Below, piece by piece: positions 1 through 64,000 of a DNA stretch of 64,000 nucleotides (position 1 is the first letter of the stretch; each line of letters opens with the position of its first letter). The position numbers were made by a program, and so were the translations under genes. Below the pieces are notes generated by a model that had not been told where the DNA came from, searched no databases, and saw only the letters and a program-made list of their open reading frames with translations. The DNA is from a virus. The DNA lies in IMG/VR virus record IMGVR_UViG_3300044633_000899, positions 149,306 through 213,305 of that record. One strand, 5' to 3'.

Positions 1-2099
1 AAATCTTCTATTTTATCTTGGATTGCTCTTTTAATAGGTCTAGCACCATACTGTTCGTCAAAACCAACTTTTGATATATATTCAATTACTGAATCTTCAT
101 ATGTTACGGTATATTTCATATTCTGAAGACGACTGATAAGTTTGTCAACTTCAAGTTTAACAATTTTATTTATATCGTCTTTCTTCAAGGGATTAAAAAC
201 AATAACATCGTCAATTCTGTTTAAAAATTCAGGTGCGAAAAATTTACTCATTTCTTTTTTCAGAACTTCTCGTCTAAGTTCGTCTTGGATTGTGTCGCTA
301 TTATTAGTTGTTTTAAATCCAACACCTGAACCAAAATCTTGTAATTTTCTAGCACCAATATTTGATGTCATAATAATTAAACAATTTTTAAAGTTAATTT
401 TTCTACCTAAAGCATCCGTTAAGTGACCATCATCAAGAACTTGTAGTAAAGTTGAGAATATGTCTTTATGTGCTTTCTCAACCTCATCAAATAAAATAAC
501 AGAATATGGTTTATTTTTAACTTGTTCTGTTAATTGACCCCCTTCTTCGTGACCAACATAACCAGGAGGTGAACCTATTAGTCTTGATATTGTATGTTTT
601 TCTTGATATTCAGACATATCAATTCTAATTAAACTATCTTCACTACCAAATAGTTCTTTCGCTAATTGTTTTGCTAAAAATGACTTACCAACACCAGTAC
701 TTCCTAACAATATGAAACTACCTAATGGTTTATTTGGGTCTTTAATACCAACTCTATTTCTTCTAATTGCTTTTGAGATTTTTTTAACGGCAACATCTTG
801 ACCAATAACACGACTATTTAATGTATCCTCTAAATTAATCAATGAATTTTTTTCATCAATATTAATTTTACTAATCGGTATTTTTGTCATATTTGAAACA
901 ACTTCGTATATCAAGTCTTCTGGGATACCACGTTTATTGTTTTTAAGATCATCATCAAACTTTTGTTTCTCATCTTCTAATTTAAGTAAAATATGTTTTT
1001 CACGATCACGAAGTTCTGCCGCCAATTCATATTTTTGTTTTTTAATAACTTCGGCTTTTTCTTGTTTAATGTCAATTGCATCTTGCTTTAATTGTTCAAT
1101 ATGTTCTGGTAATTTAATATCAATCTGCATTCTTGAACCAACCTCATCTAAAATATCAAATGCTTTATCTGGAAATTCACGATCAGTAATATAACGGTCA
1201 GCTAATTCAACACATAATAATAACGCTTCGTCAGTGTAATTTACCTTGTGATGTTCTTGGTATTTATCCTTACTTAATTTTAAAATCTGGAATGTTTCTT
1301 CCTTTGTTGATGGATCCACGATAACTTTTTGGAATCTACGTTCTAAAGCACCATCTTTCTCAAAGTGTTTTCTGTATTCATCTAATGTTGTCGCACCAAT
1401 ACACTGAATCTCACCCCTAGACAATGCTGGTTTAAAGATATTTGAAGCGTCCAAAGATCCCGAACTATTACCAGCGCCAACCATTGTGTGTATCTCATCA
1501 ATGAATATTATAATATTTGGGTTACTTTGTAATTCTTCAATAATAACCTTCATTCGTTCTTCAAACTGACCTCTATATTTTGTACCGGCAACAATTGAAT
1601 TAATATCTAACGAAACTATTTTCTTATCTGCTAAATTTTTAGGACATTCACCTTTATGAATCATCATTGCTAAACCTTCGGCAATGGCTGTTTTACCGCA
1701 ATTATGTGAAATAATGTTATTCGTTAAATATTTTCTTTCATTATCCAAAACTTCTAAATCATACGTGTTATGTACCCCAATGTCAGTTTTTTCAATAATA
1801 GAATATAAATTGTTATCATCACAATAAATAAAATCACCAATATTTATATTCTTTAATTTAACCCAAAACGAGTTATTTACATACTCGGCAGTTTCATTTA
1901 ACGTCGTTTCAGCAACCTCAACTAAATGATCTTCAGAACCAGAAAGTGAATAACCATTTGATAATTTTATTTCATAACAATTTTTATTTAGTTTTTTGTA
2001 TAGGTTACCAATTAATTTAAACCCAGAAGGTGTTTTAACCTTATATGTACCACCTTCATTTTCAACTAAGTTGAAGAAATCTTTAATTTTAATTTTCAT
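1..2099 (-). CDS. clpC: C-terminal half of a split ClpC-type AAA+ unfoldase, fused behind an intein C-part (partial)
   Basis: The ORF runs off the left edge without a stop. Its first 133 residues are an intein C-part ending in SHN. The next residues, CGKTAIAEG, complete a Walker A motif begun in the ORF at 3311-3601. The extein then shows Walker B (FIDEIHT), a sensor (GATTLDEY), an arginine finger (LERRFQK), a UVR-like middle segment (KQKYELAAELRDRE), a second AAA+ domain (GSTGVGKS, LFDEVEKAH, GYVGHEEGG) and SGVGF, the loop that docks ClpC on ClpP in the known family. No ClpP is seen here, so host ClpP is the likely partner (inference). The ATG overlaps the end of the upstream endonuclease gene by 11 bases, which suggests translational coupling. 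Perhaps 40 residues are missing beyond the edge. Confidence 0.93.
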   Translation of the reverse strand, partial: MKIKIKDFFNLVENEGGTYKVKTPSGFKLIGNLYKKLNKNCYEIKLSNGYSLSGSEDHLVEVAETTLNETAEYVNNSFWVKLKNINIGDFIYCDDNNLYSIIEKTDIGVHNTYDLEVLDNERKYLTNNIISHNCGKTAIAEGLAMMIHKGECPKNLADKKIVSLDINSIVAGTKYRGQFEERMKVIIEELQSNPNIIIFIDEIHTMVGAGNSSGSLDASNIFKPALSRGEIQCIGATTLDEYRKHFEKDGALERRFQKVIVDPSTKEETFQILKLSKDKYQEHHKVNYTDEALLLCVELADRYITDREFPDKAFDILDEVGSRMQIDIKLPEHIEQLKQDAIDIKQEKAEVIKKQKYELAAELRDREKHILLKLEDEKQKFDDDLKNNKRGIPEDLIYEVVSNMTKIPISKINIDEKNSLINLEDTLNSRVIGQDVAVKKISKAIRRNRVGIKDPNKPLGSFILLGSTGVGKSFLAKQLAKELFGSEDSLIRIDMSEYQEKHTISRLIGSPPGYVGHEEGGQLTEQVKNKPYSVILFDEVEKAHKDIFSTLLQVLDDGHLTDALGRKINFKNCLIIMTSNIGARKLQDFGSGVGFKTTNNSDTIQDELRREVLKKEMSKFFAPEFLNRIDDVIVFNPLKKDDINKIVKLEVDKLISRLQNMKYTVTYEDSVIEYISKVGFDEQYGARPIKRAIQDKIED
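1701..2099 (-). other. C-part of an atypically split intein (133 aa)
   Basis: This segment begins at its own ATG and ends with the canonical intein C-terminus, HN followed by a Cys extein residue (codon 1698-1700). It contains a block B-like region (GYSLSGSEDHLV, with the conserved His) and a block F-like region (HNTYDLEVLDNERKYLTNNIISHN). Its start corresponds to what would be residue 25 or so of a contiguous intein. That is the split point of the AceL-TerL-type atypical split inteins, not the usual split near residue 100. No endonuclease is fused to it. Confidence 0.9.
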
Positions 2100-3267
2100 A
2101 GTAATTTTTTATTTTAGTAATTAATTCTTTGTAATCAAAATCATAAATTAAATTTAATTCATTATCCATACAAAATTTGTTTTTTATTTTAACTTTTTCG
2201 TAATACTTTGACAAAGTAGTGTCTAACTTATCTAAGTTTTTTTTATTTAATAAACCATAGTACTCAATATATAAGTCGTTATCAACTAAATAGAAATCTG
2301 ATTTTAAATTGCTATTTGGGTATGTTTTCTCGTATATAAAGTTAATATTTTTTGATTCAAGATATAATGCAATTCTATATTCACCGACACTCTTGTACCT
2401 AATACCATTATGATAGACGACAATACCATAATATTGTCTATTTTGATTTAAATCTATTTTTTTATAAAAAATATCTTTAATCTCACTATGTGAGATATTA
2501 AACACATTATGAATAACACTACTATTTATATATGGTAAAAGATCAGAATACCTTTTTATATCATCATTAACAATAATACAATCAACAAAGTCTTTAATAT
2601 CACTTTTACCAGAACATTTTGTTATTACACCCATTGTTTTTTCTGAGTAGTTTGCAAATTTGAATAAAGTTTCTTTATCTTTAATATCATACTTAAATAT
2701 ATTTTTAGTTTTTTGTATTTCACCATAAGTTTCTTTAGATTTTAAAGTTGTTATCCATTTTTGTTGTCTTTTATTAAACATCTCTTTACCAATATCTTCA
2801 CCGTATTTTTCAATACATTTAGAAAAACTAAAAGTACTTTGCCTGTCTTTTAGTTTTTGACTAGCGTCAACATCAGAATAACCTTTATTTAACCAATACT
2901 CAATCCTATTTGTGTAACTATTTTTAAATTTTTCCGGGTTATTTCGTTTCTCATTAACCAATACCTGACTGTTCTTTTTTTGTTTATCACTTATAAATTT
3001 CTCAATATCATTAAGTTCCCAACCCATAGAAAGTAAAAAATCTTTATTATATATTGAATTAGGGTAGTTTAAGATACTTTTTAATATCGGTTTAACTTTT
3101 TTAATACCTATTGTTGGTGTCTTACTAATTAGATCTTCAATCTTAGGTTTATCTATAGAATTAAATTTAATAAAAAATTTATATAAATTTAAATCAATGA
3201 TGAACTTTTCAAAATCATTAACGGTTAAAATATCCGCAATTACCACACTTCTTTTCTTAATTAACAT
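2089..3267 (-). CDS. Free-standing Vsr-like homing endonuclease lying between the split clpC halves
   Basis: The 392-aa protein probably cuts an intein-less clpC allele. The N-terminal half looks like a DNA-binding region, with an YWLNKGYSDVDA repeat followed by CIEKYGEDIGKEMFNKRQ, as seen in phage homing endonucleases. The C-terminal third (about residues 285-392) has the Vsr / very-short-patch nuclease pattern: YKSVGEYRIALYLE, then YEKTYPNSNLKSDFYL and YIEYYGL, carrying the acidic and Ser/Asp residues of that fold. The first ATG is at 3267; a TTG at 3294 would add nine residues. A TATTTATT box sits 35 bases upstream, directly after the stop of the N-half ORF, so the gene probably has its own late promoter. 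Known fractured split-intein genes carry the same nuclease family. Confidence 0.83.
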   Translation of the reverse strand: MLIKKRSVVIADILTVNDFEKFIIDLNLYKFFIKFNSIDKPKIEDLISKTPTIGIKKVKPILKSILNYPNSIYNKDFLLSMGWELNDIEKFISDKQKKNSQVLVNEKRNNPEKFKNSYTNRIEYWLNKGYSDVDASQKLKDRQSTFSFSKCIEKYGEDIGKEMFNKRQQKWITTLKSKETYGEIQKTKNIFKYDIKDKETLFKFANYSEKTMGVITKCSGKSDIKDFVDCIIVNDDIKRYSDLLPYINSSVIHNVFNISHSEIKDIFYKKIDLNQNRQYYGIVVYHNGIRYKSVGEYRIALYLESKNINFIYEKTYPNSNLKSDFYLVDNDLYIEYYGLLNKKNLDKLDTTLSKYYEKVKIKNKFCMDNELNLIYDFDYKELITKIKNYYEN

Positions 3268-3302
3268 AGTATAACAGGACTTGGGATATACCAAACCCTA
3301 AT

Positions 3303-3310
3303 AATAAATA
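3303..3310 (-). promoter_or_regulatory. TATTTATT late-promoter-like box
   Basis: The box reads TATTTATT on the minus strand. It abuts the TGA of the clpC N-half ORF and lies 35 bases before the endonuclease ATG. Confidence 0.5.
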
Positions 3311-3601
3311 TCACATTGTTTCAATATTATGTGTATTAACATCAGAAATTTTTTCAACTTCAATCCAAGTATCCTCTAAAACACATCCAGGTTCGCCGAT
3401 TATAATAGGATTATTCTTTTTTCTTCTGGATAAAATTTGTGCAATACGTAGTATTTCTTGTTCTCTACCAATAACAGGGTCTAATTTACCTTGTTCGGCT
3501 AACTTAATTAAATCTTTACTGAAATTATCTAAAACTGGTGTTCCAGAATTAGTTTCTTTCTTTTTGTTTTTTTCATTTTCATCTGCGAATTCTATTGCCA
3601 T
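3311..3601 (-). CDS. clpC: N-terminal fragment of split ClpC plus 24-aa intein N-part
   Basis: The 96-aa ORF holds the start of ClpC domain D1 (residues 21-72: [41 protein letters not shown]), followed at Cys73 by a 24-residue intein N-part that ends in a genuine TGA. There is no ClpN substrate-binding domain; a short charged leader precedes D1. The extein ends exactly at GEPG, the first half of a Walker A motif. Joined to the CGKT of the distal ORF it gives GEPGCGKT, so neither product alone can bind ATP. The gene is transcribed divergently from the UVR-domain gene at 3761 across a palindrome-rich control region. Confidence 0.93.
3314..3385 (-). other. N-part of an atypically split intein (24 aa)
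   Basis: The part begins with Cys1 and the block A pattern [10 protein letters not shown], then a short linker and a stop. A 24-residue N-part is far shorter than the roughly 90-100 residues of DnaE- or gp41-type split inteins. It matches the roughly 25-residue N-parts of the atypical TerL-type class. Its partner is encoded at 1701-2099. Confidence 0.88.
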
Positions 3602-3619
3602 ATTTAAAAGTTTTATCTA

Positions 3620-3679
3620 ATGTTAGTAATATTAAATGTTATTGTCAACTGTTGACACTTTGTCATATTCAATTATAAT
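3620..3679. promoter_or_regulatory. Divergent sigma70-like promoter pair between split clpC and the UVR gene
   Basis: To the right, TTGACA (3652-3657) and TATAAT (3674-3679) with a 16-base spacer match the bacterial consensus. To the left, TTGACA (minus strand, 3643-3648) is followed 17 bases later by TAACAT. The two -35 hexamers are the two halves of the 15-bp palindrome TGTCAACTGTTGACA. No late-type TATTTAT box lies in this gap, so this pair may be an early promoter. Confidence 0.5.
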
Positions 3680-3698
3680 TAAACCTGACAAAGTGTCA
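3643..3698. repeat. Cluster of operator-like palindromes
   Basis: Three dyads occur here: TGTCAACTGTTGACA (3643-3657), TGACACTTTGTCA (3653-3665) and TGACAAAGTGTCA (3686-3698). The last two are exact reverse complements of each other, and each is itself TGACA-nnn-TGTCA. They overlap the -35 region and lie just downstream of the rightward -10. The outer pair followed by a T run (3700-3705) could also form a hairpin attenuator. Confidence 0.5.
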
Positions 3699-3760
3699 GT
3701 TTTTTATTGTGGTATAAAATTGGTCAATAAAAAAGAAAATAAACTTAAAAAAATAATAAT

Positions 3761-4129
3761 ATGCTTGGTAACGAAGATTTTGAAAAATTATTTAATCAAA
3801 TTTTATCTAAGAGTTTTTTATTAAACCCTAATAATTTTGAAAAAAAAACCTACCTATCAGAGGATGGTAGTATGTCATTTACATATATTACAACCAAAGG
3901 TAGTAGACAAAATGAATCAGATGAATTATCACGATTAAAACAAAAATTAGATTTGGCTGTTGAGGAACAAAAATTTGAGGATGCTGTTGTTCTGAGAGAT
4001 AAGATTAAAAATCTTGAGGAAAATGTGGAAATAATAAACGAACTCAATAATGAACTTAATAATTGTATTAAAACACAAGATTTTGAAAGGGCGATAGAGA
4101 TAAGAGACAAGATTAACACTTTAAAATAA
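3761..4129 (+). CDS. Tandem UVR-domain protein (McsA-like)
   Basis: The 122-aa protein carries two UVR-type helical hairpins, at about residues 62-90 (LKQKLDLAVEEQKFEDAVVL) and 93-122 (LNNCIKTQDFERAIEIRD). UVR motifs occur in UvrB/UvrC, in the ClpC middle region and in the ClpC adaptor McsA, where they mediate protein contacts. The N-terminal 60 residues have no recognised domain and lack the zinc-binding Cys pairs of McsA. Because it is divergent from a phage clpC that itself has a UVR-like segment, an adaptor or regulator role for that unfoldase is a reasonable inference. A UvrB/C partner is not excluded. A sigma70-like promoter lies about 80 bases upstream and a strong terminator follows. 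Confidence 0.75.
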   Translation: MLGNEDFEKLFNQILSKSFLLNPNNFEKKTYLSEDGSMSFTYITTKGSRQNESDELSRLKQKLDLAVEEQKFEDAVVLRDKIKNLEENVEIINELNNELNNCIKTQDFERAIEIRDKINTLK

Positions 4130-4134
4130 TCAAG

Positions 4135-4160
4135 AACCACCTCAAAAGGGTGGTTTTTTT
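4135..4160 (+). terminator. Rho-independent terminator after the UVR gene
   Basis: The stem AACCACC / GGTGGTT (4135-4141 with 4149-4155) encloses a 7-base loop and is followed by a T run. Confidence 0.85.
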
Positions 4161-4174
4161 CTTTTACAACATTA

Positions 4175-4182
4175 TATTTATT
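4175..4182 (+). promoter_or_regulatory. TATTTATT late-promoter-like box
   Basis: The box ends 14 bases before the ATG of the KTSC-domain gene and directly follows a terminator. Confidence 0.5.
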
Positions 4183-4196
4183 TAAAAAAGAATATT

Positions 4197-4442
4197 ATGG
4201 CAATCACAAAAGAAGAAATTAAAGGTACGAAAATAATCAACGAAGTTCAATCATCAAATATTATTAGGACGGAGTATGATACTGAAACTAAAAAATTAAT
4301 CACAGAATTTAAAAATGGTTTAAAATACGAATATGATGACGTACCCCACCAATTATACACATCATTTAGATCGGCAAAATCACAAGGTAATTTTTTCAAT
4401 CTAAATATTGCGAAGGTTTTTAAATACAAAAAAGTAAGTTAA
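4197..4442 (+). CDS. KTSC-domain protein
   Basis: The 81-aa protein is almost entirely a KTSC domain (about residues 18-80). It has an SSNIIRTEYD strand, a KLITEFKNGLKYEYDDVP core and the FNLNIAKVFKYKKV end. KTSC domains are small folds of unknown or nucleic-acid-linked function, common in phages and fused to lysyl-tRNA synthetases in some bacteria. The gene lies between a terminator and the nucleotidyltransferase-like gene and has its own TATTTATT box. The biological role cannot be read from the sequence. Confidence 0.75.
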   Translation: MAITKEEIKGTKIINEVQSSNIIRTEYDTETKKLITEFKNGLKYEYDDVPHQLYTSFRSAKSQGNFFNLNIAKVFKYKKVS

Positions 4443-4455
4443 TTGGTTTTCATTA

Positions 4456-4463
4456 TATTTATT
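4456..4463 (+). promoter_or_regulatory. TATTTATT late-promoter-like box
   Basis: The box ends only 4 bases before the ATG at 4468. The transcript would be nearly leaderless if the box sits at -10. Confidence 0.45.
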
Positions 4464-4467
4464 AATA

Positions 4468-5199
4468 ATGGACAATGAATTATTAAAGAGTTTTGAACCC
4501 CAATCTGAACTAAATCAAAAGGTTTGGGAAGAGGGTAATGAACCAAAAATGAAACCTGAGATACGAACTCGTTTACTTGAGATCGCATACGTGTTTATTG
4601 ATTTTTTAGATGTGGATTTAGTTATAACTGACATAATATTAACAGGATCCCTTTCAAATTATAATTGGTCAAAATATTCAGATTTTGATTTACATATCGT
4701 TGCTAATTTCCAACAATATCCAGAAAATCAAGTTGAGTTATATGAAAAACTTTTTAATTTAAAGAAAATGTTGTTTAATCAAAAACACGATATCACAATA
4801 AAAAATTATGAGGTTGAGTTATATGTTCAAAATGAATCTGAAACTCATTTTAGTAGTGGTGTTTATTCTGTTTTATTTGATGAATGGGCAAATATACCAA
4901 AAAAAGAAAATGTTGTTATAGATAAAGAATTAATCAAAAATAAATCAAGTCAATGGATGAAAATGATTGATGAACTTATTGATACAATAGATGATGATGA
5001 AGATATTGATACGATCAAAAATTTAATTACAAAATATAAAGATAAACTAAAGAAATTTAGAACTAGAGGTCTTGAGGGTGATGGTGAATACTCAACAGAA
5101 AATTTGGTGTTTAAAATATTACGAAGAAATGGGTACATTGAAAAACTTCACGATCTAACAACAAAAATTCTTGATAAGAAATTATCGATGAACCAATAA
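4468..5199 (+). CDS. Nucleotidyltransferase-fold protein
   Basis: The 243-aa protein has the Pol-beta-type nucleotidyltransferase signature at about residues 61-77: TGSLSNYNW followed by SDFDLHI, which is the GS...DxD pattern that binds metal and nucleotide. A third acidic position may be the VELYV strand near residue 116. The C-terminal half is helical and acidic with no recognised domain. Related proteins are common in T4-like phages of aquatic bacteria, but the substrate is unknown. It could modify a host RNA or protein or act as a toxin-like transferase; the sequence does not decide. It is preceded by a late-type box. Confidence 0.65.
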   Translation: MDNELLKSFEPQSELNQKVWEEGNEPKMKPEIRTRLLEIAYVFIDFLDVDLVITDIILTGSLSNYNWSKYSDFDLHIVANFQQYPENQVELYEKLFNLKKMLFNQKHDITIKNYEVELYVQNESETHFSSGVYSVLFDEWANIPKKENVVIDKELIKNKSSQWMKMIDELIDTIDDDEDIDTIKNLITKYKDKLKKFRTRGLEGDGEYSTENLVFKILRRNGYIEKLHDLTTKILDKKLSMNQ

Positions 5200-5234
5200 T
5201 TTATTAAAAAATAAAATAATAGTGAATATTGTTA

Positions 5235-5242
5235 TATTTATT
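5235..5242 (+). promoter_or_regulatory. TATTTATT late-promoter-like box
   Basis: The box ends 32 bases before the ATG at 5275. Confidence 0.45.
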
Positions 5243-5274
5243 AATAAAAAATAATTTATTCAAAACAAAATATT

Positions 5275-6588
5275 ATGGGAGGACTAAAACCTATTGGAAG
5301 TGAGAAATTACAAGGAATGGATAAAATCCGTAGAATTATGGAGATTGCCCGATATAACGAAAATATTCCACAACCATTGAATGAAACTGGTAAGGATGAG
5401 TATTCGGTAACGTTTGCTGATGGTAATGTATACACAATTGTTAAAGAAAAATTGGGTTATATTATAAAAAAATCATTAAACGAAAGTGAAACAGATTATT
5501 TAGGTTCTATTACGGAACGAAAATACTATAATTCATATTCACAAGCACTAAAACGTTTAAACTTAATGATTAAGGAGGTTAATACGTTGGTTGGTAATAA
5601 AACTGGAATCTCATTATTTGAAGGTGACGATGTAAAAAAAAAATATACATTAAAACTACCAACTAAAAAAGAAACTAACGAAGGTCTTGATTTGGAACTA
5701 GACGAACAAGTTCCTGCACCAGTTCCTGCACCTCAACCTACTGAACCTCAACAACCAGCGCCGGCGCCAGTTCCCGCACCTCAACCAGTTGAACCTCAAC
5801 CAGAAATGGGTAATGAAGAAGATATGATGGGTGATGAAGAAGATATGATGGGTGATGAAGAAGATATGGATGATATTCCAATGGATGATGAATCGGATAA
5901 AAAAGGTGAAGAGGTTAGTTTTAAAACAATTCAAAAATTAACAGGTCGTTTAACCCAAAAAATTAGAAAATATACACAAGAAGATGAAATGAGTTCAGAT
6001 GATACAAAATATATCATAAATTCAATTTTATCTTCATTAGATTTAGATGTATTAGATGACGACGATGTTGACCAAATAATTGACAGATTAGAAGGTGATG
6101 ATACCGAAGACGACGAAGATTTTAATGATGGTGAAGATATGGATGTACCAATGGACGATGAAATGATGGAACCCGATATGGATGTAACACCAGAACCACC
6201 ATTAGCACCAGAACCAACATCTGAACTTGGTGAAGATATGGATGAATACCCAAGACACGGTGCAATGTTAAATAGACATAAACATCTGACACACGGAACT
6301 TTCGGTGAATCAACAGTAGATCAGATTATTTCTAACTATTTTAAAATAGATGAAAATGAAATGTTAGTAAAAGAAGAAGAAACTAGAAAAAAATTACTTT
6401 ATAATCAAGCAAAAAATAAAAAATACATTAAACAATTATCAGAAAGTGTTAACCAGGAACGTGCTGCGTTTAAATTAATTGAGAATTATCCAAATTCAAA
6501 AATAATGGGTAAATCAAAAACTGGTAATTTAATATTTAAAAATAAAGATAAAAAATACTATATTACAAGTAACGGTAAATTTATATGA
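5275..6588 (+). CDS. Acidic, proline-rich phage protein, possible virion/core protein
   Basis: The 437-aa protein has a folded N-terminus (residues 1-145), then a Pro-Ala-Gln segment (APVPAPQPTEP, about 143-180) and Met-Asp/Glu runs with a threefold DEEDMMG repeat. A short helical region (about 218-275) is followed by a second acidic Pro-rich linker and a basic C-terminus with a KKYYITSNGKFI ending. No enzyme motif is visible. The composition resembles phage head-core and internal proteins, and the gene lies just upstream of the terminase/head block. It overlaps the next ORF by 4 bases (ATGA). A structural role is inference. Confidence 0.6.
   Translation: MGGLKPIGSEKLQGMDKIRRIMEIARYNENIPQPLNETGKDEYSVTFADGNVYTIVKEKLGYIIKKSLNESETDYLGSITERKYYNSYSQALKRLNLMIKEVNTLVGNKTGISLFEGDDVKKKYTLKLPTKKETNEGLDLELDEQVPAPVPAPQPTEPQQPAPAPVPAPQPVEPQPEMGNEEDMMGDEEDMMGDEEDMDDIPMDDESDKKGEEVSFKTIQKLTGRLTQKIRKYTQEDEMSSDDTKYIINSILSSLDLDVLDDDDVDQIIDRLEGDDTEDDEDFNDGEDMDVPMDDEMMEPDMDVTPEPPLAPEPTSELGEDMDEYPRHGAMLNRHKHLTHGTFGESTVDQIISNYFKIDENEMLVKEEETRKKLLYNQAKNKKYIKQLSESVNQERAAFKLIENYPNSKIMGKSKTGNLIFKNKDKKYYITSNGKFI
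5806..5868 (+). repeat. 21-bp in-frame triplication
   Basis: Three near-identical units encode (N/D)EEDMMG, inside the acidic linker of the gene at 5275. Confidence 0.75.
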
Positions 6589-6992
6589 ATAATTTAATTT
6601 ATATCAATGCTTTAGGCCCAAACTATAAGGGTGATAACATATATGAATTTATCTTTTCAGATAACACCGATGTTTGGGGTGAAAATTGGGAGTCAAAACC
6701 TGCGAATGGTTACCCATCACCACCTGATGTTGAGTATATTAAAAAAGTTGGTGTATTACAAAATAATAAAATTAAATTAGACTTAATTCAAGAATCGGAT
6801 ATTTTTTCAATTATAGATTCAATGGATGGTGTTATTTGTTTAGGTTGGGAAAAAGAAACCAACGATACCGATTTCTCAATTGTTAAACGACTTGTTTTTC
6901 ATTTTGGTGAAACCGAACAAAACGTTAAAGATAAATTGTATGCTAGAGACATAATTCTAGAATTTGAAAAAAAAACAATATATGAAAACTAA
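6585..6992 (+). CDS. Hypothetical protein
   Basis: The 135-aa protein starts at an ATG overlapping the previous stop (ATGA), so it is probably translationally coupled. The visible pattern is an alpha/beta protein with YEFIFSDNTDVWGENW near the start and a charged C-terminal helix. There is no signal peptide, membrane segment or known motif. It sits in the same rightward run as the acidic proteins on either side. Confidence 0.65.
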   Translation: MNNLIYINALGPNYKGDNIYEFIFSDNTDVWGENWESKPANGYPSPPDVEYIKKVGVLQNNKIKLDLIQESDIFSIIDSMDGVICLGWEKETNDTDFSIVKRLVFHFGETEQNVKDKLYARDIILEFEKKTIYEN

Positions 6993-7926
6993 AGATCAAA
7001 TTAAAGTATTATTGGAGAACGGAATTCGTGTCAATACGATTTCAAAAATGAACGAGAATCAAATTAAAGTTTTGGTAAAAAGGTTTACTCTTAGTGAACA
7101 AGCAACTCCTCAAAACACAACACCACAAACAATAACAACAACTAAATATGTTGTTAACCCAAATTCAAAAACAATGGTTAATGGTGTTGAAATTGACACA
7201 ACTGGAGGTAAAACAACTGCCACGCCAATGCAGGAAACTGAACTCTCTGAAAAATTTGAATCAAAAGCACAACAAGGGTTGTTCTGGTCTAAATGTAAAA
7301 ATAGTTCTGGTAAAACAAAAGAAAAGTGGTGTAAAATGGCAAAAGAATTTTCTGATAGTACAACAAAAAAACAGTACGAGAAAATGCCAGAAAAAAAACA
7401 CTCAGAAAAAAATGAAGATTATGAAGACTTTTTAGAGGATTCTATTGTTGAAATGCTACAAAAACATATTAACCCTTCAATGACTAAGGGTGATATTTTA
7501 AAAACAATTAATGAAAAAACAAAAGATACTGATGGTATTATGTTGTCAAACCCAAAAAAAAATACTATGTTTTCAAAAGAAGAAGGTAAAGAAATGAAAA
7601 CTATGAAAAAATCTATGGGTAATAACACGGAAGTTGCACCAACAAAACCAGATACGGACACAGATACGAAAGAAAAGGATAAAGATAAAGACAGAAAAAA
7701 CCCTTTCCAACCAAAACATAGACCAAAACCAAAGGCTAAAAGAGAGTTTAAAGAACAAACAACAGCACCAACAAAACCAGATACGGACACAGATACTGAT
7801 ACAAAAGAAAAAGATAAGGGTAGAAAAAACCCATTCCAACCAAAACACAATCCAGCACCAAAAGCAGGAAAAGGTTCTTTACCGAACTTTTTGACGTGGA
7901 ATAAACTTGGTGTTAACTTAAAATAA
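6982..7926 (+). CDS. Basic, Lys/Pro-rich protein with internal repeat, probable internal virion protein
   Basis: The start chosen is the ATG at 6982, giving 314 aa; an ATG at 6964 would add six residues. The N-terminus (KTKDQIKVLLENGIR) is a short amphipathic helix ending in LLE, a possible prohead-protease type site. Residues about 87-150 contain ESKAQQGLFWSKCKN and KWCKMAKEFS, reminiscent of DUF3008-type small phage domains. The C-terminal 100 residues repeat APTKPDTDTDT / RKNPFQPKH twice and are very basic, as expected for a DNA-associated internal protein. That role is inferred. Confidence 0.6.
   Translation: MKTKDQIKVLLENGIRVNTISKMNENQIKVLVKRFTLSEQATPQNTTPQTITTTKYVVNPNSKTMVNGVEIDTTGGKTTATPMQETELSEKFESKAQQGLFWSKCKNSSGKTKEKWCKMAKEFSDSTTKKQYEKMPEKKHSEKNEDYEDFLEDSIVEMLQKHINPSMTKGDILKTINEKTKDTDGIMLSNPKKNTMFSKEEGKEMKTMKKSMGNNTEVAPTKPDTDTDTKEKDKDKDRKNPFQPKHRPKPKAKREFKEQTTAPTKPDTDTDTDTKEKDKGRKNPFQPKHNPAPKAGKGSLPNFLTWNKLGVNLK
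7636..7853 (+). repeat. In-frame tandem duplication (~129-base period)
   Basis: The string encoding APTKPDTDTD begins at 7636 and again at 7765. Each copy is followed by an RKNPFQPKH unit, giving two copies of a 43-codon module. Confidence 0.75.
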
Positions 7927-7931
7927 ATAAA

Positions 7932-9203
7932 ATGGGAAATTTAACAGAAAAAGAATTAGACAGAATTGTTAATAAAATTATTAACGAAGCGCCAATTGAT
8001 TATGATGGCCCTGAAAGAATGGATCCAAGTATTGAAAGAAAAATTTTAGGTAAAGAGACACCATACTCTAACCATCCAGCAATGCCGAAGATGAGTAGAG
8101 ATTTTATTGAGTTAGTTTCATCCAAACGATTTAAAGATACTGTTACAAAATTAAGATCTGCATTAACAACATCAGTGGGGTCAACAGCATCTTTAACAAC
8201 TGGTAATCCGTTAACCAACCTATTAATGTTGGTTCAATCAGCATTAAGTCAAAGTATGCGTATTGAGCGTGATAATAAACAAACACTTGAGAAATTAGCG
8301 GTCGCTTTAGTCACTAAAGAATTATCAATACCTAAAGGTGCGTTACAATTTGATGCTAAACTTATTGGTTTAGGTCAAAGTGAATCTGCTGAAAAAATGA
8401 GAAGACAAAGTGAAGAACCATCAAGAGAGGAAATGACAGATTTATTCAAAGATGCTGCAAATCACGAAAACGATATTGAGGCTTTTCTTGACGCTATGGA
8501 TACTTTTGATAAAGAAAAGTCAAAACGACGTTTAATTAATTCTTTAATTGGTGGTGCCGCAAAAAAAGGTCAGTATATGTATCACTTAGTTTCTGAGAAG
8601 TTAAATGAAATTGACCCAGATTTAATTGAATTATATACTGTTACAACTGCGATTATTGATCATTTATATTGGTTGTATCCAGAAGAAACTATTGAAGCAA
8701 TGTCTGGTAGTGGTGGTAGTGAGGCCGGAACTTCTGAAATTAATAATGAAACAGATCCCCCAACCGTTATTGCTAGAGGTATAAATTTTCCAACATTAGT
8801 ACACGAATTAATTAAGGGTGTTTACGAGGTTTTTGGTACACACGGTTTACCAGACGACCCAAGACAAGCAGAAATGATTATGGGGTCACAAGATACAGTA
8901 CCTGCAGAAGCATGGGATTTAAAATTAGGTCCAGTATTTTGGGAGTTGTTACAAAAATCATATCCAATAGAGATATTAAGTGAGGAAGATATGAAATACA
9001 TTCAACATTACTTATTTATGCGAATTAGTGCTATGAAAGCAGATGATTTCTTTGAGTTATTTAGAGAAGTATTAGAAGAAAAACCAGCAGGTAGAGAAAA
9101 AATACAAAGAATGGTTAATGAGATTGTTAAAGAATTAGAAGAGGATGACGAAAACGAAGAAGAGGGTGAAGATGATGATATTTTATCACAACTAGGACTA
9201 TAA
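7932..9203 (+). CDS. Hypothetical structural-type protein upstream of terminase
   Basis: The 423-aa protein is mostly helical and has no recognised enzymatic motif. The N-terminus GNLTEKELDRIVNKIINEAP has a helix ending in INE followed by Ala, which matches the (I/L)xE cleavage pattern of T4 prohead protease. The C-terminus is a Glu/Asp run ending ILSQLGL. It is followed by a strong terminator, so it closes the 5.3-9.2 kb operon. It could be a neck, head-completion or internal protein; there is no direct evidence for any one. Confidence 0.6.
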   Translation: MGNLTEKELDRIVNKIINEAPIDYDGPERMDPSIERKILGKETPYSNHPAMPKMSRDFIELVSSKRFKDTVTKLRSALTTSVGSTASLTTGNPLTNLLMLVQSALSQSMRIERDNKQTLEKLAVALVTKELSIPKGALQFDAKLIGLGQSESAEKMRRQSEEPSREEMTDLFKDAANHENDIEAFLDAMDTFDKEKSKRRLINSLIGGAAKKGQYMYHLVSEKLNEIDPDLIELYTVTTAIIDHLYWLYPEETIEAMSGSGGSEAGTSEINNETDPPTVIARGINFPTLVHELIKGVYEVFGTHGLPDDPRQAEMIMGSQDTVPAEAWDLKLGPVFWELLQKSYPIEILSEEDMKYIQHYLFMRISAMKADDFFELFREVLEEKPAGREKIQRMVNEIVKELEEDDENEEEGEDDDILSQLGL

Positions 9204-9223
9204 GAGTTTATTAAACAATATTT

Positions 9224-9259
9224 AAAAACCCCACTTTAAAAATAATTTGGGGTTTTTTT
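9224..9259 (+). terminator. Rho-independent terminator
   Basis: The stem AAAAACCCCA (9224-9233) pairs with TGGGGTTTTT (9248-9257) and is followed by more T. Confidence 0.85.
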
Positions 9260-9260
9260 G

Positions 9261-9268
9261 TATTTATA
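9261..9268 (+). promoter_or_regulatory. TATTTATA late-promoter-like box for terminase
   Basis: The box ends 12 bases before the terminase ATG and follows directly on the terminator. Confidence 0.55.
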
Positions 9269-9280
9269 TAAAAAATCTTT

Positions 9281-11053
9281 ATGGGATTAACAAAAGAACA
9301 ATTAATGTTAGAGTATGTTAAGTGTATGAAAGATACACCATACGCATTAAGGACATATTTACAAACATACGATAATACGGTTTCAAAATATGTACCATTA
9401 GAACTATTTCCAGATCAAATATCATTATTAGATGATTATGAAAATTACGAAGAAAATATCGCATTAAAATATCGTCAGGCTGGTGTATCAACAGTTACCG
9501 CAGCGTGGATGTCAAAAAGATTAGTTTTCGCAAAAAAAGAACGTCCAGAAAAAATTCTAATTATTGCCAACAAACTTGATACATCAATGGAGATGGCAAA
9601 TAAAATCAGAGGTTTTGTTGATCAATGGCCAAGTTGGGTTGGTACTGGGTTTTCCGTGGATAAAAATTCACAACGACACTATAAATTAACTAATGGTTGT
9701 GAGGTTAAAGCCGTTGCAACATCACGAGATGCGTTAAGGGGTTATACACCAACAATACTTGTATTTGATGAGGCCGCCTTTATTGAAGCAGATGGTGATT
9801 TCTGGGCTGCGTGTATGGCTTCCCTATCTACAGGGGGTAAGGTTATTGTTGTATCAACACCAAATGGTTATGATGCAATATATTATGAAATATACAACCA
9901 AGCAACAAAGGGAATGAATAATTTTAAAATCTCTGAGATGTTTTGGTGGAAAGACCCAAGATACTCTAAAAATTTATATTTAGTTCCAACAGATGATCTC
10001 GTTGATTTTCTACTAAATAAAGACGATAGAGATCAAACAAAAAACATATCTTTTGAAGATTCGGATCCATATAACAGAGATTATGATAAGATTAAGGAAT
10101 TATTCAAAGAGGGTTACAAACCTTGTTCATCTTGGTATGAAAAAATGGTTAAAAAATTAAAATATGATAAACGAAAAATTAACCAAGAGTTAAATTGTGA
10201 GTTTTTAGGATCCGGTGATAACGTATTTGATTCAAAACAATTGGACTATATAAAAACAAACACACTTGAAGACGCACCAACTAAATTAATGGGTAACGCA
10301 TTATGGATTTGGAAAGATCCAGTACCAGGACATAAGTATATTATTGGTGTAGACGTTAGTAGAGGTGATAGTGAGGATTTCTCATCTATTCAAATTGTAG
10401 ATTTTGATGAACGAGAACAAGTTTTAGAATATGTTGGAAAAATACCCCCAGACGCTTTAGCTGAAATAGCATATAAATGGGGAATAATATATAATGCGTT
10501 TTGTGTTGTGGATATTACTGGTGGTATGGGTATTACTACGGTAAGGAAAATGCAAGAATTGGGTTATAGTGGGTTTTATATTGAGGGTGTTGATTCAATG
10601 AATATTTGGGCTGTCAATAAAACTAGTGTGGATAAAATCCCTGGGATTAATTTTAACAATAAACGAGTTCAAATTATTGCAGCATTTGAAGAATATGTTA
10701 GACATAAGTTTAAAATAAAAAGTGTACGTCTATATAATGAAATGAATACGTTTGTCTATGTGAATGGTAGACCAGATCATCAAAAAGGGCAACACGATGA
10801 CCTTATAATGGGTATATCAATGGCGATTTACGTTGGTGAATCCGCATTCCAAAAATTAGAAAAAGTAACAGAAAAAACAAAAATAATGATTGAATCTTGG
10901 ACTGTTGCTGACAATAATAATTTATCTAAACAGATTCATTTTGATCCTGCAATACCAAATACAAATGTTATGAATGATAGGTTTGGTGGAACACATAATA
11001 ACCCAACAAGAAATGATTATATTGAATATAGTTGGTTATTTGGTAAACGTTAA
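9281..11053 (+). CDS. terL: Terminase large subunit (gp17-like ATPase/nuclease)
   Basis: The 590-aa protein packages DNA into the prohead. The ATPase domain shows RQAGVST (residues 65-71) in the Walker A position, Walker B ILVFDEAAF (Asp163-Glu164) and the coupling motif VVSTPNG (190-196). The RNaseH-like nuclease domain shows GVDVSRGD (Asp358), VVDITGG (Asp411) and QHDDLIMG (Asp506-Asp507), the three acidic sites that hold metal. Walker A lacks the usual Lys at GKS/T, a variant seen in some phage terminases with a basic residue just upstream (here LKYRQ). No small subunit was recognised. It starts a new unit after a terminator. Confidence 0.96.
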   Translation: MGLTKEQLMLEYVKCMKDTPYALRTYLQTYDNTVSKYVPLELFPDQISLLDDYENYEENIALKYRQAGVSTVTAAWMSKRLVFAKKERPEKILIIANKLDTSMEMANKIRGFVDQWPSWVGTGFSVDKNSQRHYKLTNGCEVKAVATSRDALRGYTPTILVFDEAAFIEADGDFWAACMASLSTGGKVIVVSTPNGYDAIYYEIYNQATKGMNNFKISEMFWWKDPRYSKNLYLVPTDDLVDFLLNKDDRDQTKNISFEDSDPYNRDYDKIKELFKEGYKPCSSWYEKMVKKLKYDKRKINQELNCEFLGSGDNVFDSKQLDYIKTNTLEDAPTKLMGNALWIWKDPVPGHKYIIGVDVSRGDSEDFSSIQIVDFDEREQVLEYVGKIPPDALAEIAYKWGIIYNAFCVVDITGGMGITTVRKMQELGYSGFYIEGVDSMNIWAVNKTSVDKIPGINFNNKRVQIIAAFEEYVRHKFKIKSVRLYNEMNTFVYVNGRPDHQKGQHDDLIMGISMAIYVGESAFQKLEKVTEKTKIMIESWTVADNNNLSKQIHFDPAIPNTNVMNDRFGGTHNNPTRNDYIEYSWLFGKR

Positions 11054-11061
11054 TATTTATA
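11054..11061 (+). promoter_or_regulatory. TATTTATA late-promoter-like box
   Basis: The box begins at the end of the terminase gene and ends only 3 bases before the next ATG. Confidence 0.4.
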
Positions 11062-11064
11062 GGT

Positions 11065-11313
11065 ATGGGTTTAAATAGAAGAAAAAAGTCAGGTAGAACA
11101 ATTGGCGGTTCACGATTAATAGTTGATGGTCAACCAATTTTTACTGTTATAAAATATACACCTGATTTAAGAAAACAATCTAAAATAGATATTTCAAATG
11201 AAGAATCGGAATTAACAACAACCACAACGACAACAATAAGTACCTGTAACCTTGTTACACAACAATTTGAAAATTTAATAACTCAAAATGGGGATAACTT
11301 AGTCTTTTGTTAA
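11065..11313 (+). CDS. Small hypothetical protein with Thr run
   Basis: The 82-aa protein has a basic N-terminus (GLNRRKKSGRTIGGSRL) and a run of six to eight Thr before a LVTQQFENLITQNGDNLVF tail. The end of this tail resembles the short N-terminal or linker segments of the fibre proteins nearby. No function is recognised. It lies between terminase and a fibre gene. Confidence 0.5.
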   Translation: MGLNRRKKSGRTIGGSRLIVDGQPIFTVIKYTPDLRKQSKIDISNEESELTTTTTTTISTCNLVTQQFENLITQNGDNLVFC

Positions 11314-11329
11314 TAATAACTATTTAGAG

Positions 11330-11337
11330 TATTTATA
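11330..11337 (+). promoter_or_regulatory. TATTTATA late-promoter-like box
   Basis: The box ends 16 bases before the fibre ATG at 11354 and is extended to TATTTATAAATA. Confidence 0.5.
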
Positions 11338-11353
11338 AATAAAACTAACTATT

Positions 11354-13438
11354 ATGGATAAAAGAATAACCGATTTAGATTTAATACAATTTAGTTCTAT
11401 TTCTTCTAATGATGTATTACCAATTATTAATATTAATACTGATGATACCAATAAAATAACAATAGACCAGATAAAGACTTATGTTAACTCTGGAGTTACT
11501 GATACTTACGTAACTGGTGGTACATATGTAACTGGTGGTACGATTATTTTTGATTATAATACGGGTAGTAATTTTGAAGTTAGTGGATTAACTGAAGATT
11601 TAAATAATGAAATTGCTGGACTTGCTGAGGCCGATGAACAAACAATTACATTAAATTTAGATACAAATAAAATAGAATTAAAAGAAACTATTGCCGAAGC
11701 AACTGGTGGGACAAGAACGTTTCAAGGTGATTTTGCAATAAGTGGGGGGACATTGAATTTGACCACAATTGGTTCAGGTTCACCAGTTATTAACTTGGGA
11801 TTGGATTCAAGTGGTGAAGTTGTAACTGGAACAACATCATTCACTGGAAACACATCTGGTGAATGTATTAGTGATATATATGTGTCAAATGTTCATTCTT
11901 GTTCGCCATTACACATTAATCCAAATGATGAAGGAAATGTTTATTTCGGTTCAACAAGTGGTGTAACTGTTGATTTAATAAATCATAAATTGGTTGTTGA
12001 AAATCTTCAAATAACATCTGGTGCGACTGATGGTTATATTTTAACCTCTGATGCTAATGGAAATATTGAATTAACCGCACCAACTGATGGGTTTACATAT
12101 CAAATTGGTCAATATGTTGAAGAAGAGGGGGGTGTAATATTTCATAGTTATAAAGATGGTATAAATGAAAACTATTTGGTTGTTTCAATTGATGACCAAG
12201 CTGGCTTAGATTGCGATACAATTAGTGTTACTTACACTTTAGAAGGTGGAGAGCCTGTTACGGTGGAGGTGGAAAGTAGTGGGGAATTTGAGGGAAAACC
12301 TTATTATGAAATAGAAATTAGCGGAGAAACTTATACCTTAGAATGGAATGTTTTAGGTTATTGGAAACTTCAGAGTGAAGGCAGACTTTCATCCGACAAC
12401 CCCTGCCCTTTCGGAACTTACGCAATTGAAGAAGAAAGCATCTTTGAATCGTTCAGTGTTGCACCAGTCTTATCTGTTTGGAGTAATATAACCAACCAAT
12501 TGGCTGGTGCTGATAGTACTTGGAATGGTTTAGAAAATAGTTTAACAATAACTGGTCAAACTGGACATGCAGAAAGTGCCGCACAATTGTGTTTGGAATA
12601 TGTTAATGGTGGTTGCAACACAATTTCAGTCACTTATCAATTAAATGGTAATTCTTATATACACGTTTCTTTTGTATTTGAAGGTCAAACTTACAATTAT
12701 GATGTACCAAAAGTAGGAATAGAAGAAGGTAAAAATCATTATAACATTTCAACAGAAGGACTTTACGTAGATTTAGTTTATGACAGTGTAGATTGGTTTT
12801 TTGAAATTAATGTAGGAACATTATATTCTTTATATTATAACACAAGTGATACAGAATTTCCGATTTTTAATAATTGGATAATTGGGGGTGATTATAATGT
12901 AATTGATAATTTAATAACAACCGCACCAGAGCCTGTAACGGTGGAGGTGGAGAGTAGTGGTGAATTACATGGTAAGCCATATTATTTGATTCCAGAACTT
13001 GGAGAAATTTTAGGATGGGGCGCAGTTAATGAAACAGATGAGGAATGGCAGTTAGAATACTCTTCTGTTTTTCCATACCTTTCAGAGGATACCCCTTGCC
13101 CTTTTGGTGCTTACACACTAGAAGAAGGTAGTCCATTTGAAGCATTTGAGGTTTCGCCTGTTAACTACAAAAACGACTGGTATCTACCAGCTATTGATGA
13201 ATTAAGTTTACTTTGGCAAAACAGATTTAATGTAAATAGAACTTTATCAGGTAATTCAAGTGCTAGTACTATAGCTGGTGCTACTCAAATTGGTTATAAT
13301 ACTTATTGGAGTAGTACGGAGGCCGACTTCAACCGCGCGTGGATCTTCTACTTCGGCTTTGGGAGTGCCAGCAACGGCATCGGTTCCGATAAGAGCCGCA
13401 CCTACTATGTGCGTGCAATAAGAAAATTTAGTATATAA
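11354..13438 (+). CDS. Fibre-like protein with C-terminal DUF1566/lectin-type variable domain (probable DGR target)
   Basis: The 694-aa protein begins with a phage fibre-type N-terminus (KRITDLDLIQF, then INTDDTNKITIDQIKTYV) and a Gly/Thr-rich stretch typical of trimeric fibres. Two related modules follow, at about residues 300-377 and 523-600, sharing VTVEVESSGE, GKPYY and PCPFG(T/A)Y. The last 85 residues form a DUF1566 / Fib_succ-like C-type lectin domain, with DWYLPAIDELSLLW, YWSSTE and the final YYVRAIRKF. The last 40 codons are G+C-rich and dominated by NNC codons, unlike the rest of the gene. This is what adenine-specific mutagenesis of AAC codons by a diversity-generating retroelement produces. 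It is probably a receptor-binding protein. Confidence 0.8.
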   Translation: MDKRITDLDLIQFSSISSNDVLPIININTDDTNKITIDQIKTYVNSGVTDTYVTGGTYVTGGTIIFDYNTGSNFEVSGLTEDLNNEIAGLAEADEQTITLNLDTNKIELKETIAEATGGTRTFQGDFAISGGTLNLTTIGSGSPVINLGLDSSGEVVTGTTSFTGNTSGECISDIYVSNVHSCSPLHINPNDEGNVYFGSTSGVTVDLINHKLVVENLQITSGATDGYILTSDANGNIELTAPTDGFTYQIGQYVEEEGGVIFHSYKDGINENYLVVSIDDQAGLDCDTISVTYTLEGGEPVTVEVESSGEFEGKPYYEIEISGETYTLEWNVLGYWKLQSEGRLSSDNPCPFGTYAIEEESIFESFSVAPVLSVWSNITNQLAGADSTWNGLENSLTITGQTGHAESAAQLCLEYVNGGCNTISVTYQLNGNSYIHVSFVFEGQTYNYDVPKVGIEEGKNHYNISTEGLYVDLVYDSVDWFFEINVGTLYSLYYNTSDTEFPIFNNWIIGGDYNVIDNLITTAPEPVTVEVESSGELHGKPYYLIPELGEILGWGAVNETDEEWQLEYSSVFPYLSEDTPCPFGAYTLEEGSPFEAFEVSPVNYKNDWYLPAIDELSLLWQNRFNVNRTLSGNSSASTIAGATQIGYNTYWSSTEADFNRAWIFYFGFGSASNGIGSDKSRTYYVRAIRKFSI
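13307..13417 (+). other. Candidate DGR variable region
   Basis: It runs from the Trp of YWSST to the end of YYVRA. About 20 of 37 codons end in C, encoding A, D, F, N, R, I, Y, G, S and T at positions where DUF1566 relatives often have Asn. The 100 bases at 13321-13420 contain 57 G/C by hand count, far above the local background. No reverse transcriptase or template repeat was found in the window. Confidence 0.7.
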
Positions 13439-13476
13439 TTTTAACCATAAAACATTAAATTTAACTATAAAACAAC

Positions 13477-13512
13477 AAAAACCGAAAGATGTGAATAACC
13501 CTTCGGTTTTTA
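13477..13512 (+). terminator. Rho-independent terminator after the fibre gene
   Basis: The stem AAAAACCGAA (13477-13486) pairs with TTCGGTTTTT (13502-13511) across a 15-base loop. Confidence 0.8.
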
Positions 13513-13531
13513 TTTATTCTAATGTTTCAAA

Positions 13532-13539
13532 TATTTATT
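13532..13539 (+). promoter_or_regulatory. TATTTATT late-promoter-like box for portal
   Basis: The box ends 28 bases before the portal ATG. A second TATTTATT at 13511-13518 overlaps the terminator tail. Confidence 0.5.
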
Positions 13540-13567
13540 AATAAAAAATTATTATTAAACTTATAAT

Positions 13568-16500
13568 ATGGAAAAACAAAATCTAACGATATGGCAAAAA
13601 CTATCCAAAACATTTGGACCAAACTCTCTTTTGGGTATGGATCAAGCGTCAGTAACATTGGATAAAAATGTTTTATTAAAAACAACAGATAAAGCACAAT
13701 ACGATAAAGAAAAATTAGAATATCAACAAAGTTTATTTTTAAGTAATCAATGGCAAAAAATAGAAAACAACTTATACGCCCAAGCGGTATATTATGAACC
13801 AAACCGAATTGCCGCTTTTTATGATTACGAATCGATGGAATTTATGCCGGAAATATCAACGGCATTAGATATCTATTCAGAAGAATCAACAACCCCTAAT
13901 CAAGATGGTTATGTTTTACAAATATATTCAGAGTCAAAAAGAATTAAATCAATTTTGGCCGATTTATTTAATAACATTTTAGATATTAATATCAATCTAC
14001 CAATGTGGATTAGAAACACACCAATTAGAGAGAATTGTATGATACCATTATTAGATGGTACAGAAGTAACGATAAAAGAATTAAGTGATAGGGTTAAGAA
14101 TGGTGAGGATGTTTGGTCTTATTCAATACAAGATGGAACGAAAGTAATTGTACCTAGTAAAATTATATGGTGTGATTTAACTAGGAAAAATAGTGAACTC
14201 TATAGAGTTACTCTGGATGATGGTACATACATTGATACAACACCAGATCACGAATATATGCTTAGAGACGGATCATTTAAACGAGCCGATAAGTTAACCA
14301 AAGGTCAATCTTTAATGCCGTTTTATACTAAAAAAAGTGAAAAGAAAAAAGACCGAATTGCTGGGTATGAAAAGGTATTTAACCCAAGTACAGGAAAATA
14401 TAAATTTACACATACGATGGTTTCACATATATGTGTGAGAGATTTAGATAATGAAAAAACAATTGGTGAACAATTTGACACACATCACGTTGATTTCAAT
14501 AAACTAAATAATCATCCAAAAAATTTGGATAGAATGAAACATTCGGATCATTTTAAACTACACTCGGAACATTTTATTAAGATTTTAGGTTCACCAGAAG
14601 TTGTTAAGAAAAGAATGGATGGTATTGATAGATATTTGCGTTCTGAGAAACGGAAACAAAGATTATCCAAAGAAATGACTGGTATCTATAATAAATATTT
14701 TGAGAAATATAACAATAGTGAATTACATACTGAACACAATATAATTCGTTCAAATAAAATGTTAAATAACTGGAGAGATAATAATTTTATAGAAAAAACA
14801 AAAAAGGGGATGACGATTGAAATAAATGATAATTGTTTGTCCTATATTTCCACAGTAATTAAAAACAGTGAAACTTATATTGGTATATACGAATTATCAA
14901 ATATTCTTAAATCTGATAGTGAGTTTATCAAACTATTTAAACAAAACTATACATTAAATAAAGATATTACAAAATCAATTAATGCGACAACCTTAAAAAA
15001 AGTCATTTTAAGAAAAACAAATAAAAATTATTTTGATTTTGTTTCCAATATTAAACCAGAAATTATTTTAGATAAAAAATATATTAAAGCGAGGTCAATC
15101 TTTGAGGGAAAAACTAAAGTAAAAATTATTAATCACAAAGTTGTTTCAGTTGTTAAACTAAACGAAACGTCAGATGTTTATTGTTTAGAAGCAGTTGGTC
15201 CAAATGGAGAACACGATAGACATAATTTTCCGGTTTGTGGTTTTAACTTAAATGGTGAATACTCTAGAGAATCAGGTGTGTTTTTGTCCAACTGTAAGTA
15301 TGGCGATAATTTCGTATACCTAAAATTAGACGAAGAAAAAGGGATTACTGGTTGTTTACAACTACCTAATATTGAAATTGAACGATTAGAAAGAGGTATG
15401 TCGGTAAGAACAATGAATGCTGTTGTTAGTTCCCCCACCCCATCCGATGTAAACAGTAAAGGGTTAAGGTTTGTCTGGAAAACCAAAGATATGGAGTTTA
15501 ATACGTGGGAAATGGCACATTTTAGACTACTTGGTGATGATAGAAAATTACCTTATGGTACATCAATGTTAGAGAAAGCACGTCGTGTTTGGAAACAGTT
15601 AGTACTAGCGGAAGACGCTATGTTAATTTACAGAACGTCACGAGCACCAGAACGAAGAGTATTTAAAGTATTTGTTGGAAATATGGATGATAAGGACGTT
15701 GAACCTTACGTACAACGTGTTGCGAATAAATTCAAACGAGACCAAGTTGTTGATAGTAAAACAGGAAATGTGGATATGAGATACAATCAAATGGCGGTTG
15801 ATCAAGATTATTTTATCCCAGTACGAGATCCAGGACAAACAATGCCAATTGAGACATTACCTGGTGCTCAAAACCTATCAGAAATTGCGGATATTGAGTA
15901 CATACAAAAGAAACTACTAACAGCATTAAGAATACCAAAAGCATTTTTAGGATTTGAGGAACCTGTTGGTAGTGGCGACAATTTGTCTTTAATGGATATT
16001 AGGTTCGCACGAACAATCAATAAGATTCAAAAAAGTATGATTGCCGAATTAAATAAAATTGCAATTATCCATTTATTTATATTAGGTTTTGAGGATGAGT
16101 TAAATAACTTTACGTTAGGATTAACAAACCCTTCAAAACAAGCCGATTTATTAATGGTTTCAGTTTGGAAAGAAAAAGTATTATTATATAAAGATTTAGT
16201 TAGTGAAATACCAAATACATTACAACCAACATCAGCAACCTGGGCTAAAAAACATATCTTTGGATTCTCTGATGAAGATATTAAACTTGAAATTCAACAA
16301 ATTAGATTGGAGAGAGCTGTTGCTGCGGAATTAACAAATACACCGACAATTATAACACACACTGGTATGTTTGATATTGTTGACAAATTATACAAAACAG
16401 CAAGTGGTGATACCACAACAGCACCACCAGCAGAAGGAGGAATGCCACCTCCACCACCTGCAGAAGGAGGAGGAATGGGTGATATACCACCACCACCACC

Positions 16501-16663
16501 AAGTGGGGGTGAAGCACCTTTGATGGATAGTGTTGAGAAATCAAATTATAATATATTAGTTGAGAGTAATGATTTAGAGGCTGATGATTTTATTGATTTA
16601 TCTAAAGGACGTAATTCGTTGGGGTTAATTGAAAAAGAATTGGATAAATTACTAAATGGTTGA
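13568..16663 (+). CDS. Portal protein (gp20-like) interrupted in frame by an HNH intein
   Basis: The 1031-aa precursor should splice to a 612-aa portal, the dodecameric DNA channel at the head vertex. Extein 1 is residues 1-156. Extein 2 starts at Cys576 (CKYGDNFVYLK) and carries gp20-like segments: MLIYRTSRAPERRVFKVFVGNM, YFIPVRD and ETLPGAQNLSEIADIEYIQKKL (long motif at about residues 690-790). The C-terminus has a Pro/Gly-rich tail (MPPPPPAEGGG) after residue 940, longer than usual. A TATTTATA box for the next gene lies at the stop. It begins the portal-core-protease-capsid block. Confidence 0.95.
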   Translation: MEKQNLTIWQKLSKTFGPNSLLGMDQASVTLDKNVLLKTTDKAQYDKEKLEYQQSLFLSNQWQKIENNLYAQAVYYEPNRIAAFYDYESMEFMPEISTALDIYSEESTTPNQDGYVLQIYSESKRIKSILADLFNNILDININLPMWIRNTPIRENCMIPLLDGTEVTIKELSDRVKNGEDVWSYSIQDGTKVIVPSKIIWCDLTRKNSELYRVTLDDGTYIDTTPDHEYMLRDGSFKRADKLTKGQSLMPFYTKKSEKKKDRIAGYEKVFNPSTGKYKFTHTMVSHICVRDLDNEKTIGEQFDTHHVDFNKLNNHPKNLDRMKHSDHFKLHSEHFIKILGSPEVVKKRMDGIDRYLRSEKRKQRLSKEMTGIYNKYFEKYNNSELHTEHNIIRSNKMLNNWRDNNFIEKTKKGMTIEINDNCLSYISTVIKNSETYIGIYELSNILKSDSEFIKLFKQNYTLNKDITKSINATTLKKVILRKTNKNYFDFVSNIKPEIILDKKYIKARSIFEGKTKVKIINHKVVSVVKLNETSDVYCLEAVGPNGEHDRHNFPVCGFNLNGEYSRESGVFLSNCKYGDNFVYLKLDEEKGITGCLQLPNIEIERLERGMSVRTMNAVVSSPTPSDVNSKGLRFVWKTKDMEFNTWEMAHFRLLGDDRKLPYGTSMLEKARRVWKQLVLAEDAMLIYRTSRAPERRVFKVFVGNMDDKDVEPYVQRVANKFKRDQVVDSKTGNVDMRYNQMAVDQDYFIPVRDPGQTMPIETLPGAQNLSEIADIEYIQKKLLTALRIPKAFLGFEEPVGSGDNLSLMDIRFARTINKIQKSMIAELNKIAIIHLFILGFEDELNNFTLGLTNPSKQADLLMVSVWKEKVLLYKDLVSEIPNTLQPTSATWAKKHIFGFSDEDIKLEIQQIRLERAVAAELTNTPTIITHTGMFDIVDKLYKTASGDTTTAPPAEGGMPPPPPAEGGGMGDIPPPPPSGGEAPLMDSVEKSNYNILVESNDLEADDFIDLSKGRNSLGLIEKELDKLLNG
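14036..15292 (+). other. Portal intein with embedded HNH endonuclease (419 aa)
   Basis: The intein is precursor residues 157-575. Block A begins at Cys157 (CMIPLLDGTEV). Block B is TTPDHEYM with His228. An HNH-type nuclease core lies at about residues 304-335 (THHVDFNKLNNHPKNLDRM, then a distal KLH). Block F/G is VYCLEAVG, HNFPVCG and a terminal FLSN before Cys576. The penultimate residue is Ser instead of the usual His, and about 12 extra residues separate HNF from the C-terminus. It is inserted at a highly conserved portal site, REN/CKYGDNF. Confidence 0.93.
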
Positions 16664-16671
16664 TATTTATA
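16664..16671 (+). promoter_or_regulatory. TATTTATA late-promoter-like box
   Basis: The box begins at the end of the portal gene and ends 15 bases before the ATG at 16687. This placement decides against an upstream ATG at 16660. Confidence 0.5.
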
Positions 16672-16686
16672 TTAAAACTATTTAAA

Positions 16687-17403
16687 ATGAAATTCGGTAT
16701 AATTAAAAGTAAAATTGAAAAATTATTTGTTGAAAGTTATTCAAATAATAAATTTAAAGATCAACTTTTTGTTTTTGAGGAGTTAATACTTAAAAATAAA
16801 AACTTAAAAAAAATATATTATTTATACGATGAGTTATCTCAAAATAAAGGTTTAGATAAGTCTCTAGCAGAAAACTATACCAATGAGAGTGTTGTTATAT
16901 ATGAAAACACAATAAATAATGTAACAAAAGAAAATTGGCTTGAGTTAAACGAGTGGTTAAAACCAGTTGTAGTAACTAATAATTATTCAGATATTGATAA
17001 TCTATTTTCAGATAATATCACACTTTTAGAAGAAAAAATTAAATCTAAACATAGTGTTATTGAGTCATTACAACAATCACCGAAAAATTTAGTTGAGTCA
17101 CACGAATTACCATTAAACGACTTGGTTAATGTTGCAAATAAAACAATTAGTGATTACTTAAAAACATTAAATGAATCTGATCAATTAAAAGTTAAAAATA
17201 TTCTAAAAGAAACTGATGATAAGTTACAACTAAAATACGAGATTTTAAAAGAAAATGTTCTTGAAAAATTAACAGAATTAAAGGTTAATGAGACAGATTC
17301 GGAAATTATCACTAAGATTGTTGAGACGACAGAAAAAATACAATCAGAAAATTTTGATAAAATAACATATCTAAAACTACGAGAATTAGATAAAGATTTA
17401 TAA
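16687..17403 (+). CDS. Probable prohead core protein
   Basis: The 238-aa protein is strongly helical and charged, with coiled-coil-like heptads through residues 120-238 and no enzymatic motif. The N-terminus KFGIIKSKIEKLFVES is a short amphipathic helix ending in FVE. Its position between portal and prohead protease is where T4 has its small core proteins gp67/gp68, so a core or scaffold role is inferred from synteny only. The start at 16687 is chosen because the late-type box overlaps an upstream ATG. Confidence 0.6.
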   Translation: MKFGIIKSKIEKLFVESYSNNKFKDQLFVFEELILKNKNLKKIYYLYDELSQNKGLDKSLAENYTNESVVIYENTINNVTKENWLELNEWLKPVVVTNNYSDIDNLFSDNITLLEEKIKSKHSVIESLQQSPKNLVESHELPLNDLVNVANKTISDYLKTLNESDQLKVKNILKETDDKLQLKYEILKENVLEKLTELKVNETDSEIITKIVETTEKIQSENFDKITYLKLRELDKDL

Positions 17404-17406
17404 TTT

Positions 17407-17853
17407 ATGAAAATAATAATAACCGAAAATCAATACAAGTTAATTAAAGAAAATATTTCTTTAAAAGAAAAATTAAAGGGTTTAATCAAAAAGGTTGATT
17501 TTGAATCAACCGTAAGAGTTGTTAGATCCTTGGATAATTTATTTAAAATTTTTGGTATTAAAGAACCGATGGATTTCTTAAACTTATTTAATGATTTGGA
17601 TGTTGTTCAGAGTGAAGAAAACCCTTCCTTTATGTTATATCGTTATAAAAAAGGTCATAATTTAATGATTTACGATAGAAAAAATGACTACGTTTTTATT
17701 AATTATGATGATATTTGGTCAGTTTTAGAAAATAAATTTGGACTTAAACTTACTGAAATTAAGGAACTTACAGAGATTTGGTTAAATGAGACCTATAATT
17801 TAAGGGGAATCACACCACTAAATGACTGGTATTTGAACTACCGTGTTGGATGA
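17407..17853 (+). CDS. Hypothetical protein in the head block
   Basis: The 148-aa protein starts 3 bases after the previous stop, so it is co-transcribed. The N-terminus KIIITENQYKLIKENIS is a pattern repeated at the starts of several small proteins of T4-like aquatic phages. The rest is an alpha/beta sequence ending LNETYNLRGITPLNDWYLNY. After the stop, a diverged copy of the NLRGITPLN coding stretch appears in another frame (about 17858-17886), suggesting a partial tandem duplication. Function is unknown. Confidence 0.6.
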   Translation: MKIIITENQYKLIKENISLKEKLKGLIKKVDFESTVRVVRSLDNLFKIFGIKEPMDFLNLFNDLDVVQSEENPSFMLYRYKKGHNLMIYDRKNDYVFINYDDIWSVLENKFGLKLTEIKELTEIWLNETYNLRGITPLNDWYLNYRVG

Positions 17854-17978
17854 GGTCTAAAATTTAAGGAGAGTCACACCTCTTAACATTAATGATCAAC
17901 ATATTCTTATTTTATTTGATATATAATTAAAAATTATGTAAAATTAAGTAAAATAAACAATTAGTATGAAGAACATTT

Positions 17979-18446
17979 ATGAAAAAAGGTAAAAACGTAA
18001 AATTAACGGGTTTTAGGAGTTGTAAGGTACAATTCGGTACTGTTGACTCCAAAGAGTTAAAAACAATTTACATCAATTTACAAACTTGGGTTGAACCCAA
18101 ACTAGACACAGAAAACTGGAATCGTATTGTGTTAAATATGAATCGGTCATTTAAACATTCAGTATATAATAACATAGACAAAACAATATTTGACGAAAAA
18201 TTTATTGTAGATCTAGATTTAAGAATGAGTGGTATCCAGTTAAAAAAGAAATCCTTTTTAAATTTAGAAACAACATTATTCGTCAACGATCCTATTGATT
18301 TTAAATCACCAAAATTAAAAAAAATAATAAAAAAATTCGTTAAAGATATTTACGCCGATGTATTAACAGATAATGAACATTTCAAATGTTACTTAACCAA
18401 AAACGGAAATATTAAACCAACAAAAGTAAAAACCGTAATACCTTGA
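17979..18446 (+). CDS. Hypothetical protein upstream of prohead protease
   Basis: The 155-aa basic protein has an all-beta/alpha mix, with strands LTGFRSCKVQFGTVD and KTIYINLQTWVEP near the N-terminus and a Lys-rich helix KKIIKKFVKDIYADV near the C-terminus. No recognised domain or membrane segment is visible. It is followed closely by the prohead protease and its late-type box. A virion or assembly role is suggested only by position. Confidence 0.6.
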   Translation: MKKGKNVKLTGFRSCKVQFGTVDSKELKTIYINLQTWVEPKLDTENWNRIVLNMNRSFKHSVYNNIDKTIFDEKFIVDLDLRMSGIQLKKKSFLNLETTLFVNDPIDFKSPKLKKIIKKFVKDIYADVLTDNEHFKCYLTKNGNIKPTKVKTVIP

Positions 18447-18454
18447 TATTTATA
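18447..18454 (+). promoter_or_regulatory. TATTTATA late-promoter-like box for prohead protease
   Basis: The box overlaps the stop of the upstream gene and ends 13 bases before the ATG. Confidence 0.55.
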
Positions 18455-18467
18455 TAAAAATTTTAAA

Positions 18468-19193
18468 ATGAAAATATTAGGACCAAATGAAATAGGAAAG
18501 GGAATTCTTGTAGAGTACGATGCTGGTTATATAAATCCAAAAAGTGAAAACAATAGATTTATAATGGAATCTACAAACACTTTGGATCACTCAAAACCTT
18601 TTGAGTTTTACGCTGTACTACAGAAATATAACACACCCAATAGAAACGGTCGTGTTTATCCAGAAAAATTATTGAAACGTGAGGCCGATAATTATAAAAA
18701 ATTAATTGAGAAAGGTACTGCGTTATCAGAACTAAATCACCCAGAATCATCATTAATTGATCTTGATAGAGTTTCACATATGATTACCGATATTTGGTGG
18801 GATGGACCAATATTAATTGGAAAATTGAAATTATTAACAAGTCCTGGTTTTCACGAGAGAGGGATTGTTTCAACAAAAGGTGATATGGCTGCAAATTATT
18901 TAAGACAAGGTGTTACATTAGGTATTTCATCTCGTGGTGTAGGATCCTTAAAAAAAGTTGGTGAACAAAATGAAGTTCAAGATGACTTTGAGTTAATCTG
19001 TTTTGACTTAGTGTCGTCACCATCAACACCAGGTGCTTATTTATTCTTAAATAAAGACGATCGTCATAAGTTTGATGAAAGTTTAGATGAAGAAAATAAA
19101 ATGAGAGATGTTCGTTTATCTGGAATGGAATCAAATAGTTTAGATAAAACAAAAAATTTAATGAACAGATTGACCTCATTCCTTGATAAATAA
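18468..19193 (+). CDS. Prohead core serine protease (gp21-like)
   Basis: The 241-aa protein matches the T4 gp21 / HK97-like prohead protease fold. It has YNTPNRNGRVYPEKLLK near the N-terminus, the catalytic His in SELNHPESS, the catalytic Ser in LGISSRGVGSLKKV and the DFELICFDLVSSPSTPGAY strand. In T4 this enzyme matures the prohead by cutting scaffold and capsid proteins after (L/I)xE. Several proteins here carry that tripeptide near the N-terminus. It is placed, as in T4, between portal/core and scaffold/capsid genes. Confidence 0.93.
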   Translation: MKILGPNEIGKGILVEYDAGYINPKSENNRFIMESTNTLDHSKPFEFYAVLQKYNTPNRNGRVYPEKLLKREADNYKKLIEKGTALSELNHPESSLIDLDRVSHMITDIWWDGPILIGKLKLLTSPGFHERGIVSTKGDMAANYLRQGVTLGISSRGVGSLKKVGEQNEVQDDFELICFDLVSSPSTPGAYLFLNKDDRHKFDESLDEENKMRDVRLSGMESNSLDKTKNLMNRLTSFLDK

Positions 19194-19230
19194 AAATAAT
19201 TAATTTATTATTATAAAAAAATAATTAATT

Positions 19231-19446
19231 ATGGAACAAGGAGAAAAATATTTTGTGGCGAAAATCGCGTCTGATTCTGTTGATAACGAATCTGGTAGAA
19301 CAAAGAAAATTAAAGAAGAAAAATTGGTCTTGGCGTATTCACCAACCGATGTTGAAGCTAAAATTACAAAAATCTATGAGACGTACTCATTTGATTGGCG
19401 AATTACTGCGATAACAGAAAGTAAGATTGATGAGGTTATTGAATAA
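19231..19446 (+). CDS. DUF4494-like small protein
   Basis: The 71-aa protein reads YFVAKIAS, then SGRTKKIKEEKLVLAYSPTD, EAKITKIYE and a WRITAITES end. This is the pattern of DUF4494, a small Bacteroidota-specific family also found in their phages and conjugative elements (VKYEK...KKVTE.YLVDA.SFTEAE). The function of the family is unknown. It lies between protease and scaffold genes and is followed by two terminators. The assignment rests on pattern memory, not a search. Confidence 0.6.
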   Translation: MEQGEKYFVAKIASDSVDNESGRTKKIKEEKLVLAYSPTDVEAKITKIYETYSFDWRITAITESKIDEVIE

Positions 19447-19467
19447 CAATCAATAAAACAATTTTTA

Positions 19468-19497
19468 AAAAGACGGGTTAATTCTCGTCTTTTTTTT
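19468..19497 (+). terminator. Rho-independent terminator
   Basis: The stem AAAAGACG (19468-19475) pairs with CGTCTTTT (19486-19493) and is followed by T. Confidence 0.8.
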
Positions 19498-19520
19498 GTA
19501 AAAAAATAAATTATTTAATA

Positions 19521-19556
19521 AAAAAGGAGAGTATTTTATAATATTCTCCTTTTTTT
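19521..19556 (+). terminator. Second, tandem terminator
   Basis: AAAAAGGAGAGTATT pairs with AATATTCTCCTTTTT around a TTAT loop, with one G-T pair, and ends in a T run. It lies about 25 bases after the first terminator. Confidence 0.8.
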
Positions 19557-19589
19557 ATGTGTAAAAACGATTTTTTTCAAAACATAACA

Positions 19590-19597
19590 TATTTATA
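19590..19597 (+). promoter_or_regulatory. TATTTATA late-promoter-like box for scaffold
   Basis: The box ends 19 bases before the scaffold ATG and follows the double terminator. Confidence 0.55.
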
Positions 19598-19616
19598 AAC
19601 AAATATAAAACGATAA

Positions 19617-21143
19617 ATGAATAGAAAATCGACAGTAGAAGATGCTTTAATCCAAATTAAAAATGTGGAAGAAGCAATCAATAAAAACGCAGAAGGAATA
19701 CTTGCTTCAACAATGAGGAAAGAAATCAGTTCATTAGTAAAAGAATCTCTTAAAGAACAAGACGAGATTGAAGAACCAGAAACACTTGATGTTGATGATG
19801 AAGAAACAGTGATTGATGACACTGAAATGGATGACGAAGACATGGAAGATATTGACATGGATGGTGAAGAAATGGATGATACTGAAATGATTGATCTTGA
19901 TGACATGGGTGTTGATGAATTTTCTATGGATGATGAAACAATCGATATGACTGGTGCATCGGACGCAGAAGTTCTAAAAGTATTTAAAGCTATGAGTGAT
20001 AGTGATGGTATTGTTGTTACAAAAAACGATAATATAATATCACTAAATGATGGTGACAATGAATACATGATTAAAATAAACGAAGAAGAAGAAGTAACAG
20101 ATATGTTAGAATATGACGAATTAGAAGAAATGTTCCACGATGATGAACTTTCTGAAATGGAAGATGAAGACTTCTTGAGTGGTGCCGATAAAAATTGGGA
20201 CAAGGATTTTGATTTTTCAAAATTTAACGACGAAGATGAAGAAGAAATGGATTTTGATTTTTCAAAACTTAACGACGAAGATGAGGAAGAGGATGAAATG
20301 GATTTTGAAACTATTTATGAAATTGAAATGGATGATGAAGAAATGGAGTTGGATGAAGAAGACGATATGGAATTTGGATTAGACGACGAAGAAATGGAGT
20401 TAGATGAAGAAGACGATATGGAATTTGAATTAGACGACGAAGATGAATTTATGTTAGAAACTAAAAACTTCAAACCTAAAGGTCTTGTCGGTAAAGTTAA
20501 AAAAGTTGACTTCAAATCAAACACACAAGGTGGTTTTAACGAAAAAAGAAAAGAGGCTTTCGGCGGTAAAAAAGAAAAGGCTGACGGTACTGGTAAAGCA
20601 AAATTCACATATAAAGATGGTGAAAACCTTGATGGTGAATTTAAAGTTAAACCAAAAAAAGTTGAAGCAAAAGAAGCGTCAAGATTTGTAAAGTCAGTTG
20701 ATAGAAAAGTTAAACGCGGTTTAATGGCGGCACCAGGACAAATCAAAGAAGAAGTTGAGATGTTACGTACTAAAAATGAAGAATACAGAAAAGCGTTAGA
20801 TTTATTTAGATCTAAATTAGACGAAGTTGCGGTATTTAATTCAAATTTAGCTTACGCTACAAGATTGTTCACTGAACATTCAACATCAAAACAAGAAAAA
20901 ATAAACATTCTACGAAGATTTGATAACGTTGAGACTTTAAAAGAATCAAAAAATCTTTACAGAATTATTAAAGATGAAATATCATCTAGTTCAATAAATG
21001 AGAGTACTTCAATTAATGAATCAATTAACAGAACAGTAAATAAAACAGTTTCATCTGGATCCGCTGTTAATTTAATTGAGTCAAAAACATATGAAAATCC
21101 TCAATTTTTGAGAATGAAAGACTTAATGTCAAAAATAAAATAA
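19617..21143 (+). CDS. Prohead scaffold protein (gp22-like), very acidic
   Basis: The 508-aa protein lies directly upstream of the capsid gene. Residues 40-285 are dominated by Asp, Glu and Met, with in-frame repeats. The C-terminal 160 residues are helical, with KRGLMAAPGQIKEEVEML, RTKNEEYRKALDLFRSKLDEV and RLFTEHSTSKQEKINILRRF, the coiled-coil region typical of gp22-type scaffolds. It probably lines the inside of the prohead and is cleaved by the gp21-like protease. It is about twice the length of T4 gp22 because of the acidic expansion. The N-terminus (RKSTVEDALIQIKNVEEAI) is helical. Confidence 0.85.
   Translation: MNRKSTVEDALIQIKNVEEAINKNAEGILASTMRKEISSLVKESLKEQDEIEEPETLDVDDEETVIDDTEMDDEDMEDIDMDGEEMDDTEMIDLDDMGVDEFSMDDETIDMTGASDAEVLKVFKAMSDSDGIVVTKNDNIISLNDGDNEYMIKINEEEEVTDMLEYDELEEMFHDDELSEMEDEDFLSGADKNWDKDFDFSKFNDEDEEEMDFDFSKLNDEDEEEDEMDFETIYEIEMDDEEMELDEEDDMEFGLDDEEMELDEEDDMEFELDDEDEFMLETKNFKPKGLVGKVKKVDFKSNTQGGFNEKRKEAFGGKKEKADGTGKAKFTYKDGENLDGEFKVKPKKVEAKEASRFVKSVDRKVKRGLMAAPGQIKEEVEMLRTKNEEYRKALDLFRSKLDEVAVFNSNLAYATRLFTEHSTSKQEKINILRRFDNVETLKESKNLYRIIKDEISSSSINESTSINESINRTVNKTVSSGSAVNLIESKTYENPQFLRMKDLMSKIK
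20207..20432 (+). repeat. In-frame acidic repeats in the scaffold gene
   Basis: One 42-base module encoding DFDFSK(F/L)NDEDEE is duplicated at about 20207-20290. A 51-base module encoding DDEEMELDEEDDMEF occurs twice, at 20331-20381 and 20382-20432. Confidence 0.75.
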
Positions 21144-21162
21144 ACTTTTTAACAAATAGAAG

Positions 21163-21170
21163 TATTTATT
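21163..21170 (+). promoter_or_regulatory. TATTTATT late-promoter-like box for major capsid gene
   Basis: The box lies 39 bases before the ATG, inside a small dyad (ACAAATA gaag TATTTATTTGT). The A-rich 5' leader is the longest but one among the boxes close to a start. Confidence 0.55.
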
Positions 21171-21209
21171 TGTATAATAAACCAAAAATAAAACTAAAAA
21201 AAAAATAAA

Positions 21210-23039
21210 ATGGGAGCATTATTAGAATCAGGTCTTGTTGGTAACATCGGTTTAAAACACCTTAAAGTTATCAAAGAAGATACAATTAACAAATGGGATA
21301 AATTAGGATTCCTAGAAGGCCTTAAAGGTCACCTAAAAGAAAATGTAGCGCAGTTGTATGAAAACCAAGCGTCTTTCTTGATTAACGAAGCAACAGGTGA
21401 AGGTTCTAACGGAGCTTTTGAAACAGTTGTATTCCCTATCGTAAGACGAGTTTTCTCTAAATTGTTAGCGAATGACATCGTATCAGTACAAGCAATGAAC
21501 TTACCAATTGGTAAATTGTTTTTCTTTGTACCTCGTATCCAAGGATATAACAATTTAACTGCTAATGGTGGTGAACATTTCGCACCATATGGAGCACCAA
21601 ACTCTAACGCTACTGAGAAAGACGCTGGTTACCCAGGTTCATCTCAAGGCACACCGTACGCTAAAAATCTTTATGATTTATTTTATGAAGGTGGTGAGGC
21701 TGGTTTGGATCCTCCAGGATTGTTTGACTATTCAAAAGGTCAATGGACAGCTGTAACAGAAGGTACTACTGTACAACGTTGGTCAGGTAGTGAATTAGTT
21801 AACGCTGGTAATAATTTCTCTGGTTACACAGGTAACACAAGAAAAGTTATTGTTTCTTTATGTGGTTTTGCAAATTCTGGTGCTGGTAAATTAATCGGTC
21901 CTGATGGTAATGAAATGGATACTGAAACTTTCTTGTCAGATCTTAAAATTATTGCAGATAGTGGTTTAGTGGTTAACGCTGATTCACCTTGTAAAGTTCC
22001 TGCTGGAACACCATTACTATTTAGAGTTGTTACACAACAATATGGTAAAGGTATTGTTAAATATGGTGAAAGAACACAAACTTCATTCCCTTCAACAGGA
22101 AATGGTGGTTCATATTACGATATCTGTGATGCAACTGGTTGTATCTATTTAGAAGTTGATCTTTCTTGCCCAGCATGTTTTGATTGTGGTGCTGACTCAT
22201 TAGATGGTTACACCGGTACAACAATTGATGCTATTGCATCTGGTGATTCATTCACAGCTGTATTTAGAAGATATAAAAACTTGGAATTTGAAGACCAAAT
22301 TGGTGAAGTTTCTTTTGATTTAGAATCAGTAACTGTTTCTGTAACTGAAAGAAAATTGAGAGCACAATGGTCTCCAGAATTGGCACAAGACGTTGCTGCA
22401 TTCCATAATATTGACGCTGAAGCTGAATTAACAGCATTATTGTCAGAACAAGTTGCTGCAGAAATTGACCGTGAAATTTTACGTGACTTACGTAAAGGTG
22501 CTGCTTGGGACTTACGTTGGGATTACAACGGATGGAGAAGATTGAACTTAACAACTTCTTATACTCAAAAAGACTGGAATCAAACTTTGATTACAGCAAT
22601 CAACCAATTGTCAGCACAAATCCACAAATCTACTTTGAGAGGTGGTGCTAACTGGATTGTTGTTTCATCTGAGGTTTCTGCAATTTTTGATGACTTAGAA
22701 TACTTCCACGTATCTAATGCTTCACCTGAGCAAGATCAGTTCAATATGGGTATTGAGAGAGTTGGTACATTACAAGGTCGTTACCAAGTTTATAGAGATC
22801 CTTACTTCCCACCAAATCAAATCTTGATTGGTCACAAAGGTACTTCTCTATTGGACACTGGTTACATCTATGCACCGTACGTTCCTCTACAATTAACACC
22901 TACAATGTACAATCCATTTAACTTTACACCTATTAAAGGGATAATGACAAGATACGCGAAAAAGATGGTGAACAACCGTTTCTATGCACGTATCACTGTT
23001 GATGGTGTTCGTACATTTGATTTGAGAGAATTGAGATAA
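21210..23039 (+). CDS. Major capsid protein (gp23-like)
   Basis: The 609-aa HK97-fold capsid protein is recognised from AFETVVFPIVRRVFSKLLAN (about 70-89), GKLFFFVPRIQGY, VTERKLRAQWSPELAQDVAAFHNID, AEIDREILRDLRKGA and the C-terminal YMPLQ-type segment IYAPYVPLQLTP...KGIMTRYAKKMVN. An inserted domain at about residues 125-345, with several Cys residues, corresponds to the gp23 insertion region. Codons use more C and G at third positions than neighbouring hypotheticals, as expected for a highly expressed gene. It is followed by a strong terminator and preceded by its own late-type box. Confidence 0.95.
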   Translation: MGALLESGLVGNIGLKHLKVIKEDTINKWDKLGFLEGLKGHLKENVAQLYENQASFLINEATGEGSNGAFETVVFPIVRRVFSKLLANDIVSVQAMNLPIGKLFFFVPRIQGYNNLTANGGEHFAPYGAPNSNATEKDAGYPGSSQGTPYAKNLYDLFYEGGEAGLDPPGLFDYSKGQWTAVTEGTTVQRWSGSELVNAGNNFSGYTGNTRKVIVSLCGFANSGAGKLIGPDGNEMDTETFLSDLKIIADSGLVVNADSPCKVPAGTPLLFRVVTQQYGKGIVKYGERTQTSFPSTGNGGSYYDICDATGCIYLEVDLSCPACFDCGADSLDGYTGTTIDAIASGDSFTAVFRRYKNLEFEDQIGEVSFDLESVTVSVTERKLRAQWSPELAQDVAAFHNIDAEAELTALLSEQVAAEIDREILRDLRKGAAWDLRWDYNGWRRLNLTTSYTQKDWNQTLITAINQLSAQIHKSTLRGGANWIVVSSEVSAIFDDLEYFHVSNASPEQDQFNMGIERVGTLQGRYQVYRDPYFPPNQILIGHKGTSLLDTGYIYAPYVPLQLTPTMYNPFNFTPIKGIMTRYAKKMVNNRFYARITVDGVRTFDLRELR

Positions 23040-23061
23040 TCAAAATCTTAACAGAATATGA

Positions 23062-23096
23062 AAAAAAAAGGAGACAAGAAATTGTCTCCTTTTTTT
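23062..23096 (+). terminator. Rho-independent terminator after the capsid gene
   Basis: AAAAAGGAGACAA pairs with TTGTCTCCTTTTT around a short loop, flanked by A and T runs. Confidence 0.9.
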
Positions 23097-23147
23097 ATGG
23101 GTTAAAAATAAATGGGTTATAATTTTACTTTTTAATGTTTTATAATA

Positions 23148-23155
23148 TATTTATA
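23148..23155 (+). promoter_or_regulatory. TATTTATA late-promoter-like box
   Basis: The box ends 13 bases before the homing endonuclease ATG. A five-codon ORF (ATG at 23156) overlaps this start. Confidence 0.45.
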
Positions 23156-23168
23156 TGAAAAAATCACA

Positions 23169-24893
23169 ATGAAAACTAAATTAACACCCGAAGATATAGT
23201 AAGTATTATTGAATTGTATCAAACCGAAATTCCAAGTACACATAAGTTGGGTGTAAAATTTAAAGTTGGTCATAAAAAAATTAGTCAGATCTTAAAAGAA
23301 AATAATATTGTGATTAATAAAAAAGGTGGTCAAACTCAAGATGGTAATAGTTATAATATTGAGTCAACTAAAAGTAAAATGTATGTGTCGTCGGAAACAC
23401 GGGAATTAGTTGCACAATGTAAGAGAACTAATACCATTGTAAAAGATCCAAATAATTTATCTGGTAAACTAACAAAACATATAGTTGATGTTTATGGTGA
23501 CGTTTGGATCCCGACAAATACTTACCAGAGAAAAAAATATGAACATCACAATGGTAAAAAGTGGTTTGAGGAATATTTCAATATAATTGAGATTGATAAA
23601 CAATCAAAAAGAACCTGTAAATTATGTGATTGGGAAACAATGGATATAAATAATAAAACTGGTTGTTTTGAGAGTCATATAGGTAAAGTTCATAATCAAA
23701 AACTATCTGAATATCTAACCACATTTCCTGAAGATATTGTTTATCACCCAAATTACGTAAATAATATAAATCATTCTGTTTTTTTATCTAAAGATAAAAA
23801 TTATATTATATGTAAGATATGTGGTGAAAAAATGAAAAGTATCACAAATACACATTTAAAAGAAAAACATAATATAACAACGTTAGAGTATAAGTTAAAA
23901 TTTCCAAATGAGAAAATAGTATCAACAACAACTTCTGAAAAGTTGAGTGAGTTGATTATTAATACCAATATCAATATGACGCCAACCTGGACATCAAAAG
24001 GTGAAAATGAAATAAAAGAATTTATTGAGAGTCTTGGGTTTATTGTTAATAAAGGTAAAAATCGTAAATTATTAAATGGTAAAGAAATTGATCTAATTAT
24101 TGATGGTACAAATATCTGTATTGAATACAATGGGTTATACTACCACACAGAAAAAATGGGTAAAACAAGTACCTACCATTTGAATAAAACACTTGAATGT
24201 AATAAAATTGGGTATAAGTTATTCCATATTTATGAAGATGAGTGGAAAACCAATGAATCGTTGGTTAAATCAAAATTAAAACACTTATTAAAGATCAATG
24301 GTGGTATTAGAATTGGTGGTAGAAATGTTGTGATTAAAACTATTACCAACGAAGATAAATCACATTTTTTAAAAAACAACCATATCCAAGGAACTGATAA
24401 ATCTAAAATATCATATGGTGCGTACTATAAAGACATATTGGTTGGTGTTATGACATTCAACGAAAAACGTAATATGACTAAAAATTCTGATAATGAATTT
24501 GAGTTAAGTAGATATGCGACAAAACAAGATTATATTGTCACAGGTTTAGCGTCAAAAATGTTAAAGCGATTTATAAACGACTATAATCCAAATACGATTA
24601 TCAGTTTCGCCGATAGGAGATGGACAATAGATGGTGATAATAATTTATACACTAAATTGGGTTTTTCTTTGGTCTCAATAGTAAAACCAACATATTATTA
24701 TTATAGTTCAAAAATTAGTAGGTATAAACGTTTCCATAAATTTGGTTTTGGTAAAAATAACCTTAAAAAAAGATTCCCCAATTTGGATTATACTAAAACG
24801 GAAAAAGAATTAACTGAAGAGTTGGGCTATGACCGTATATGGGATTGTGGGTTATTTAAATATCAATTAAACATTAAAAACTTTAGCCTATAA
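23169..24893 (+). CDS. Homing endonuclease, zinc-finger + Vsr-like nuclease + GNAT-like C-terminal domain
   Basis: The 574-aa protein starts with an HTH-like segment (THKLGVKFKVGHKKISQILK). Two zinc-finger-like motifs follow: CKLCDWE...H...H near residue 155 and CKICGEKMKSI...H near 217. The nuclease region (about 275-375) has NEIKEFIESLGF, NGKEIDLIIDG, CIEYNGLYYH and HIYEDEW, the Vsr/PD-(D/E)xK pattern. The last 190 residues (ISYGAYYKDILVGVMTF, then SFADRRW, LYTKLGFSLV) look GNAT-like and are shared with the protein at 25544. It is an intergenic mobile element between capsid and tail tube genes. Confidence 0.8.
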   Translation: MKTKLTPEDIVSIIELYQTEIPSTHKLGVKFKVGHKKISQILKENNIVINKKGGQTQDGNSYNIESTKSKMYVSSETRELVAQCKRTNTIVKDPNNLSGKLTKHIVDVYGDVWIPTNTYQRKKYEHHNGKKWFEEYFNIIEIDKQSKRTCKLCDWETMDINNKTGCFESHIGKVHNQKLSEYLTTFPEDIVYHPNYVNNINHSVFLSKDKNYIICKICGEKMKSITNTHLKEKHNITTLEYKLKFPNEKIVSTTTSEKLSELIINTNINMTPTWTSKGENEIKEFIESLGFIVNKGKNRKLLNGKEIDLIIDGTNICIEYNGLYYHTEKMGKTSTYHLNKTLECNKIGYKLFHIYEDEWKTNESLVKSKLKHLLKINGGIRIGGRNVVIKTITNEDKSHFLKNNHIQGTDKSKISYGAYYKDILVGVMTFNEKRNMTKNSDNEFELSRYATKQDYIVTGLASKMLKRFINDYNPNTIISFADRRWTIDGDNNLYTKLGFSLVSIVKPTYYYYSSKISRYKRFHKFGFGKNNLKKRFPNLDYTKTEKELTEELGYDRIWDCGLFKYQLNIKNFSL

Positions 24894-24898
24894 TAAAA

Positions 24899-24930
24899 AA
24901 ATTCCCATACATATAAATATATGGGAATTT
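24899..24930. terminator. Bidirectional terminator between convergent genes
   Basis: AAATTCCCATA (24899-24909) pairs with TATGGGAATTT (24920-24930), with A/T runs on both sides. It can serve the + endonuclease and the - tail tube gene. Confidence 0.75.
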
Positions 24931-24968
24931 AACAAAGTTGAGTTTGGACAGATGTTTTTTAGTAAAAA

Positions 24969-25457
24969 TCAATAAACCAATATACAACGATCCATTACAA
25001 TTGTTGTTGATATTGTTGATACCTCATCTGAACCATATTTTAAAGCACCCCCATCATATCCTGTTAAGAAAGCACCTTCAAGAATCCATTTCTCAACAAC
25101 AACACCAGTTGGGTCTAACATTTCAAGATCAACATTTTTCTTATATCCAGCCGCGTAACCCATTCTACCCGTTACTGACTCCGCACAAGTTCTTATCCAC
25201 TCCATAACCGCTTGTGTTGCAGATGGTCCAATTGGATCTCTAAATGTAACTGGTAATGCTTCCCAGTTAAATTTACCAGCAACATAAACCTCAGTGTTCA
25301 AAAATGGTATCGCAACGGAATTAATTTTTAATTTCGGTCTTGATGTACTTTCAACGTACCATTCGTTTAATCCCAATGATGATGGGAATCTTAAAATCCA
25401 TCGGTTATTACGTTTTGGCTCGTAAGGTATGGGCATTTTCATTAATAAATCAGCCAT
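24969..25457 (-). CDS. Tail tube protein (gp19-like)
   Basis: The 162-aa length is typical for the tail tube protein of T4-like phages. Supporting patterns are RWILRFPSSLG, the VESTSRPKLKINSVAIPFLNTEVYVAGKFNWE beta-hairpin region (residues 32-65), PVTFRDPIGPSATQAVMEWIR, and GAFLTGYDGGALKYGSDEVSTISTTIVMDRC near the C-terminus. It should polymerise as hexameric rings inside a contractile sheath; the sheath gene is not in the window. It is a single gene isolated between two homing endonuclease genes on the other strand. Confidence 0.9.
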   Translation of the reverse strand: MADLLMKMPIPYEPKRNNRWILRFPSSLGLNEWYVESTSRPKLKINSVAIPFLNTEVYVAGKFNWEALPVTFRDPIGPSATQAVMEWIRTCAESVTGRMGYAAGYKKNVDLEMLDPTGVVVEKWILEGAFLTGYDGGALKYGSDEVSTISTTIVMDRCILVY

Positions 25458-25502
25458 TTTTCTTGTTTTTTAAATTTTTATGTTTATATTTGCAATAATA
25501 AT

Positions 25503-25510
25503 TATCTTTG
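25503..25510 (+). promoter_or_regulatory. Bacteroidota-type -7 box (TATCTTTG)
   Basis: The box matches TAnnTTTG and lies 33 bases before the endonuclease ATG at 25544. No well-spaced -33 TTTG was found, so confidence is low. Confidence 0.35.
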
Positions 25511-25518
25511 CATCATAC

Positions 25519-25525
25519 ATAAATA
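25519..25525 (-). promoter_or_regulatory. TATTTAT late-promoter-like box for tail tube
   Basis: The box reads TATTTAT on the minus strand, about 61 bases before the tail tube ATG. Confidence 0.4.
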
Positions 25526-25543
25526 TCACATAATTAAAAAAAT

Positions 25544-27160
25544 ATGGACTTAATAGAATTTTTTATAAAAAAAAATAGTAACGGATCAAAATGTAAAGAA
25601 AGTCATTTAAAAAAACATCATATTGATTTATATGATGATATTATTTCTTACACAAATGATTTAAAAAATGTGACGTTTAAACAGAAAGTTTGGCACTACA
25701 TTTTCAAGACACCGACAATACCAACGTGTAAGAATTGTGGTGGTGAATTAACGTTTAAACGATCACTTACTGAGGGTTATGGTAAGTATTGTTCATTAGT
25801 ATGTACTAATACGTGTGTTGATAGGATAAACGATATTAAAACAACTAATACTGAAAGATACGGCGGTATCGTACCATTGTCTTCTGATGTTATAAAAGAA
25901 AAGGTTAAACAAACAAATATTAAAAAAACTGGGTTTGATAATCCGTTTAAAAATTCGGAATTAATAAAACAACGAACATTTGATAAATATGGTGTTGATC
26001 ATATTTCAAAATTACAGACCACCAAGGATAAGGTTAAACAAACAAACACATTAAGGTATGGTGTTACAACGCCCTTAGTTTTAGAGTCTTCTAGAAAACA
26101 AGTTTCGGATATTAAACGTAGTTCATTTTTTGTGAAGTACAAAGATTTAAAAATTATTGATTATGTTGGTAATAATATAACGATATTATGTGATGTTTGT
26201 GACTTCAACTATGAAATTAATCGTAGTTTATTATATTTTAGATTTGGTGAGAATTTAAACCCTTGTACCACTTGTAATCCCATCAATGAGTTAAGATCAA
26301 TTAAGGAGAATGAGATTTGTTTATTTTTGGATACTCTAAATATTCCATATATTAGAAATGACCGAGGAGTACTTAATGGTCAGGAATTAGATATTTATAT
26401 CCCAACCCATAATCTTGCAATTGAATTTAATGGTCTTTATTATCATTCAACAATATTTAAAGATAAAACCTACCACCTAAATAAAACTGAATTGTGTGAA
26501 AAAAGTGACATTAGATTAATTCAAATCTTTGAGGATGAATGGATGTTTAAACAAGATCACGTTAAAAGTAGATTAAAAAGTTTATTGGGTTTGTCTGATG
26601 TACGTATATATGGTAGGAAATGTGAGTTAAGATATGTTGACACCAAAACAAAAACAACATTTCTTGATCAAAATCACATTCAAGGTTGTGTTGGTAGTTC
26701 AGTAAATATTGGTCTGTACCATAATAATATTTTGGTATCACTAATGACGTTTGGTCAAAAACGGAGAAGTATGGGAAATAAAAATATCAATAATGGTGAA
26801 TATGAATTACTTAGATTTTGTAATAAGTTAAATCATAATGTTATTGGTGGTGCGTCTAAATTGTTAAAAAAATTTATATCTGAACATAAACCAACACAAA
26901 TCATTAGTTATGCCGATAGACGCTGGAGTGTTGGTAATCTATATCAAAAAATCGGTTTTGATTTTGTAAAAAAAACCGAACCCAATTATTTCTACATTAA
27001 GAATAAAAAACGAGAATATCGTTTTAAATATCGGAAAGATATTTTAGTTAAAGAGGGTTTTGATGTGACAAAAAGTGAATCTCAAATTATGGAAGAAAGG
27101 GGTTTTTATAAAATCTATGATTGTGGTCATTTATTATATTCAATGAGGTTACACATTTGA
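25544..27160 (+). CDS. Homing endonuclease, paralogous in its C-terminal half to the one at 23169
   Basis: The 538-aa protein has an N-terminal zinc-binding segment (CKNCGGE...GKYCSLVC, about 60-85), then repeats of the type KTNxxxYG (TNTERYGG, KKTGFDNPF, FDKYGVDH, NTLRYGVT) that serve as DNA-binding modules in phage endonucleases. A nuclease region follows (about 250-340: NEICLFLDTLNIPYIRND, GQELDIYIP, AIEFNGLYYHS, IFEDEW). The C-terminal 190 residues (HIQGCVGSSVNIGLYHNN, SYADRRW, LYQKIGFDFV) match the 23169 protein domain by domain. The N-termini differ, suggesting module swapping. Confidence 0.8.
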   Translation: MDLIEFFIKKNSNGSKCKESHLKKHHIDLYDDIISYTNDLKNVTFKQKVWHYIFKTPTIPTCKNCGGELTFKRSLTEGYGKYCSLVCTNTCVDRINDIKTTNTERYGGIVPLSSDVIKEKVKQTNIKKTGFDNPFKNSELIKQRTFDKYGVDHISKLQTTKDKVKQTNTLRYGVTTPLVLESSRKQVSDIKRSSFFVKYKDLKIIDYVGNNITILCDVCDFNYEINRSLLYFRFGENLNPCTTCNPINELRSIKENEICLFLDTLNIPYIRNDRGVLNGQELDIYIPTHNLAIEFNGLYYHSTIFKDKTYHLNKTELCEKSDIRLIQIFEDEWMFKQDHVKSRLKSLLGLSDVRIYGRKCELRYVDTKTKTTFLDQNHIQGCVGSSVNIGLYHNNILVSLMTFGQKRRSMGNKNINNGEYELLRFCNKLNHNVIGGASKLLKKFISEHKPTQIISYADRRWSVGNLYQKIGFDFVKKTEPNYFYIKNKKREYRFKYRKDILVKEGFDVTKSESQIMEERGFYKIYDCGHLLYSMRLHI

Positions 27161-27213
27161 TAAAGAAACAATGGTAAATATTCATAACTAAAGTTTTTTT
27201 ATATTTTTTTTAC

Positions 27214-27221
27214 TATTTATT
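27214..27221 (+). promoter_or_regulatory. TATTTATT late-promoter-like box
   Basis: The box ends 35 bases before the ATG of the secreted GEVED protein, so this host-like gene appears to be under phage late control. Confidence 0.5.
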
Positions 27222-27256
27222 AGATAAAAGAAATATTAACTTTAAACCCAAAACAT

Positions 27257-30200
27257 ATGAAAAATTTATTACGTACTCTTGTTTGTGTATTCGGAATGAT
27301 TACCTCGGTTTACACTCAATGTCAAGCTTTCAGACAAAGTGGGACATCTTCGTTTTTTAAATCTTTCATACTTGCCCTCTCAATGCTTGTGGTTGGGAGT
27401 GTTTATGGACAGGATGTGCTTATTACTACTAGTAATGGTGGTTTTGAAGCTACAACATCATCATTTGCTGCTAATGGTTGGACAGCCGTTGGATCTTCTA
27501 CAAGAACATGGAGAGTAGGTACTGCTGGTGGGGCTGCAACAGGAACTAAAGCAGCTTATTGGGGGACGACTACTGTTTATGGTGGAACTAATACATCTTC
27601 TGTTGGTCATTTTTATAGAGATATTGCAATACCAGCCGGAGCAACTAATGTATTTTTAAATTATAAATTAAAGTACCCAACTGTAGATAACACCTATGAT
27701 TATTTTTACGTATTTACTACTACCACATCAAATACCCCTGTAAATGGGACAATTCCATCTACAGGTTATACAAATAGATTTACAAATACAGCATCAGCGT
27801 ATACCAGTTTTACAGCAATGCCGCAAGTAAATTTAACTGCTCTTGCTGGCACAACTGTAAGGTTGGTATTTACGTTTAAATCAGATAACGCCAGTCCCCA
27901 CGTTGCACCTGCTGTGGATGATATTACACTAACTTATATTGCTGGCTCCGCGTGTACAGGTACACCAGCTCCAGGAAATACAATATCTTCTTCAGCAACT
28001 GTTGCCCCTAGTGGGACGGTGAATTTATCCTTACAAAATACAACTTCAGGATCAGGAGTAACCTACCAATGGCAAAGTTCGGCAACATTAGGCGGAACAT
28101 ATGTGAATGTTACAGGTGGCACTGGTGCAACAACCGCTTCGCACACAACTGCCGCATTAACAACAGCAACGTGGTTTAGATGTCGGGTTACATGTGGTGG
28201 AAATACAGCTAACTCTACTCCAGTTGGGGTTACACTTTCATATTGTATGCCAATAGGTGCTACCAACTATTGGTTGTCTAATGTTGTGACCACTGGTGGT
28301 CAAACAAACATTAGTAATACCACTAGTGCTAGTGCTGGCGGATATATTAATTATTCTTCAACCATTAGTTGTTCCAACTATATAGGTGCGACGACCACTA
28401 TAACCTTAACACCAAGTTCTGGAACTAACTATTTTTATTGTTGGATTGACTGGAACAATGATTTAGACTTTGCTGATGCCAATGAAACAATCTTTGCAAC
28501 CACATCTTACACAAGTAATCATACTGGAACTATTACAATTCCTACTGGTACATCAAATGGTAACTACCGTATACGTGTTGCAAATAGTTGGTCGGGTGCA
28601 ATTACTTCTTGCGGTCCATCCTCCAATGGTGAATATGAAGATTATACCTTTTCTGTGGTTTCAGCGCCGGCGTGTTCTGGTTTACCTTCAAACATTATAT
28701 CTTCTACCGTAACTACTACAACAGCAACTTTATCCTGGACAGCAGCATCTCCAGCACCAGGGGATGGTTACGATATTTATTATTCAACATCTTCAACGAC
28801 ACCTGTGGTGGGTACTGTTGCAACAACAACTACTGCTACGGGTATTACGACAAAGAATTTATCTGGTTTAACCACCAATACAACTTACTATTGGTGGGTT
28901 AGATCGAATTGTAATGGTACAGACAAATCAACTTGGGTAAGTGGGGGTACCTTCTACACATGTGCTGGATCCTGTAATTCAGTTTGCCCGTCAATTATAT
29001 CGTCACTACCTGTAACCAATCAAGGTTTATCATGTACATCCGTTGCTCTTCCTGGTAGCTTTAGTTCAAGTAATGTTACCGTTTGCGGAGGTGCGTCTGG
29101 TTTCTATTTAGGTGGACAAGAAGCACTATATATGTTTACACCAAGTACTACGGGAGAAATAACGATTTCTTATTCGGGACAAACGTATTCATCAATATGG
29201 CTATTCCAAGGTTGTCCAACTTCAGGTGGAACCTGCGTCGGAAGTGTCGGAAGTTCCGCGTCTACACAATCTTTGACGGCAAATGTTACCTCTGGTATTA
29301 CCTATTATTTGATTTTTGATACGTGGCCAACCCCTAACAGCCCGTGTACTGGAACATTTTCAATTTCAATTCCTTGCACTATACCAACTGCTGGTGGAAC
29401 GTTAACATCTAATAAATTGGAAACTGTTGTTAATGATGCCATATCTCTTACGACTACCGGTAATGGAGGTTCAACAACTCTTATTGAGTGGTCATATAAT
29501 AATTTTTCTTCGGTTGCAGGTTCATTTGCTAATCCTACTAATCCTTATAGTATTGCGATAAACGTTCAAGAGTCTAGTGTATATTTTAGAACCACATCAC
29601 AAGATGGGATATGTCCAGTTGGTGTTTCAAACATCGTTGAGGTGAATCTTATTAATGCGCCAGTTTTTACTTATGGTGTTTCTGATGGAGATTACATAAC
29701 AAATGTTACATTAGGGAATATCAATAACACATCAACTAATGATGGAGATGCTTATGAAGATTTTACATCACAAATAATAGATTTAAACATAGGTGATTCT
29801 TATGAACTACTGATGTCTTCAACAAACACTGCGTCACCGGGACAAGGAAAGGCAGCTTGGATTGATTTTAATCAAGATGGTACATTCCAAACTACTGAAA
29901 ACATTATGCAAAAAGCACCCGCTAGTTCAGTCTCTCAACAATTTACAGTACCTGAAGACGCATTAGTTGGTGATACAAAAATGCGAGTAATATCAGTGTG
30001 GAACGCAACACCATCAACCGACGCGTATAATTCAACAGGATATGGATACGGCGAAATTGAGGAATACACCGTCAGAATGTCAGCACCTGTTGGGTTACCT
30101 GTAGAACTTACTCAATTTACGGCTACATCTCATTCAGATTATAATACGATTAAATGGACAACATCATCTGAAAGTAATAGTGATTATTATTCCTTGTTAA

Positions 30201-30505
30201 GTAGTGAAGATGGTGAATCGTGGGTAGAAATCCGTAAAGAAACTGCTGCTGGTAATTCTGTTGAGGAACTAAACTATTTCTATATCGATTATACTAAAAG
30301 GGAATTAACATACTATAAATTACGTCAATTTGATAAAGATGGTAATAATAAAACATACGGACCAATATTGGCCCAAAAATTAATATCATCAAAAGTCATA
30401 TTAAAATATACAAACATATTAGGACAAGATATAAATCCACAAAATACCAAAGGTGTAATCATTATAGTTTTTGACGATGGCACAACTCAAAAAATAATTA
30501 GATAG
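27257..30505 (+). CDS. Large secreted GEVED/FN3 protein with T9SS-style C-terminal region
   Basis: The 1082-aa protein has two hydrophobic N-terminal stretches; the second (FFKSFILALSMLVVGSVYGQ, about 34-53) looks like a Bacteroidota signal peptide. The order is: jelly-roll-like domain (55-230), Ig-like (235-325), GEVED (330-470; CWIDWNNDLDFADANE, GEYEDYTF), FN3 (475-570), a PPC/CUB-like Cys-containing domain (580-705), a second GEVED (805-945; AAWIDFNQDGTF, GEIEEYTV), then a C-terminal region (945-1082) starting LPVELTQFTA and ending VIIIVFDDGTTQKIIR. That end is the pattern of type IX secretion substrates. A host-derived adhesin or a virion-associated appendage are both possible. Confidence 0.8.
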   Translation: MKNLLRTLVCVFGMITSVYTQCQAFRQSGTSSFFKSFILALSMLVVGSVYGQDVLITTSNGGFEATTSSFAANGWTAVGSSTRTWRVGTAGGAATGTKAAYWGTTTVYGGTNTSSVGHFYRDIAIPAGATNVFLNYKLKYPTVDNTYDYFYVFTTTTSNTPVNGTIPSTGYTNRFTNTASAYTSFTAMPQVNLTALAGTTVRLVFTFKSDNASPHVAPAVDDITLTYIAGSACTGTPAPGNTISSSATVAPSGTVNLSLQNTTSGSGVTYQWQSSATLGGTYVNVTGGTGATTASHTTAALTTATWFRCRVTCGGNTANSTPVGVTLSYCMPIGATNYWLSNVVTTGGQTNISNTTSASAGGYINYSSTISCSNYIGATTTITLTPSSGTNYFYCWIDWNNDLDFADANETIFATTSYTSNHTGTITIPTGTSNGNYRIRVANSWSGAITSCGPSSNGEYEDYTFSVVSAPACSGLPSNIISSTVTTTTATLSWTAASPAPGDGYDIYYSTSSTTPVVGTVATTTTATGITTKNLSGLTTNTTYYWWVRSNCNGTDKSTWVSGGTFYTCAGSCNSVCPSIISSLPVTNQGLSCTSVALPGSFSSSNVTVCGGASGFYLGGQEALYMFTPSTTGEITISYSGQTYSSIWLFQGCPTSGGTCVGSVGSSASTQSLTANVTSGITYYLIFDTWPTPNSPCTGTFSISIPCTIPTAGGTLTSNKLETVVNDAISLTTTGNGGSTTLIEWSYNNFSSVAGSFANPTNPYSIAINVQESSVYFRTTSQDGICPVGVSNIVEVNLINAPVFTYGVSDGDYITNVTLGNINNTSTNDGDAYEDFTSQIIDLNIGDSYELLMSSTNTASPGQGKAAWIDFNQDGTFQTTENIMQKAPASSVSQQFTVPEDALVGDTKMRVISVWNATPSTDAYNSTGYGYGEIEEYTVRMSAPVGLPVELTQFTATSHSDYNTIKWTTSSESNSDYYSLLSSEDGESWVEIRKETAAGNSVEELNYFYIDYTKRELTYYKLRQFDKDGNNKTYGPILAQKLISSKVILKYTNILGQDINPQNTKGVIIIVFDDGTTQKIIR

Positions 30506-30507
30506 TA

Positions 30508-30987
30508 ATGGAAAATCTTGTAAATCATCCATTAGTTAAATTTATGGTTATTTTTTTAGCCGCGTTATCACCTTTTATTTACATCCTAGTGTGTGACCAA
30601 AAAATTTCTTTATCTTCTTATTGGGAAACAGAAATGCAACCGATGTTTATATTCGTAAATGCTTCAACCTCTTATTATTTGTTTTCCATTAAGAACTGGT
30701 GGATTCCCTCATTTCTTTTAATGATGATTACAGCATTTTCGGTTACACAATTTTTTTGGACACATAATATATTTGCAATTGCGTTCTTTATTTTTTCTGG
30801 TGTTTCATTGGTCAGATCAAAAATAAAGTGGTATATATTTCCGTATTTGTGTTCGGTTATTCCTTTAATATTTGGTAATATTCTTTGGTCAGAAATTATT
30901 GGTATATTAACAATATGTGTTTTTCATTTAAACAGATATGTAAAATACAACAACATACAAACAAATAGAAATCATCATATAAAATAA
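30508..30987 (+). CDS. Multi-pass membrane protein
   Basis: The 159-aa protein has about four to five hydrophobic segments (near residues 10-27, 47-60, 66-85, 88-102 and 112-140) and a polar, basic C-terminus with an Asn/His-rich tail. It starts two bases after the stop of the GEVED gene, so the pair is probably one transcript and may act together at the host envelope. There is no similarity to holins that I can recognise by length or charge. Function is unknown. Confidence 0.65.
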   Translation: MENLVNHPLVKFMVIFLAALSPFIYILVCDQKISLSSYWETEMQPMFIFVNASTSYYLFSIKNWWIPSFLLMMITAFSVTQFFWTHNIFAIAFFIFSGVSLVRSKIKWYIFPYLCSVIPLIFGNILWSEIIGILTICVFHLNRYVKYNNIQTNRNHHIK

Positions 30988-31022
30988 AAATCTTATCAGT
31001 CTATAACTAACAAGAAGATTGA

Positions 31023-31241
31023 CTAATCATTAATTGATGTTGACACTCTAATCGCTTTTGATATAACCTCAACTTCACCAATTGTAAATGCACCCCTATT
31101 GTAAGCGGCCTTTATAGCCTCAATCAAATAATAGGTTGATTCCTTTTCTTCCATTGTTGTTAATATCGCATCCAAGTGTTCTTCAGAGATTAATGGTATT
31201 GTCCCAAATAAATTACCAAATTCTTTATTTTCGTTTTCCAT
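31023..31241 (-). CDS. Small hypothetical protein
   Basis: The 72-aa acidic helical protein reads GNLFGTIPLISEEHLDAILTTMEEKES, then YYLIEAIKAAYNRGAFTIGEVEVISKAI (residues 9-66). It has no recognised family. It is divergent from the basic protein at 31265, with only 23 bases between the starts, and convergent with the membrane protein gene. Confidence 0.55.
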   Translation of the reverse strand: MENENKEFGNLFGTIPLISEEHLDAILTTMEEKESTYYLIEAIKAAYNRGAFTIGEVEVISKAIRVSTSIND

Positions 31242-31250
31242 ATATTAAGA

Positions 31251-31258
31251 TATTTATA
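31251..31258 (+). promoter_or_regulatory. TATTTATA late-promoter-like box
   Basis: The box ends 6 bases before the ATG at 31265. Confidence 0.45.
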
Positions 31259-31264
31259 TGTGTA

Positions 31265-31645
31265 ATGATAATTGATGATACAATAAAGAAAATATTAAGA
31301 GAAGATCTTGCGGTTTGGTTTGGTAAAAAGAAAAAACCAAAAGGATCCTCACAACCAAAAGGTCCTTGGGTTGACATTTGTCGTAAAGTTGATGGTAAAC
31401 ATCCACCCTGTGGTAGAAAAGACGCTGATAGTGGTTCGTATCCCAAATGTAGAGCCGCAGGTGTTGCTGGTAAGATGTCAGATTCTGAAAAAAAGAACGC
31501 TTGTCAACAAAAAAGACGTGCGGAAAAAAAAGACACTCAAACTGGTAAAGGACAAAAACCGATTATGACATCATATAAAGTAAAAAAGGAGTCAATTGAC
31601 TCCTTGGTTTCTAAAATAATTTTAGAGATTCGTAATACGTTCTAA
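31265..31645 (+). CDS. Small basic protein with CTS-like N-terminus, possible internal virion protein
   Basis: The ATG at 31265 was chosen because the late-type box ends 6 bases before it, giving 126 aa. The N-terminus IIDDTIKKILREDLAVWFG is an amphipathic helix with ILRE. The body is strongly basic with four Cys and motifs WVDICRKVDGKHPPCGRK and YPKCRAAGVAGKMS, seen in many phage proteins of unknown function. The C-terminus is helical (SLVSKIILEIRN). The combination suggests a DNA-associated protein packaged in the head; this is inference. It overlaps the convergent gene at 31622 by 24 bases. Confidence 0.65.
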   Translation: MIIDDTIKKILREDLAVWFGKKKKPKGSSQPKGPWVDICRKVDGKHPPCGRKDADSGSYPKCRAAGVAGKMSDSEKKNACQQKRRAEKKDTQTGKGQKPIMTSYKVKKESIDSLVSKIILEIRNTF

Positions 31646-32044
31646 AACGTTATGTAATGAATTTTTAATTTGTGAATTAATTAAATCCTCATACGACAAT
31701 CTCCGTTTTTCTGTCTCGGTATCAAAAATATACATAATTCGTTCTTGATCTCTCTCAGTTAATTTAACACTATAATGATAAACGTGATTTGTTAAATCTA
31801 CCCTACCACCATCAATTGTAATAAAAAGATCCATCGGTTTATTTTCAATATATCTTTTTTCAGATTTTGGTGCTATCATAAATTTTGAATCCGTATGTTT
31901 AATTGCTTTTAAACAAATTTGAAAACAGGTTTTTTCGTAGGACGTTGGTTGTTCTTCGTAGGTTGCAACAATACCATTCTTTTTTCTGGACATTAAATAA
32001 ATGTTCAGTTTAAATCGTCTAAAAAAATTAATAATTCTTTTCAT
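31622..32044 (-). CDS. Hypothetical protein
   Basis: The 140-aa protein has a basic N-terminus (KRIINFFRRFKLNIYLMSRKK) and a charged alpha/beta body (FMIAPKSEKRYIENKPMDLFITIDGGRVDL). The Met at residue 18 is an alternative start. No domain is recognised. It has a TATCTTTG box about 24 bases upstream, which suggests recognition by the host sigma factor. Confidence 0.6.
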   Translation of the reverse strand: MKRIINFFRRFKLNIYLMSRKKNGIVATYEEQPTSYEKTCFQICLKAIKHTDSKFMIAPKSEKRYIENKPMDLFITIDGGRVDLTNHVYHYSVKLTERDQERIMYIFDTETEKRRLSYEDLINSQIKNSLHNVLERITNL

Positions 32045-32067
32045 ATCTTTATTTTTTTTATGTTTGA

Positions 32068-32075
32068 CAAAGATA
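32068..32075 (-). promoter_or_regulatory. Bacteroidota-type -7 box (TATCTTTG)
   Basis: On the minus strand TATCTTTG lies about 24 bases before the ATG at 32044. A TTG lies about 22 bases further upstream, in the range expected for a -33 element. Confidence 0.45.
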
Positions 32076-32119
32076 TGTATTTTATTTTAATTAACTACAA
32101 TTTTTTTACAATTATTTTT

Positions 32120-32566
32120 TTAACAATAAACACCAGAACAACGTTTTTTACCATCAAGACCTGGTTTTGTTCCTTTACAAACTTGTACGGCGTAACCATT
32201 AGCATACGCACTTGGGTAAACGTCAAACTTTGATTTAGCGGCAGATTTACCTCTAGCACATAATTTTGTTCCAGTTTTTTTTCTTCCTTCCATCATCATA
32301 TCGTCGTCGTGATAATTATCAGAATCACTACCTTCAGTTTCATTCATAATAAAATCAAATACCTGATCCATATTGTTTTTTGCTTCAGCAATATGATCTT
32401 GAGCCCAGTCGTGACCTTGTTCTAAAATAGATTCAATTTCTTGTTCATCTAAATCTAATAACAATTCACATTGTCGTTTCATTTGTTCTAAATTAGAAAA
32501 AAACATATATCTACCAGATCTAGATTCTTCCTTTAATACTTTTTTGATTATACTATTTAGGTTCAT
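32120..32566 (-). CDS. Small phage protein with CTS-like N-terminus and PSAYAN motif
   Basis: The ATG at 32566 lies just before the upstream gene's stop and gives 148 aa. The N-terminus NLNSIIKKVLKEESRSGR resembles a capsid-targeting helix ending in LKE. The middle is acidic and helical. The C-terminal 45 residues carry KLCARGKSAAKSKFDVYP followed by SAYANGYAVQVCKGTKP and a final Cys pair, a widespread but uncharacterised phage motif. Its architecture parallels the protein at 31265. An internal virion or DNA-binding role is an inference. Confidence 0.65.
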   Translation of the reverse strand: MNLNSIIKKVLKEESRSGRYMFFSNLEQMKRQCELLLDLDEQEIESILEQGHDWAQDHIAEAKNNMDQVFDFIMNETEGSDSDNYHDDDMMMEGRKKTGTKLCARGKSAAKSKFDVYPSAYANGYAVQVCKGTKPGLDGKKRCSGVYC

Positions 32567-32568
32567 AA

Positions 32569-34383
32569 TTAAGAGTTTAAACCGTTTACACCACCAATAA
32601 CAACCATATTTAATTGTGTCACAGGTGTTCCATATCCATCTGTCCACACAGGGTGTGGTGGTGTTACTGATACAGTTCTTGTACCCCCACTTAAATCACA
32701 TACCTCTTGACATATGATTGTTTCTGTATTTGCGCTTCTTGGTGGATTTACGTCTGGGTTGTTTTCAGAACATATTGAACAATTAAAATAAAAACCAACC
32801 GGTGTAAATTCATTTGAATTTAAAGGTATTGGACATACGTTTGATATTGTATAACAATTACCATTTTGATCACTTACGGAATAATTTTGTAATGAACCGT
32901 AGTTCAATATTTGTAAGTAATTTTCAAGTGTTATTTGAACAAAACTTTCTGTATATGGTATATCACAAGAAAGTAATGTAATTCCTATTGCTCCTTGTGT
33001 ATTACAATTTTCACAAGTATCGTATATCAATGTTGTCCCTGAACCATTTTTTTGCGTGTTATAATAAGTTTCTTCATTATTAGAACTTGCGGTATCAATA
33101 ATTTCACCACAAATCCATTCATTAGAACCCCACATTAATTTAACAACATCACCAATACCAACTGTACTATCTGTTGTTACATATAAATTTGAAAAAGTGC
33201 CGTCAGTAGTACATATACTTACCTGAAAATAATTGATATCAGCAGTCTCATTACAGTCTATACAATCTTCAAAAGTTTCAACACTATATACTGTTCCAGT
33301 GTAAGCTGAAGGTGCTGTTCCTACAATTTTAGCACATCCATCAAGTAAGGGGTCGTAAAAAACTGTGTCAGCACTCAATGATTGAAATGACCTCAATTGG
33401 TAATTTACCACAACTTCATCGTTGCATAATATATAATCATATACAACACCATTACATTCAACACAAGGGTCACATCCAGGTTGTGGTTCAAAGTTAAAAA
33501 AGTAATCTATTGTTACTACTTCTTCTGTGTACCCACTAACTTCGTAACAACCATTATCTAAAGATAAGTTTGAGACATCACCAGCACCATAAAAAGCTGA
33601 AGACCAAACAACTTCGGTTTGCTCTGAATCAAGACAATTAACAAGTTTTATTTTTTGAGTTGAAGTGGATAAACAATCAATACATTCGGCAGTACCTCCT
33701 TCATAATCAATAGAAAGACCATAATCTTGAATAAAATTAAAATATGGACCAGAACATTCACTGGGCACATCAACAACACCACAATATTGGTCAATTCCAT
33801 CTGAATATGATATAAGATGTCCGAGAAATGTATTATCAAGTAATAAAACACAGTCAACCTCACCATCCGTACATCTTTGTACTTGGTGTGGAACAGTGTT
33901 TCCCGTTAAACAAGAAATACAATCAGTTTGTAATACTGGAGTTCCTTGTACAACACCTAATTCACAGTTTATAATCGATTGGTTGAAACTAGCAGAGTTT
34001 GGGTAATATCCAACCTCAACTAGTTTGGCACACACAGTATAAATATTCTCACAAACTGAGAAACTAAAATAATATACATCATCTATGTTTACTAAACTCC
34101 CAAAACTTTCTACTGTTACAGAAAACTCCCCACCCAAACAGTTTTCAAAAACATATTCAGCGTAGTTTGCTACCATGCAATCATAACAATCTGTGTAATT
34201 ACTAATTAAATATCTTCCAGACATTGGTTCATTAGATAAACTTGTTATAGTAACACATTCTATTTTTGAAGGTTCATTAGGTATATTTGATGTTGACCAC
34301 ACTTGTCCTATTGACGGTGTATTAAAGTTAAAATCTACTGACGCAGATCTATACGCACTACATGGAATTACATTTGTTATCAT
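32569..34383 (-). CDS. Cys-rich repeat protein, probable tail/baseplate structural protein
   Basis: The 604-aa protein is built of about eight degenerate beta-rich units of 60-85 residues. Each unit ends in a Cys-x-x-Cys knot (CYDC, CISC, CIDC, CVEC, CIDC, CENC, CSIC) and contains a mid-unit Cys near a GCYEV or NCYTI strand. No signal peptide is present. It is followed at once by the gene at 32566 and preceded by another structural-type gene, so it belongs to the tail-associated block. The regular Cys spacing suggests disulphides or metal binding that stabilise a fibre or decoration protein. Confidence 0.6.
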   Translation of the reverse strand: MITNVIPCSAYRSASVDFNFNTPSIGQVWSTSNIPNEPSKIECVTITSLSNEPMSGRYLISNYTDCYDCMVANYAEYVFENCLGGEFSVTVESFGSLVNIDDVYYFSFSVCENIYTVCAKLVEVGYYPNSASFNQSIINCELGVVQGTPVLQTDCISCLTGNTVPHQVQRCTDGEVDCVLLLDNTFLGHLISYSDGIDQYCGVVDVPSECSGPYFNFIQDYGLSIDYEGGTAECIDCLSTSTQKIKLVNCLDSEQTEVVWSSAFYGAGDVSNLSLDNGCYEVSGYTEEVVTIDYFFNFEPQPGCDPCVECNGVVYDYILCNDEVVVNYQLRSFQSLSADTVFYDPLLDGCAKIVGTAPSAYTGTVYSVETFEDCIDCNETADINYFQVSICTTDGTFSNLYVTTDSTVGIGDVVKLMWGSNEWICGEIIDTASSNNEETYYNTQKNGSGTTLIYDTCENCNTQGAIGITLLSCDIPYTESFVQITLENYLQILNYGSLQNYSVSDQNGNCYTISNVCPIPLNSNEFTPVGFYFNCSICSENNPDVNPPRSANTETIICQEVCDLSGGTRTVSVTPPHPVWTDGYGTPVTQLNMVVIGGVNGLNS

Positions 34384-34395
34384 TTTTTATTTGTT

Positions 34396-35856
34396 TTATT
34401 TTTTATTAACTATTTGAAATTTTATTGTTCTTTTATAAGTATTTACTTCTCCAGAAGAAATCACTTTTAAATCTATATAATATTCATTTGGTATTTTATC
34501 CCTAGTATCAAACATAAAATAGTATTCGTTTGGTGAACGATTTAATTTTGACCAATCTTGTACTTGTACTTCAGTGTTTCCTTCTCTAACGTAGATACGA
34601 TAAAAACCGTCAACCTTTGGTAACATTTTATTTGTTGTATACGCTTGTTTGATAATCACACCAACTTTTCTTAAATCTGTGTTTAATATTTTTTCATCTT
34701 GTTTAATACCAAAAAAGTCAAAACCATATATTGACGGATCGTTAGTTGAGGTACCAATCTGAATATTTTTCTGTATTGGGTATAGAACAAAATCATTATA
34801 AACATTTGGTAAGGAAAATCCGTTTATCGTTAAGTCAGACCATATGTCTTGGAACGTACACGGAGTTTTATATCCAATTAATGGTGGTATTGTTATTTCG
34901 TAAACACCTTTTGTTTTTGCACATGCCGTCAAATTAATTAGGCCAGCAATTGGGTCACCAGAAGAATCTGTTATTGTTACTTTTGGTGGTATGTCTAAAT
35001 TTTTAAAATCACCATCCTCGTAAATATATAAGTATAATTTATTCGTTTTACCAAGTGAAAATGAATTACGGTTATCTTCAATTAAGTCATCATATGTTGT
35101 TTCCAAAAATGGTTCATAAAATGTCTGTGTATGTCTTGTAAAAAACCCAACAGAATACGCGTTAGCAGTACTACTCAAGTTCTCAACTTGTGGTAAATAC
35201 GCAACACCCCAACCAACACAATTCGGTATACCACCTTGTAACAAATCATTTATCTCGTTTGTCATATCAAATTCAATGTTTTCATCACCAAATTCAAAAT
35301 GTTGTGTGTCAACAATTGTAAGACCCGAATAAGGAAATAAACCACCATTATTATTATCATAAATACCAGGTTGTTCCCAAGCACCAATTGTTGTTGTTTG
35401 ATACCAATTTGATGGTCTGTCAGAATAGTTTTTATCGTTAGGTACTTCAGTATTAACATCATAATAATCATAACCAACACCCTCGTCCCAAATTTGTGGT
35501 TGATCCGAATCAAGATCTGCGTATGGTATTCTAAATAAAATTAAATCAAAAGATGTTGCTCGTAATCGTTGTTGTGATGTTGTTTCATTTAGACTGTCTT
35601 TACTAAAATAACTAGTATTTGTCATTCTCAAAGTATGTTTCATATTTGACGTACATCCGGTTGATATAGTACCTTGACTTATTTTTTCACGTAATAATGT
35701 TATATCTAAATCAAAAATAAAACGACTAAAACCAACTGGTTTTGAGATACCACTATCACCATAAAATAAATCAACAACAGGGTTTCTACCTGTGTTTACA
35801 AAACTGTTTGAGATTAATGTGTTATTTCTACTAAAATATGAATTATTAATTGACAT
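34396..35856 (-). CDS. Structural (baseplate-type) protein
   Basis: The 486-aa beta-rich protein has no enzymatic motif. It contains RFIFDLDITLLREKI near the N-terminus, the KLYLYIYEDGDFKNLDIPPKVTITD segment (about 268-292) and a C-terminal Ig-like stretch with KVDGFYRIYVREG and NEYYIDLKVISSGE. It lies between the OB-fold baseplate-type protein and the Cys-rich repeat protein, and has a TATTTAT box just upstream of its start. A tail or baseplate role is inferred from neighbours. Confidence 0.6.
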   Translation of the reverse strand: MSINNSYFSRNNTLISNSFVNTGRNPVVDLFYGDSGISKPVGFSRFIFDLDITLLREKISQGTISTGCTSNMKHTLRMTNTSYFSKDSLNETTSQQRLRATSFDLILFRIPYADLDSDQPQIWDEGVGYDYYDVNTEVPNDKNYSDRPSNWYQTTTIGAWEQPGIYDNNNGGLFPYSGLTIVDTQHFEFGDENIEFDMTNEINDLLQGGIPNCVGWGVAYLPQVENLSSTANAYSVGFFTRHTQTFYEPFLETTYDDLIEDNRNSFSLGKTNKLYLYIYEDGDFKNLDIPPKVTITDSSGDPIAGLINLTACAKTKGVYEITIPPLIGYKTPCTFQDIWSDLTINGFSLPNVYNDFVLYPIQKNIQIGTSTNDPSIYGFDFFGIKQDEKILNTDLRKVGVIIKQAYTTNKMLPKVDGFYRIYVREGNTEVQVQDWSKLNRSPNEYYFMFDTRDKIPNEYYIDLKVISSGEVNTYKRTIKFQIVNKK

Positions 35857-35869
35857 TTACTTTTTTTTA

Positions 35870-35876
35870 ATAAATA
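35870..35876 (-). promoter_or_regulatory. TATTTAT late-promoter-like box
   Basis: On the minus strand the box begins at the end of the upstream gene (stop near 35877) and lies 13 bases before the ATG at 35856. Confidence 0.5.
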
Positions 35877-37406
35877 TCAATTAATCCGAATATTTTGATT
35901 TAAAATTGTATTATCTTTATCTAAAAGTTTTTGTCTAATGGTTTCTATTGATGTACCGTCTGTTGAAATCGGTATTGGTGCGATACCTGGGAAGGGATGA
36001 ACATGCGACGCTAAGTAATCAACAATTAAAGTTATTAATTCCATTAACTGGTCACCTCGTACCATTGGGTCTGTTTTTAACTGGATTTCATTTGTGAACC
36101 GATTTTGGTCAATACCATATAATGTTTCTTTTAAATCAATTTCACCTTTTGAGGGTATTTTGGATTTGTGTGATAATAAATATACAAAATCCCCACCCAT
36201 TGTACCATATGTTACTGGTGTTTGTTTAAACCCTGTAACATCAATCGTATCTGTTTTAATTGTTGGTTGTTCACCAAACACGTCTTTTGACCAAACTAAC
36301 CCATAACCACCATTTGGTATTGATTCAATTAATTTGACATTATTATATATTACTGTAAAATTTTGTTCATCTGTTTGTGCTGTTGTACTAGCAAGATTCG
36401 TAACGTTTGAATTGGTAATTGTTGGTCGGTAATAAAATGGAAATTGGTTTTCTAACATTAAACCATCTTGAGCGGGATATGTTGTATATCCGTTAATATT
36501 AATTTTACCATTATTAACACCTTGTATAAATTGGTTGATTAACGATATCGTTTCATCACTTGTTTTACCAGTAAAATTTAATTCATATAATGTATTTGAA
36601 ATATAATTTGTTAAATCTGTTGATAGGTATATTTTTGGGTGTTTTGTGTTTTCATCCTCAACTAAACTATACAATTTTATTTTACCATCAAACGTATTAC
36701 CAGTTGTTGATAAATTATCAATCCCCCATTCAATTAAATTCTTAACATATTTAACTTCCTGAATTACATTTGTGACTTTAGTTGAACCACTTTGAACTTT
36801 TTCTAGACCAAACGTTGACACTTGGACAAACGCTCGTTTATCATTAGGTATTGGTAACTCATTATTCCCTTGTACAATTTTACCAGACCTCATCAATACA
36901 TAATCCTCACGAACAACAAGATCTGATGTCCCACGTCCAAGTAATGCGTTATCACCTGGTTCTGGATATATCCCAAAAATTTGAGGTTTTGTAACACCTG
37001 TTTCACGATTTTTTAAATCATCCGTTTGTTTTAAAAATTCACCACTTGCTAACATTGATTGTGAGTTACTATATAACTCAAAAAAATTATTTTGTGGTTT
37101 TGTGATTGGTCCTTGAATGTAGAATTTACTATTATCTAAACGCTCTCGTTTATCATAAAACAAAATATTAACATATTCTTGTTCTTTTGGTACTTGATTA
37201 ATATAATATGGTAAAAGTGGCAAACAGATATATGGGTCTCTGGCGGTCCATTTATCTTTAGTTTCATCCCAATTTTCGGGTAAGCCATCAGTATACCTTT
37301 CAAATGTTGGAACAACACGAATTCTACCCAACATTTTTGGGTCTTTATTGTCATTTACATATCCTTGAAATAATACCTTATTTTGAAACCACGTTTCTAG
37401 ACTCAT
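35877..37406 (-). CDS. Baseplate protein with N-terminal OB-fold-like region
   Basis: The 509-aa protein starts WFQNKVLFQGYVNDNKDPKM followed by LGRIRVVPTFE, the pattern of the OB-fold at the start of gp5/VgrG-type and related baseplate hub proteins. The ICLPLLPYYINQVPKEQEYVNILFYD segment (about 59-84) fits the same domain. The C-terminus has LVDYLASHVHPFPGIAP, a typical baseplate-protein ending. No lysozyme motif is visible. It is in a leftward run with other structural genes and overlaps the small gene at 37378. Confidence 0.7.
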   Translation of the reverse strand: MSLETWFQNKVLFQGYVNDNKDPKMLGRIRVVPTFERYTDGLPENWDETKDKWTARDPYICLPLLPYYINQVPKEQEYVNILFYDKRERLDNSKFYIQGPITKPQNNFFELYSNSQSMLASGEFLKQTDDLKNRETGVTKPQIFGIYPEPGDNALLGRGTSDLVVREDYVLMRSGKIVQGNNELPIPNDKRAFVQVSTFGLEKVQSGSTKVTNVIQEVKYVKNLIEWGIDNLSTTGNTFDGKIKLYSLVEDENTKHPKIYLSTDLTNYISNTLYELNFTGKTSDETISLINQFIQGVNNGKININGYTTYPAQDGLMLENQFPFYYRPTITNSNVTNLASTTAQTDEQNFTVIYNNVKLIESIPNGGYGLVWSKDVFGEQPTIKTDTIDVTGFKQTPVTYGTMGGDFVYLLSHKSKIPSKGEIDLKETLYGIDQNRFTNEIQLKTDPMVRGDQLMELITLIVDYLASHVHPFPGIAPIPISTDGTSIETIRQKLLDKDNTILNQNIRIN

Positions 37407-37593
37407 ATTCTTTTAATATTGTGTTATATGTTATTTCTAATTTATCTAAATGTTCTGTTAGTTTTATTAAACTTTCTTTGGTTAACTCATAATCTTTTTT
37501 CACAAACTCTAACACCAAAATTAAATCTTTATTTGGCCTTGATTTATAATCCTTAATAATTTCAATAACTTTTGTTGATTCTATTTTATCCAT
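37378..37593 (-). CDS. Small coiled-coil hypothetical protein
   Basis: The ATG at 37593 is preferred over one at 37614 because the latter lies inside a TATTTAT box. This gives 71 aa of charged helix (ESTKVIEIIKDYKSRPNK and LTEHLDKLEITYNTILKEY). It overlaps the baseplate gene by 29 bases. No family is recognised. Confidence 0.5.
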   Translation of the reverse strand: MDKIESTKVIEIIKDYKSRPNKDLILVLEFVKKDYELTKESLIKLTEHLDKLEITYNTILKEYESRNVVSK

Positions 37594-37597
37594 ATTA

Positions 37598-39508
37598 TTA
37601 TATTTTTTTTCCATAAATAGTCTGACCTTGTGTTATACCAATTGGTAATACGGCTAAAGGTTTAACCGCAATTGCGTACTTACCATTTTGTGCTTCTTCT
37701 TTATCCATTCCGTCCATCATCCCTTTAATTGATGCTAACATTAAGTTTGGACTACCATCCGGCATAGGCCCAGTAGGTAAACCTAATTTCTCAAACTCGT
37801 CAATAACGTTCAAAAACGCTCTTGTTGATGAATAACCATCCAATAATTCTGAACTCAATAATAATGGGTATGGTATATTATTACCAAAACCTTTATTTGC
37901 TAATTTTAATAACCCAAGTAATTCATCAATAACACTTTTACATTCTCTAAAATCTTTAATCAAATTTAAAACCGCCAATAACACCTCTGTTAATGAACGA
38001 ATAACCTCTAAACGTAATCTTAATTTCTCATTTGTTATGTCAGAAATAATAGATCTTATTAAATTTTTGATATCTTTTTTAATTATATCAACAAGTATCT
38101 CAATAAATAACGCGCTGATTTTAGATGTTAAATTAACTATAAATGACTTAAATTGCTTTACAAAATCCATAAAAGAATTTATTTGGTTATCAACATTCTC
38201 ACCTAACGCTTTAATTGCGATAAATAATGGTAATAAGACTTTTGGTGATAATAATGTCATAACAACCGCCTTTGGAAATTCCTTTAGGAAGGACAAATCA
38301 ATATTAATTTTAAGTGGAAACCAACCTGGATTTTCAGTTAAAACATCGGTAATGTTACTTGACTGATCTATCGCGTTATTATTATCGTCACCTTCAAAAT
38401 TTAAATTGTTTATCGCCGTTAAAATATCACCAGTATTTACTGGTAATTTAACGGTGTCACATTCTTCAAATTCAACAACACCAAGTTTAATATCTGATAT
38501 TGTTTGATCAATAATACGTAAGTCAATTTCAGTAAATTCAAAAAAAGATTCATCAATACTATCACTTTCGGATAATTTAGCGGAACCTGAAACATCAATT
38601 TCTTTTGTTTTATCAAAACACAAACCGAGAACTCTTTGTAGAATCAGTAACACCTTTTGGAAATCACCAAGGTCTATTTTACCGTCACCCCTTTCTATTG
38701 ATATCGCACCACATAACTGGTTCATTAGGTTTGCAAAAAAATTCTTATACTCGATAAATGTTATTGTTGAGTAGTAGTCTTTTAAAAATTCGGTAATTTT
38801 GTTAACACTAACTCTATTTTTTAGGTCTATTTTAAAAAAACTTCCTTGTATTGTTTGGAGTGTCACTGTGTCAAAATAACTTTCAACATATGTTATGTCA
38901 AAAAGTTCTTGACCTGATTTTCCTTTATATGATTGTCCCGCAGCAATTGAAAATGGTTGATTAATATTTTGGATTCTGTTATATAATTCTTTATTCATCG
39001 CAAACGGATAGTTAAAAAACTGAACACCATCTTTTTCATATGCTATCTTACCAATATCACTTGCTGGGTCTTCTCGTAATAAATTCTGTAAATCAATCGC
39101 TTTTACACGAATATATAATGTTTGATTAACATATGTTTGATCCTGAGAACACCCAACTGTTTTAATTACTTCTTGATTTAATAACTCAATTATTTTTGGT
39201 TGTAATTCTTTAATGGCCTTAACAAACGATTTTTTTAAATATTGTTTTGTATTATTACCAGAACCTGTTGATAAAAACTTTAACTCAAGCAAATTATCTA
39301 ATTGGGTTTTTAAATTTTTTTGATATTTCTTTTTTAAATTGGACGCATCAGATAAGGTTGTTGAGGTTTTATCTTTCTTTTTTTCAAACGACGAACCCGT
39401 TTTCTTTTTTAAGTTATCAACATCATCTTTTATTTTTTTATATTTTTTGTTTGTTGTAACTTTGTTAGAAATTGATTTAAACCCTTCATTAATATCTGGT
39501 ACTGGCAT
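37598..39508 (-). CDS. Large structural-type protein
   Basis: The 636-aa protein has a basic, coiled-coil-prone N-terminus (residues 1-75, many Lys). The central region includes YVNQTLYIRVKAIDLQNLL, and a hydrophobic helical stretch lies at about 415-535 (VVMTLLSPKVLLPLFIAIKAL, then ISALFIEILVDIIKKDI). The C-terminus is Gly/Pro-rich (GLPTGPMPDGSPNLM). No catalytic motif is seen. The hydrophobic middle could be a membrane-active or hub region; a baseplate or tail role is inferred from its position. Confidence 0.55.
   Translation of the reverse strand: MPVPDINEGFKSISNKVTTNKKYKKIKDDVDNLKKKTGSSFEKKKDKTSTTLSDASNLKKKYQKNLKTQLDNLLELKFLSTGSGNNTKQYLKKSFVKAIKELQPKIIELLNQEVIKTVGCSQDQTYVNQTLYIRVKAIDLQNLLREDPASDIGKIAYEKDGVQFFNYPFAMNKELYNRIQNINQPFSIAAGQSYKGKSGQELFDITYVESYFDTVTLQTIQGSFFKIDLKNRVSVNKITEFLKDYYSTITFIEYKNFFANLMNQLCGAISIERGDGKIDLGDFQKVLLILQRVLGLCFDKTKEIDVSGSAKLSESDSIDESFFEFTEIDLRIIDQTISDIKLGVVEFEECDTVKLPVNTGDILTAINNLNFEGDDNNNAIDQSSNITDVLTENPGWFPLKINIDLSFLKEFPKAVVMTLLSPKVLLPLFIAIKALGENVDNQINSFMDFVKQFKSFIVNLTSKISALFIEILVDIIKKDIKNLIRSIISDITNEKLRLRLEVIRSLTEVLLAVLNLIKDFRECKSVIDELLGLLKLANKGFGNNIPYPLLLSSELLDGYSSTRAFLNVIDEFEKLGLPTGPMPDGSPNLMLASIKGMMDGMDKEEAQNGKYAIAVKPLAVLPIGITQGQTIYGKKI
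37613..37619 (-). promoter_or_regulatory. TATTTAT late-promoter-like box
   Basis: The box lies on the minus strand, 19 bases before the ATG at 37593 and overlapping an alternative ATG at 37614. Confidence 0.45.
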
Positions 39509-39509
39509 T

Positions 39510-39878
39510 TTATTTGTTTAATTTATAATTTGTTGATGTGTCTTTATCTATTAGTGATTTCATTATTTCATCATCTAAATCTAAATCTGATAATGTGAAA
39601 TTATCTTCTTCTTTCATTGACGATTTTTGCCAAATTTGTGTTTGTAATTTAGATAACGATAATTTTTTTTCAACACAATCGTTAATAATCTTTTGTTGTT
39701 TTTCAATAACAGGACCAATCAATGTCATATCTTCAGGTTCTTTCATCATTGTTAACATTTTATTTTGTATACGAATTGCTGTATTACGTTGTTCAACAAG
39801 TTCATTATAAATTTCTTGCATTAACGAGATTATCGATTCTTTTGATGTGTTTATTTCTTTTTTTGCTGGTCTACCCAT
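39510..39878 (-). CDS. Coiled-coil hypothetical protein
   Basis: The 122-aa protein begins GRPAKKEIN and continues as a long amphipathic helix (IISLMQEIYNELVEQRNTA, IEKQQKIINDCVEKKLSLSK), then an acidic tail with LDLDDEIMKSLID. The GRPAKK opening is AT-hook-like, which could mean DNA contact. It begins 13 bases after the sigma factor gene ends and has its own late-type box. Function is unknown. Confidence 0.55.
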   Translation of the reverse strand: MGRPAKKEINTSKESIISLMQEIYNELVEQRNTAIRIQNKMLTMMKEPEDMTLIGPVIEKQQKIINDCVEKKLSLSKLQTQIWQKSSMKEEDNFTLSDLDLDDEIMKSLIDKDTSTNYKLNK

Positions 39879-39881
39879 AAC

Positions 39882-39889
39882 AATAAATA
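39882..39889 (-). promoter_or_regulatory. TATTTATT late-promoter-like box
   Basis: The box lies on the minus strand, only 3 bases before the ATG at 39878. Confidence 0.45.
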
Positions 39890-39890
39890 G

Positions 39891-40640
39891 TTATTTATAT
39901 ATTTCGTTAATTATTTTTGTATATATTTTTTTGTATTTTTTAATTGAAACTCTAATTTCTTTTGTTGAAAGATTCGTCATCTCACGTAATTCAAATAATA
40001 TAATGTTTTTATTAAATTTATTATTGTTTGTCGTTTCTTGGAATATACTTGTGTAATTTGAGAATATATCATACAACGCAGCACCTAGTTTTCTTTCTTC
40101 CTCAATCATTGATTCGTCATCTAAAATAGTTTTAAGTTCGTCCAAAAATTTAACGATAACTTGTTCTGTCGTTACATCGTCATTGTCAATGTAATAAACC
40201 ATACTTGGTAACCCATCTAAATCACTAGAAATATCTTCATACGAAATTTTCCTATTTATTTCTTTTTGATCCTTTTGTATTTGACCCATTAAATAGTTCT
40301 TACAAATAGTTCCAAAATATGAATATGCTTTTTTTTCTTTTGACGGTTTGAATTTATCAATTTTAGTCATCAAAAACGAATGAGTATCCATATGGACTTC
40401 ATTGAAGTCCATATCTTTTCTATATAATTTATATCGTCTGATTATTGACGAAATCATTTTATCTAAAGGTTCTTTTAAAAACTCATTGTAAATTTTATTT
40501 TTCTCTTCAATTGAATCTGTTATTAGAAATTCTCTAACAGCGTTTTCTTCTGGTTCGTCAAAATAATTTTTTTGAGTTGGTTTACGACCTTTCTTTTTCT
40601 TTTCAGTTCCTTGTTCTAGTGATTCTTCATTTTCTGACAT
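39891..40640 (-). CDS. Late transcription sigma factor (gp55-like)
   Basis: The 249-aa protein (ATG at 40640, overlapping the upstream stop) matches the T4 gp55 class of divergent sigma70 proteins. The region-2-like core is at about residues 50-130: LDKMISSIIRRYKLYRK, FLMTKIDKFKPSKEKKAYSYFGTICKNYLMGQ (helix with KAYSYFGTI) and the basic end QKDQKEINRK. A C-terminal helical part (TNLSTKEIRVSIKKYKKIY) could be a short region 4 remnant. It should direct host RNA polymerase to phage late promoters, here plausibly the TATTTAT boxes. The N-terminus is acidic then Lys-rich. Confidence 0.85.
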   Translation of the reverse strand: MSENEESLEQGTEKKKKGRKPTQKNYFDEPEENAVREFLITDSIEEKNKIYNEFLKEPLDKMISSIIRRYKLYRKDMDFNEVHMDTHSFLMTKIDKFKPSKEKKAYSYFGTICKNYLMGQIQKDQKEINRKISYEDISSDLDGLPSMVYYIDNDDVTTEQVIVKFLDELKTILDDESMIEEERKLGAALYDIFSNYTSIFQETTNNNKFNKNIILFELREMTNLSTKEIRVSIKKYKKIYTKIINEIYK

Positions 40641-41449
40641 TAAACTTCTTGGGGATCGTAATTTATCTCTCGTTGAGTAATAAATAAACATTCCTTTCTA
40701 GCAGAGTCAATCCAAAATTTAACCTCATCCTCAATCAATCTATCTTCACTATACTTATAATTCCAAAATATGGATCCTTCACGCATATTCATATGTTTAT
40801 AACCAATTTTTGGTATTGTCATAAAGTTAACAGATGAATTTGTCATTCGTAAAAAGAACTCATAACCAAATGTTAATTTTATATTTGATTTAAAACCACC
40901 ATACTCTAAAAATTTGTCTTTATTGATAACAAGTCCTGATATTTGGAAATTTTGATACGTTTGTAACGTTTCGTTTGTTAAAACACCCATCTCTGTTGTA
41001 AAATTTGCTGCAAATGTTGCTTCGTTTGTAAACCCAGCGAAAACACCTTTTTCATCAACATCAACAACTATAGGTAAAAACGCATCAACAGATTTATAAA
41101 TACCCATATAATTTGTGACATGTTTGAACCAAATATTTGAGTATTCATCGTCAAACTCTAATAACGATACCCAGTTACTTGTTGCTTGTCTTACACCTTC
41201 ATTAACTTGTTCGGCAAAATTAGGACTTTCTGTCCATAAAACACGATTAACCGTTAAACCACTAAAATCAAATTTATCTAAAAAATTAACTAATAAATCT
41301 TCATCTGTGTGAACAATTACTAATTCATTAACATATGATTCTTGATTTTTAACTGACATCACACTTTTTGTAAAGTATTCATCAAATTGTCCTAACTTAC
41401 CACTTTTAATTGGTAGTACTACTGATATTTTATTTTCCATATTATTCAA
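40640..41449 (-). CDS. Family 2 glycosyltransferase
   Basis: The 269-aa protein has a GT-A fold start (KISVVLPIKSG), a VNEGVRQATSNWVSLLEFDDEYS segment (about 82-105) carrying the metal-site acidic motif FDDE, and a C-terminal YGYEFFLRMTN-like acceptor region. It should transfer a sugar from a nucleotide donor to a glycan. An ATG three codons downstream (41440) is an alternative start. It overlaps the GT4-like gene upstream by 8 bases and the sigma factor gene by one base. Confidence 0.8.
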   Translation of the reverse strand: MNNMENKISVVLPIKSGKLGQFDEYFTKSVMSVKNQESYVNELVIVHTDEDLLVNFLDKFDFSGLTVNRVLWTESPNFAEQVNEGVRQATSNWVSLLEFDDEYSNIWFKHVTNYMGIYKSVDAFLPIVVDVDEKGVFAGFTNEATFAANFTTEMGVLTNETLQTYQNFQISGLVINKDKFLEYGGFKSNIKLTFGYEFFLRMTNSSVNFMTIPKIGYKHMNMREGSIFWNYKYSEDRLIEDEVKFWIDSARKECLFITQREINYDPQEV

Positions 41450-42503
41450 TTGTTTCTAATTTATTTAATTGTTCTTCAAAACTACTTAATCTTGTTGTAA
41501 TCATTTTATCAAATGTTGATACAACATTTTCTGTGAATGTTTCATTAGTAATTAATGATTCTGTTGTTTTATCCATCTCAGTATGTAATTCAGGACTAAT
41601 ATTATCTTCCAACCAATTCTGAATATAATCCGCGATAACGTCAACTAAAATGTTTTTATTATTAATCCAAATACCGTTATTTTCATTCATCCATTCTGGA
41701 ATCATATTCGGAACTACACCAATTACTGGAATACCCATTTTAATTGATTCTAAAGGAAATGTACCGTATGCTGAATTATCGTCAACCCAAACAGATACAA
41801 AACTTTCAGACATTCTTTGTGCAAATTCTTCCTCAGACAACCCTCTTAAATCTCTAAACGTAAACCATCTGTATTGTGGAAATCTAGAATAAAACGCTTT
41901 GATTGTGTTTGTCGTATCTCTATGATCTCTTGTATGAATATTAATAATTGTTTTAGGTGGTAATTCTTGTTTTACAAAGTTATCAGAAATCATCGGTTCA
42001 ACAACGTCAACAGAAACGTTTCTCATTGTTTTTTCTACCCATTCTTTCTGTCTTTCTGATGTTGTGATACATTTTAAAAACCCAAAATTTGACCAGTTTT
42101 CACCTGGTTGTAACGCATCAAAAATATAGTCATATGATTGACAAAGAACAATTTTACCACAAGGTGCATTTTTAATTTGTTCCATAACAAAACCATAAAT
42201 TTCAGGTATTACCAATAGATCTTCTGGTGATATCTCAAGACTAGAACCGTCAATTGGTTTATGTGGTAGTTCAGTCATATATTTTTCACCTAACCACTCA
42301 GAAACACCTTGGTAGTCTGGTTTTTCGTGTAAAATAATTGAGTTATACCCGGATTCTTTTAAAGACATTGCCATTTGGTAAATGTATCTAACGGACGCTT
42401 TCGCGTTTCCTTTAGTTTCTTGTACCAAAAAATAAATCCGATTTTGTTTGTTTCGCATGTTCTCAATAGAACGTTCTAATTTTGAAATTTGTTCTTGATT
42501 CAT
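41442..42503 (-). CDS. GT4/GT-B-like glycosyltransferase
   Basis: The 353-aa protein has a short coiled N-terminal leader, then a GT-B-like first domain (IYFLVQETKGNAKASVRYIYQMAMSLK). The second domain ends with FVSVWVDDNSAYGTFPLESIKMGIPVIG (about 238-265), the donor-binding E-x7-E-like region of GT4 enzymes. It is probably cytoplasmic and acts with the adjacent GT2. Confidence 0.75.
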   Translation of the reverse strand: MNQEQISKLERSIENMRNKQNRIYFLVQETKGNAKASVRYIYQMAMSLKESGYNSIILHEKPDYQGVSEWLGEKYMTELPHKPIDGSSLEISPEDLLVIPEIYGFVMEQIKNAPCGKIVLCQSYDYIFDALQPGENWSNFGFLKCITTSERQKEWVEKTMRNVSVDVVEPMISDNFVKQELPPKTIINIHTRDHRDTTNTIKAFYSRFPQYRWFTFRDLRGLSEEEFAQRMSESFVSVWVDDNSAYGTFPLESIKMGIPVIGVVPNMIPEWMNENNGIWINNKNILVDVIADYIQNWLEDNISPELHTEMDKTTESLITNETFTENVVSTFDKMITTRLSSFEEQLNKLETIE

Positions 42504-42510
42504 ATTTTTT

Positions 42511-42765
42511 TTATAGTTTATTTATTATACCCTTCATTAATAGGGTGTTGAATGCTAATTTAAATGGTATTGGTACGTTTGTAGACTTAAACCCTACTTG
42601 TTCATCAATCTCTTCGGGTTCACTAAGGATAATCTCCAACATTAACTTTATTGTTTCATATTTCACAAAATGAACTTGTGTTTCACCCGAAACAGATTTT
42701 AAACTAGTATAATCTTCAATCTTGTCTAGATCAACGTAGTAATTTTCATTAATAACTTTAAACAT
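42511..42765 (-). CDS. Small hypothetical protein
   Basis: The 84-aa protein reads YYVDLDKIEDYTSLK, SGETQVHFVKYETIKLMLEIIL and a C-terminal LAFNTLLMKGIINKL. It overlaps the upstream HAD-like gene by 8 bases and precedes the GT4 gene by 7, so it is in the same operon. No family is recognised. Confidence 0.6.
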   Translation of the reverse strand: MFKVINENYYVDLDKIEDYTSLKSVSGETQVHFVKYETIKLMLEIILSEPEEIDEQVGFKSTNVPIPFKLAFNTLLMKGIINKL

Positions 42766-43417
42766 ATTGTGTTATTTTTTTAAGTACTCCTTTAAACTCA
42801 GATAATGAATTTATTTCATATTCTGAATTTATGTGTTTATTATATTTAGTATTAAACTTAATTAAAACTTTATCTACTGGTTTATTTAATAATAGGTTAG
42901 GATTAGCAGTAAGTAAAATGTCAATTTCATCCCAAATGATATTTTTTGTTGATTCACTATAAAAAACTATTTTTTCTAATAAACAACCAAATTTTGACAA
43001 GAAAAATAATGTCGCTGGTTTTGATTTACCAATTTCATCAGATAGTATTGTCAAGTCATAATCGTTTCTTAAATCATAATAAATTTCATTTAATAAATTA
43101 AAAGTACTAAGTTCTGTTGATGGTGCATGACCAAATATCTCCATCGTATAGTCTTCAAAAAGAAAAGAATATAGTTCATCTTGATTCTGAAATGAAAAGT
43201 GTGATTTTAAATCTAATGACGTAACATCACTTAATATTTCATATTTAAAATGTTCTGGTTGTACAATTTCTTCAGTGTTACCAGACATATCAACTTTAAA
43301 TGTTTGACCAATAAAATCGTTCTGATTATTATCAATCAAATATTTTTGATAAAGTTGCGTAAATTTTTCAATTGTGTCACGTAAAACACCATTAACCTCA
43401 ATCCCTATTTTCTTCAT
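42758..43417 (-). CDS. HAD-superfamily-like protein with altered catalytic residues
   Basis: The 219-aa protein follows the HAD plan: an N-terminal motif I position (KIGIEVNGVLRDT), motif II LTILSDE near residue 125, a Lys motif in GKSKPATLFFLSKFG, and a motif IV-like acidic segment WDEIDILLTANP. In motif I the normal D-x-D nucleophile pair reads E-V-N, so phosphatase activity is doubtful. It overlaps the phoH-like gene by 20 bases. It could be a catalytically dead nucleotidase relative, or the motif may have shifted. Confidence 0.6.
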   Translation of the reverse strand: MKKIGIEVNGVLRDTIEKFTQLYQKYLIDNNQNDFIGQTFKVDMSGNTEEIVQPEHFKYEILSDVTSLDLKSHFSFQNQDELYSFLFEDYTMEIFGHAPSTELSTFNLLNEIYYDLRNDYDLTILSDEIGKSKPATLFFLSKFGCLLEKIVFYSESTKNIIWDEIDILLTANPNLLLNKPVDKVLIKFNTKYNKHINSEYEINSLSEFKGVLKKITQYV

Positions 43418-44135
43418 ATTCTTCTAACATTTTACTAATTAATGGATTACGTACATTTTTAGCACCCCTAAAATCATAAATCCCAATGTCATTAATATTT
43501 TTAAATCTTTGTAATGCGTCGTACAAACCTGATTGTTTTTTATCTTTATATCTATCTGTTTGTTCCAAATCTCCAGATATAAAAAATTTACTATTAAAAC
43601 CAATTCTTGTCAATAGTAATTTCATTTGATTTGGTGTTGAGTTTTGTGCTTCTTCAAAAATAAGTATTGAATTATCGATGTTCATACCTCGCATGTATGC
43701 TAATGCAAAAACCTCAATAACCTCAGCGTCCTTTAGTTTTTCCCTCACGTCTTTACCAATAATTTTATTTAAAAGATAATAAGAGGGGAAAATGTAAGGA
43801 TCTAATTTTTCTTCAAGATTTCCAGGAAGTGAACCAAGTTTCTCCTCGGCTTCTACCGCGGGTCTTACAATTATTATTTTTTCATAAGAATTATCCGGAT
43901 CCAATAGTAAATCAACCGCAGCTTTCATTGCAATATATGATTTACCAACACCGGCTGGTCCTGACGCAATTGTAATTTGATTTGATTTTAATATATTATA
44001 ATAATCTTCTTGATGTTCAGATAAGAATTTATTTCTTTGTCGTTTTTTTATAACCGAATTAATAAACTCTTTTTTTGAGAATGGCTTAGATTCTTGTTCT
44101 TCATTTGTTATTGGTGTTTTTCTTTTACTTGTCAT
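43398..44135 (-). CDS. phoH: PhoH-like ATPase
   Basis: The 245-aa protein has Walker A SGPAGVGKSYIAMKAA (about residues 58-73), IIIVRPAVEAEEKLGSLPG and Walker B SILIFEEAQNSTP, followed by KLLLTRIGFNSKFFISGD, the complete PhoH signature. PhoH-like proteins are common in T4-like phages of aquatic bacteria; they are P-loop RNA or DNA helicase-like ATPases of uncertain phage role. A basic N-terminal extension (TSKRKTPITNEEQESKPFSK) is present. It is in the leftward operon with the HAD-like gene. Confidence 0.93.
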   Translation of the reverse strand: MTSKRKTPITNEEQESKPFSKKEFINSVIKKRQRNKFLSEHQEDYYNILKSNQITIASGPAGVGKSYIAMKAAVDLLLDPDNSYEKIIIVRPAVEAEEKLGSLPGNLEEKLDPYIFPSYYLLNKIIGKDVREKLKDAEVIEVFALAYMRGMNIDNSILIFEEAQNSTPNQMKLLLTRIGFNSKFFISGDLEQTDRYKDKKQSGLYDALQRFKNINDIGIYDFRGAKNVRNPLISKMLEEYEENRD

Positions 44136-44152
44136 AAGTTTTTTTATTTAAA

Positions 44153-44521
44153 TTAAATATAAAACCATCTTATAAATAATAAACACCCGAATAACCAAAT
44201 TATTGGGAATGTCCTATTTTTCCCAATAGTCTTAAATGTCTTTAAACAATTTTCAATAACATCTGTTTTATTAAACATTATGTCATCATCTAATGTAAAA
44301 ATAAAACCTTCATCAACCATTGACCCAACTAACCATCTTGGCCAACATTTAAAATTATTTGACGAATTAATTTGAACATCTACATCATAAGATGTCTTAT
44401 CCTCAATATTATTATTCCATAACCATATATCAACATCAATTGATTGATCCCGTATGGATTGAATTACTTTAACAATGTTTTCTTGTCGTTTCCAATTTAA
44501 TAATAGTGCAGTTACTTTCAT
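44153..44521 (-). pseudogene. Truncated GT2 glycosyltransferase remnant
   Basis: The 122-aa ORF has a normal GT-A start (VTALLLNWKRQENIVKVIQSI) and DDD metal site (FIFTLDDDIMFN, about 92-103). It ends in a hydrophobic non-GT tail. One base out of frame, just after the TIGK residues, the other frame reads LGKIGHSQ, a stop, then FGYSGVYYL, which looks like the continuation of a glycosyltransferase. A frameshift plus a nonsense change is the simplest reading, so the gene is probably inactive. A short functional protein is less likely. Confidence 0.55.
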
Positions 44522-44523
44522 TA

Positions 44524-45285
44524 TTAAAATAATTTACTATCTGTAATATATTCAGGTAATTTAGTTAAGGAGTTTCTCCAGTCATTTAAAATATCGTTTA
44601 TTTTTTTTTCGTCTGTCATTGAATACCTGTCTGTTGATTTAGAATATAAATTATTACTAATAATATTATTATTCACCATAATCATAGGACAACATTTACC
44701 AATATCAATTAAAAAAATATTATCTGAAATTTTATTACCATTTTTATTATGTCTTCCTCCATCCCACGTATAATAACTTTTTAGTACGGTTACTTTTGAA
44801 TGGTGTTCATCATCAAAAACACAAAAAGACCTTTGGTTTAAAATTTTATCGTCTTTATTAATAATGTTCTCGGTTATGTCGGGTATTATGACCACACCTT
44901 TAGGTGTTATAAAATCCGAATCATTATTAATAATGTAATTACGTAAATCTGTGTGATATAAAATCTCATCAATATCAACATATATTGTAATAAATCCTTT
45001 TGATATGTAGTGATCAACAAATGAGTTTTGTTTACCTAATAAAATTGGAACACCTATGTGTGAGTTCTTAACCATTTCAAAAGAGTCTTCAGAAAACCCT
45101 TTAGTTTTTAAATAATCTGAAACCACATCAAAATTTTTATCTAAAATTAAAAAATGAAACTCACTGTAATTAAAAAATTTTAAGTAGTAGTCAATAAAAA
45201 TATCGGAAATAATATTAGATCTATCTATGTAAGTTCCAATTTTTAATTTAACATTATCAATGTGTTTTTTCATAACCCTCTTCAA
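44524..45285 (-). CDS. Glycosyltransferase-like hypothetical protein
   Basis: The 253-aa protein has a GT-A-like pattern with FHFLILDKNFDVV and a central ITIYVDIDEILYHTDL (about 95-110) that supplies a D-x-D-E acidic site. The ending with KCCPMIMVNNN and LYSKSTDRYSM is not recognised. It overlaps the next gene upstream by 29 bases; an ATG at 45273 is an alternative start. It lies within the sugar gene cluster. The transferase assignment is moderately supported. Confidence 0.55.
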   Translation of the reverse strand: MKRVMKKHIDNVKLKIGTYIDRSNIISDIFIDYYLKFFNYSEFHFLILDKNFDVVSDYLKTKGFSEDSFEMVKNSHIGVPILLGKQNSFVDHYISKGFITIYVDIDEILYHTDLRNYIINNDSDFITPKGVVIIPDITENIINKDDKILNQRSFCVFDDEHHSKVTVLKSYYTWDGGRHNKNGNKISDNIFLIDIGKCCPMIMVNNNIISNNLYSKSTDRYSMTDEKKINDILNDWRNSLTKLPEYITDSKLF

Positions 45286-45967
45286 TATGTTTACACGTAA
45301 CTTTATTAACTAAAACACCCTTCAAATTATTATTATTAAAATATTCTCTTATCCTATACCATAAATCGGCATCACCAGGTAATCCTGAAAATCCTGTTTC
45401 TTCAAAGACATTTCTATGTCTAAGTGGTATTTTTTTAAAATTTATACAAGTTGATGAATGTATTAAACCTTCAGGTGTTGGATTAAATTCTACTAACTCC
45501 AAATCACTATTTATCATTGGATATTCCATAAAATGTTTGTATTCTGATTTAGTACATAACCATAATGAATTTGTTTTTATTATGGCATCGTTTAATGATG
45601 AAAGATGATTTGGGTACCACTCATCATCATGATCTAAATGGCAAACATATTCATAACCATCTGATATTGATTTATTAATACCATAATTATTTGCAAAACA
45701 CCCACCATATTTCCATATTAATGTTTTGTCAGTATATTTATCTCTTTCATGTGCAATAGGTAGATTCTCAAAATATATTTTATCTTTTGGGAATTCATTA
45801 AAAATAGATTCAAACTCTTCATTATTTTCATATTTATCTCCAATAACATAAATTTTAAATAGATGATAATCTTGATCAAATATGCTCTGTAATGCTCTTT
45901 TTAAATATTTTGGGGTGTTACCATCTTTTCTTTGGTAAGTTGTTATAACTATACTAAAATCAATCAT
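45257..45967 (-). CDS. Family 2 glycosyltransferase
   Basis: The 236-aa protein starts FSIVITTYQRKD, has KYLKRALQSIFDQDY and the metal site HLDHDDEWYPNHL (about 109-121), and ends with GLPGDADLWYRIREYF, a typical acceptor-side GT2 motif. It is short but complete for the family. It is in the glycan operon next to the PhyH oxygenase. Confidence 0.85.
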   Translation of the reverse strand: MIDFSIVITTYQRKDGNTPKYLKRALQSIFDQDYHLFKIYVIGDKYENNEEFESIFNEFPKDKIYFENLPIAHERDKYTDKTLIWKYGGCFANNYGINKSISDGYEYVCHLDHDDEWYPNHLSSLNDAIIKTNSLWLCTKSEYKHFMEYPMINSDLELVEFNPTPEGLIHSSTCINFKKIPLRHRNVFEETGFSGLPGDADLWYRIREYFNNNNLKGVLVNKVTCKHIEEGYEKTH

Positions 45968-46731
45968 TTTGTTGTGGGTTTATAAATGTATGGATTAGGA
46001 AACCCTCTATCAATAAAATCTTGATCTACCATATTAGTATATCTAAAATGACATGACCATCTTATTGTGTTGTTATAAATATCACCAGATGAGTGTATTA
46101 GAAAAGTTGAAAATATTGCAATATCTCCAATCTCAAGTTCCGGTTGAATGTGGCCTCCACTTATTTCTACAGATGCAAATCCACCAACTGATTTATAAGG
46201 TAATGGTCCTAATTTATGTGTTTTTGGCCAAATAAGTATAGACCCATTTTCTTTATTAACATCTACCAATGGTACCCACAAAACTATTGAGTCGGAACTT
46301 GATTCCATAGATAACCAATCCTGATGAGGTGGAGTTTTATAATAGTGTTCTTCTTTTGCTAATTTAGGGTGGTTAAAAAATAATACAGGTCTAGTACATA
46401 AATTAGGGAATGATAAACCTAAACCATTTATCAAACTCAATAACTTATCTTCAACTGGAAGTTTATATAATTCTATTAATCCAGACTGAATTATTTTGCC
46501 GCAATTAATAAAAACTTCTTCGTGGTTCTGAAATAATTTAACCATATTTTCAGTAAAATCACCCGTGTAACCGTATTTATTAAATTGAATTTTAAATATT
46601 TCCTCCGCCTTATTTCGTAAGGTATTAATATATTCTTTATTAAAGAAATTTTTAATTATTATAAATCCATTTTCATGTAATTCATTCTTTAACTGCGTAA
46701 CCAATTCCGGTTTTACCAAATCTATTTCCAT
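45964..46731 (-). CDS. Phytanoyl-CoA dioxygenase (PhyH) family oxygenase
   Basis: The 255-aa Fe(II)/2-oxoglutarate enzyme has the iron ligands H-x-D in TPPHQDWLSM (about 132-141) and a distal His in TFLIHSSGDIYNN, followed by the 2OG-binding Arg in TIRWSCHFRYTN. NGSILIWPKTHKLGP is the usual PhyH core. The substrate is unknown. In sugar clusters such enzymes hydroxylate small metabolites or glycans. It overlaps the upstream beta-propeller gene by 50 bases. Confidence 0.85.
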   Translation of the reverse strand: MEIDLVKPELVTQLKNELHENGFIIIKNFFNKEYINTLRNKAEEIFKIQFNKYGYTGDFTENMVKLFQNHEEVFINCGKIIQSGLIELYKLPVEDKLLSLINGLGLSFPNLCTRPVLFFNHPKLAKEEHYYKTPPHQDWLSMESSSDSIVLWVPLVDVNKENGSILIWPKTHKLGPLPYKSVGGFASVEISGGHIQPELEIGDIAIFSTFLIHSSGDIYNNTIRWSCHFRYTNMVDQDFIDRGFPNPYIYKPTTK

Positions 46732-47578
46732 TATAAAACATTATAAGTTTATTTTTTGTTTTTAAAATATAAGGGTAACATACCATTATATTTTCCCATT
46801 CGTTATTTTCACTAATATCTAATTCAATTGAATTATCTTTAATCCAATTAATCCCATCTTTAGATGTTGATTTTTTTATTCTATATGAATTATTAATATT
46901 ATCCCTATAGTCTAATTTATTACGTATTGAATACCACATTTGATACTCATTATTAATTTTTAAAACTCTTGTTGCGGATATCCCACCTTCATCACCATCT
47001 AATGGTATGCAAGTTATTCCTGTTGGGTTCCAATCAACTCCATTTGTGGATGTTGCATATTTTATATCGTATGTTGGTTCCATACCATATTCCGACTCAA
47101 CCCAATCTAAACATGAAAGATACCACATACGCCATAACCCATCTTCTATCATTATACTTACGGTTCCGATATAACCAGGTTCTTTATAAGATGTACTTAA
47201 AACAGGTCCTTTAGAAAATTTTTCCCATGTTTTACCATTATCATCACTTATTGCTAACCCTAAATTGTTATGATACGGAACATCCATTCTTAATGACCAA
47301 CCAATATAATAAAGAAATTTCTTATTACCTACCGTTACTATTTCTGTGGGCATAATACCCGCCCAATCAAAACTACCCTTTTCCCCAAGTTTAAGGATTG
47401 GGTCGTTTGATTTGTTTAAAATTTTATTAGGGTCTTCCTTATCAACATCAACAAACATCGGATTACTTTTCCCTTCGATTCTTGTGGAATAATAAATACG
47501 ATAGAAATTATCATATTCATCAACCACAGGTACTTGAGAATGATGATCGTTAAAAATGTTACCTTTTTTATCCCACAT
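46682..47578 (-). CDS. Five-bladed beta-propeller, GH43/GH32-like protein
   Basis: The 298-aa protein has repeated propeller blades with YRIYYSTRIEGKSNP, KFLYYIGWSLR, GLAISDDNGKTWEKFSKGP, WRMWYLSCLDW, IKYATSTNGVDWNPTG and YQMWYSIRN. This is the usual pattern of glycosidase-like or glycan-binding propellers found in LPS/O-antigen clusters. Clear catalytic acids were not assigned. It has no signal peptide, so it acts in the cytoplasm or on the virion. It is in the same operon as PhyH and the NeuD-like enzyme. Confidence 0.7.
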   Translation of the reverse strand: MWDKKGNIFNDHHSQVPVVDEYDNFYRIYYSTRIEGKSNPMFVDVDKEDPNKILNKSNDPILKLGEKGSFDWAGIMPTEIVTVGNKKFLYYIGWSLRMDVPYHNNLGLAISDDNGKTWEKFSKGPVLSTSYKEPGYIGTVSIMIEDGLWRMWYLSCLDWVESEYGMEPTYDIKYATSTNGVDWNPTGITCIPLDGDEGGISATRVLKINNEYQMWYSIRNKLDYRDNINNSYRIKKSTSKDGINWIKDNSIELDISENNEWENIMVCYPYILKTKNKLIMFYNGNRFGKTGIGYAVKE

Positions 47579-47584
47579 ATTATT

Positions 47585-48262
47585 TTACATTACATCTAAT
47601 GGTGATTTATCTTGTTTTTTTGCTGGTGATCCCATATAAAATCCATTGTCATCTGTGGATTTTGTTATCATACTACCCATTGCGATTAATGAACCTTCAC
47701 CTATTGTGACAAAATCTCTGATCGTTGAGTTAACTCCAAACCAAGACCGTTCTTTAACGTGACAATGACCCGATAAAACCACATGAGACGTAAAAAATAC
47801 ATGATCATCTATTTTACCATGATGACCAATATGGTTACCACTCCACATCATAACATTATTACCAATTTCAGTAAATGGTTGTAACGTATTATCTTCAAGA
47901 ATAAAGCAATTTTCACCAATTTTATTATCACATACCGTTGCCTTTGGTGATACATATGAAATAAAATTATATCCTTTACGTTTACCTTCTTCGTAAATTC
48001 TTTTTCTAACCATATTCATTTTTGATCCGGTCATTGGAGCAAATAACAAGTATTCTGATGGGGGGAAAATAGTTTCTAAAGTTTCAAATTCAAAAACAGG
48101 ATAACTAGTTGAGGATCCTCTTGGGGTGAAAAAATCTTTGGTTAAATATTCTTTATTAACCGTAAAACCAATTACTTCGTAATCAGTGTCTTTAGAAAGG
48201 TAATAGTGAGCCAACTCAGCTAAATCTAAAGTTCCAAAAATTATTATTTTATTTGTAGACAT
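47585..48262 (-). CDS. NeuD/PglD-like sugar O- or N-acyltransferase
   Basis: The 225-aa protein starts at ATG 48262; an ATG at 48292 would add ten residues. It has an N-terminal Rossmann-like segment (NKIIIFGTLDLAELAHYYL) and a C-terminal left-handed beta-helix of hexapeptide repeats (NKIGENCFILEDNTLQPFTE, IGNNVMMWSGNHIGHHGKID and so on), ending GFYMGSPAKK. The HIGHHG stretch holds the likely catalytic His. It acylates a nucleotide sugar or glycan. It overlaps the methyltransferase gene by about 14 bases. Confidence 0.85.
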   Translation of the reverse strand: MSTNKIIIFGTLDLAELAHYYLSKDTDYEVIGFTVNKEYLTKDFFTPRGSSTSYPVFEFETLETIFPPSEYLLFAPMTGSKMNMVRKRIYEEGKRKGYNFISYVSPKATVCDNKIGENCFILEDNTLQPFTEIGNNVMMWSGNHIGHHGKIDDHVFFTSHVVLSGHCHVKERSWFGVNSTIRDFVTIGEGSLIAMGSMITKSTDDNGFYMGSPAKKQDKSPLDVM

Positions 48263-48863
48263 ATATTGTATATTCATAAAGTTTATAATCATTTCTTATA
48301 ACGAAATTCTTAGATAAATTATTTTTAAGAAATAAACCAATCTCATCCATTGATACATGAAATAAATCATCTCTTTCCCAGTCAACTAATTTTGACATCA
48401 CATTAAAGGCTATCCCTTTGTTTGTTTTTAACCAAAGAGTTTTTAGAGTATTTGACATAAAATCAAACATTTCTTCATAACTTAAATCTCTTTTTTCAGT
48501 AAAAGTACCATTACAAACAATATAATCAAAATTAGGTATTTCATCGTTAATATTAATATCCTTTAAAAAGAAATTAACTTCAGGGTATTTTTTTATACAA
48601 TGGTCATAAAATTTTTCATTTATATCTAAACCACTATAAACGATTTCGTTTTCTTTTTTTTCGTTTAAAATAAATTTATAAAGATGACCTAAACCACACC
48701 CAAAATCAAGTAATGATGATTTATTGTTTTCATTTATTAGATCTAACATAACTTTATATCTTGTTAATGTATCTTCATATTTTGGCCAATCAACCCCCAA
48801 GTGATTATCCCCATGATCCTCAAAACACTTTTTATAATGTTCGGCAATTTTTAAATAGTTCAT
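48249..48863 (-). CDS. SAM-dependent class I methyltransferase
   Basis: The 204-aa protein has motif I LLDFGCGLGHLYKFI (about 50-64), an acidic second-strand end in YSGLDINEKF, and FDYIVCNGTFTEKRD as motif IV. These bind S-adenosylmethionine. A location in a glycan operon suggests a sugar or lipid substrate, but DNA or protein are not excluded. The start overlaps the WbqC-like gene stop by 4 bases. Confidence 0.85.
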   Translation of the reverse strand: MNYLKIAEHYKKCFEDHGDNHLGVDWPKYEDTLTRYKVMLDLINENNKSSLLDFGCGLGHLYKFILNEKKENEIVYSGLDINEKFYDHCIKKYPEVNFFLKDININDEIPNFDYIVCNGTFTEKRDLSYEEMFDFMSNTLKTLWLKTNKGIAFNVMSKLVDWERDDLFHVSMDEIGLFLKNNLSKNFVIRNDYKLYEYTIYVYK

Positions 48864-49555
48864 ATTAAAGTGTAATTGTTTAATTCTTTTATTATTGTGT
48901 TTTTTGGGTATCTAAATAAAATATCTAATATTGAATTGTATGGATTGTCAAAATTAACGTCTCCCATTTTTATAAAATTAAGTTCAATATCGTTTAAATT
49001 AAAATCTTCTTTATTGTAAAGTTTTTGACCCCCGATTGCATTTACGTACTTGTTACCATTAAAATGTTTAACAATATCTTGTAACCCTTCATTTTTTTTT
49101 CTATCTGTGATTCCACAACTAGTTGATATTAAATTACATTTTATGTTCAGATAATTACAAACATATTTAATTGATGTAAAATTAAAATTTGAAATACTGA
49201 CATTATCACCTATAGATAAAATTTCATTCTTCCATGGATGTATTATGTTATCAATTACATCATTGTAATACTCGTCTTTTTTATAAAGTTGAGAAAGTTT
49301 TTGTTCAAATTTATTAAACCAATCTTCATTTAATAAAACGTTAACTTCTGTACATTTTTTATTTTGACTGCCGTTTATAACAGGAATGTTTATTTGAGTG
49401 TCACTTTTTATTTTATTTCTTACCATATAACTTCTTTTCATAAAACTAACGTGATCTAAATTAACATATAAATTAACCGCATTAATTAATTGAAAATACC
49501 CAATATAAGGGAAAAAGTAGGGTTGCATTATCCCAATCGTAATGTTATTGTCCAT
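48860..49555 (-). CDS. WbqC-like family protein
   Basis: The 231-aa protein has the family opening IGIMQPYFFPYIGYFQLINA (residues 7-26), FMKRSYMVRNKIKS and INIPVINGSQNKK, and ends in FNDNP-type NFDNPYNSILDILF. WbqC-like proteins occur in O-antigen and aminosugar clusters, frequently beside DegT aminotransferases as here; the reaction is not firmly known. It overlaps the DegT-like gene by 11 bases. Confidence 0.88.
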   Translation of the reverse strand: MDNNITIGIMQPYFFPYIGYFQLINAVNLYVNLDHVSFMKRSYMVRNKIKSDTQINIPVINGSQNKKCTEVNVLLNEDWFNKFEQKLSQLYKKDEYYNDVIDNIIHPWKNEILSIGDNVSISNFNFTSIKYVCNYLNIKCNLISTSCGITDRKKNEGLQDIVKHFNGNKYVNAIGGQKLYNKEDFNLNDIELNFIKMGDVNFDNPYNSILDILFRYPKNTIIKELNNYTLI

Positions 49556-50186
49556 ACACTTTAAATTTTGAAAGATCGGGATAAGATAATTCTAAATCAT
49601 CATTTTCTTTAGGTTTACCTGTTTTTGTTTCGTAAAATTGAGTTATCAATAGCAGCCCTCTTGCGGATATCTCCGGCATCATATAAAAGTTCCACCCAAC
49701 AACTGGGTTGTTGTCAAAATCATCATCGTGATAACTACATTCGTCTCTACCACTAAACCTTGCTTTTTTGAACCATTTATATGCTTGTTCATCGTCAGTT
49801 AGAATTGCACCTCCCTTACCTAATTTTAAGTGTTTATAAGGACCGGTAAAGGACAAACACATATGTGTATTAGGGACATACATATTAGATGTAAATCTTA
49901 AAGCACTATCCCATACTTTTGTTGGGTATAATTGATAAGCACCTTTTATTGTGTCACCCTCAACAGGTGTAAATTTAACTTTACCACCCGCATGAATAAT
50001 CTCACAAGGTACCGAAGGGTATGTTCTTGACGGAATCTCAATGGTCATTCCTTTTATTTTTTCATAAGTTAATGCCAAGAATAACGCATTACTTTGGTTG
50101 TCAACGGTAACAACATACTTTGCTCCCGTATAGTGAGATAATTTCTTTTCAAAATCTTCTGTTATTTTATAAACACCATTAGCCAT
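49545..50186 (-). CDS. Short DegT/DnrJ-type aminotransferase
   Basis: The 213-aa protein has the DegT core: VVTVDNQSNALFLALTYE near the N-terminus, the EIPSRTYPSVPCEIIHAGGKVKF strand (about 50-73), and a Lys in FTGPYKHLKLGKGGAILTDD that would be the PLP-binding residue. It is about 150 residues shorter than a normal family member and lacks most of the C-terminal domain, so it may be a reduced phage version or a degraded gene. Substrate would be a keto-sugar nucleotide. Confidence 0.75.
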   Translation of the reverse strand: MANGVYKITEDFEKKLSHYTGAKYVVTVDNQSNALFLALTYEKIKGMTIEIPSRTYPSVPCEIIHAGGKVKFTPVEGDTIKGAYQLYPTKVWDSALRFTSNMYVPNTHMCLSFTGPYKHLKLGKGGAILTDDEQAYKWFKKARFSGRDECSYHDDDFDNNPVVGWNFYMMPEISARGLLLITQFYETKTGKPKENDDLELSYPDLSKFKVYGQ

Positions 50187-50188
50187 AA

Positions 50189-51700
50189 TTATTTTATTAA
50201 AACTTTATTTTTTATTTGTTCCCATTTTTGACTAATAATAGGAAACAAATAATTTTTGTAATCATTATTTAATTTTATCATATCTTCAGAATCTTCTTTT
50301 CTTGTTTGTGATTCATAATGATATGCAACACAATCACCACATACATAATTCGTAAAACCATTAGATTTAATAATTACATTTAACTCAACATCTTCAAAAC
50401 AAGTTGTGTAGTTTTCGTTAAACATATTGGACTTAATAAATAAATTTTTACGAACCATCATTAAACCACCAGTATTCCCAATAACATCTTTTAATTGATT
50501 ATAATAGTTGTAGTAGTTTTTTAAATTTAAGTGTCCAACGTGTATTCTGTTGTGTTGTTTTTCTAGTAGTATTAACATACCGTCGTGTTGGATTGTATTA
50601 TCGTCAAAATGTAACCTTGCGCCAACAGTACCCGTTTTTTTATCTTTTTCAAAAACACCTAACATCCCACTAATAATATCATTTAATAATTTAATGTCAT
50701 TATTACAAAATAATAAAAACTCATATTCATCAGTTATATGATTTTTAATAACATCATTATTTATCTTGGCAAAATTATAGTAATCATACTCAATTAATTT
50801 TATATTATCATATTTTGATGTGTTATCACGAATTTCTTTTTTTTCATCTTCTGATGAACCTGTGTCGGCAATAAATAAATTAAAAACATTAGTATCACAA
50901 TGATCATAAAATGAATTAACACAATCTAATAACATATCAACCTTACCTTTTGTTGGTATAATAACCGCAACTTTACCAAATTTTTTAAAAGTTTTTCTTT
51001 TTATTTCTGGAACATATGGTTCAGTTGGTTTTAAATCCAAAGGTAGGTGTTGTTTCCATTTTTCCAAGAATTTTTCTTTTGATTCGTAGAACTCCTCATT
51101 CGGTCTTCCAACAGATTCGTGTGTTATTTCAAACGAAGATGTTACACCAATTTTAACACCATCAACGTAATTTGGAATACAAAATCCGTGATCATAAAAA
51201 TGAAATTTACCGTATGATTCATCAAAGGTGTGTTTAACTTTTGTCTTATTAAAAGAAATGAATAATCCATCAATTGTAACGACTGGGACAATAAATGGTA
51301 ATTTTGGCGAAAAACGACTTAAAAACTTTTTCTCACCTGGGGGATGGTGATAAACTTGACCAACCATTGTTTGTGTTAATTTTTCCCAATAAACACCTGA
51401 CTCTGGAAAATAACAGGATCCTGCTTTACCAATAATACCAAACTCTGGGTTGTTGTTAAAATCTTCAAGTAATTTAACACCCCACCCTTTCTCAAGTTTT
51501 ATATCATTATGACAACACACTATGATGTCATATTTAGCATTACCAATACCTTTATTGTAAAGTTCTGATAATGAATATTGATTATGGTTTTCGTAAGGTA
51601 TTACTTGTACGTGTTGAAGTCCTGATGTTAATACAAGATGATCGTTAAATTTATCGTTGTATTCTTTATCTCTATGTGTTGAGTAAATTATTGTTATCAT
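50189..51700 (-). CDS. Tandem-domain family 2 glycosyltransferase
   Basis: The 503-aa protein has two GT-A units. The first (about 1-225) has TIIYSTHRDKEYND and YDIIVCCHNDIKLEKGW, with a HND acidic site. The second (about 238-503) has KVAVIIPTKGKVDMLLDCVNSF, DEYEFLLFCNNDIKLLND and an ENYTTCFEDVELNV acceptor motif. The C-terminal unit resembles enzymes making O-antigen or rhamnan chains. It overlaps the GT8-like gene by 4 bases. Confidence 0.85.
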   Translation of the reverse strand: MITIIYSTHRDKEYNDKFNDHLVLTSGLQHVQVIPYENHNQYSLSELYNKGIGNAKYDIIVCCHNDIKLEKGWGVKLLEDFNNNPEFGIIGKAGSCYFPESGVYWEKLTQTMVGQVYHHPPGEKKFLSRFSPKLPFIVPVVTIDGLFISFNKTKVKHTFDESYGKFHFYDHGFCIPNYVDGVKIGVTSSFEITHESVGRPNEEFYESKEKFLEKWKQHLPLDLKPTEPYVPEIKRKTFKKFGKVAVIIPTKGKVDMLLDCVNSFYDHCDTNVFNLFIADTGSSEDEKKEIRDNTSKYDNIKLIEYDYYNFAKINNDVIKNHITDEYEFLLFCNNDIKLLNDIISGMLGVFEKDKKTGTVGARLHFDDNTIQHDGMLILLEKQHNRIHVGHLNLKNYYNYYNQLKDVIGNTGGLMMVRKNLFIKSNMFNENYTTCFEDVELNVIIKSNGFTNYVCGDCVAYHYESQTRKEDSEDMIKLNNDYKNYLFPIISQKWEQIKNKVLIK

Positions 51701-52446
51701 AAAAAAGAATTAAAAATTTGGTTGTAATGTGTGTACGCATTTTTATTTCGCATATGTAAATTTCTTAAAACCCCAACACTATTTATGTCGTTTTCGCACG
51801 TAATCTCATAGGGTTTTGGTCCGTGAAAATGTATGATATTAACATCATCGTTAATACCCCAATATGGTTTCCAATTAAAAATTATTGGTAATTTAGTTAA
51901 ATCTTTAATAAATAAATTATTATACATACTTTGATCCCAAATATCTAAATTCTCAAAATTTTCAGTTATATAATTTAGTATAAATTCATCATTTTGATTA
52001 AAATAATTAAAATTACCGACCATAACACCAGCATTTACGTATGACCAATCGTTAATGTTAGACTCTGGTGATGCTGCAAAAATTTTTGGTTTTAGTGTTT
52101 CTATTTGAGAATAATCCCCACTCTGGAAAACAACGTCATAATCGGTATATAAAAAATAATCATCAATAATATTATTTTTTTTCATTAAAAATGGGATTTC
52201 AGTTCTTAAAAACGTACCTGAAGAGGTTGTTAAATCCCTATTAGAATTTTTAAATGTTTCATAACATCTGTGTCTATGTTCAATTATTGTAACTTCTTTT
52301 GGTAAATTTAAAACGTTTTTATTACCATCAAAAATAACATAAACATCAAAATTCGTATTTTTAAGTGCTGATTTTACCGCAACCTCTAACATTTTTATTT
52401 TATTGGTGTTTGCGGTGTTTTCATTTGTTGATAAAAAAAGTTTCAT
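51697..52446 (-). CDS. GT8-like glycosyltransferase
   Basis: The ATG at 52446 follows closely on the dUTPase stop and gives 249 aa. It has a GT-A fold with FDVYVIFDGNKNVL, the D-x-D-like site FLYTDYDVVFQ, YVNAGVMVGNFNYF and FHGPKPYE. The last is the His-Gly-Lys-Pro segment that closes GT8 active sites. It is probably a sugar transferase of the glycan cluster, in an operon with dUTPase. Confidence 0.75.
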   Translation of the reverse strand: MKLFLSTNENTANTNKIKMLEVAVKSALKNTNFDVYVIFDGNKNVLNLPKEVTIIEHRHRCYETFKNSNRDLTTSSGTFLRTEIPFLMKKNNIIDDYFLYTDYDVVFQSGDYSQIETLKPKIFAASPESNINDWSYVNAGVMVGNFNYFNQNDEFILNYITENFENLDIWDQSMYNNLFIKDLTKLPIIFNWKPYWGINDDVNIIHFHGPKPYEITCENDINSVGVLRNLHMRNKNAYTHYNQIFNSFL

Positions 52447-52450
52447 ATTA

Positions 52451-53026
52451 CTAAAATCCTGTTGAGCCGAAACCATTATTATTACGATCTTTATCGTCAA
52501 TCTTATCTGTTTTAACTAAGTTAACCCATTTACCACACACAACTGGACAAAGTACCGCTTGTGCGATTTTTTGACCAAGATTAATTACAACATCTTCTTT
52601 ACTAGTATTAAAAATAATAACTTTAACTTCTGAATTATAACCAAAATCTACAGTTCCGGGAGAATTTAACACCATTAAACCTTGTTTTAATGCCAACCCA
52701 CTTTTACTTCTAACTTGGATTTCATATCCGTCTGGAATATCAAAACTTAATCCAGTCCCAATTAGAACTCGTTCACCGGCTTTAATTATCAGTTCTTCTG
52801 TTGACCTCAAATCAAATCCTGAATCCGTAATGTACGCGTATTCTGGTTGGGGTAGTGTTTCATTAGTGTTAGTGTAATATAACCCAATCTTTGGTTGATA
52901 CTCATCTAAAGTTTTTTCTAATTCATTAAAATCAATCCCTAGTTCTCCAACAATACTGTTAATATCAATATCATCAAAATCTGTATTCAAAACGTTTTTT
53001 AACTCGTCAAATTTATTATCATTCAT
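52451..53026 (-). CDS. dut: dUTPase
   Basis: The 191-aa protein is a trimeric dUTPase with an N-terminal acidic extension of about 50 residues. Motifs seen are ITDSGFDLRS (1), RSKSGLALKQG (2), VLNSPGTVDFGYNSEVKV (3), INLGQKIAQAVLCP (4) and a C-terminal NNNGFGSTGF (5), which closes over dUTP. It hydrolyses dUTP to dUMP to keep uracil out of DNA. The start overlaps the upstream exonuclease stop. Confidence 0.95.
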   Translation of the reverse strand: MNDNKFDELKNVLNTDFDDIDINSIVGELGIDFNELEKTLDEYQPKIGLYYTNTNETLPQPEYAYITDSGFDLRSTEELIIKAGERVLIGTGLSFDIPDGYEIQVRSKSGLALKQGLMVLNSPGTVDFGYNSEVKVIIFNTSKEDVVINLGQKIAQAVLCPVVCGKWVNLVKTDKIDDKDRNNNGFGSTGF

Positions 53027-53745
53027 TATTCTAAACTTTTTAATTTCATTATTGCCTCAACTAATACGTCAACATCTCTTTCACAATATTCACCAATCTC
53101 TTTTAATTTTTGATCTTCCCAATATGCTTTATGAACAGTTGCACCGGTAACCTCACCACCTTTTGGTGTTGGTATGTCTAAACAAGAACATAATAAATCT
53201 AAAGATCCGATTGAGGTGTATGCACCATATTGCCAAATTTCTTTTGTGTCAATCGCTTTAATTTCCCAAGGTTTGGTATCGTATGATGGTAAGATTTTTG
53301 ATGGTCTAATACCGTTAATAATCATTCTTTTTGCCATCATCGGTATGTCAAAGTTTTTTAAATTGTGACCACATAAAAAGAATCCAAGTTTTTCACATCT
53401 ATCTAATAGTGATCTAACATCTTTTAACAAAACTTTCTCATCGTCACCAACAAAAGATTGTTTTTTTGTTTCACCATTCTCAAGAACAAACGCAACAGAA
53501 ACACACACAATTTTGGCAAACTCTGGAACTAACGCAGTTCTTGTTGAGAATATAATGTTTTTTGTTTCGTTTTCATTAGATCCTTTTGTCGCGTCTTCAG
53601 GAAAACGTTTTAAGAACCAGTCATAATATTTATCAAACTGTTCAGCAATGATAGGACTAAATTTTTGACACGCATCATAGTTAGGGTAACCACCAACTGT
53701 TTCAATATCTAAAAATAAAATTTTTGTTATAGGTATATTTATCAT
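53026..53745 (-). CDS. DEDDy 3'-5' exonuclease (PolB-proofreading-like)
   Basis: The 239-aa protein has motif I ILFLDIETVGGYP (Asp and Glu ligands), motif II FFLCGHNLKNFDIPMM with the second Asp, and motif III GEYCERDVDVLVE with the Tyr-x3-Asp pattern. It is similar to the stand-alone exonuclease domains related to DNA polymerase B found in Bacteroidota and their phages. It is probably a nucleic acid repair or degradation enzyme in the cytoplasm. Confidence 0.88.
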   Translation of the reverse strand: MINIPITKILFLDIETVGGYPNYDACQKFSPIIAEQFDKYYDWFLKRFPEDATKGSNENETKNIIFSTRTALVPEFAKIVCVSVAFVLENGETKKQSFVGDDEKVLLKDVRSLLDRCEKLGFFLCGHNLKNFDIPMMAKRMIINGIRPSKILPSYDTKPWEIKAIDTKEIWQYGAYTSIGSLDLLCSCLDIPTPKGGEVTGATVHKAYWEDQKLKEIGEYCERDVDVLVEAIMKLKSLE

Positions 53746-53748
53746 AAA

Positions 53749-54963
53749 TTATTTAATTAAGGATTTGTAAAATGAATATCTATTTGATGTTACAACGTTT
53801 AAATTGTATGTATCTTTAACGGTTTCGTATAACCTCTCACCAATATCGGTAATAAAGTTTGGATTGTCAACTAATTTTTTAACGTATTTAGCCCAGTCAC
53901 TATGATTGTTGTTTTCATTTACAAGTAATGCGTTTCCATCTGTAAATTGACCTTTATCTAATGCGTGTTTTAAATCAATCGTATATGGACCAACATTTGA
54001 TGCAATTAATGCTTTTTTATAAAAACCGGCTTCAATAACCTTTAATTGAGATTTCATTCTGTTAAAAATGTGGTTTTGAATTGGTGCTAAAGATATGTCA
54101 AACTTTGAGTAATTTTTGGCGTAACTATTTACGGGTCTTGTCCAAACTCTAACATAATTTTCTTTATCAACATTAGGGTAATAACCCTCAACAAATGTGT
54201 CCAAATATTCTTTATAGTTTGGTGTTATAATTTTATATTTGTTTGTGAAAATTTCTTCATACTTAACCCACACTGTTTCACTAGGGGTAATCGGTCGTTG
54301 TGTTTTTTGACCCGTTTGTTGGTTGATTTCCGTAACAGAACCACGAGTATCAAAACCACAAACATAATATTGTAATTTATCTTGTATAGGTGATAACTTT
54401 GATACCATACCATCTAATAATTTTAAATCGTGTAAATGTGATGATCCACCCAACCAACCAACACGAATTTTTTCTGACGGTAATGTTGGTTCATTAAACT
54501 GACCTTCATTCGGATCAATAGCGTTTGGTAATACAATAACGTTTTTATTGTATTTTCTAATCTCGTTTGCAAAAATCTCAGTTGTTGTTGTTATATAATC
54601 TGAAACTTTTATGTTTGCTATAATTTTTTCGTGAATTTTGTTTTGTAATATAATTTGTTGTATTGGATGTTCTTTTGTTGGTAACCAATAGTCATCAATA
54701 TCCATAATAACAACAATACCGATTGATTGTAAATATTTTATAAATTCTGGACAACTTTCATAATCGTTCCCAATATTACGATGAAAGTGTATGATTTGAT
54801 ATTTTTTCCAAAAATTTATATTAGTTGTATCAACACTATACTCAATATCCACATGGAATTCATTTGGATACATATTTTGTAGTTTAACGTGTGGATCAAC
54901 TGTACGAAATTTTGATACCCCCGAGGTATCTGATGCGATTGCTAAGACATTAATTTTTTCCAT
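53749..54963 (-). CDS. GT4-type glycosyltransferase
   Basis: The 404-aa protein has a GT-B fold. The N-terminal domain has NVLAIASDTSGVSKFRTVDP and IIHFHRNIG. The linker region has VVIMDIDDYWLPT and VIVLPNAIDP, and the C-terminal domain has IRVGWLGGSSHLHDLKLL and a KVIEAGFYKKALIAS donor site. It has its own TATTTATA box, so it starts the leftward transcript for exonuclease, dUTPase and following sugar genes. Its product is probably a host-surface or virion glycan. Confidence 0.85.
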   Translation of the reverse strand: MEKINVLAIASDTSGVSKFRTVDPHVKLQNMYPNEFHVDIEYSVDTTNINFWKKYQIIHFHRNIGNDYESCPEFIKYLQSIGIVVIMDIDDYWLPTKEHPIQQIILQNKIHEKIIANIKVSDYITTTTEIFANEIRKYNKNVIVLPNAIDPNEGQFNEPTLPSEKIRVGWLGGSSHLHDLKLLDGMVSKLSPIQDKLQYYVCGFDTRGSVTEINQQTGQKTQRPITPSETVWVKYEEIFTNKYKIITPNYKEYLDTFVEGYYPNVDKENYVRVWTRPVNSYAKNYSKFDISLAPIQNHIFNRMKSQLKVIEAGFYKKALIASNVGPYTIDLKHALDKGQFTDGNALLVNENNNHSDWAKYVKKLVDNPNFITDIGERLYETVKDTYNLNVVTSNRYSFYKSLIK

Positions 54964-54971
54964 ACGTTAAT

Positions 54972-54979
54972 TATAAATA
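54972..54979 (-). promoter_or_regulatory. TATTTATA late-promoter-like box
   Basis: On the minus strand the box ends 8 bases before the GT4 ATG at 54963. Confidence 0.55.
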
Positions 54980-55003
54980 AAAATTTAAAAATAATCAACA
55001 ATA

Positions 55004-55034
55004 AAAAATCCCCCCTAAAAATTAGAGAGGATTT
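55004..55034 (-). terminator. Rho-independent terminator (leftward)
   Basis: On the minus strand AAAATCC...GGATTTT flanks a CT-rich/G-rich inner stem and is followed by a T run. It ends the transcript from the genes at 55-58 kb. Confidence 0.7.
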
Positions 55035-55058
55035 TACTTTAATTTGATGATACGCAAA

Positions 55059-55634
55059 TTATTTTACAACTTTCTTTACATTTGTTAACCGACCTTCAAA
55101 GATGTGTTGACCAACTCTAAATTTAAATAAATCATTTGATTTTGATTCAGACTCAACAAGTAATCCATTTTCTCTTAAAACTTCTTCAACAGTTTCTTTA
55201 ACGATTTGTTTAATGTCGTTTGTTTGTGGTATTACGGTTTGTTTTACATTAGGTTGTGATGTTTGTTCTTTAACCACATTAGTACCCATTAATCTGGCTG
55301 CTTTTTCAATTAATTCGTCACTTAGTCCAACCCCAGTATTAACACCCATTGTAGGTTTGTCAATCGGATGTTCAATCATAAGTTGTTTTATTTCGTCAGG
55401 TAACCTTGAGTTTTTTATACGATCTTCTGTTGGCATTTCTGTAGTATAAGTTCTTGGTTTTGTTTCCTCCATAAGGTTATCTGGTAAATTATACGTCGCA
55501 TTTACTGGTTGAAATTCCTCAACCATTGGTGCTGTTGGTAATTCACTTGCTTGACCTCTACCCATTGTATTGTGTTTCTCCATTATTTTTTTGGAGATTA
55601 ATAATTTATTAAGTAAATCTTGTTCTGAGTTCAT
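55059..55634 (-). CDS. Hypothetical protein
   Basis: The 191-aa protein has a disordered, Pro/Thr-rich middle (residues 25-75) flanked by helices, with DIKQIVKETVEEVLRENGLL at about 138-157 and a beta-hairpin end (FRVGQHIFEGRLTNVKKVV). No family is recognised. It is the last gene before the leftward terminator and is 3 bases from the WYL-like gene. Confidence 0.6.
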   Translation of the reverse strand: MNSEQDLLNKLLISKKIMEKHNTMGRGQASELPTAPMVEEFQPVNATYNLPDNLMEETKPRTYTTEMPTEDRIKNSRLPDEIKQLMIEHPIDKPTMGVNTGVGLSDELIEKAARLMGTNVVKEQTSQPNVKQTVIPQTNDIKQIVKETVEEVLRENGLLVESESKSNDLFKFRVGQHIFEGRLTNVKKVVK

Positions 55635-55637
55635 ATG

Positions 55638-56243
55638 TTATTGTTTTTGTAGTATTTTATTACTAATAATAGACTTTAATGCCGATTTCTCAACACTACT
55701 TAGTTCTTTATTTGTTTCTTTTTCAATTTCTTGATAAATTCTTCTGTACGCGTCGGCCGCTTTTGATAACTCAAAGTTGTCTCCATAATTTGTTCTGTAC
55801 TCATCTAATAGAGTATCAATCATTCTATCAATAATTGCGTCTTGTGATATTGGTGATTGTTGGTCAAATACCGCGTTAATAATAACCCTTGTCATACTTT
55901 TGTCACCATTTGGGTTATACCCTGGTCGCATTTCATTAAAATCCTCTAATGTTGGTTTATAGTTTATTATTTTATCAATTCTAAACATTCTCCAACTCGG
56001 TAATGGTTTTTCACCAAGGTACGCTCTATGTGACGCACCCTCAACATCCCAAGCACGTAATACTGGATTTCCCGCTTTACTATAACCATAACAAACGGGT
56101 TCAACAATCCTTAAACCTTTTCCCCCAGGTTCATCACCATCATAATAAATAATAACACGTTTACGTTGTTTGATTGTTCTAACAATTTCATCAATTGACG
56201 CAGCCTCAACTATAAGTTTTTTATATGTGTTAAATAACTTCAT
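55638..56243 (-). CDS. WYL-like domain protein with CTS-like N-terminus
   Basis: The 201-aa protein starts KLFNTYKKLIVEAASID, close in look to T4 internal-protein targeting peptides that are cut after xxE-Ala. Residues 18-100 resemble a WYL domain: KRKRVIIYYDGDEP, RIVEPVCYGYSKAGNPVLRAWDVEG and WRMFRIDKIINY, the strands and Arg that bind nucleic acid or regulate in that family. The C-terminal 100 residues are helical. It could be a packaged regulator; that is speculative. Confidence 0.6.
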   Translation of the reverse strand: MKLFNTYKKLIVEAASIDEIVRTIKQRKRVIIYYDGDEPGGKGLRIVEPVCYGYSKAGNPVLRAWDVEGASHRAYLGEKPLPSWRMFRIDKIINYKPTLEDFNEMRPGYNPNGDKSMTRVIINAVFDQQSPISQDAIIDRMIDTLLDEYRTNYGDNFELSKAADAYRRIYQEIEKETNKELSSVEKSALKSIISNKILQKQ

Positions 56244-56530
56244 TATGCACTAGGTGTTGTATATGGTTTTTCTTTTTGGTATTGATTAATTTTTATTTCG
56301 CTAATTCGCTCAACATTGTCAATTGATGAACCACCATTGGTTGTATCAAGAAACGAACCCGTACCTTTACCTTTTTCATCACCATCGGCAATCGCGTCTT
56401 TATTAGTTGATGAATATTCATTTGTTGGTTTATAATCGTTTTTTGGGAACAATCTATTTCTTTGTTGTTCACCAACTTCACCTAATTGATTCATAGGTTG
56501 ACTAAAATCTAATCTTTCACTTACTGGCAT
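56243..56530 (-). CDS. Small hypothetical protein
   Basis: The 95-aa protein is low-complexity and polar (NEYSSTNKDAIADGDEKGKGTGS stretch near residues 38-60) and probably disordered. It starts 1 base after the upstream gene's stop and shares a base with the WYL-like start, so it is co-translated. No family is recognised. Confidence 0.55.
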   Translation of the reverse strand: MPVSERLDFSQPMNQLGEVGEQQRNRLFPKNDYKPTNEYSSTNKDAIADGDEKGKGTGSFLDTTNGGSSIDNVERISEIKINQYQKEKPYTTPSA

Positions 56531-56531
56531 C

Positions 56532-57002
56532 TTAAATTATTTTTTTTATTATTTCGTTTATCCTATTTAGACTTTCTGTTATTTTTAAATCATCAATAGG
56601 TCCTTTATGTGGATCTGTTTGGTTTGGTAAATTTGCCAACCAACCAAGATCTTTTGTTAAACGTGGATCCAACTCTTGATCCGCATATTCTTTTTTTATC
56701 GTTTGATCTAACTTATCACCATTTCTTAACGAGTCTAACGTATTGTTAACCCATGCTAACATTGTGTCTGACCCATTTAAAATATAAGGTGCGTCTGTTT
56801 TATCACCACCGTAATTATCAAAATAGTTTTTAATTCTACCCAATTGTTGGTAGGTTGCATAACCATTAGTTCGTAAATCTAAATTACGATTGTGACCTTC
56901 GGTGTTTGCATCGGAACTCGGTATCTTAATAAAACAAAGATAAAGGTGATCCAATATTTCTTTCGGTATTTGTATTTGTTTATCGTATAAATTACTGTTC
57001 AT
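56532..57002 (-). CDS. Hypothetical protein
   Basis: The 156-aa protein has IPKEILDHLYLCFIKIP, a GYATYQQLGRIKNYFDNYG region and a C-terminal helix ESLNRINEIIKKII. The overall pattern resembles phage proteins of unknown function found beside virion genes. It overlaps the upstream LETM1-like gene by 11 bases. Confidence 0.6.
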   Translation of the reverse strand: MNSNLYDKQIQIPKEILDHLYLCFIKIPSSDANTEGHNRNLDLRTNGYATYQQLGRIKNYFDNYGGDKTDAPYILNGSDTMLAWVNNTLDSLRNGDKLDQTIKKEYADQELDPRLTKDLGWLANLPNQTDPHKGPIDDLKITESLNRINEIIKKII

Positions 57003-57972
57003 TGTTTTTTAACTTTTTAAATAAGTTATTTATATTAATCCCCTCTTTATCCGCAATCTTTTTTACTGATTCTAAATTCCTAACCAATATTTTTTCAATT
57101 GGGCTATTTTCATTTTCACCCTCTTTATCAACAATATCTGAATCCTTTTTCTTTTTTGATAATAGAATTTCGTCAATCATTGATGTCATCTTTTCTTTTT
57201 CCAATTCGGTTAATCTTTTTTTTGTAAAACAATTTTTACATTGTCCATTCTTTTTTTGATTAATTAATTGTTTATCTAATGTTTTATCAAAACCAAATGT
57301 TTTACATCTCTCATCTCTTTCAGTAAAATCATCAACACCCAATTGTTCCATTGTTTCCATACATTCTTTGTATGTTTTGTCGTTTTCTGTTTCTTCATCA
57401 CCAAACGCCCCCGACATATCTTCTTCATCAAGAACATTACCTTCTTTTTCTTCTGATTCACCATAATAAACCCTAACAAATGGAAACTGACTTACTCTAG
57501 TCATTCTAACTGTTTGGTCTGTTGTTTTATGGGGTGTCATATTCTGTTGAACGATTGGTGTAAAAGAACCTGAAAATGACCCATCTGCCCCAACCAATTC
57601 TTCAATTTCACCACTTTGTTTTTCAACCTCTTTATGTTTTTCGGGTAACTCACTTGTAAGTTTAATACCCAATTTTTTACCTAACATAACTAAAAATGGC
57701 GTTGCCAATGTTGACCCTGGAAATATCTGGATAACAATTAATGGTATTAATTTTAACACATCTTTTGATTGATCCTTGATAAATTGTTTTTCTTCATCAT
57801 CTAACACAATAGTCTTGTTTTTTAAATATTGTTTCGCAGCCGAAATAATAAGTTTAACAAGTAATCTCGTTTCTTTAAACTCCTTTACCGCAGTGTCTTT
57901 ATACTGTTTAATTTGCGAAGTCACTTCGTCAACCTTAGTATTTTTTATTTGTGTAAAATTTTTCTTTTCCAT
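56992..57972 (-). CDS. Protein with LETM1-like segment
   Basis: The 326-aa protein has residues about 55-112 (DDEEKQFIKDQSKDVLKLIP, LIVIQIFPGSTLATPFLVML, then KLTSELPEKHKE) that match the LETM1 pattern of an Arg/Lys-rich helix followed by LVPF..F.IVPF.E.LLPV..K..P..LPS. LETM1 proteins bind ribosomes and act in mitochondrial ion exchange. Here a single hydrophobic helix is followed by an acidic linker and a C-terminus with three Cys (about 212-245) and basic helices. It heads a leftward operon with a late-type box. Function is unknown. Confidence 0.6.
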   Translation of the reverse strand: MEKKNFTQIKNTKVDEVTSQIKQYKDTAVKEFKETRLLVKLIISAAKQYLKNKTIVLDDEEKQFIKDQSKDVLKLIPLIVIQIFPGSTLATPFLVMLGKKLGIKLTSELPEKHKEVEKQSGEIEELVGADGSFSGSFTPIVQQNMTPHKTTDQTVRMTRVSQFPFVRVYYGESEEKEGNVLDEEDMSGAFGDEETENDKTYKECMETMEQLGVDDFTERDERCKTFGFDKTLDKQLINQKKNGQCKNCFTKKRLTELEKEKMTSMIDEILLSKKKKDSDIVDKEGENENSPIEKILVRNLESVKKIADKEGININNLFKKLKNNEQ

Positions 57973-58002
57973 TTTATCGTGAGTTCTATTTTGAATTTTT
58001 TA

Positions 58003-58010
58003 TATAAATA
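58003..58010 (-). promoter_or_regulatory. TATTTATA late-promoter-like box (leftward)
   Basis: The box lies on the minus strand, 30 bases before the ATG at 57972. It is back-to-back with the rightward box at 58024. Confidence 0.55.
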
Positions 58011-58023
58011 CTTTGGTTTGTAG

Positions 58024-58031
58024 TATTTATC
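58024..58031 (+). promoter_or_regulatory. TATTTATC late-promoter-like box (rightward)
   Basis: The box ends 10 bases before the ATG at 58042. Confidence 0.55.
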
Positions 58032-58041
58032 TATAAAAGAA

Positions 58042-61000
58042 ATGGCACAACAGAATATTAATCAATATGCTTATCAAAAATCTAGATTAAACCTAGAATA
58101 TGATAGTATGGATATGTCATTAACTTCAGATGAAAGAGATTATAGTGAAGAAGTTGTTTTCTCGCCTTTTCTTATCGCACAAACATATGGTAAAAAATTA
58201 CCAATTAATATTGATATTGATAATTTTTTAACAACACAACCTTTAAATCTTACATATAAAAATTATAACCAAAATAATATTTTTGTATCACAAAATTATT
58301 ACAACCCAAACAATGAGGTTTTAAATTGTTTAACCGCCGATACTGTTTGTGATATTGGTTTAACAGGTATTGATAATGGTTTAGTCAATAAAATGACAGG
58401 TGAAACGTTAAATTTTACTGAGGGTATATTTGAGGATTCAGTTAAGTTTGATAGATTACATTATGACAGACGATTTAAAATGATTCAAGTCACAGGATAT
58501 ACTGGAATGTATGAACAATTTTCAGGTGTAACTGGTCAAACATTATACGAGGTTGTTAGTAAAAATGATCCAACTATTGGTAGATACCACGAATTATATG
58601 GTGGCTTTTACCAAGGATTTTATAAATTATTTGGGTATGATTATGAGATATTACCTGAAAGGGTAACAAAAGGTTGGACCATTGAAATGGTTTTAAAACC
58701 TAGGTTGGAAAACGAATATCAACCAAATTCGGGTGAAACAACATTGAATATGTTATACCCCCAAAATAAAAATATGTTTTTTTACTTGGGTACTAGAGCA
58801 GAAAATAAATTTTATCATTATGCTGATGGTTCACCAAAATGTTTTACTGGTTACACAAGAACAACAACACCATTAGCAAATTGTGTTCAAACTTGCGCTT
58901 GTTGTGATAGAAACATAACAAATAGTAGATGTGTTTATTTATATCCACCAAGATCAAAAGATAACCAACACGACCCCCATTTAAACTATGGTTGTAACAC
59001 TTGTAACGGTGATAATGAAAAAAAATTAACTTGTGGTTGTGGATGTGGTGAATCACCTTGTGACACTTGTGGTTGGGAATGTCAAACACATAATTGTCCT
59101 ATAATTATTGAACCAACACCGACACCAACACCCGTACCGACCTCAACACCGACTTGTGAGAACACAACACCCGTTTGTACACCAAGTTGTACCACTTGTG
59201 AAACGTGTACCGATTGTGTTGGTTGTAACACAAATGGTTTTACATCAATTGAGGACACTTGTGAGAAAGATCCATTATTTGATTTAATGTCAAATAATAT
59301 TGCGTTTAAATTATGTGGTGACCCAAAGAACCCATCAATTGGTGTTAAAGTTTTACGTTTTACTGGTGGTTGTGAAACAACTGGGACTTGTACATCAGGA
59401 CAAACATATTTAACCGGTTACACAATTGATGAGTATTGTTCACCACCAATTTATCCAAGATGTCAAAAAGAAAATCCGTCTTGGTTAAATTTGGAACATT
59501 GGTTTCAAGTGGACGTTACTTGGTCACGTTATACCGATTTTGATTATTGCGACTTAAAATACTTTGGTGGTTTAAGCGATATTACAACAATCACCCCGTT
59601 GGATTCATTAGCAAATAACACCGTTAATTTAATACAACCACCATTGACACATATAAATGAGTTTGGTGAGACAATTGAGATTGTTAATTTAAATCAAAAA
59701 TGGTTAGAAGAAAAAAAATATAGATTAGGTAGATTAAAAATTTATGTTAATGGTAAACCGATTTACACCTTAGAAAATTTTGAGGAAGTAATACCAAGAG
59801 CGTTAAACACAGATAAAGAAAAACAATTAGGTGTACCATTTAACATTTCTTGGGGTGGTGGAACACAGGGACTTCACGAGAATTTAACATTTTCATCTTG
59901 TTCTGGATTAACAAGTGGTTACACACAAGATCCAGAATTGTTTCCAACATCAACATTAAGTGGGACAACATTCTCAGGGTTGACAACAAATATCTTATTG
60001 GAAAAAGAATTTGGTGGAACATTTGAAGGTGCAATATCACAATTTAGAATGTATGTTGAACCATTAAGTGGGGATGAGGTTAAACATAATTTTAATATTT
60101 TAAAAAATAAATTTGGGATGTTTGATCCAGATTGTCCAGATTGTGGTGATGATTTCTGTGAGGTAGATGATTTCACTTTTGAGATAGTTACAACAACAAC
60201 CACACAACTTCCAACGCCAACACCTAGTGTTACTCCAACTGTTACACCAACTGTTACACCAACACCAACGCCGTCAATGCCAATGTTTGAATTAGACCTT
60301 ACAATTGACGTGACAATAACATCAGGTAGTGTTATTGCTAATGTTGTCGTAACAAATAATACACCAGTAATTCGTGATACAACCGTTAGTTTTGTGAAGA
60401 ACTTAGTGTTTGAAGATGATAGGATTGTACCTATTAATATTACAGTATTAATACCACAAGGACAAACATCAATAACGAAACAAATCATTATTGATGAAGA
60501 TTATGATAAATTAACAGAAGATACAAATATTGATATACCAGTAATTGATGTCCACGGTATTGATAATGAACAAATTGTTATTACTGAGACTAGACAAATA
60601 CATTATGAGATACCTGTTAAACCTGGTAAGGTAACCCCAACCCCAACACCGACTAATACACCAACCCCAACACCAACAAGTACACCGACAAGTACACCAA
60701 TACCGACAAACACACCAACACCAACAAGCACATCTGTTGTTGTGTTACCAACTGTTTATTATGGTAAATATTTAAAACAAAATTTTGATGTTGATGATTT
60801 AAATTTGTTGGGTACGATTGAAACAAACGAGATTGTGAATAATTATTTAATGTACGCGGCAGTTAACGGTTATTGTTATATGTTAATACCAAATACAATG
60901 CAACAACCAACAATATTTAGAAATAGTAATGATGGTTGTAGTGGATTTATTATACCGTTCGTAAAAGTTGATGAAATAACAATCATTGATTCTCACGGAC

Positions 61001-61074
61001 AAAATATTATATATTATGTATATAGATCTTTTGTATCAACAAAAGCAAATGTTGATGTATGGATCTGTGATTGA
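58042..61074 (+). CDS. Large virion appendage protein, LamG/ConA-like with Thr-Pro linkers
   Basis: The 1010-aa protein has an N-terminal region (1-230), then a ConA/LamG-like lectin fold split by a Cys-rich insert. The parts are WTIEMVLKPRLENEY near 215, IYVNGKPIYTLENFEE near 570 and GTFEGAISQFRMYVEPLSGDE near 655. The insert (about 280-430) has more than 25 Cys, including CACCDRN, CGCGCGESPCDTCGW and CTTCETCTDCVGC, and TPTPTPVPTSTP runs. Later Thr-Pro linkers (about 720-750 and 870-900) flank an Ig-like domain. It is probably a tail or capsid fibre that binds surface glycan; its enzyme activity, if any, is unknown. Confidence 0.7.
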   Translation: MAQQNINQYAYQKSRLNLEYDSMDMSLTSDERDYSEEVVFSPFLIAQTYGKKLPINIDIDNFLTTQPLNLTYKNYNQNNIFVSQNYYNPNNEVLNCLTADTVCDIGLTGIDNGLVNKMTGETLNFTEGIFEDSVKFDRLHYDRRFKMIQVTGYTGMYEQFSGVTGQTLYEVVSKNDPTIGRYHELYGGFYQGFYKLFGYDYEILPERVTKGWTIEMVLKPRLENEYQPNSGETTLNMLYPQNKNMFFYLGTRAENKFYHYADGSPKCFTGYTRTTTPLANCVQTCACCDRNITNSRCVYLYPPRSKDNQHDPHLNYGCNTCNGDNEKKLTCGCGCGESPCDTCGWECQTHNCPIIIEPTPTPTPVPTSTPTCENTTPVCTPSCTTCETCTDCVGCNTNGFTSIEDTCEKDPLFDLMSNNIAFKLCGDPKNPSIGVKVLRFTGGCETTGTCTSGQTYLTGYTIDEYCSPPIYPRCQKENPSWLNLEHWFQVDVTWSRYTDFDYCDLKYFGGLSDITTITPLDSLANNTVNLIQPPLTHINEFGETIEIVNLNQKWLEEKKYRLGRLKIYVNGKPIYTLENFEEVIPRALNTDKEKQLGVPFNISWGGGTQGLHENLTFSSCSGLTSGYTQDPELFPTSTLSGTTFSGLTTNILLEKEFGGTFEGAISQFRMYVEPLSGDEVKHNFNILKNKFGMFDPDCPDCGDDFCEVDDFTFEIVTTTTTQLPTPTPSVTPTVTPTVTPTPTPSMPMFELDLTIDVTITSGSVIANVVVTNNTPVIRDTTVSFVKNLVFEDDRIVPINITVLIPQGQTSITKQIIIDEDYDKLTEDTNIDIPVIDVHGIDNEQIVITETRQIHYEIPVKPGKVTPTPTPTNTPTPTPTSTPTSTPIPTNTPTPTSTSVVVLPTVYYGKYLKQNFDVDDLNLLGTIETNEIVNNYLMYAAVNGYCYMLIPNTMQQPTIFRNSNDGCSGFIIPFVKVDEITIIDSHGQNIIYYVYRSFVSTKANVDVWICD
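60195..60735 (+). repeat. Thr-Pro coding microsatellites
   Basis: Runs of ACNCCN-type triplets encode TPTPT/TNTPT/TSTPT at about 60195-60273 and 60634-60735, with a shorter one near 59113-59150. They are linkers in the protein at 58042. Confidence 0.75.
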
Positions 61075-61094
61075 TAAAAAAAAATTATATGTAA

Positions 61095-61586
61095 ATGTCA
61101 AATTTTGAACTAATAGGTGGTATTGGTATTATGGGTTTTATAAGTCCTATGAACACAGAAGATACCTATGCTGTTATAGACCCAATATATGGTGTTGATG
61201 GATTGAGAAATGTGTCAGCGGTTGAGGATTTGAATTTAATTTCCGTTGAGAGAAGACGACCAGGGATGATTGTTGGTGTAAATGGGGGTGATGTTTATTA
61301 TAAATTAAAAAGTTTGGACGATTGGTCGTTTGATATTGGTGATTGGTTAGAGTTAGATTTATCAAAAATAACACACATTGACAAAGAAAAACCGAATGGT
61401 ATTATTGATGGTATAAACAACAGTTTTATTCTAAATAATAACCCAATACCAGGATCCGAACATATCTATTTAAATGGGTTATTACAAGATGATGAAGATG
61501 ATTATCAAATTGAATATAACACAATAATTTTTAATGAACCACCAAGTATTGGTATGAAAATTAAATGCTCATATAGAACATCATAA
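61095..61586 (+). CDS. Virion fibre-associated protein
   Basis: The 163-aa protein has two beta domains. The second (about 100-163) shows NGIIDGINNSFILNNNPIPG, SEHIYLNGLLQDD and YNTIIFNEPPSIGMKIKCSY, a repeat common in phage tail and neck fibres. The first (about 45-95) has RPGMIVGVNGGDVYYKLKSL. It follows the large appendage gene by 20 bases and probably belongs to the same structure. Confidence 0.65.
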   Translation: MSNFELIGGIGIMGFISPMNTEDTYAVIDPIYGVDGLRNVSAVEDLNLISVERRRPGMIVGVNGGDVYYKLKSLDDWSFDIGDWLELDLSKITHIDKEKPNGIIDGINNSFILNNNPIPGSEHIYLNGLLQDDEDDYQIEYNTIIFNEPPSIGMKIKCSYRTS

Positions 61587-61624
61587 AAAAAAATAAAAAA
61601 AATGTTGTTTTTAAGAAACAACGA

Positions 61625-61632
61625 TATTTATC
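61625..61632 (+). promoter_or_regulatory. TATTTATC late-promoter-like box
   Basis: The box ends 19 bases before the ATG at 61652. Confidence 0.5.
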
Positions 61633-61651
61633 TAATAAAAGGAAAAATAAA

Positions 61652-61882
61652 ATGGAACAAGAAAAATATACAACATCAGATTTATATTTAGCGGCGTTTT
61701 TACGATTAAAAGGGAATAAAATGTTGGTTGAGAAAAATAAAAGTAAAGCAATCTTTGTTTTTGAAAAAACTGATGATTTGATGGTATTAATTAACGATTA
61801 TTTAAATGAAAATGGTTCTTGTTCACCATTACTTTATACTAATTCTATTAAAAATTTAAAAAATTTAATATATAATTTATAA
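61652..61882 (+). CDS. DUF5659-like small protein
   Basis: The 76-aa protein begins YTTSDLYLAAFLRLKGNKML and continues with AIFVFEKTDDLMVLINDYL, the pattern of DUF5659 (YxTSDLYLAAxLxxKG). That family is short, often phage-encoded, and of unknown function. It has its own late-type box. Confidence 0.65.
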   Translation: MEQEKYTTSDLYLAAFLRLKGNKMLVEKNKSKAIFVFEKTDDLMVLINDYLNENGSCSPLLYTNSIKNLKNLIYNL

Positions 61883-61910
61883 TTTTTTTGAACTTTACTA
61901 AAGTTCGTGA

Positions 61911-61918
61911 TATTTATA
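61911..61918 (+). promoter_or_regulatory. TATTTATA late-promoter-like box with long leader
   Basis: The box lies 199 bases before the next ATG (62118). The 61883-62117 gap is AT-rich; I see no ORF, tRNA or stable hairpin in it apart from this box. Confidence 0.4.
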
Positions 61919-62117
61919 TATAACAAACTGGTTAAATCCAGTATATATTAATATCTTATATTTATCATCTTATTTACATTTGTCTATTATTACGTGATTT
62001 AGTTTCTTTAAATCAGGTCTAAATTTGTATTTAAATTTATCGGTCAAAATAAAAAATCAAATTGATTTTTATCGGTGTAACGAACACATATAATAAACAA
62101 AAAAAAATAATTTTTTT

Positions 62118-64000
62118 ATGTCTACAACTAAAATTGTATTAAATAGACAGTCCGATTTAATTTTGGACAACGCACAAATAACAGCACCAGTTGGTATCGT
62201 TGTTGCCGATATTGATGGTTTACAATCAGCAATTACGTCAATCGACACAAACATTTCAACTGAAACATCTCGTGAAGTTTCTAGTCGTATTTCTGGTGAT
62301 GAATCAGTAGATACTAAATTATCAACAGAAATCAGTGATAGAACTGCTGCCGTATCTACTGAAGCATCTGCAAGAGTTGCTGGTGATGAGTCACTTGCTG
62401 CAAATTTATCTTCTGAAGTTGTTAATAGAGAAGCTGATGTTGATGCTGAAGAATCTCGTTCAATCGTTGCTGAAACTTCATTACAAAACAACATTACTGC
62501 TGAAGCATCTTTAAGAGTTGTTGGTGATGAAAGTTTGGAAGCGGCAATGGAAGCTGCTGATGAAGCAATTATTAGTGATTTAGAAGGTGAAGCATCAACT
62601 CGTTTGGCTGCTGACCAGTCTTTAAACACTAAGATTGATTACGTTATCTCTAACACTGACCCAGCTGCTTTGGATTCATTAACAGAAATCGTTAATGCTT
62701 TTCAATCAATGGATGGTGATTTAGAAAATACCATTAGTGAACTTGCAACTAACGCATCTATCGCAACATCTGCTGAAGCGTCAATCCGTTTGGCTGCTGA
62801 CCAGTCTTTAGCGTCTGATTTATCAACTGAAATCGTTGATAGAGTTGCTGGTGTATCTTTAGAGGAGGCTGCTAGAATTTCTGGTGATGCTTCTGTTGTT
62901 GCTGATTTGTCAACTGAAACTTACAACAGAGAAGTTGCTGTAAGTGCTGAGGCTTCTGCAAGAGTATCTGGTGATGCTTCTTTAGCTTCTGATTTATCAA
63001 CTGAAACTGTTAATCGTGAGAGTGCAGTATCTGCTGAAGAATCTGCTCGTATTTCTGGTGATGTTTCTTTGGATGCTAAAATTTCTACTGACTTGTCAAC
63101 TGCTAACGCATCTGTTGAGGCTGCTTTATCAACTGAAATTTCTGAAAGAACTGCTGATGTTGATGCTGAAGAATCTCGTGCAATGAGTGCTGAGGCTGTA
63201 TTAACTGCTGACTTATCTGCTGAAGTTTCTAACAGAACTGCTGATGTTGACGCTGAAGAAAGTAGAGCGACAAGTGCTGAATTAGTATTAACTAATGATT
63301 TAAGTGCTGAAGTTTCTAACCGTATTGCTGATGTTAATGCTGAAGAAAGTAGAGCAATGAGTGCTGAATTAGTATTGACTAATGACTTATCTACTGAAGT
63401 TTCTAACCGTATTGCTGATGTTGATGCTGAAGAAAGTAGAGCAATGAGTGCTGAGTTAGTATTGACTAACGCTGTAAGTGCTGAAGTTTCTAACAGAACT
63501 GCTGATGTTGATGCTGAAGAGTCAAGAGCAATGAGTGCTGAGGCTGTATTGGCTAATGACTTAATTGCTGAAATTTCTGATAGAGGTGTTGCCGTATCTA
63601 ATGAAGCGTCAACTCGTTTGGCTGCTGACCAATCTTTGGCTGCTAATATTTCTGCTGAAGCGTCTCGTATTGATGTTATCCTTGATGGTTCTGATGTTGA
63701 TTTAGACCAATTTGCTGAAATCGTTGAATTCGTTAACGGAATTGATTTAGAAAATGATAACGCATTGTTGTCTGCAATGACATCTTTCGGTGCTGATTTA
63801 GACGCTGAAGAATCTCGTGCAATGAGTGCTGAATTAGTATTAACTAATGACCTTTCTGCTGAAGTTTCTAACAGAACCGCTGACGTTGATGCTGAAGAAT
63901 CTCGTGCAATGAGTGCTGAATTAGTATTGACTAATGATTTAAGTGCTGAAGTATCTAACAGAGAAGTTGGTGTATCTACTGAAGAGTCTGCTAGAATTTC
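62118..64000 (+). CDS. Repetitive coiled fibre protein (partial, runs off the window)
   Basis: The ORF starts STTKIVLNRQSDLILDNAQI and is open to the end of the window (627 codons). After about residue 30 it is almost wholly built from 29-residue units of the form DLSAEVSNRTADVDAEESR followed by AMSAELVLTN, preceded by more diverged copies. Two longer breaks occur, with DPAALDSLTEIVNAFQSMDGD and a VDLDQFAEIVEFVNGID segment, both DxxxLxEIVxxF-like. The regular Ala/Ser/Glu heptad content suggests a long trimeric coiled-coil fibre, with the C-terminal tip outside the window. Confidence 0.8.
   Translation, partial: MSTTKIVLNRQSDLILDNAQITAPVGIVVADIDGLQSAITSIDTNISTETSREVSSRISGDESVDTKLSTEISDRTAAVSTEASARVAGDESLAANLSSEVVNREADVDAEESRSIVAETSLQNNITAEASLRVVGDESLEAAMEAADEAIISDLEGEASTRLAADQSLNTKIDYVISNTDPAALDSLTEIVNAFQSMDGDLENTISELATNASIATSAEASIRLAADQSLASDLSTEIVDRVAGVSLEEAARISGDASVVADLSTETYNREVAVSAEASARVSGDASLASDLSTETVNRESAVSAEESARISGDVSLDAKISTDLSTANASVEAALSTEISERTADVDAEESRAMSAEAVLTADLSAEVSNRTADVDAEESRATSAELVLTNDLSAEVSNRIADVNAEESRAMSAELVLTNDLSTEVSNRIADVDAEESRAMSAELVLTNAVSAEVSNRTADVDAEESRAMSAEAVLANDLIAEISDRGVAVSNEASTRLAADQSLAANISAEASRIDVILDGSDVDLDQFAEIVEFVNGIDLENDNALLSAMTSFGADLDAEESRAMSAELVLTNDLSAEVSNRTADVDAEESRAMSAELVLTNDLSAEVSNREVGVSTEESARI
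63140..63960 (+). repeat. Coding repeats with an 87-base period
   Basis: At least six copies of a 29-codon unit (GCTGATGTTGATGCTGAAGA core) occur between 63140 and 63960, interrupted at about 63570-63800. Confidence 0.8.

Follow-up and report, generated by a model that had tools for sequence, protein, structure and literature searches.

The fibre-like gene and its 3' end

The window, i.e., the whole stretch of 64,000 nucleotides analysed here, contains a gene for a protein of 694 amino acids, which is located between the genes for a T4-like terminase (9281-11053) and the portal (13568-16663). Judged from the gene position, the N-terminus, which is common to L008, and the domain found at the other end, the protein is probably a fibre. 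Its C-terminal end consists of an Lcl_C/DUF1566 domain, which is a frequent target domain of diversity-generating retroelements (DGRs; PMC4159848), and a variable region (VR) sits at the 3' end of the gene. Limits and framework of this VR were defined by comparison with a bacterial template repeat (TR) described below:

11354..13438, + strand: fibre-like phage gene, open reading frame of 694 amino acids with the VR at its 3' end
13166..13423, + strand: Lcl_C (PF07603) match, target domain of the DGR (residues 605-690, E 1.2e-8)
13304..13416, + strand: DGR variable region as assigned here, 113 nt, first bases TATTGG (13304), last bases GTGCGTGC (up to 13416)
13304..13321, + strand: 5' framework TATTGGAGTAGTACGGAG, common to the phage VR and the TR (sequence comparison with the TR)
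13409..13416, + strand: GTGCGTGC, all that the phage retains of the bacterial IMH (sequence comparison)
13480..13508, + strand: inverted repeat AACCGAA...TTCGGTT followed by a T run, 3' of the stop codon (direct sequence reading)

The VR has a G+C content of 56.6% compared to 30.3% in the window and 33.8% in the remainder of the gene, and 20 of its 37 codons are of the type NNC, while the 15,309 stretches of 37 codons in the open reading frames of the window contain on average 3.4 and in the best other gene 12 such codons. These values agree with the preliminary description of the window, in which a switch to NNC codons (about 20 of 37) and 57% G+C had been noticed at the end of the fibre gene. 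The odd segment, which was placed at 13307-13438, is real, but its true span is 13304-13416, and the end given earlier takes in a further 22 nt, which are normal phage sequence and include the stop codon. Upstream of TATTGGAGTAGTACGGAG the phage and TR sequences diverge, and 3' of GTGCGTGC the sequence is phage-specific, which sets the 5' and the 3' limit of the exchange. The inverted repeat behind the gene was not scored as a tight hairpin in the hairpin scan, and by its sequence it looks like an ordinary terminator, not like the hairpin of bacterial VRs.

Two long modules, which start near 'AGLDCDTISVTY' and 'GCNTISVTYQL', are inserted in the Lcl_C domain of the fibre-like protein; they resemble each other like repeats and are absent from the phage and bacterial relatives. 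AlphaFold predictions for the window domain and one relative, with a mean pLDDT of 47 and 40, were of too low quality to locate the variable residues. Two further G+C-rich spots of the window, near 5700 and 16420, were rejected as VRs since they are Pro-rich and Gly/Pro-rich low-complexity coding sequence. Other genes of the window show features of their own: the portal gene carries an intein with an HNH endonuclease-type insert, the gene at 23169-24893 has a ROS/MucR and MTES_1575 nuclease-type match, and the gene at 25544-27160 matches DUF7487 and a Mom-like DNA modification protein.

A bacterial template and the turnover of phage variable regions

A TR matching the window VR is present in L055, a chromosomal locus of the Chitinophagaceae MAG ZH-Oct18-54, which contains a complete DGR with an Lcl_C target, Avd, TR and reverse transcriptase (RT):

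799-1764: secreted Lcl_C target with VR
1823-2167: Avd (bAvd, 1e-21)
about 2271-2400: AAC-rich TR
2458-3726: RT with the DGR motif IGNLTSQ and a YVDD box

Compared to this TR, the window VR is changed at 22 adenines and at none of the 61 non-adenine sites, and it carries in addition an in-frame insert of 9 nt; an alternative alignment, in which the insert is placed slightly differently, yields 21 adenine changes. Over 22 distinct phage or viral alleles, 412 of 946 adenine sites are changed compared to 26 of 1342 other sites, and as these alleles are related and not independent, the p-value should not be taken literally, while the contrast itself is beyond doubt. The framework codons do not vary, not even at their silent sites, and the adenine-derived sites take all four bases. 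A match at all non-adenine sites was also the criterion for remote targets in Treponema denticola and Thiohalocapsa PB-PSB1 (PMC4891356, PMC10907252). The assignment of this segment as a genuine DGR variable region, which was the core of the preliminary description, is strongly supported.

A scan with the invariant framework positions only (GCGTGG NNC TTC NNC TTC NNC NNT GGG) had 33 matches among viral contigs and 13 among bacterial genomes; 11 of the latter have the same layout, and all of these come from Bacteroidota MAGs. L055 is the only bacterial locus with the exact TR, and it is devoid of the 9-nt insert of the window VR, which counts against the reading that a host DGR writes the phage gene. 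Most bacterial MAGs with a window-type VR showed no matching TR or RT in their own assembly; this can be an assembly effect, and because such loss is frequent, the absence is not used as evidence. Neither the TR nor the VR had a DNA match in annotated phage and plasmid records, and at the protein level there were only two weak phage matches. Matches of a TR 18-mer outside the VR family (L047, L048, L050) and of a second TR pattern (L083-L085) were discarded as unrelated coding sequence.

In near-identical phage pairs, the VR differs by 18-25% and the flanks by 1-3%. The flanks of L035 and L037 differ by 1-2%, and their VRs differ at 21 of 104 sites, 20 of these at template adenines; for L017 and L046, with flanks differing by about 3%, the VR shows 26 differences, of which 25 fall on template adenines. 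This concentration of variation in the VR comes from these two pairs, and for the window lineage the comparison comprises an identical copy from another metagenome (L003) and more distant relatives. Such VR-limited divergence between near-identical phages argues against the idea that the VRs are frozen relics, and together with the adenine-specific differences from the bacterial TR it upholds the earlier suggestion that the 3' end of the fibre gene is a DGR VR. Where the adjacent flanks are identical, the VRs are identical as well, which together with the copy L003 shows that alleles persist long enough to appear in several samples. In one phage homologue (L015:2289-2537), the C-terminal Lcl_C segment keeps the protein framework in A+T-rich sequence without the template codons and is perhaps a former VR that is no longer rewritten.

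The bacterial VRs share a long 3' end, in which GTGCGTGC is followed by GTTCGGGCTT, and in several of them a hairpin ACCGCGAAGCGGT is found about 45 nt further on. The phage VRs keep only GTGCGTGC and contain neither the remaining 3' half of this IMH nor the hairpin behind it; some of the phage VRs of the control set described below are also without a clear tight hairpin. In the Bordetella phage BPP-1, disruption of the hairpin lowered tropism switching more than 1000-fold (PMC3240598). These differences do not fit well with writing by a host DGR; the phage targets may be poor recipients, they may use another signal, or they may be filled via recombination with bacterial VRs.

A record of 79 kb (L039) contains two adjacent small Lcl_C genes, one with a type-B VR, which resembles in its design bacterial TRs like those of L087 and L245, and one with a type-A VR like that of the window. 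In its body, the type-A gene shares 92% identity with a type-B gene in L142, and the simplest reading of these sequences would be that one kind of gene has been overwritten from a different template. Small Lcl_C genes with VRs also stand in tandem, with a spacing of about 344 bp, in phage records without RT (five at L142:5313-6717, three at L147:3235-3948 and two at L039:8315-8992).

Absence of the retroelement machinery from the phages

The window is part of a record of 296,330 bases, in which the first and the last 174 bases are the same stretch (99.4% identity, exactly at both ends). The phage genome thus closes on itself and looks complete; IMG/VR did not class the record as complete. The components of a self-contained DGR, i.e., RT, TR and Avd in the same genome, were all not found in this record: searches for RVT_1, for Avd (PF22296), and for a TR or a second copy of the VR were negative. 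The preliminary description had correctly placed RT and template outside the window, and this turned out to be incomplete, as neither is present anywhere in the record as far as this can be tested. It had also proposed that lack of a template repeat and a DGR-type RT in the complete genome would refute the VR. This is the wrong test for VR status, because the VR is identified through a template in another genome.

The absence extends to the relatives. RVT_1 was found in 0 of about 36-37 further viral records with such a VR, and Avd was likewise absent from 24 of these window-type records. On both sides of the VR, 23 of the 34 window-type viral records contain at least 2 kb, and 11 of the 34 contain less than 2 kb on one side. 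Three separate exact patterns revealed no window-type TR in 2.9 million viral contigs, and a search with the L055 RT, which sees close relatives only, had no match among the viral contigs. L049, a viral record of 18 kb in which RVT_1 is absent, contains two related G+C-rich segments of another AAC-rich repeat type (at 1596 and 3298, with a spacing of 1.7 kb), which are possibly another TR/VR pair lacking an RT.

As a control, we used records with a sister VR type (AW.Q.F, compared to AW.F.F in the window type), which is common in proteobacterial-type prophages; their assignment to groups was made by eye, using the framework, prior to the RT search. The same search as for the window type detected RVT_1 in 28 of 40 sister-type records overall and in 26 of the 27 records of proteobacterial type. 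Between the RT and the nearest VR the median distance is 992 bp (25 records, including two of Bacteroidota type), a TR is often visible adjoining the VR, and Avd was present in eight of eight phage-encoded control DGRs tested and in both bacterial DGRs. Among the sister records of Bacteroidota type, 11 of 13 are without RT, and the other two (L125 and L217) carry RT and TR. As the control finds the RT in the sister type, its absence is a property of the window-type phages and not of the method, which also argues against a mere loss of TR and RT from the phage assemblies.

Probable supply in trans, alternative explanations and known systems

We consider it probable that the phage carries the target only and receives RT, Avd and TR in trans; their likeliest source would be a chromosomal DGR of a Bacteroidota host or another element residing in this host. 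In the infected cell, the host or resident DGR would reverse-transcribe the TR RNA with errors at adenines, the mutagenised cDNA would replace the segment of the phage gene between TATTGGAGTAGTACGGAG and GTGCGTGC, and progeny phages would carry new C-type-lectin-like, presumably receptor-binding faces on the fibre. For BPP-1, avd, TR and brt supplied from a plasmid diversify the VR on the phage (PMC3240598), and the adjacent L039 genes with VRs of two template types also speak for this reading. Against it count, besides the missing IMH tail and hairpin, the short flanks in 11 of the 34 viral records and the sister records of Bacteroidota type, which were grouped by eye and of which two carry RT and TR. 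With some hesitation, we favour a wider picture, in which many Bacteroidota phages keep stand-alone VRs, sometimes in tandem, that are rewritten by the DGR of the infected cell, so that host retroelements may act as shared mutators of viral receptor-binding genes and one lineage may be writable from several template types.

An unlikely alternative, albeit one with evidence in its favour, is that already diversified VR segments were captured by recombination via short shared frameworks from bacterial DGR targets or other phages, without any cDNA. The Lcl_C domain of the phage shares 51-55% identity with the bacterial DGR targets L053, L055 and L059, which indicates that genes have moved between bacteria and phages, and the lack of the bacterial IMH tail and hairpin in the phage VRs would also fit with capture. 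However, the exchanged segment has shared ends of just 18 bp and 8-11 bp across many unrelated gene contexts, no phage allele is identical to a bacterial allele in the set compared, and retrohoming requires only about 8 bp of homology at the 5' end, which in BPP-1 suffices to complete homing (PMC3240598).

Phage DGRs are regarded as self-contained cassettes, which they usually are, and variable loci can drop out of metagenome assemblies, so that a DGR of the phage's own, with RT and TR missed or lost in assembly, has to be considered. This is rendered very improbable by the overlapping ends of the record, by the detection of RVT_1 in 28 of 40 controls compared to 0 of 38 here, and by the lack of a TR in any viral contig searched and of Avd in the record. 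That no DGR is involved at all, and that a G+C-rich lectin piece was horizontally acquired and is under diversifying selection, is a reading that foreign origin alone would lend some credit, as it can cause a jump in G+C content and codon use. It is already refuted in practice by framework codons that are fixed at silent sites next to adenine-derived sites with all four bases, by the unchanged 61 non-adenine sites of the window VR, and by the existence of a matching TR-Avd-RT locus.

There are earlier accounts of DUF1566 targets, of remote targets and of phage DGRs (PMC4159848, PMC4891356, PMC8144416), and in open-access papers, preprints excluded, we found no report of phage VRs without own DGR that are served by a host DGR. 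Surveys requiring a VR beside an RT miss remote targets, as stated by Roux et al. (PMC8144416), and are likewise blind to stand-alone phage VRs; a search should therefore seek the template framework and not the RT. If phages use host DGRs in trans, hypermutated phage proteins are undercounted, changes of receptor specificity would depend on the DGR of the previous host, and bacterial DGRs would carry a cost, as they help phages to vary, which bears on their rare and patchy occurrence.

Among the closest known systems, L055 has a TR that agrees with the window VR at every non-adenine site and a target domain that is 55% identical to the phage domain. It differs in that its target is a secreted bacterial protein, the complete cassette lies in cis, and its VR keeps the full IMH (GTTCGGGCTT after GTGCGTGC) and the hairpin, both of which the window phage lacks. 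A relative of L055 with another TR type is L087, a Bacteroidota chromosomal DGR with an Lcl_C target. Self-contained DGRs of phages and prophages with the AW.Q.F type (L119, L122, L137, L217) share the target domain, the AAC-rich template design and the adenine-derived variability, but they possess their own RT, Avd and TR near the VR. The DGR of the Bordetella phage BPP-1 (mtd, avd, TR, brt) is similar in that its receptor-binding gene, with a C-type-lectin-like target, ends in an adenine-specific VR; unlike the window phage, which has neither the machinery nor such a tight hairpin, it contains its own avd, TR and brt beside mtd and a hairpin after the VR. In Treponema denticola (PMC4891356) and Thiohalocapsa PB-PSB1 (PMC10907252), remote VRs likewise depend in trans on a TR and an RT encoded elsewhere, but there donor and target reside in one genome, whereas here they belong to different organisms.
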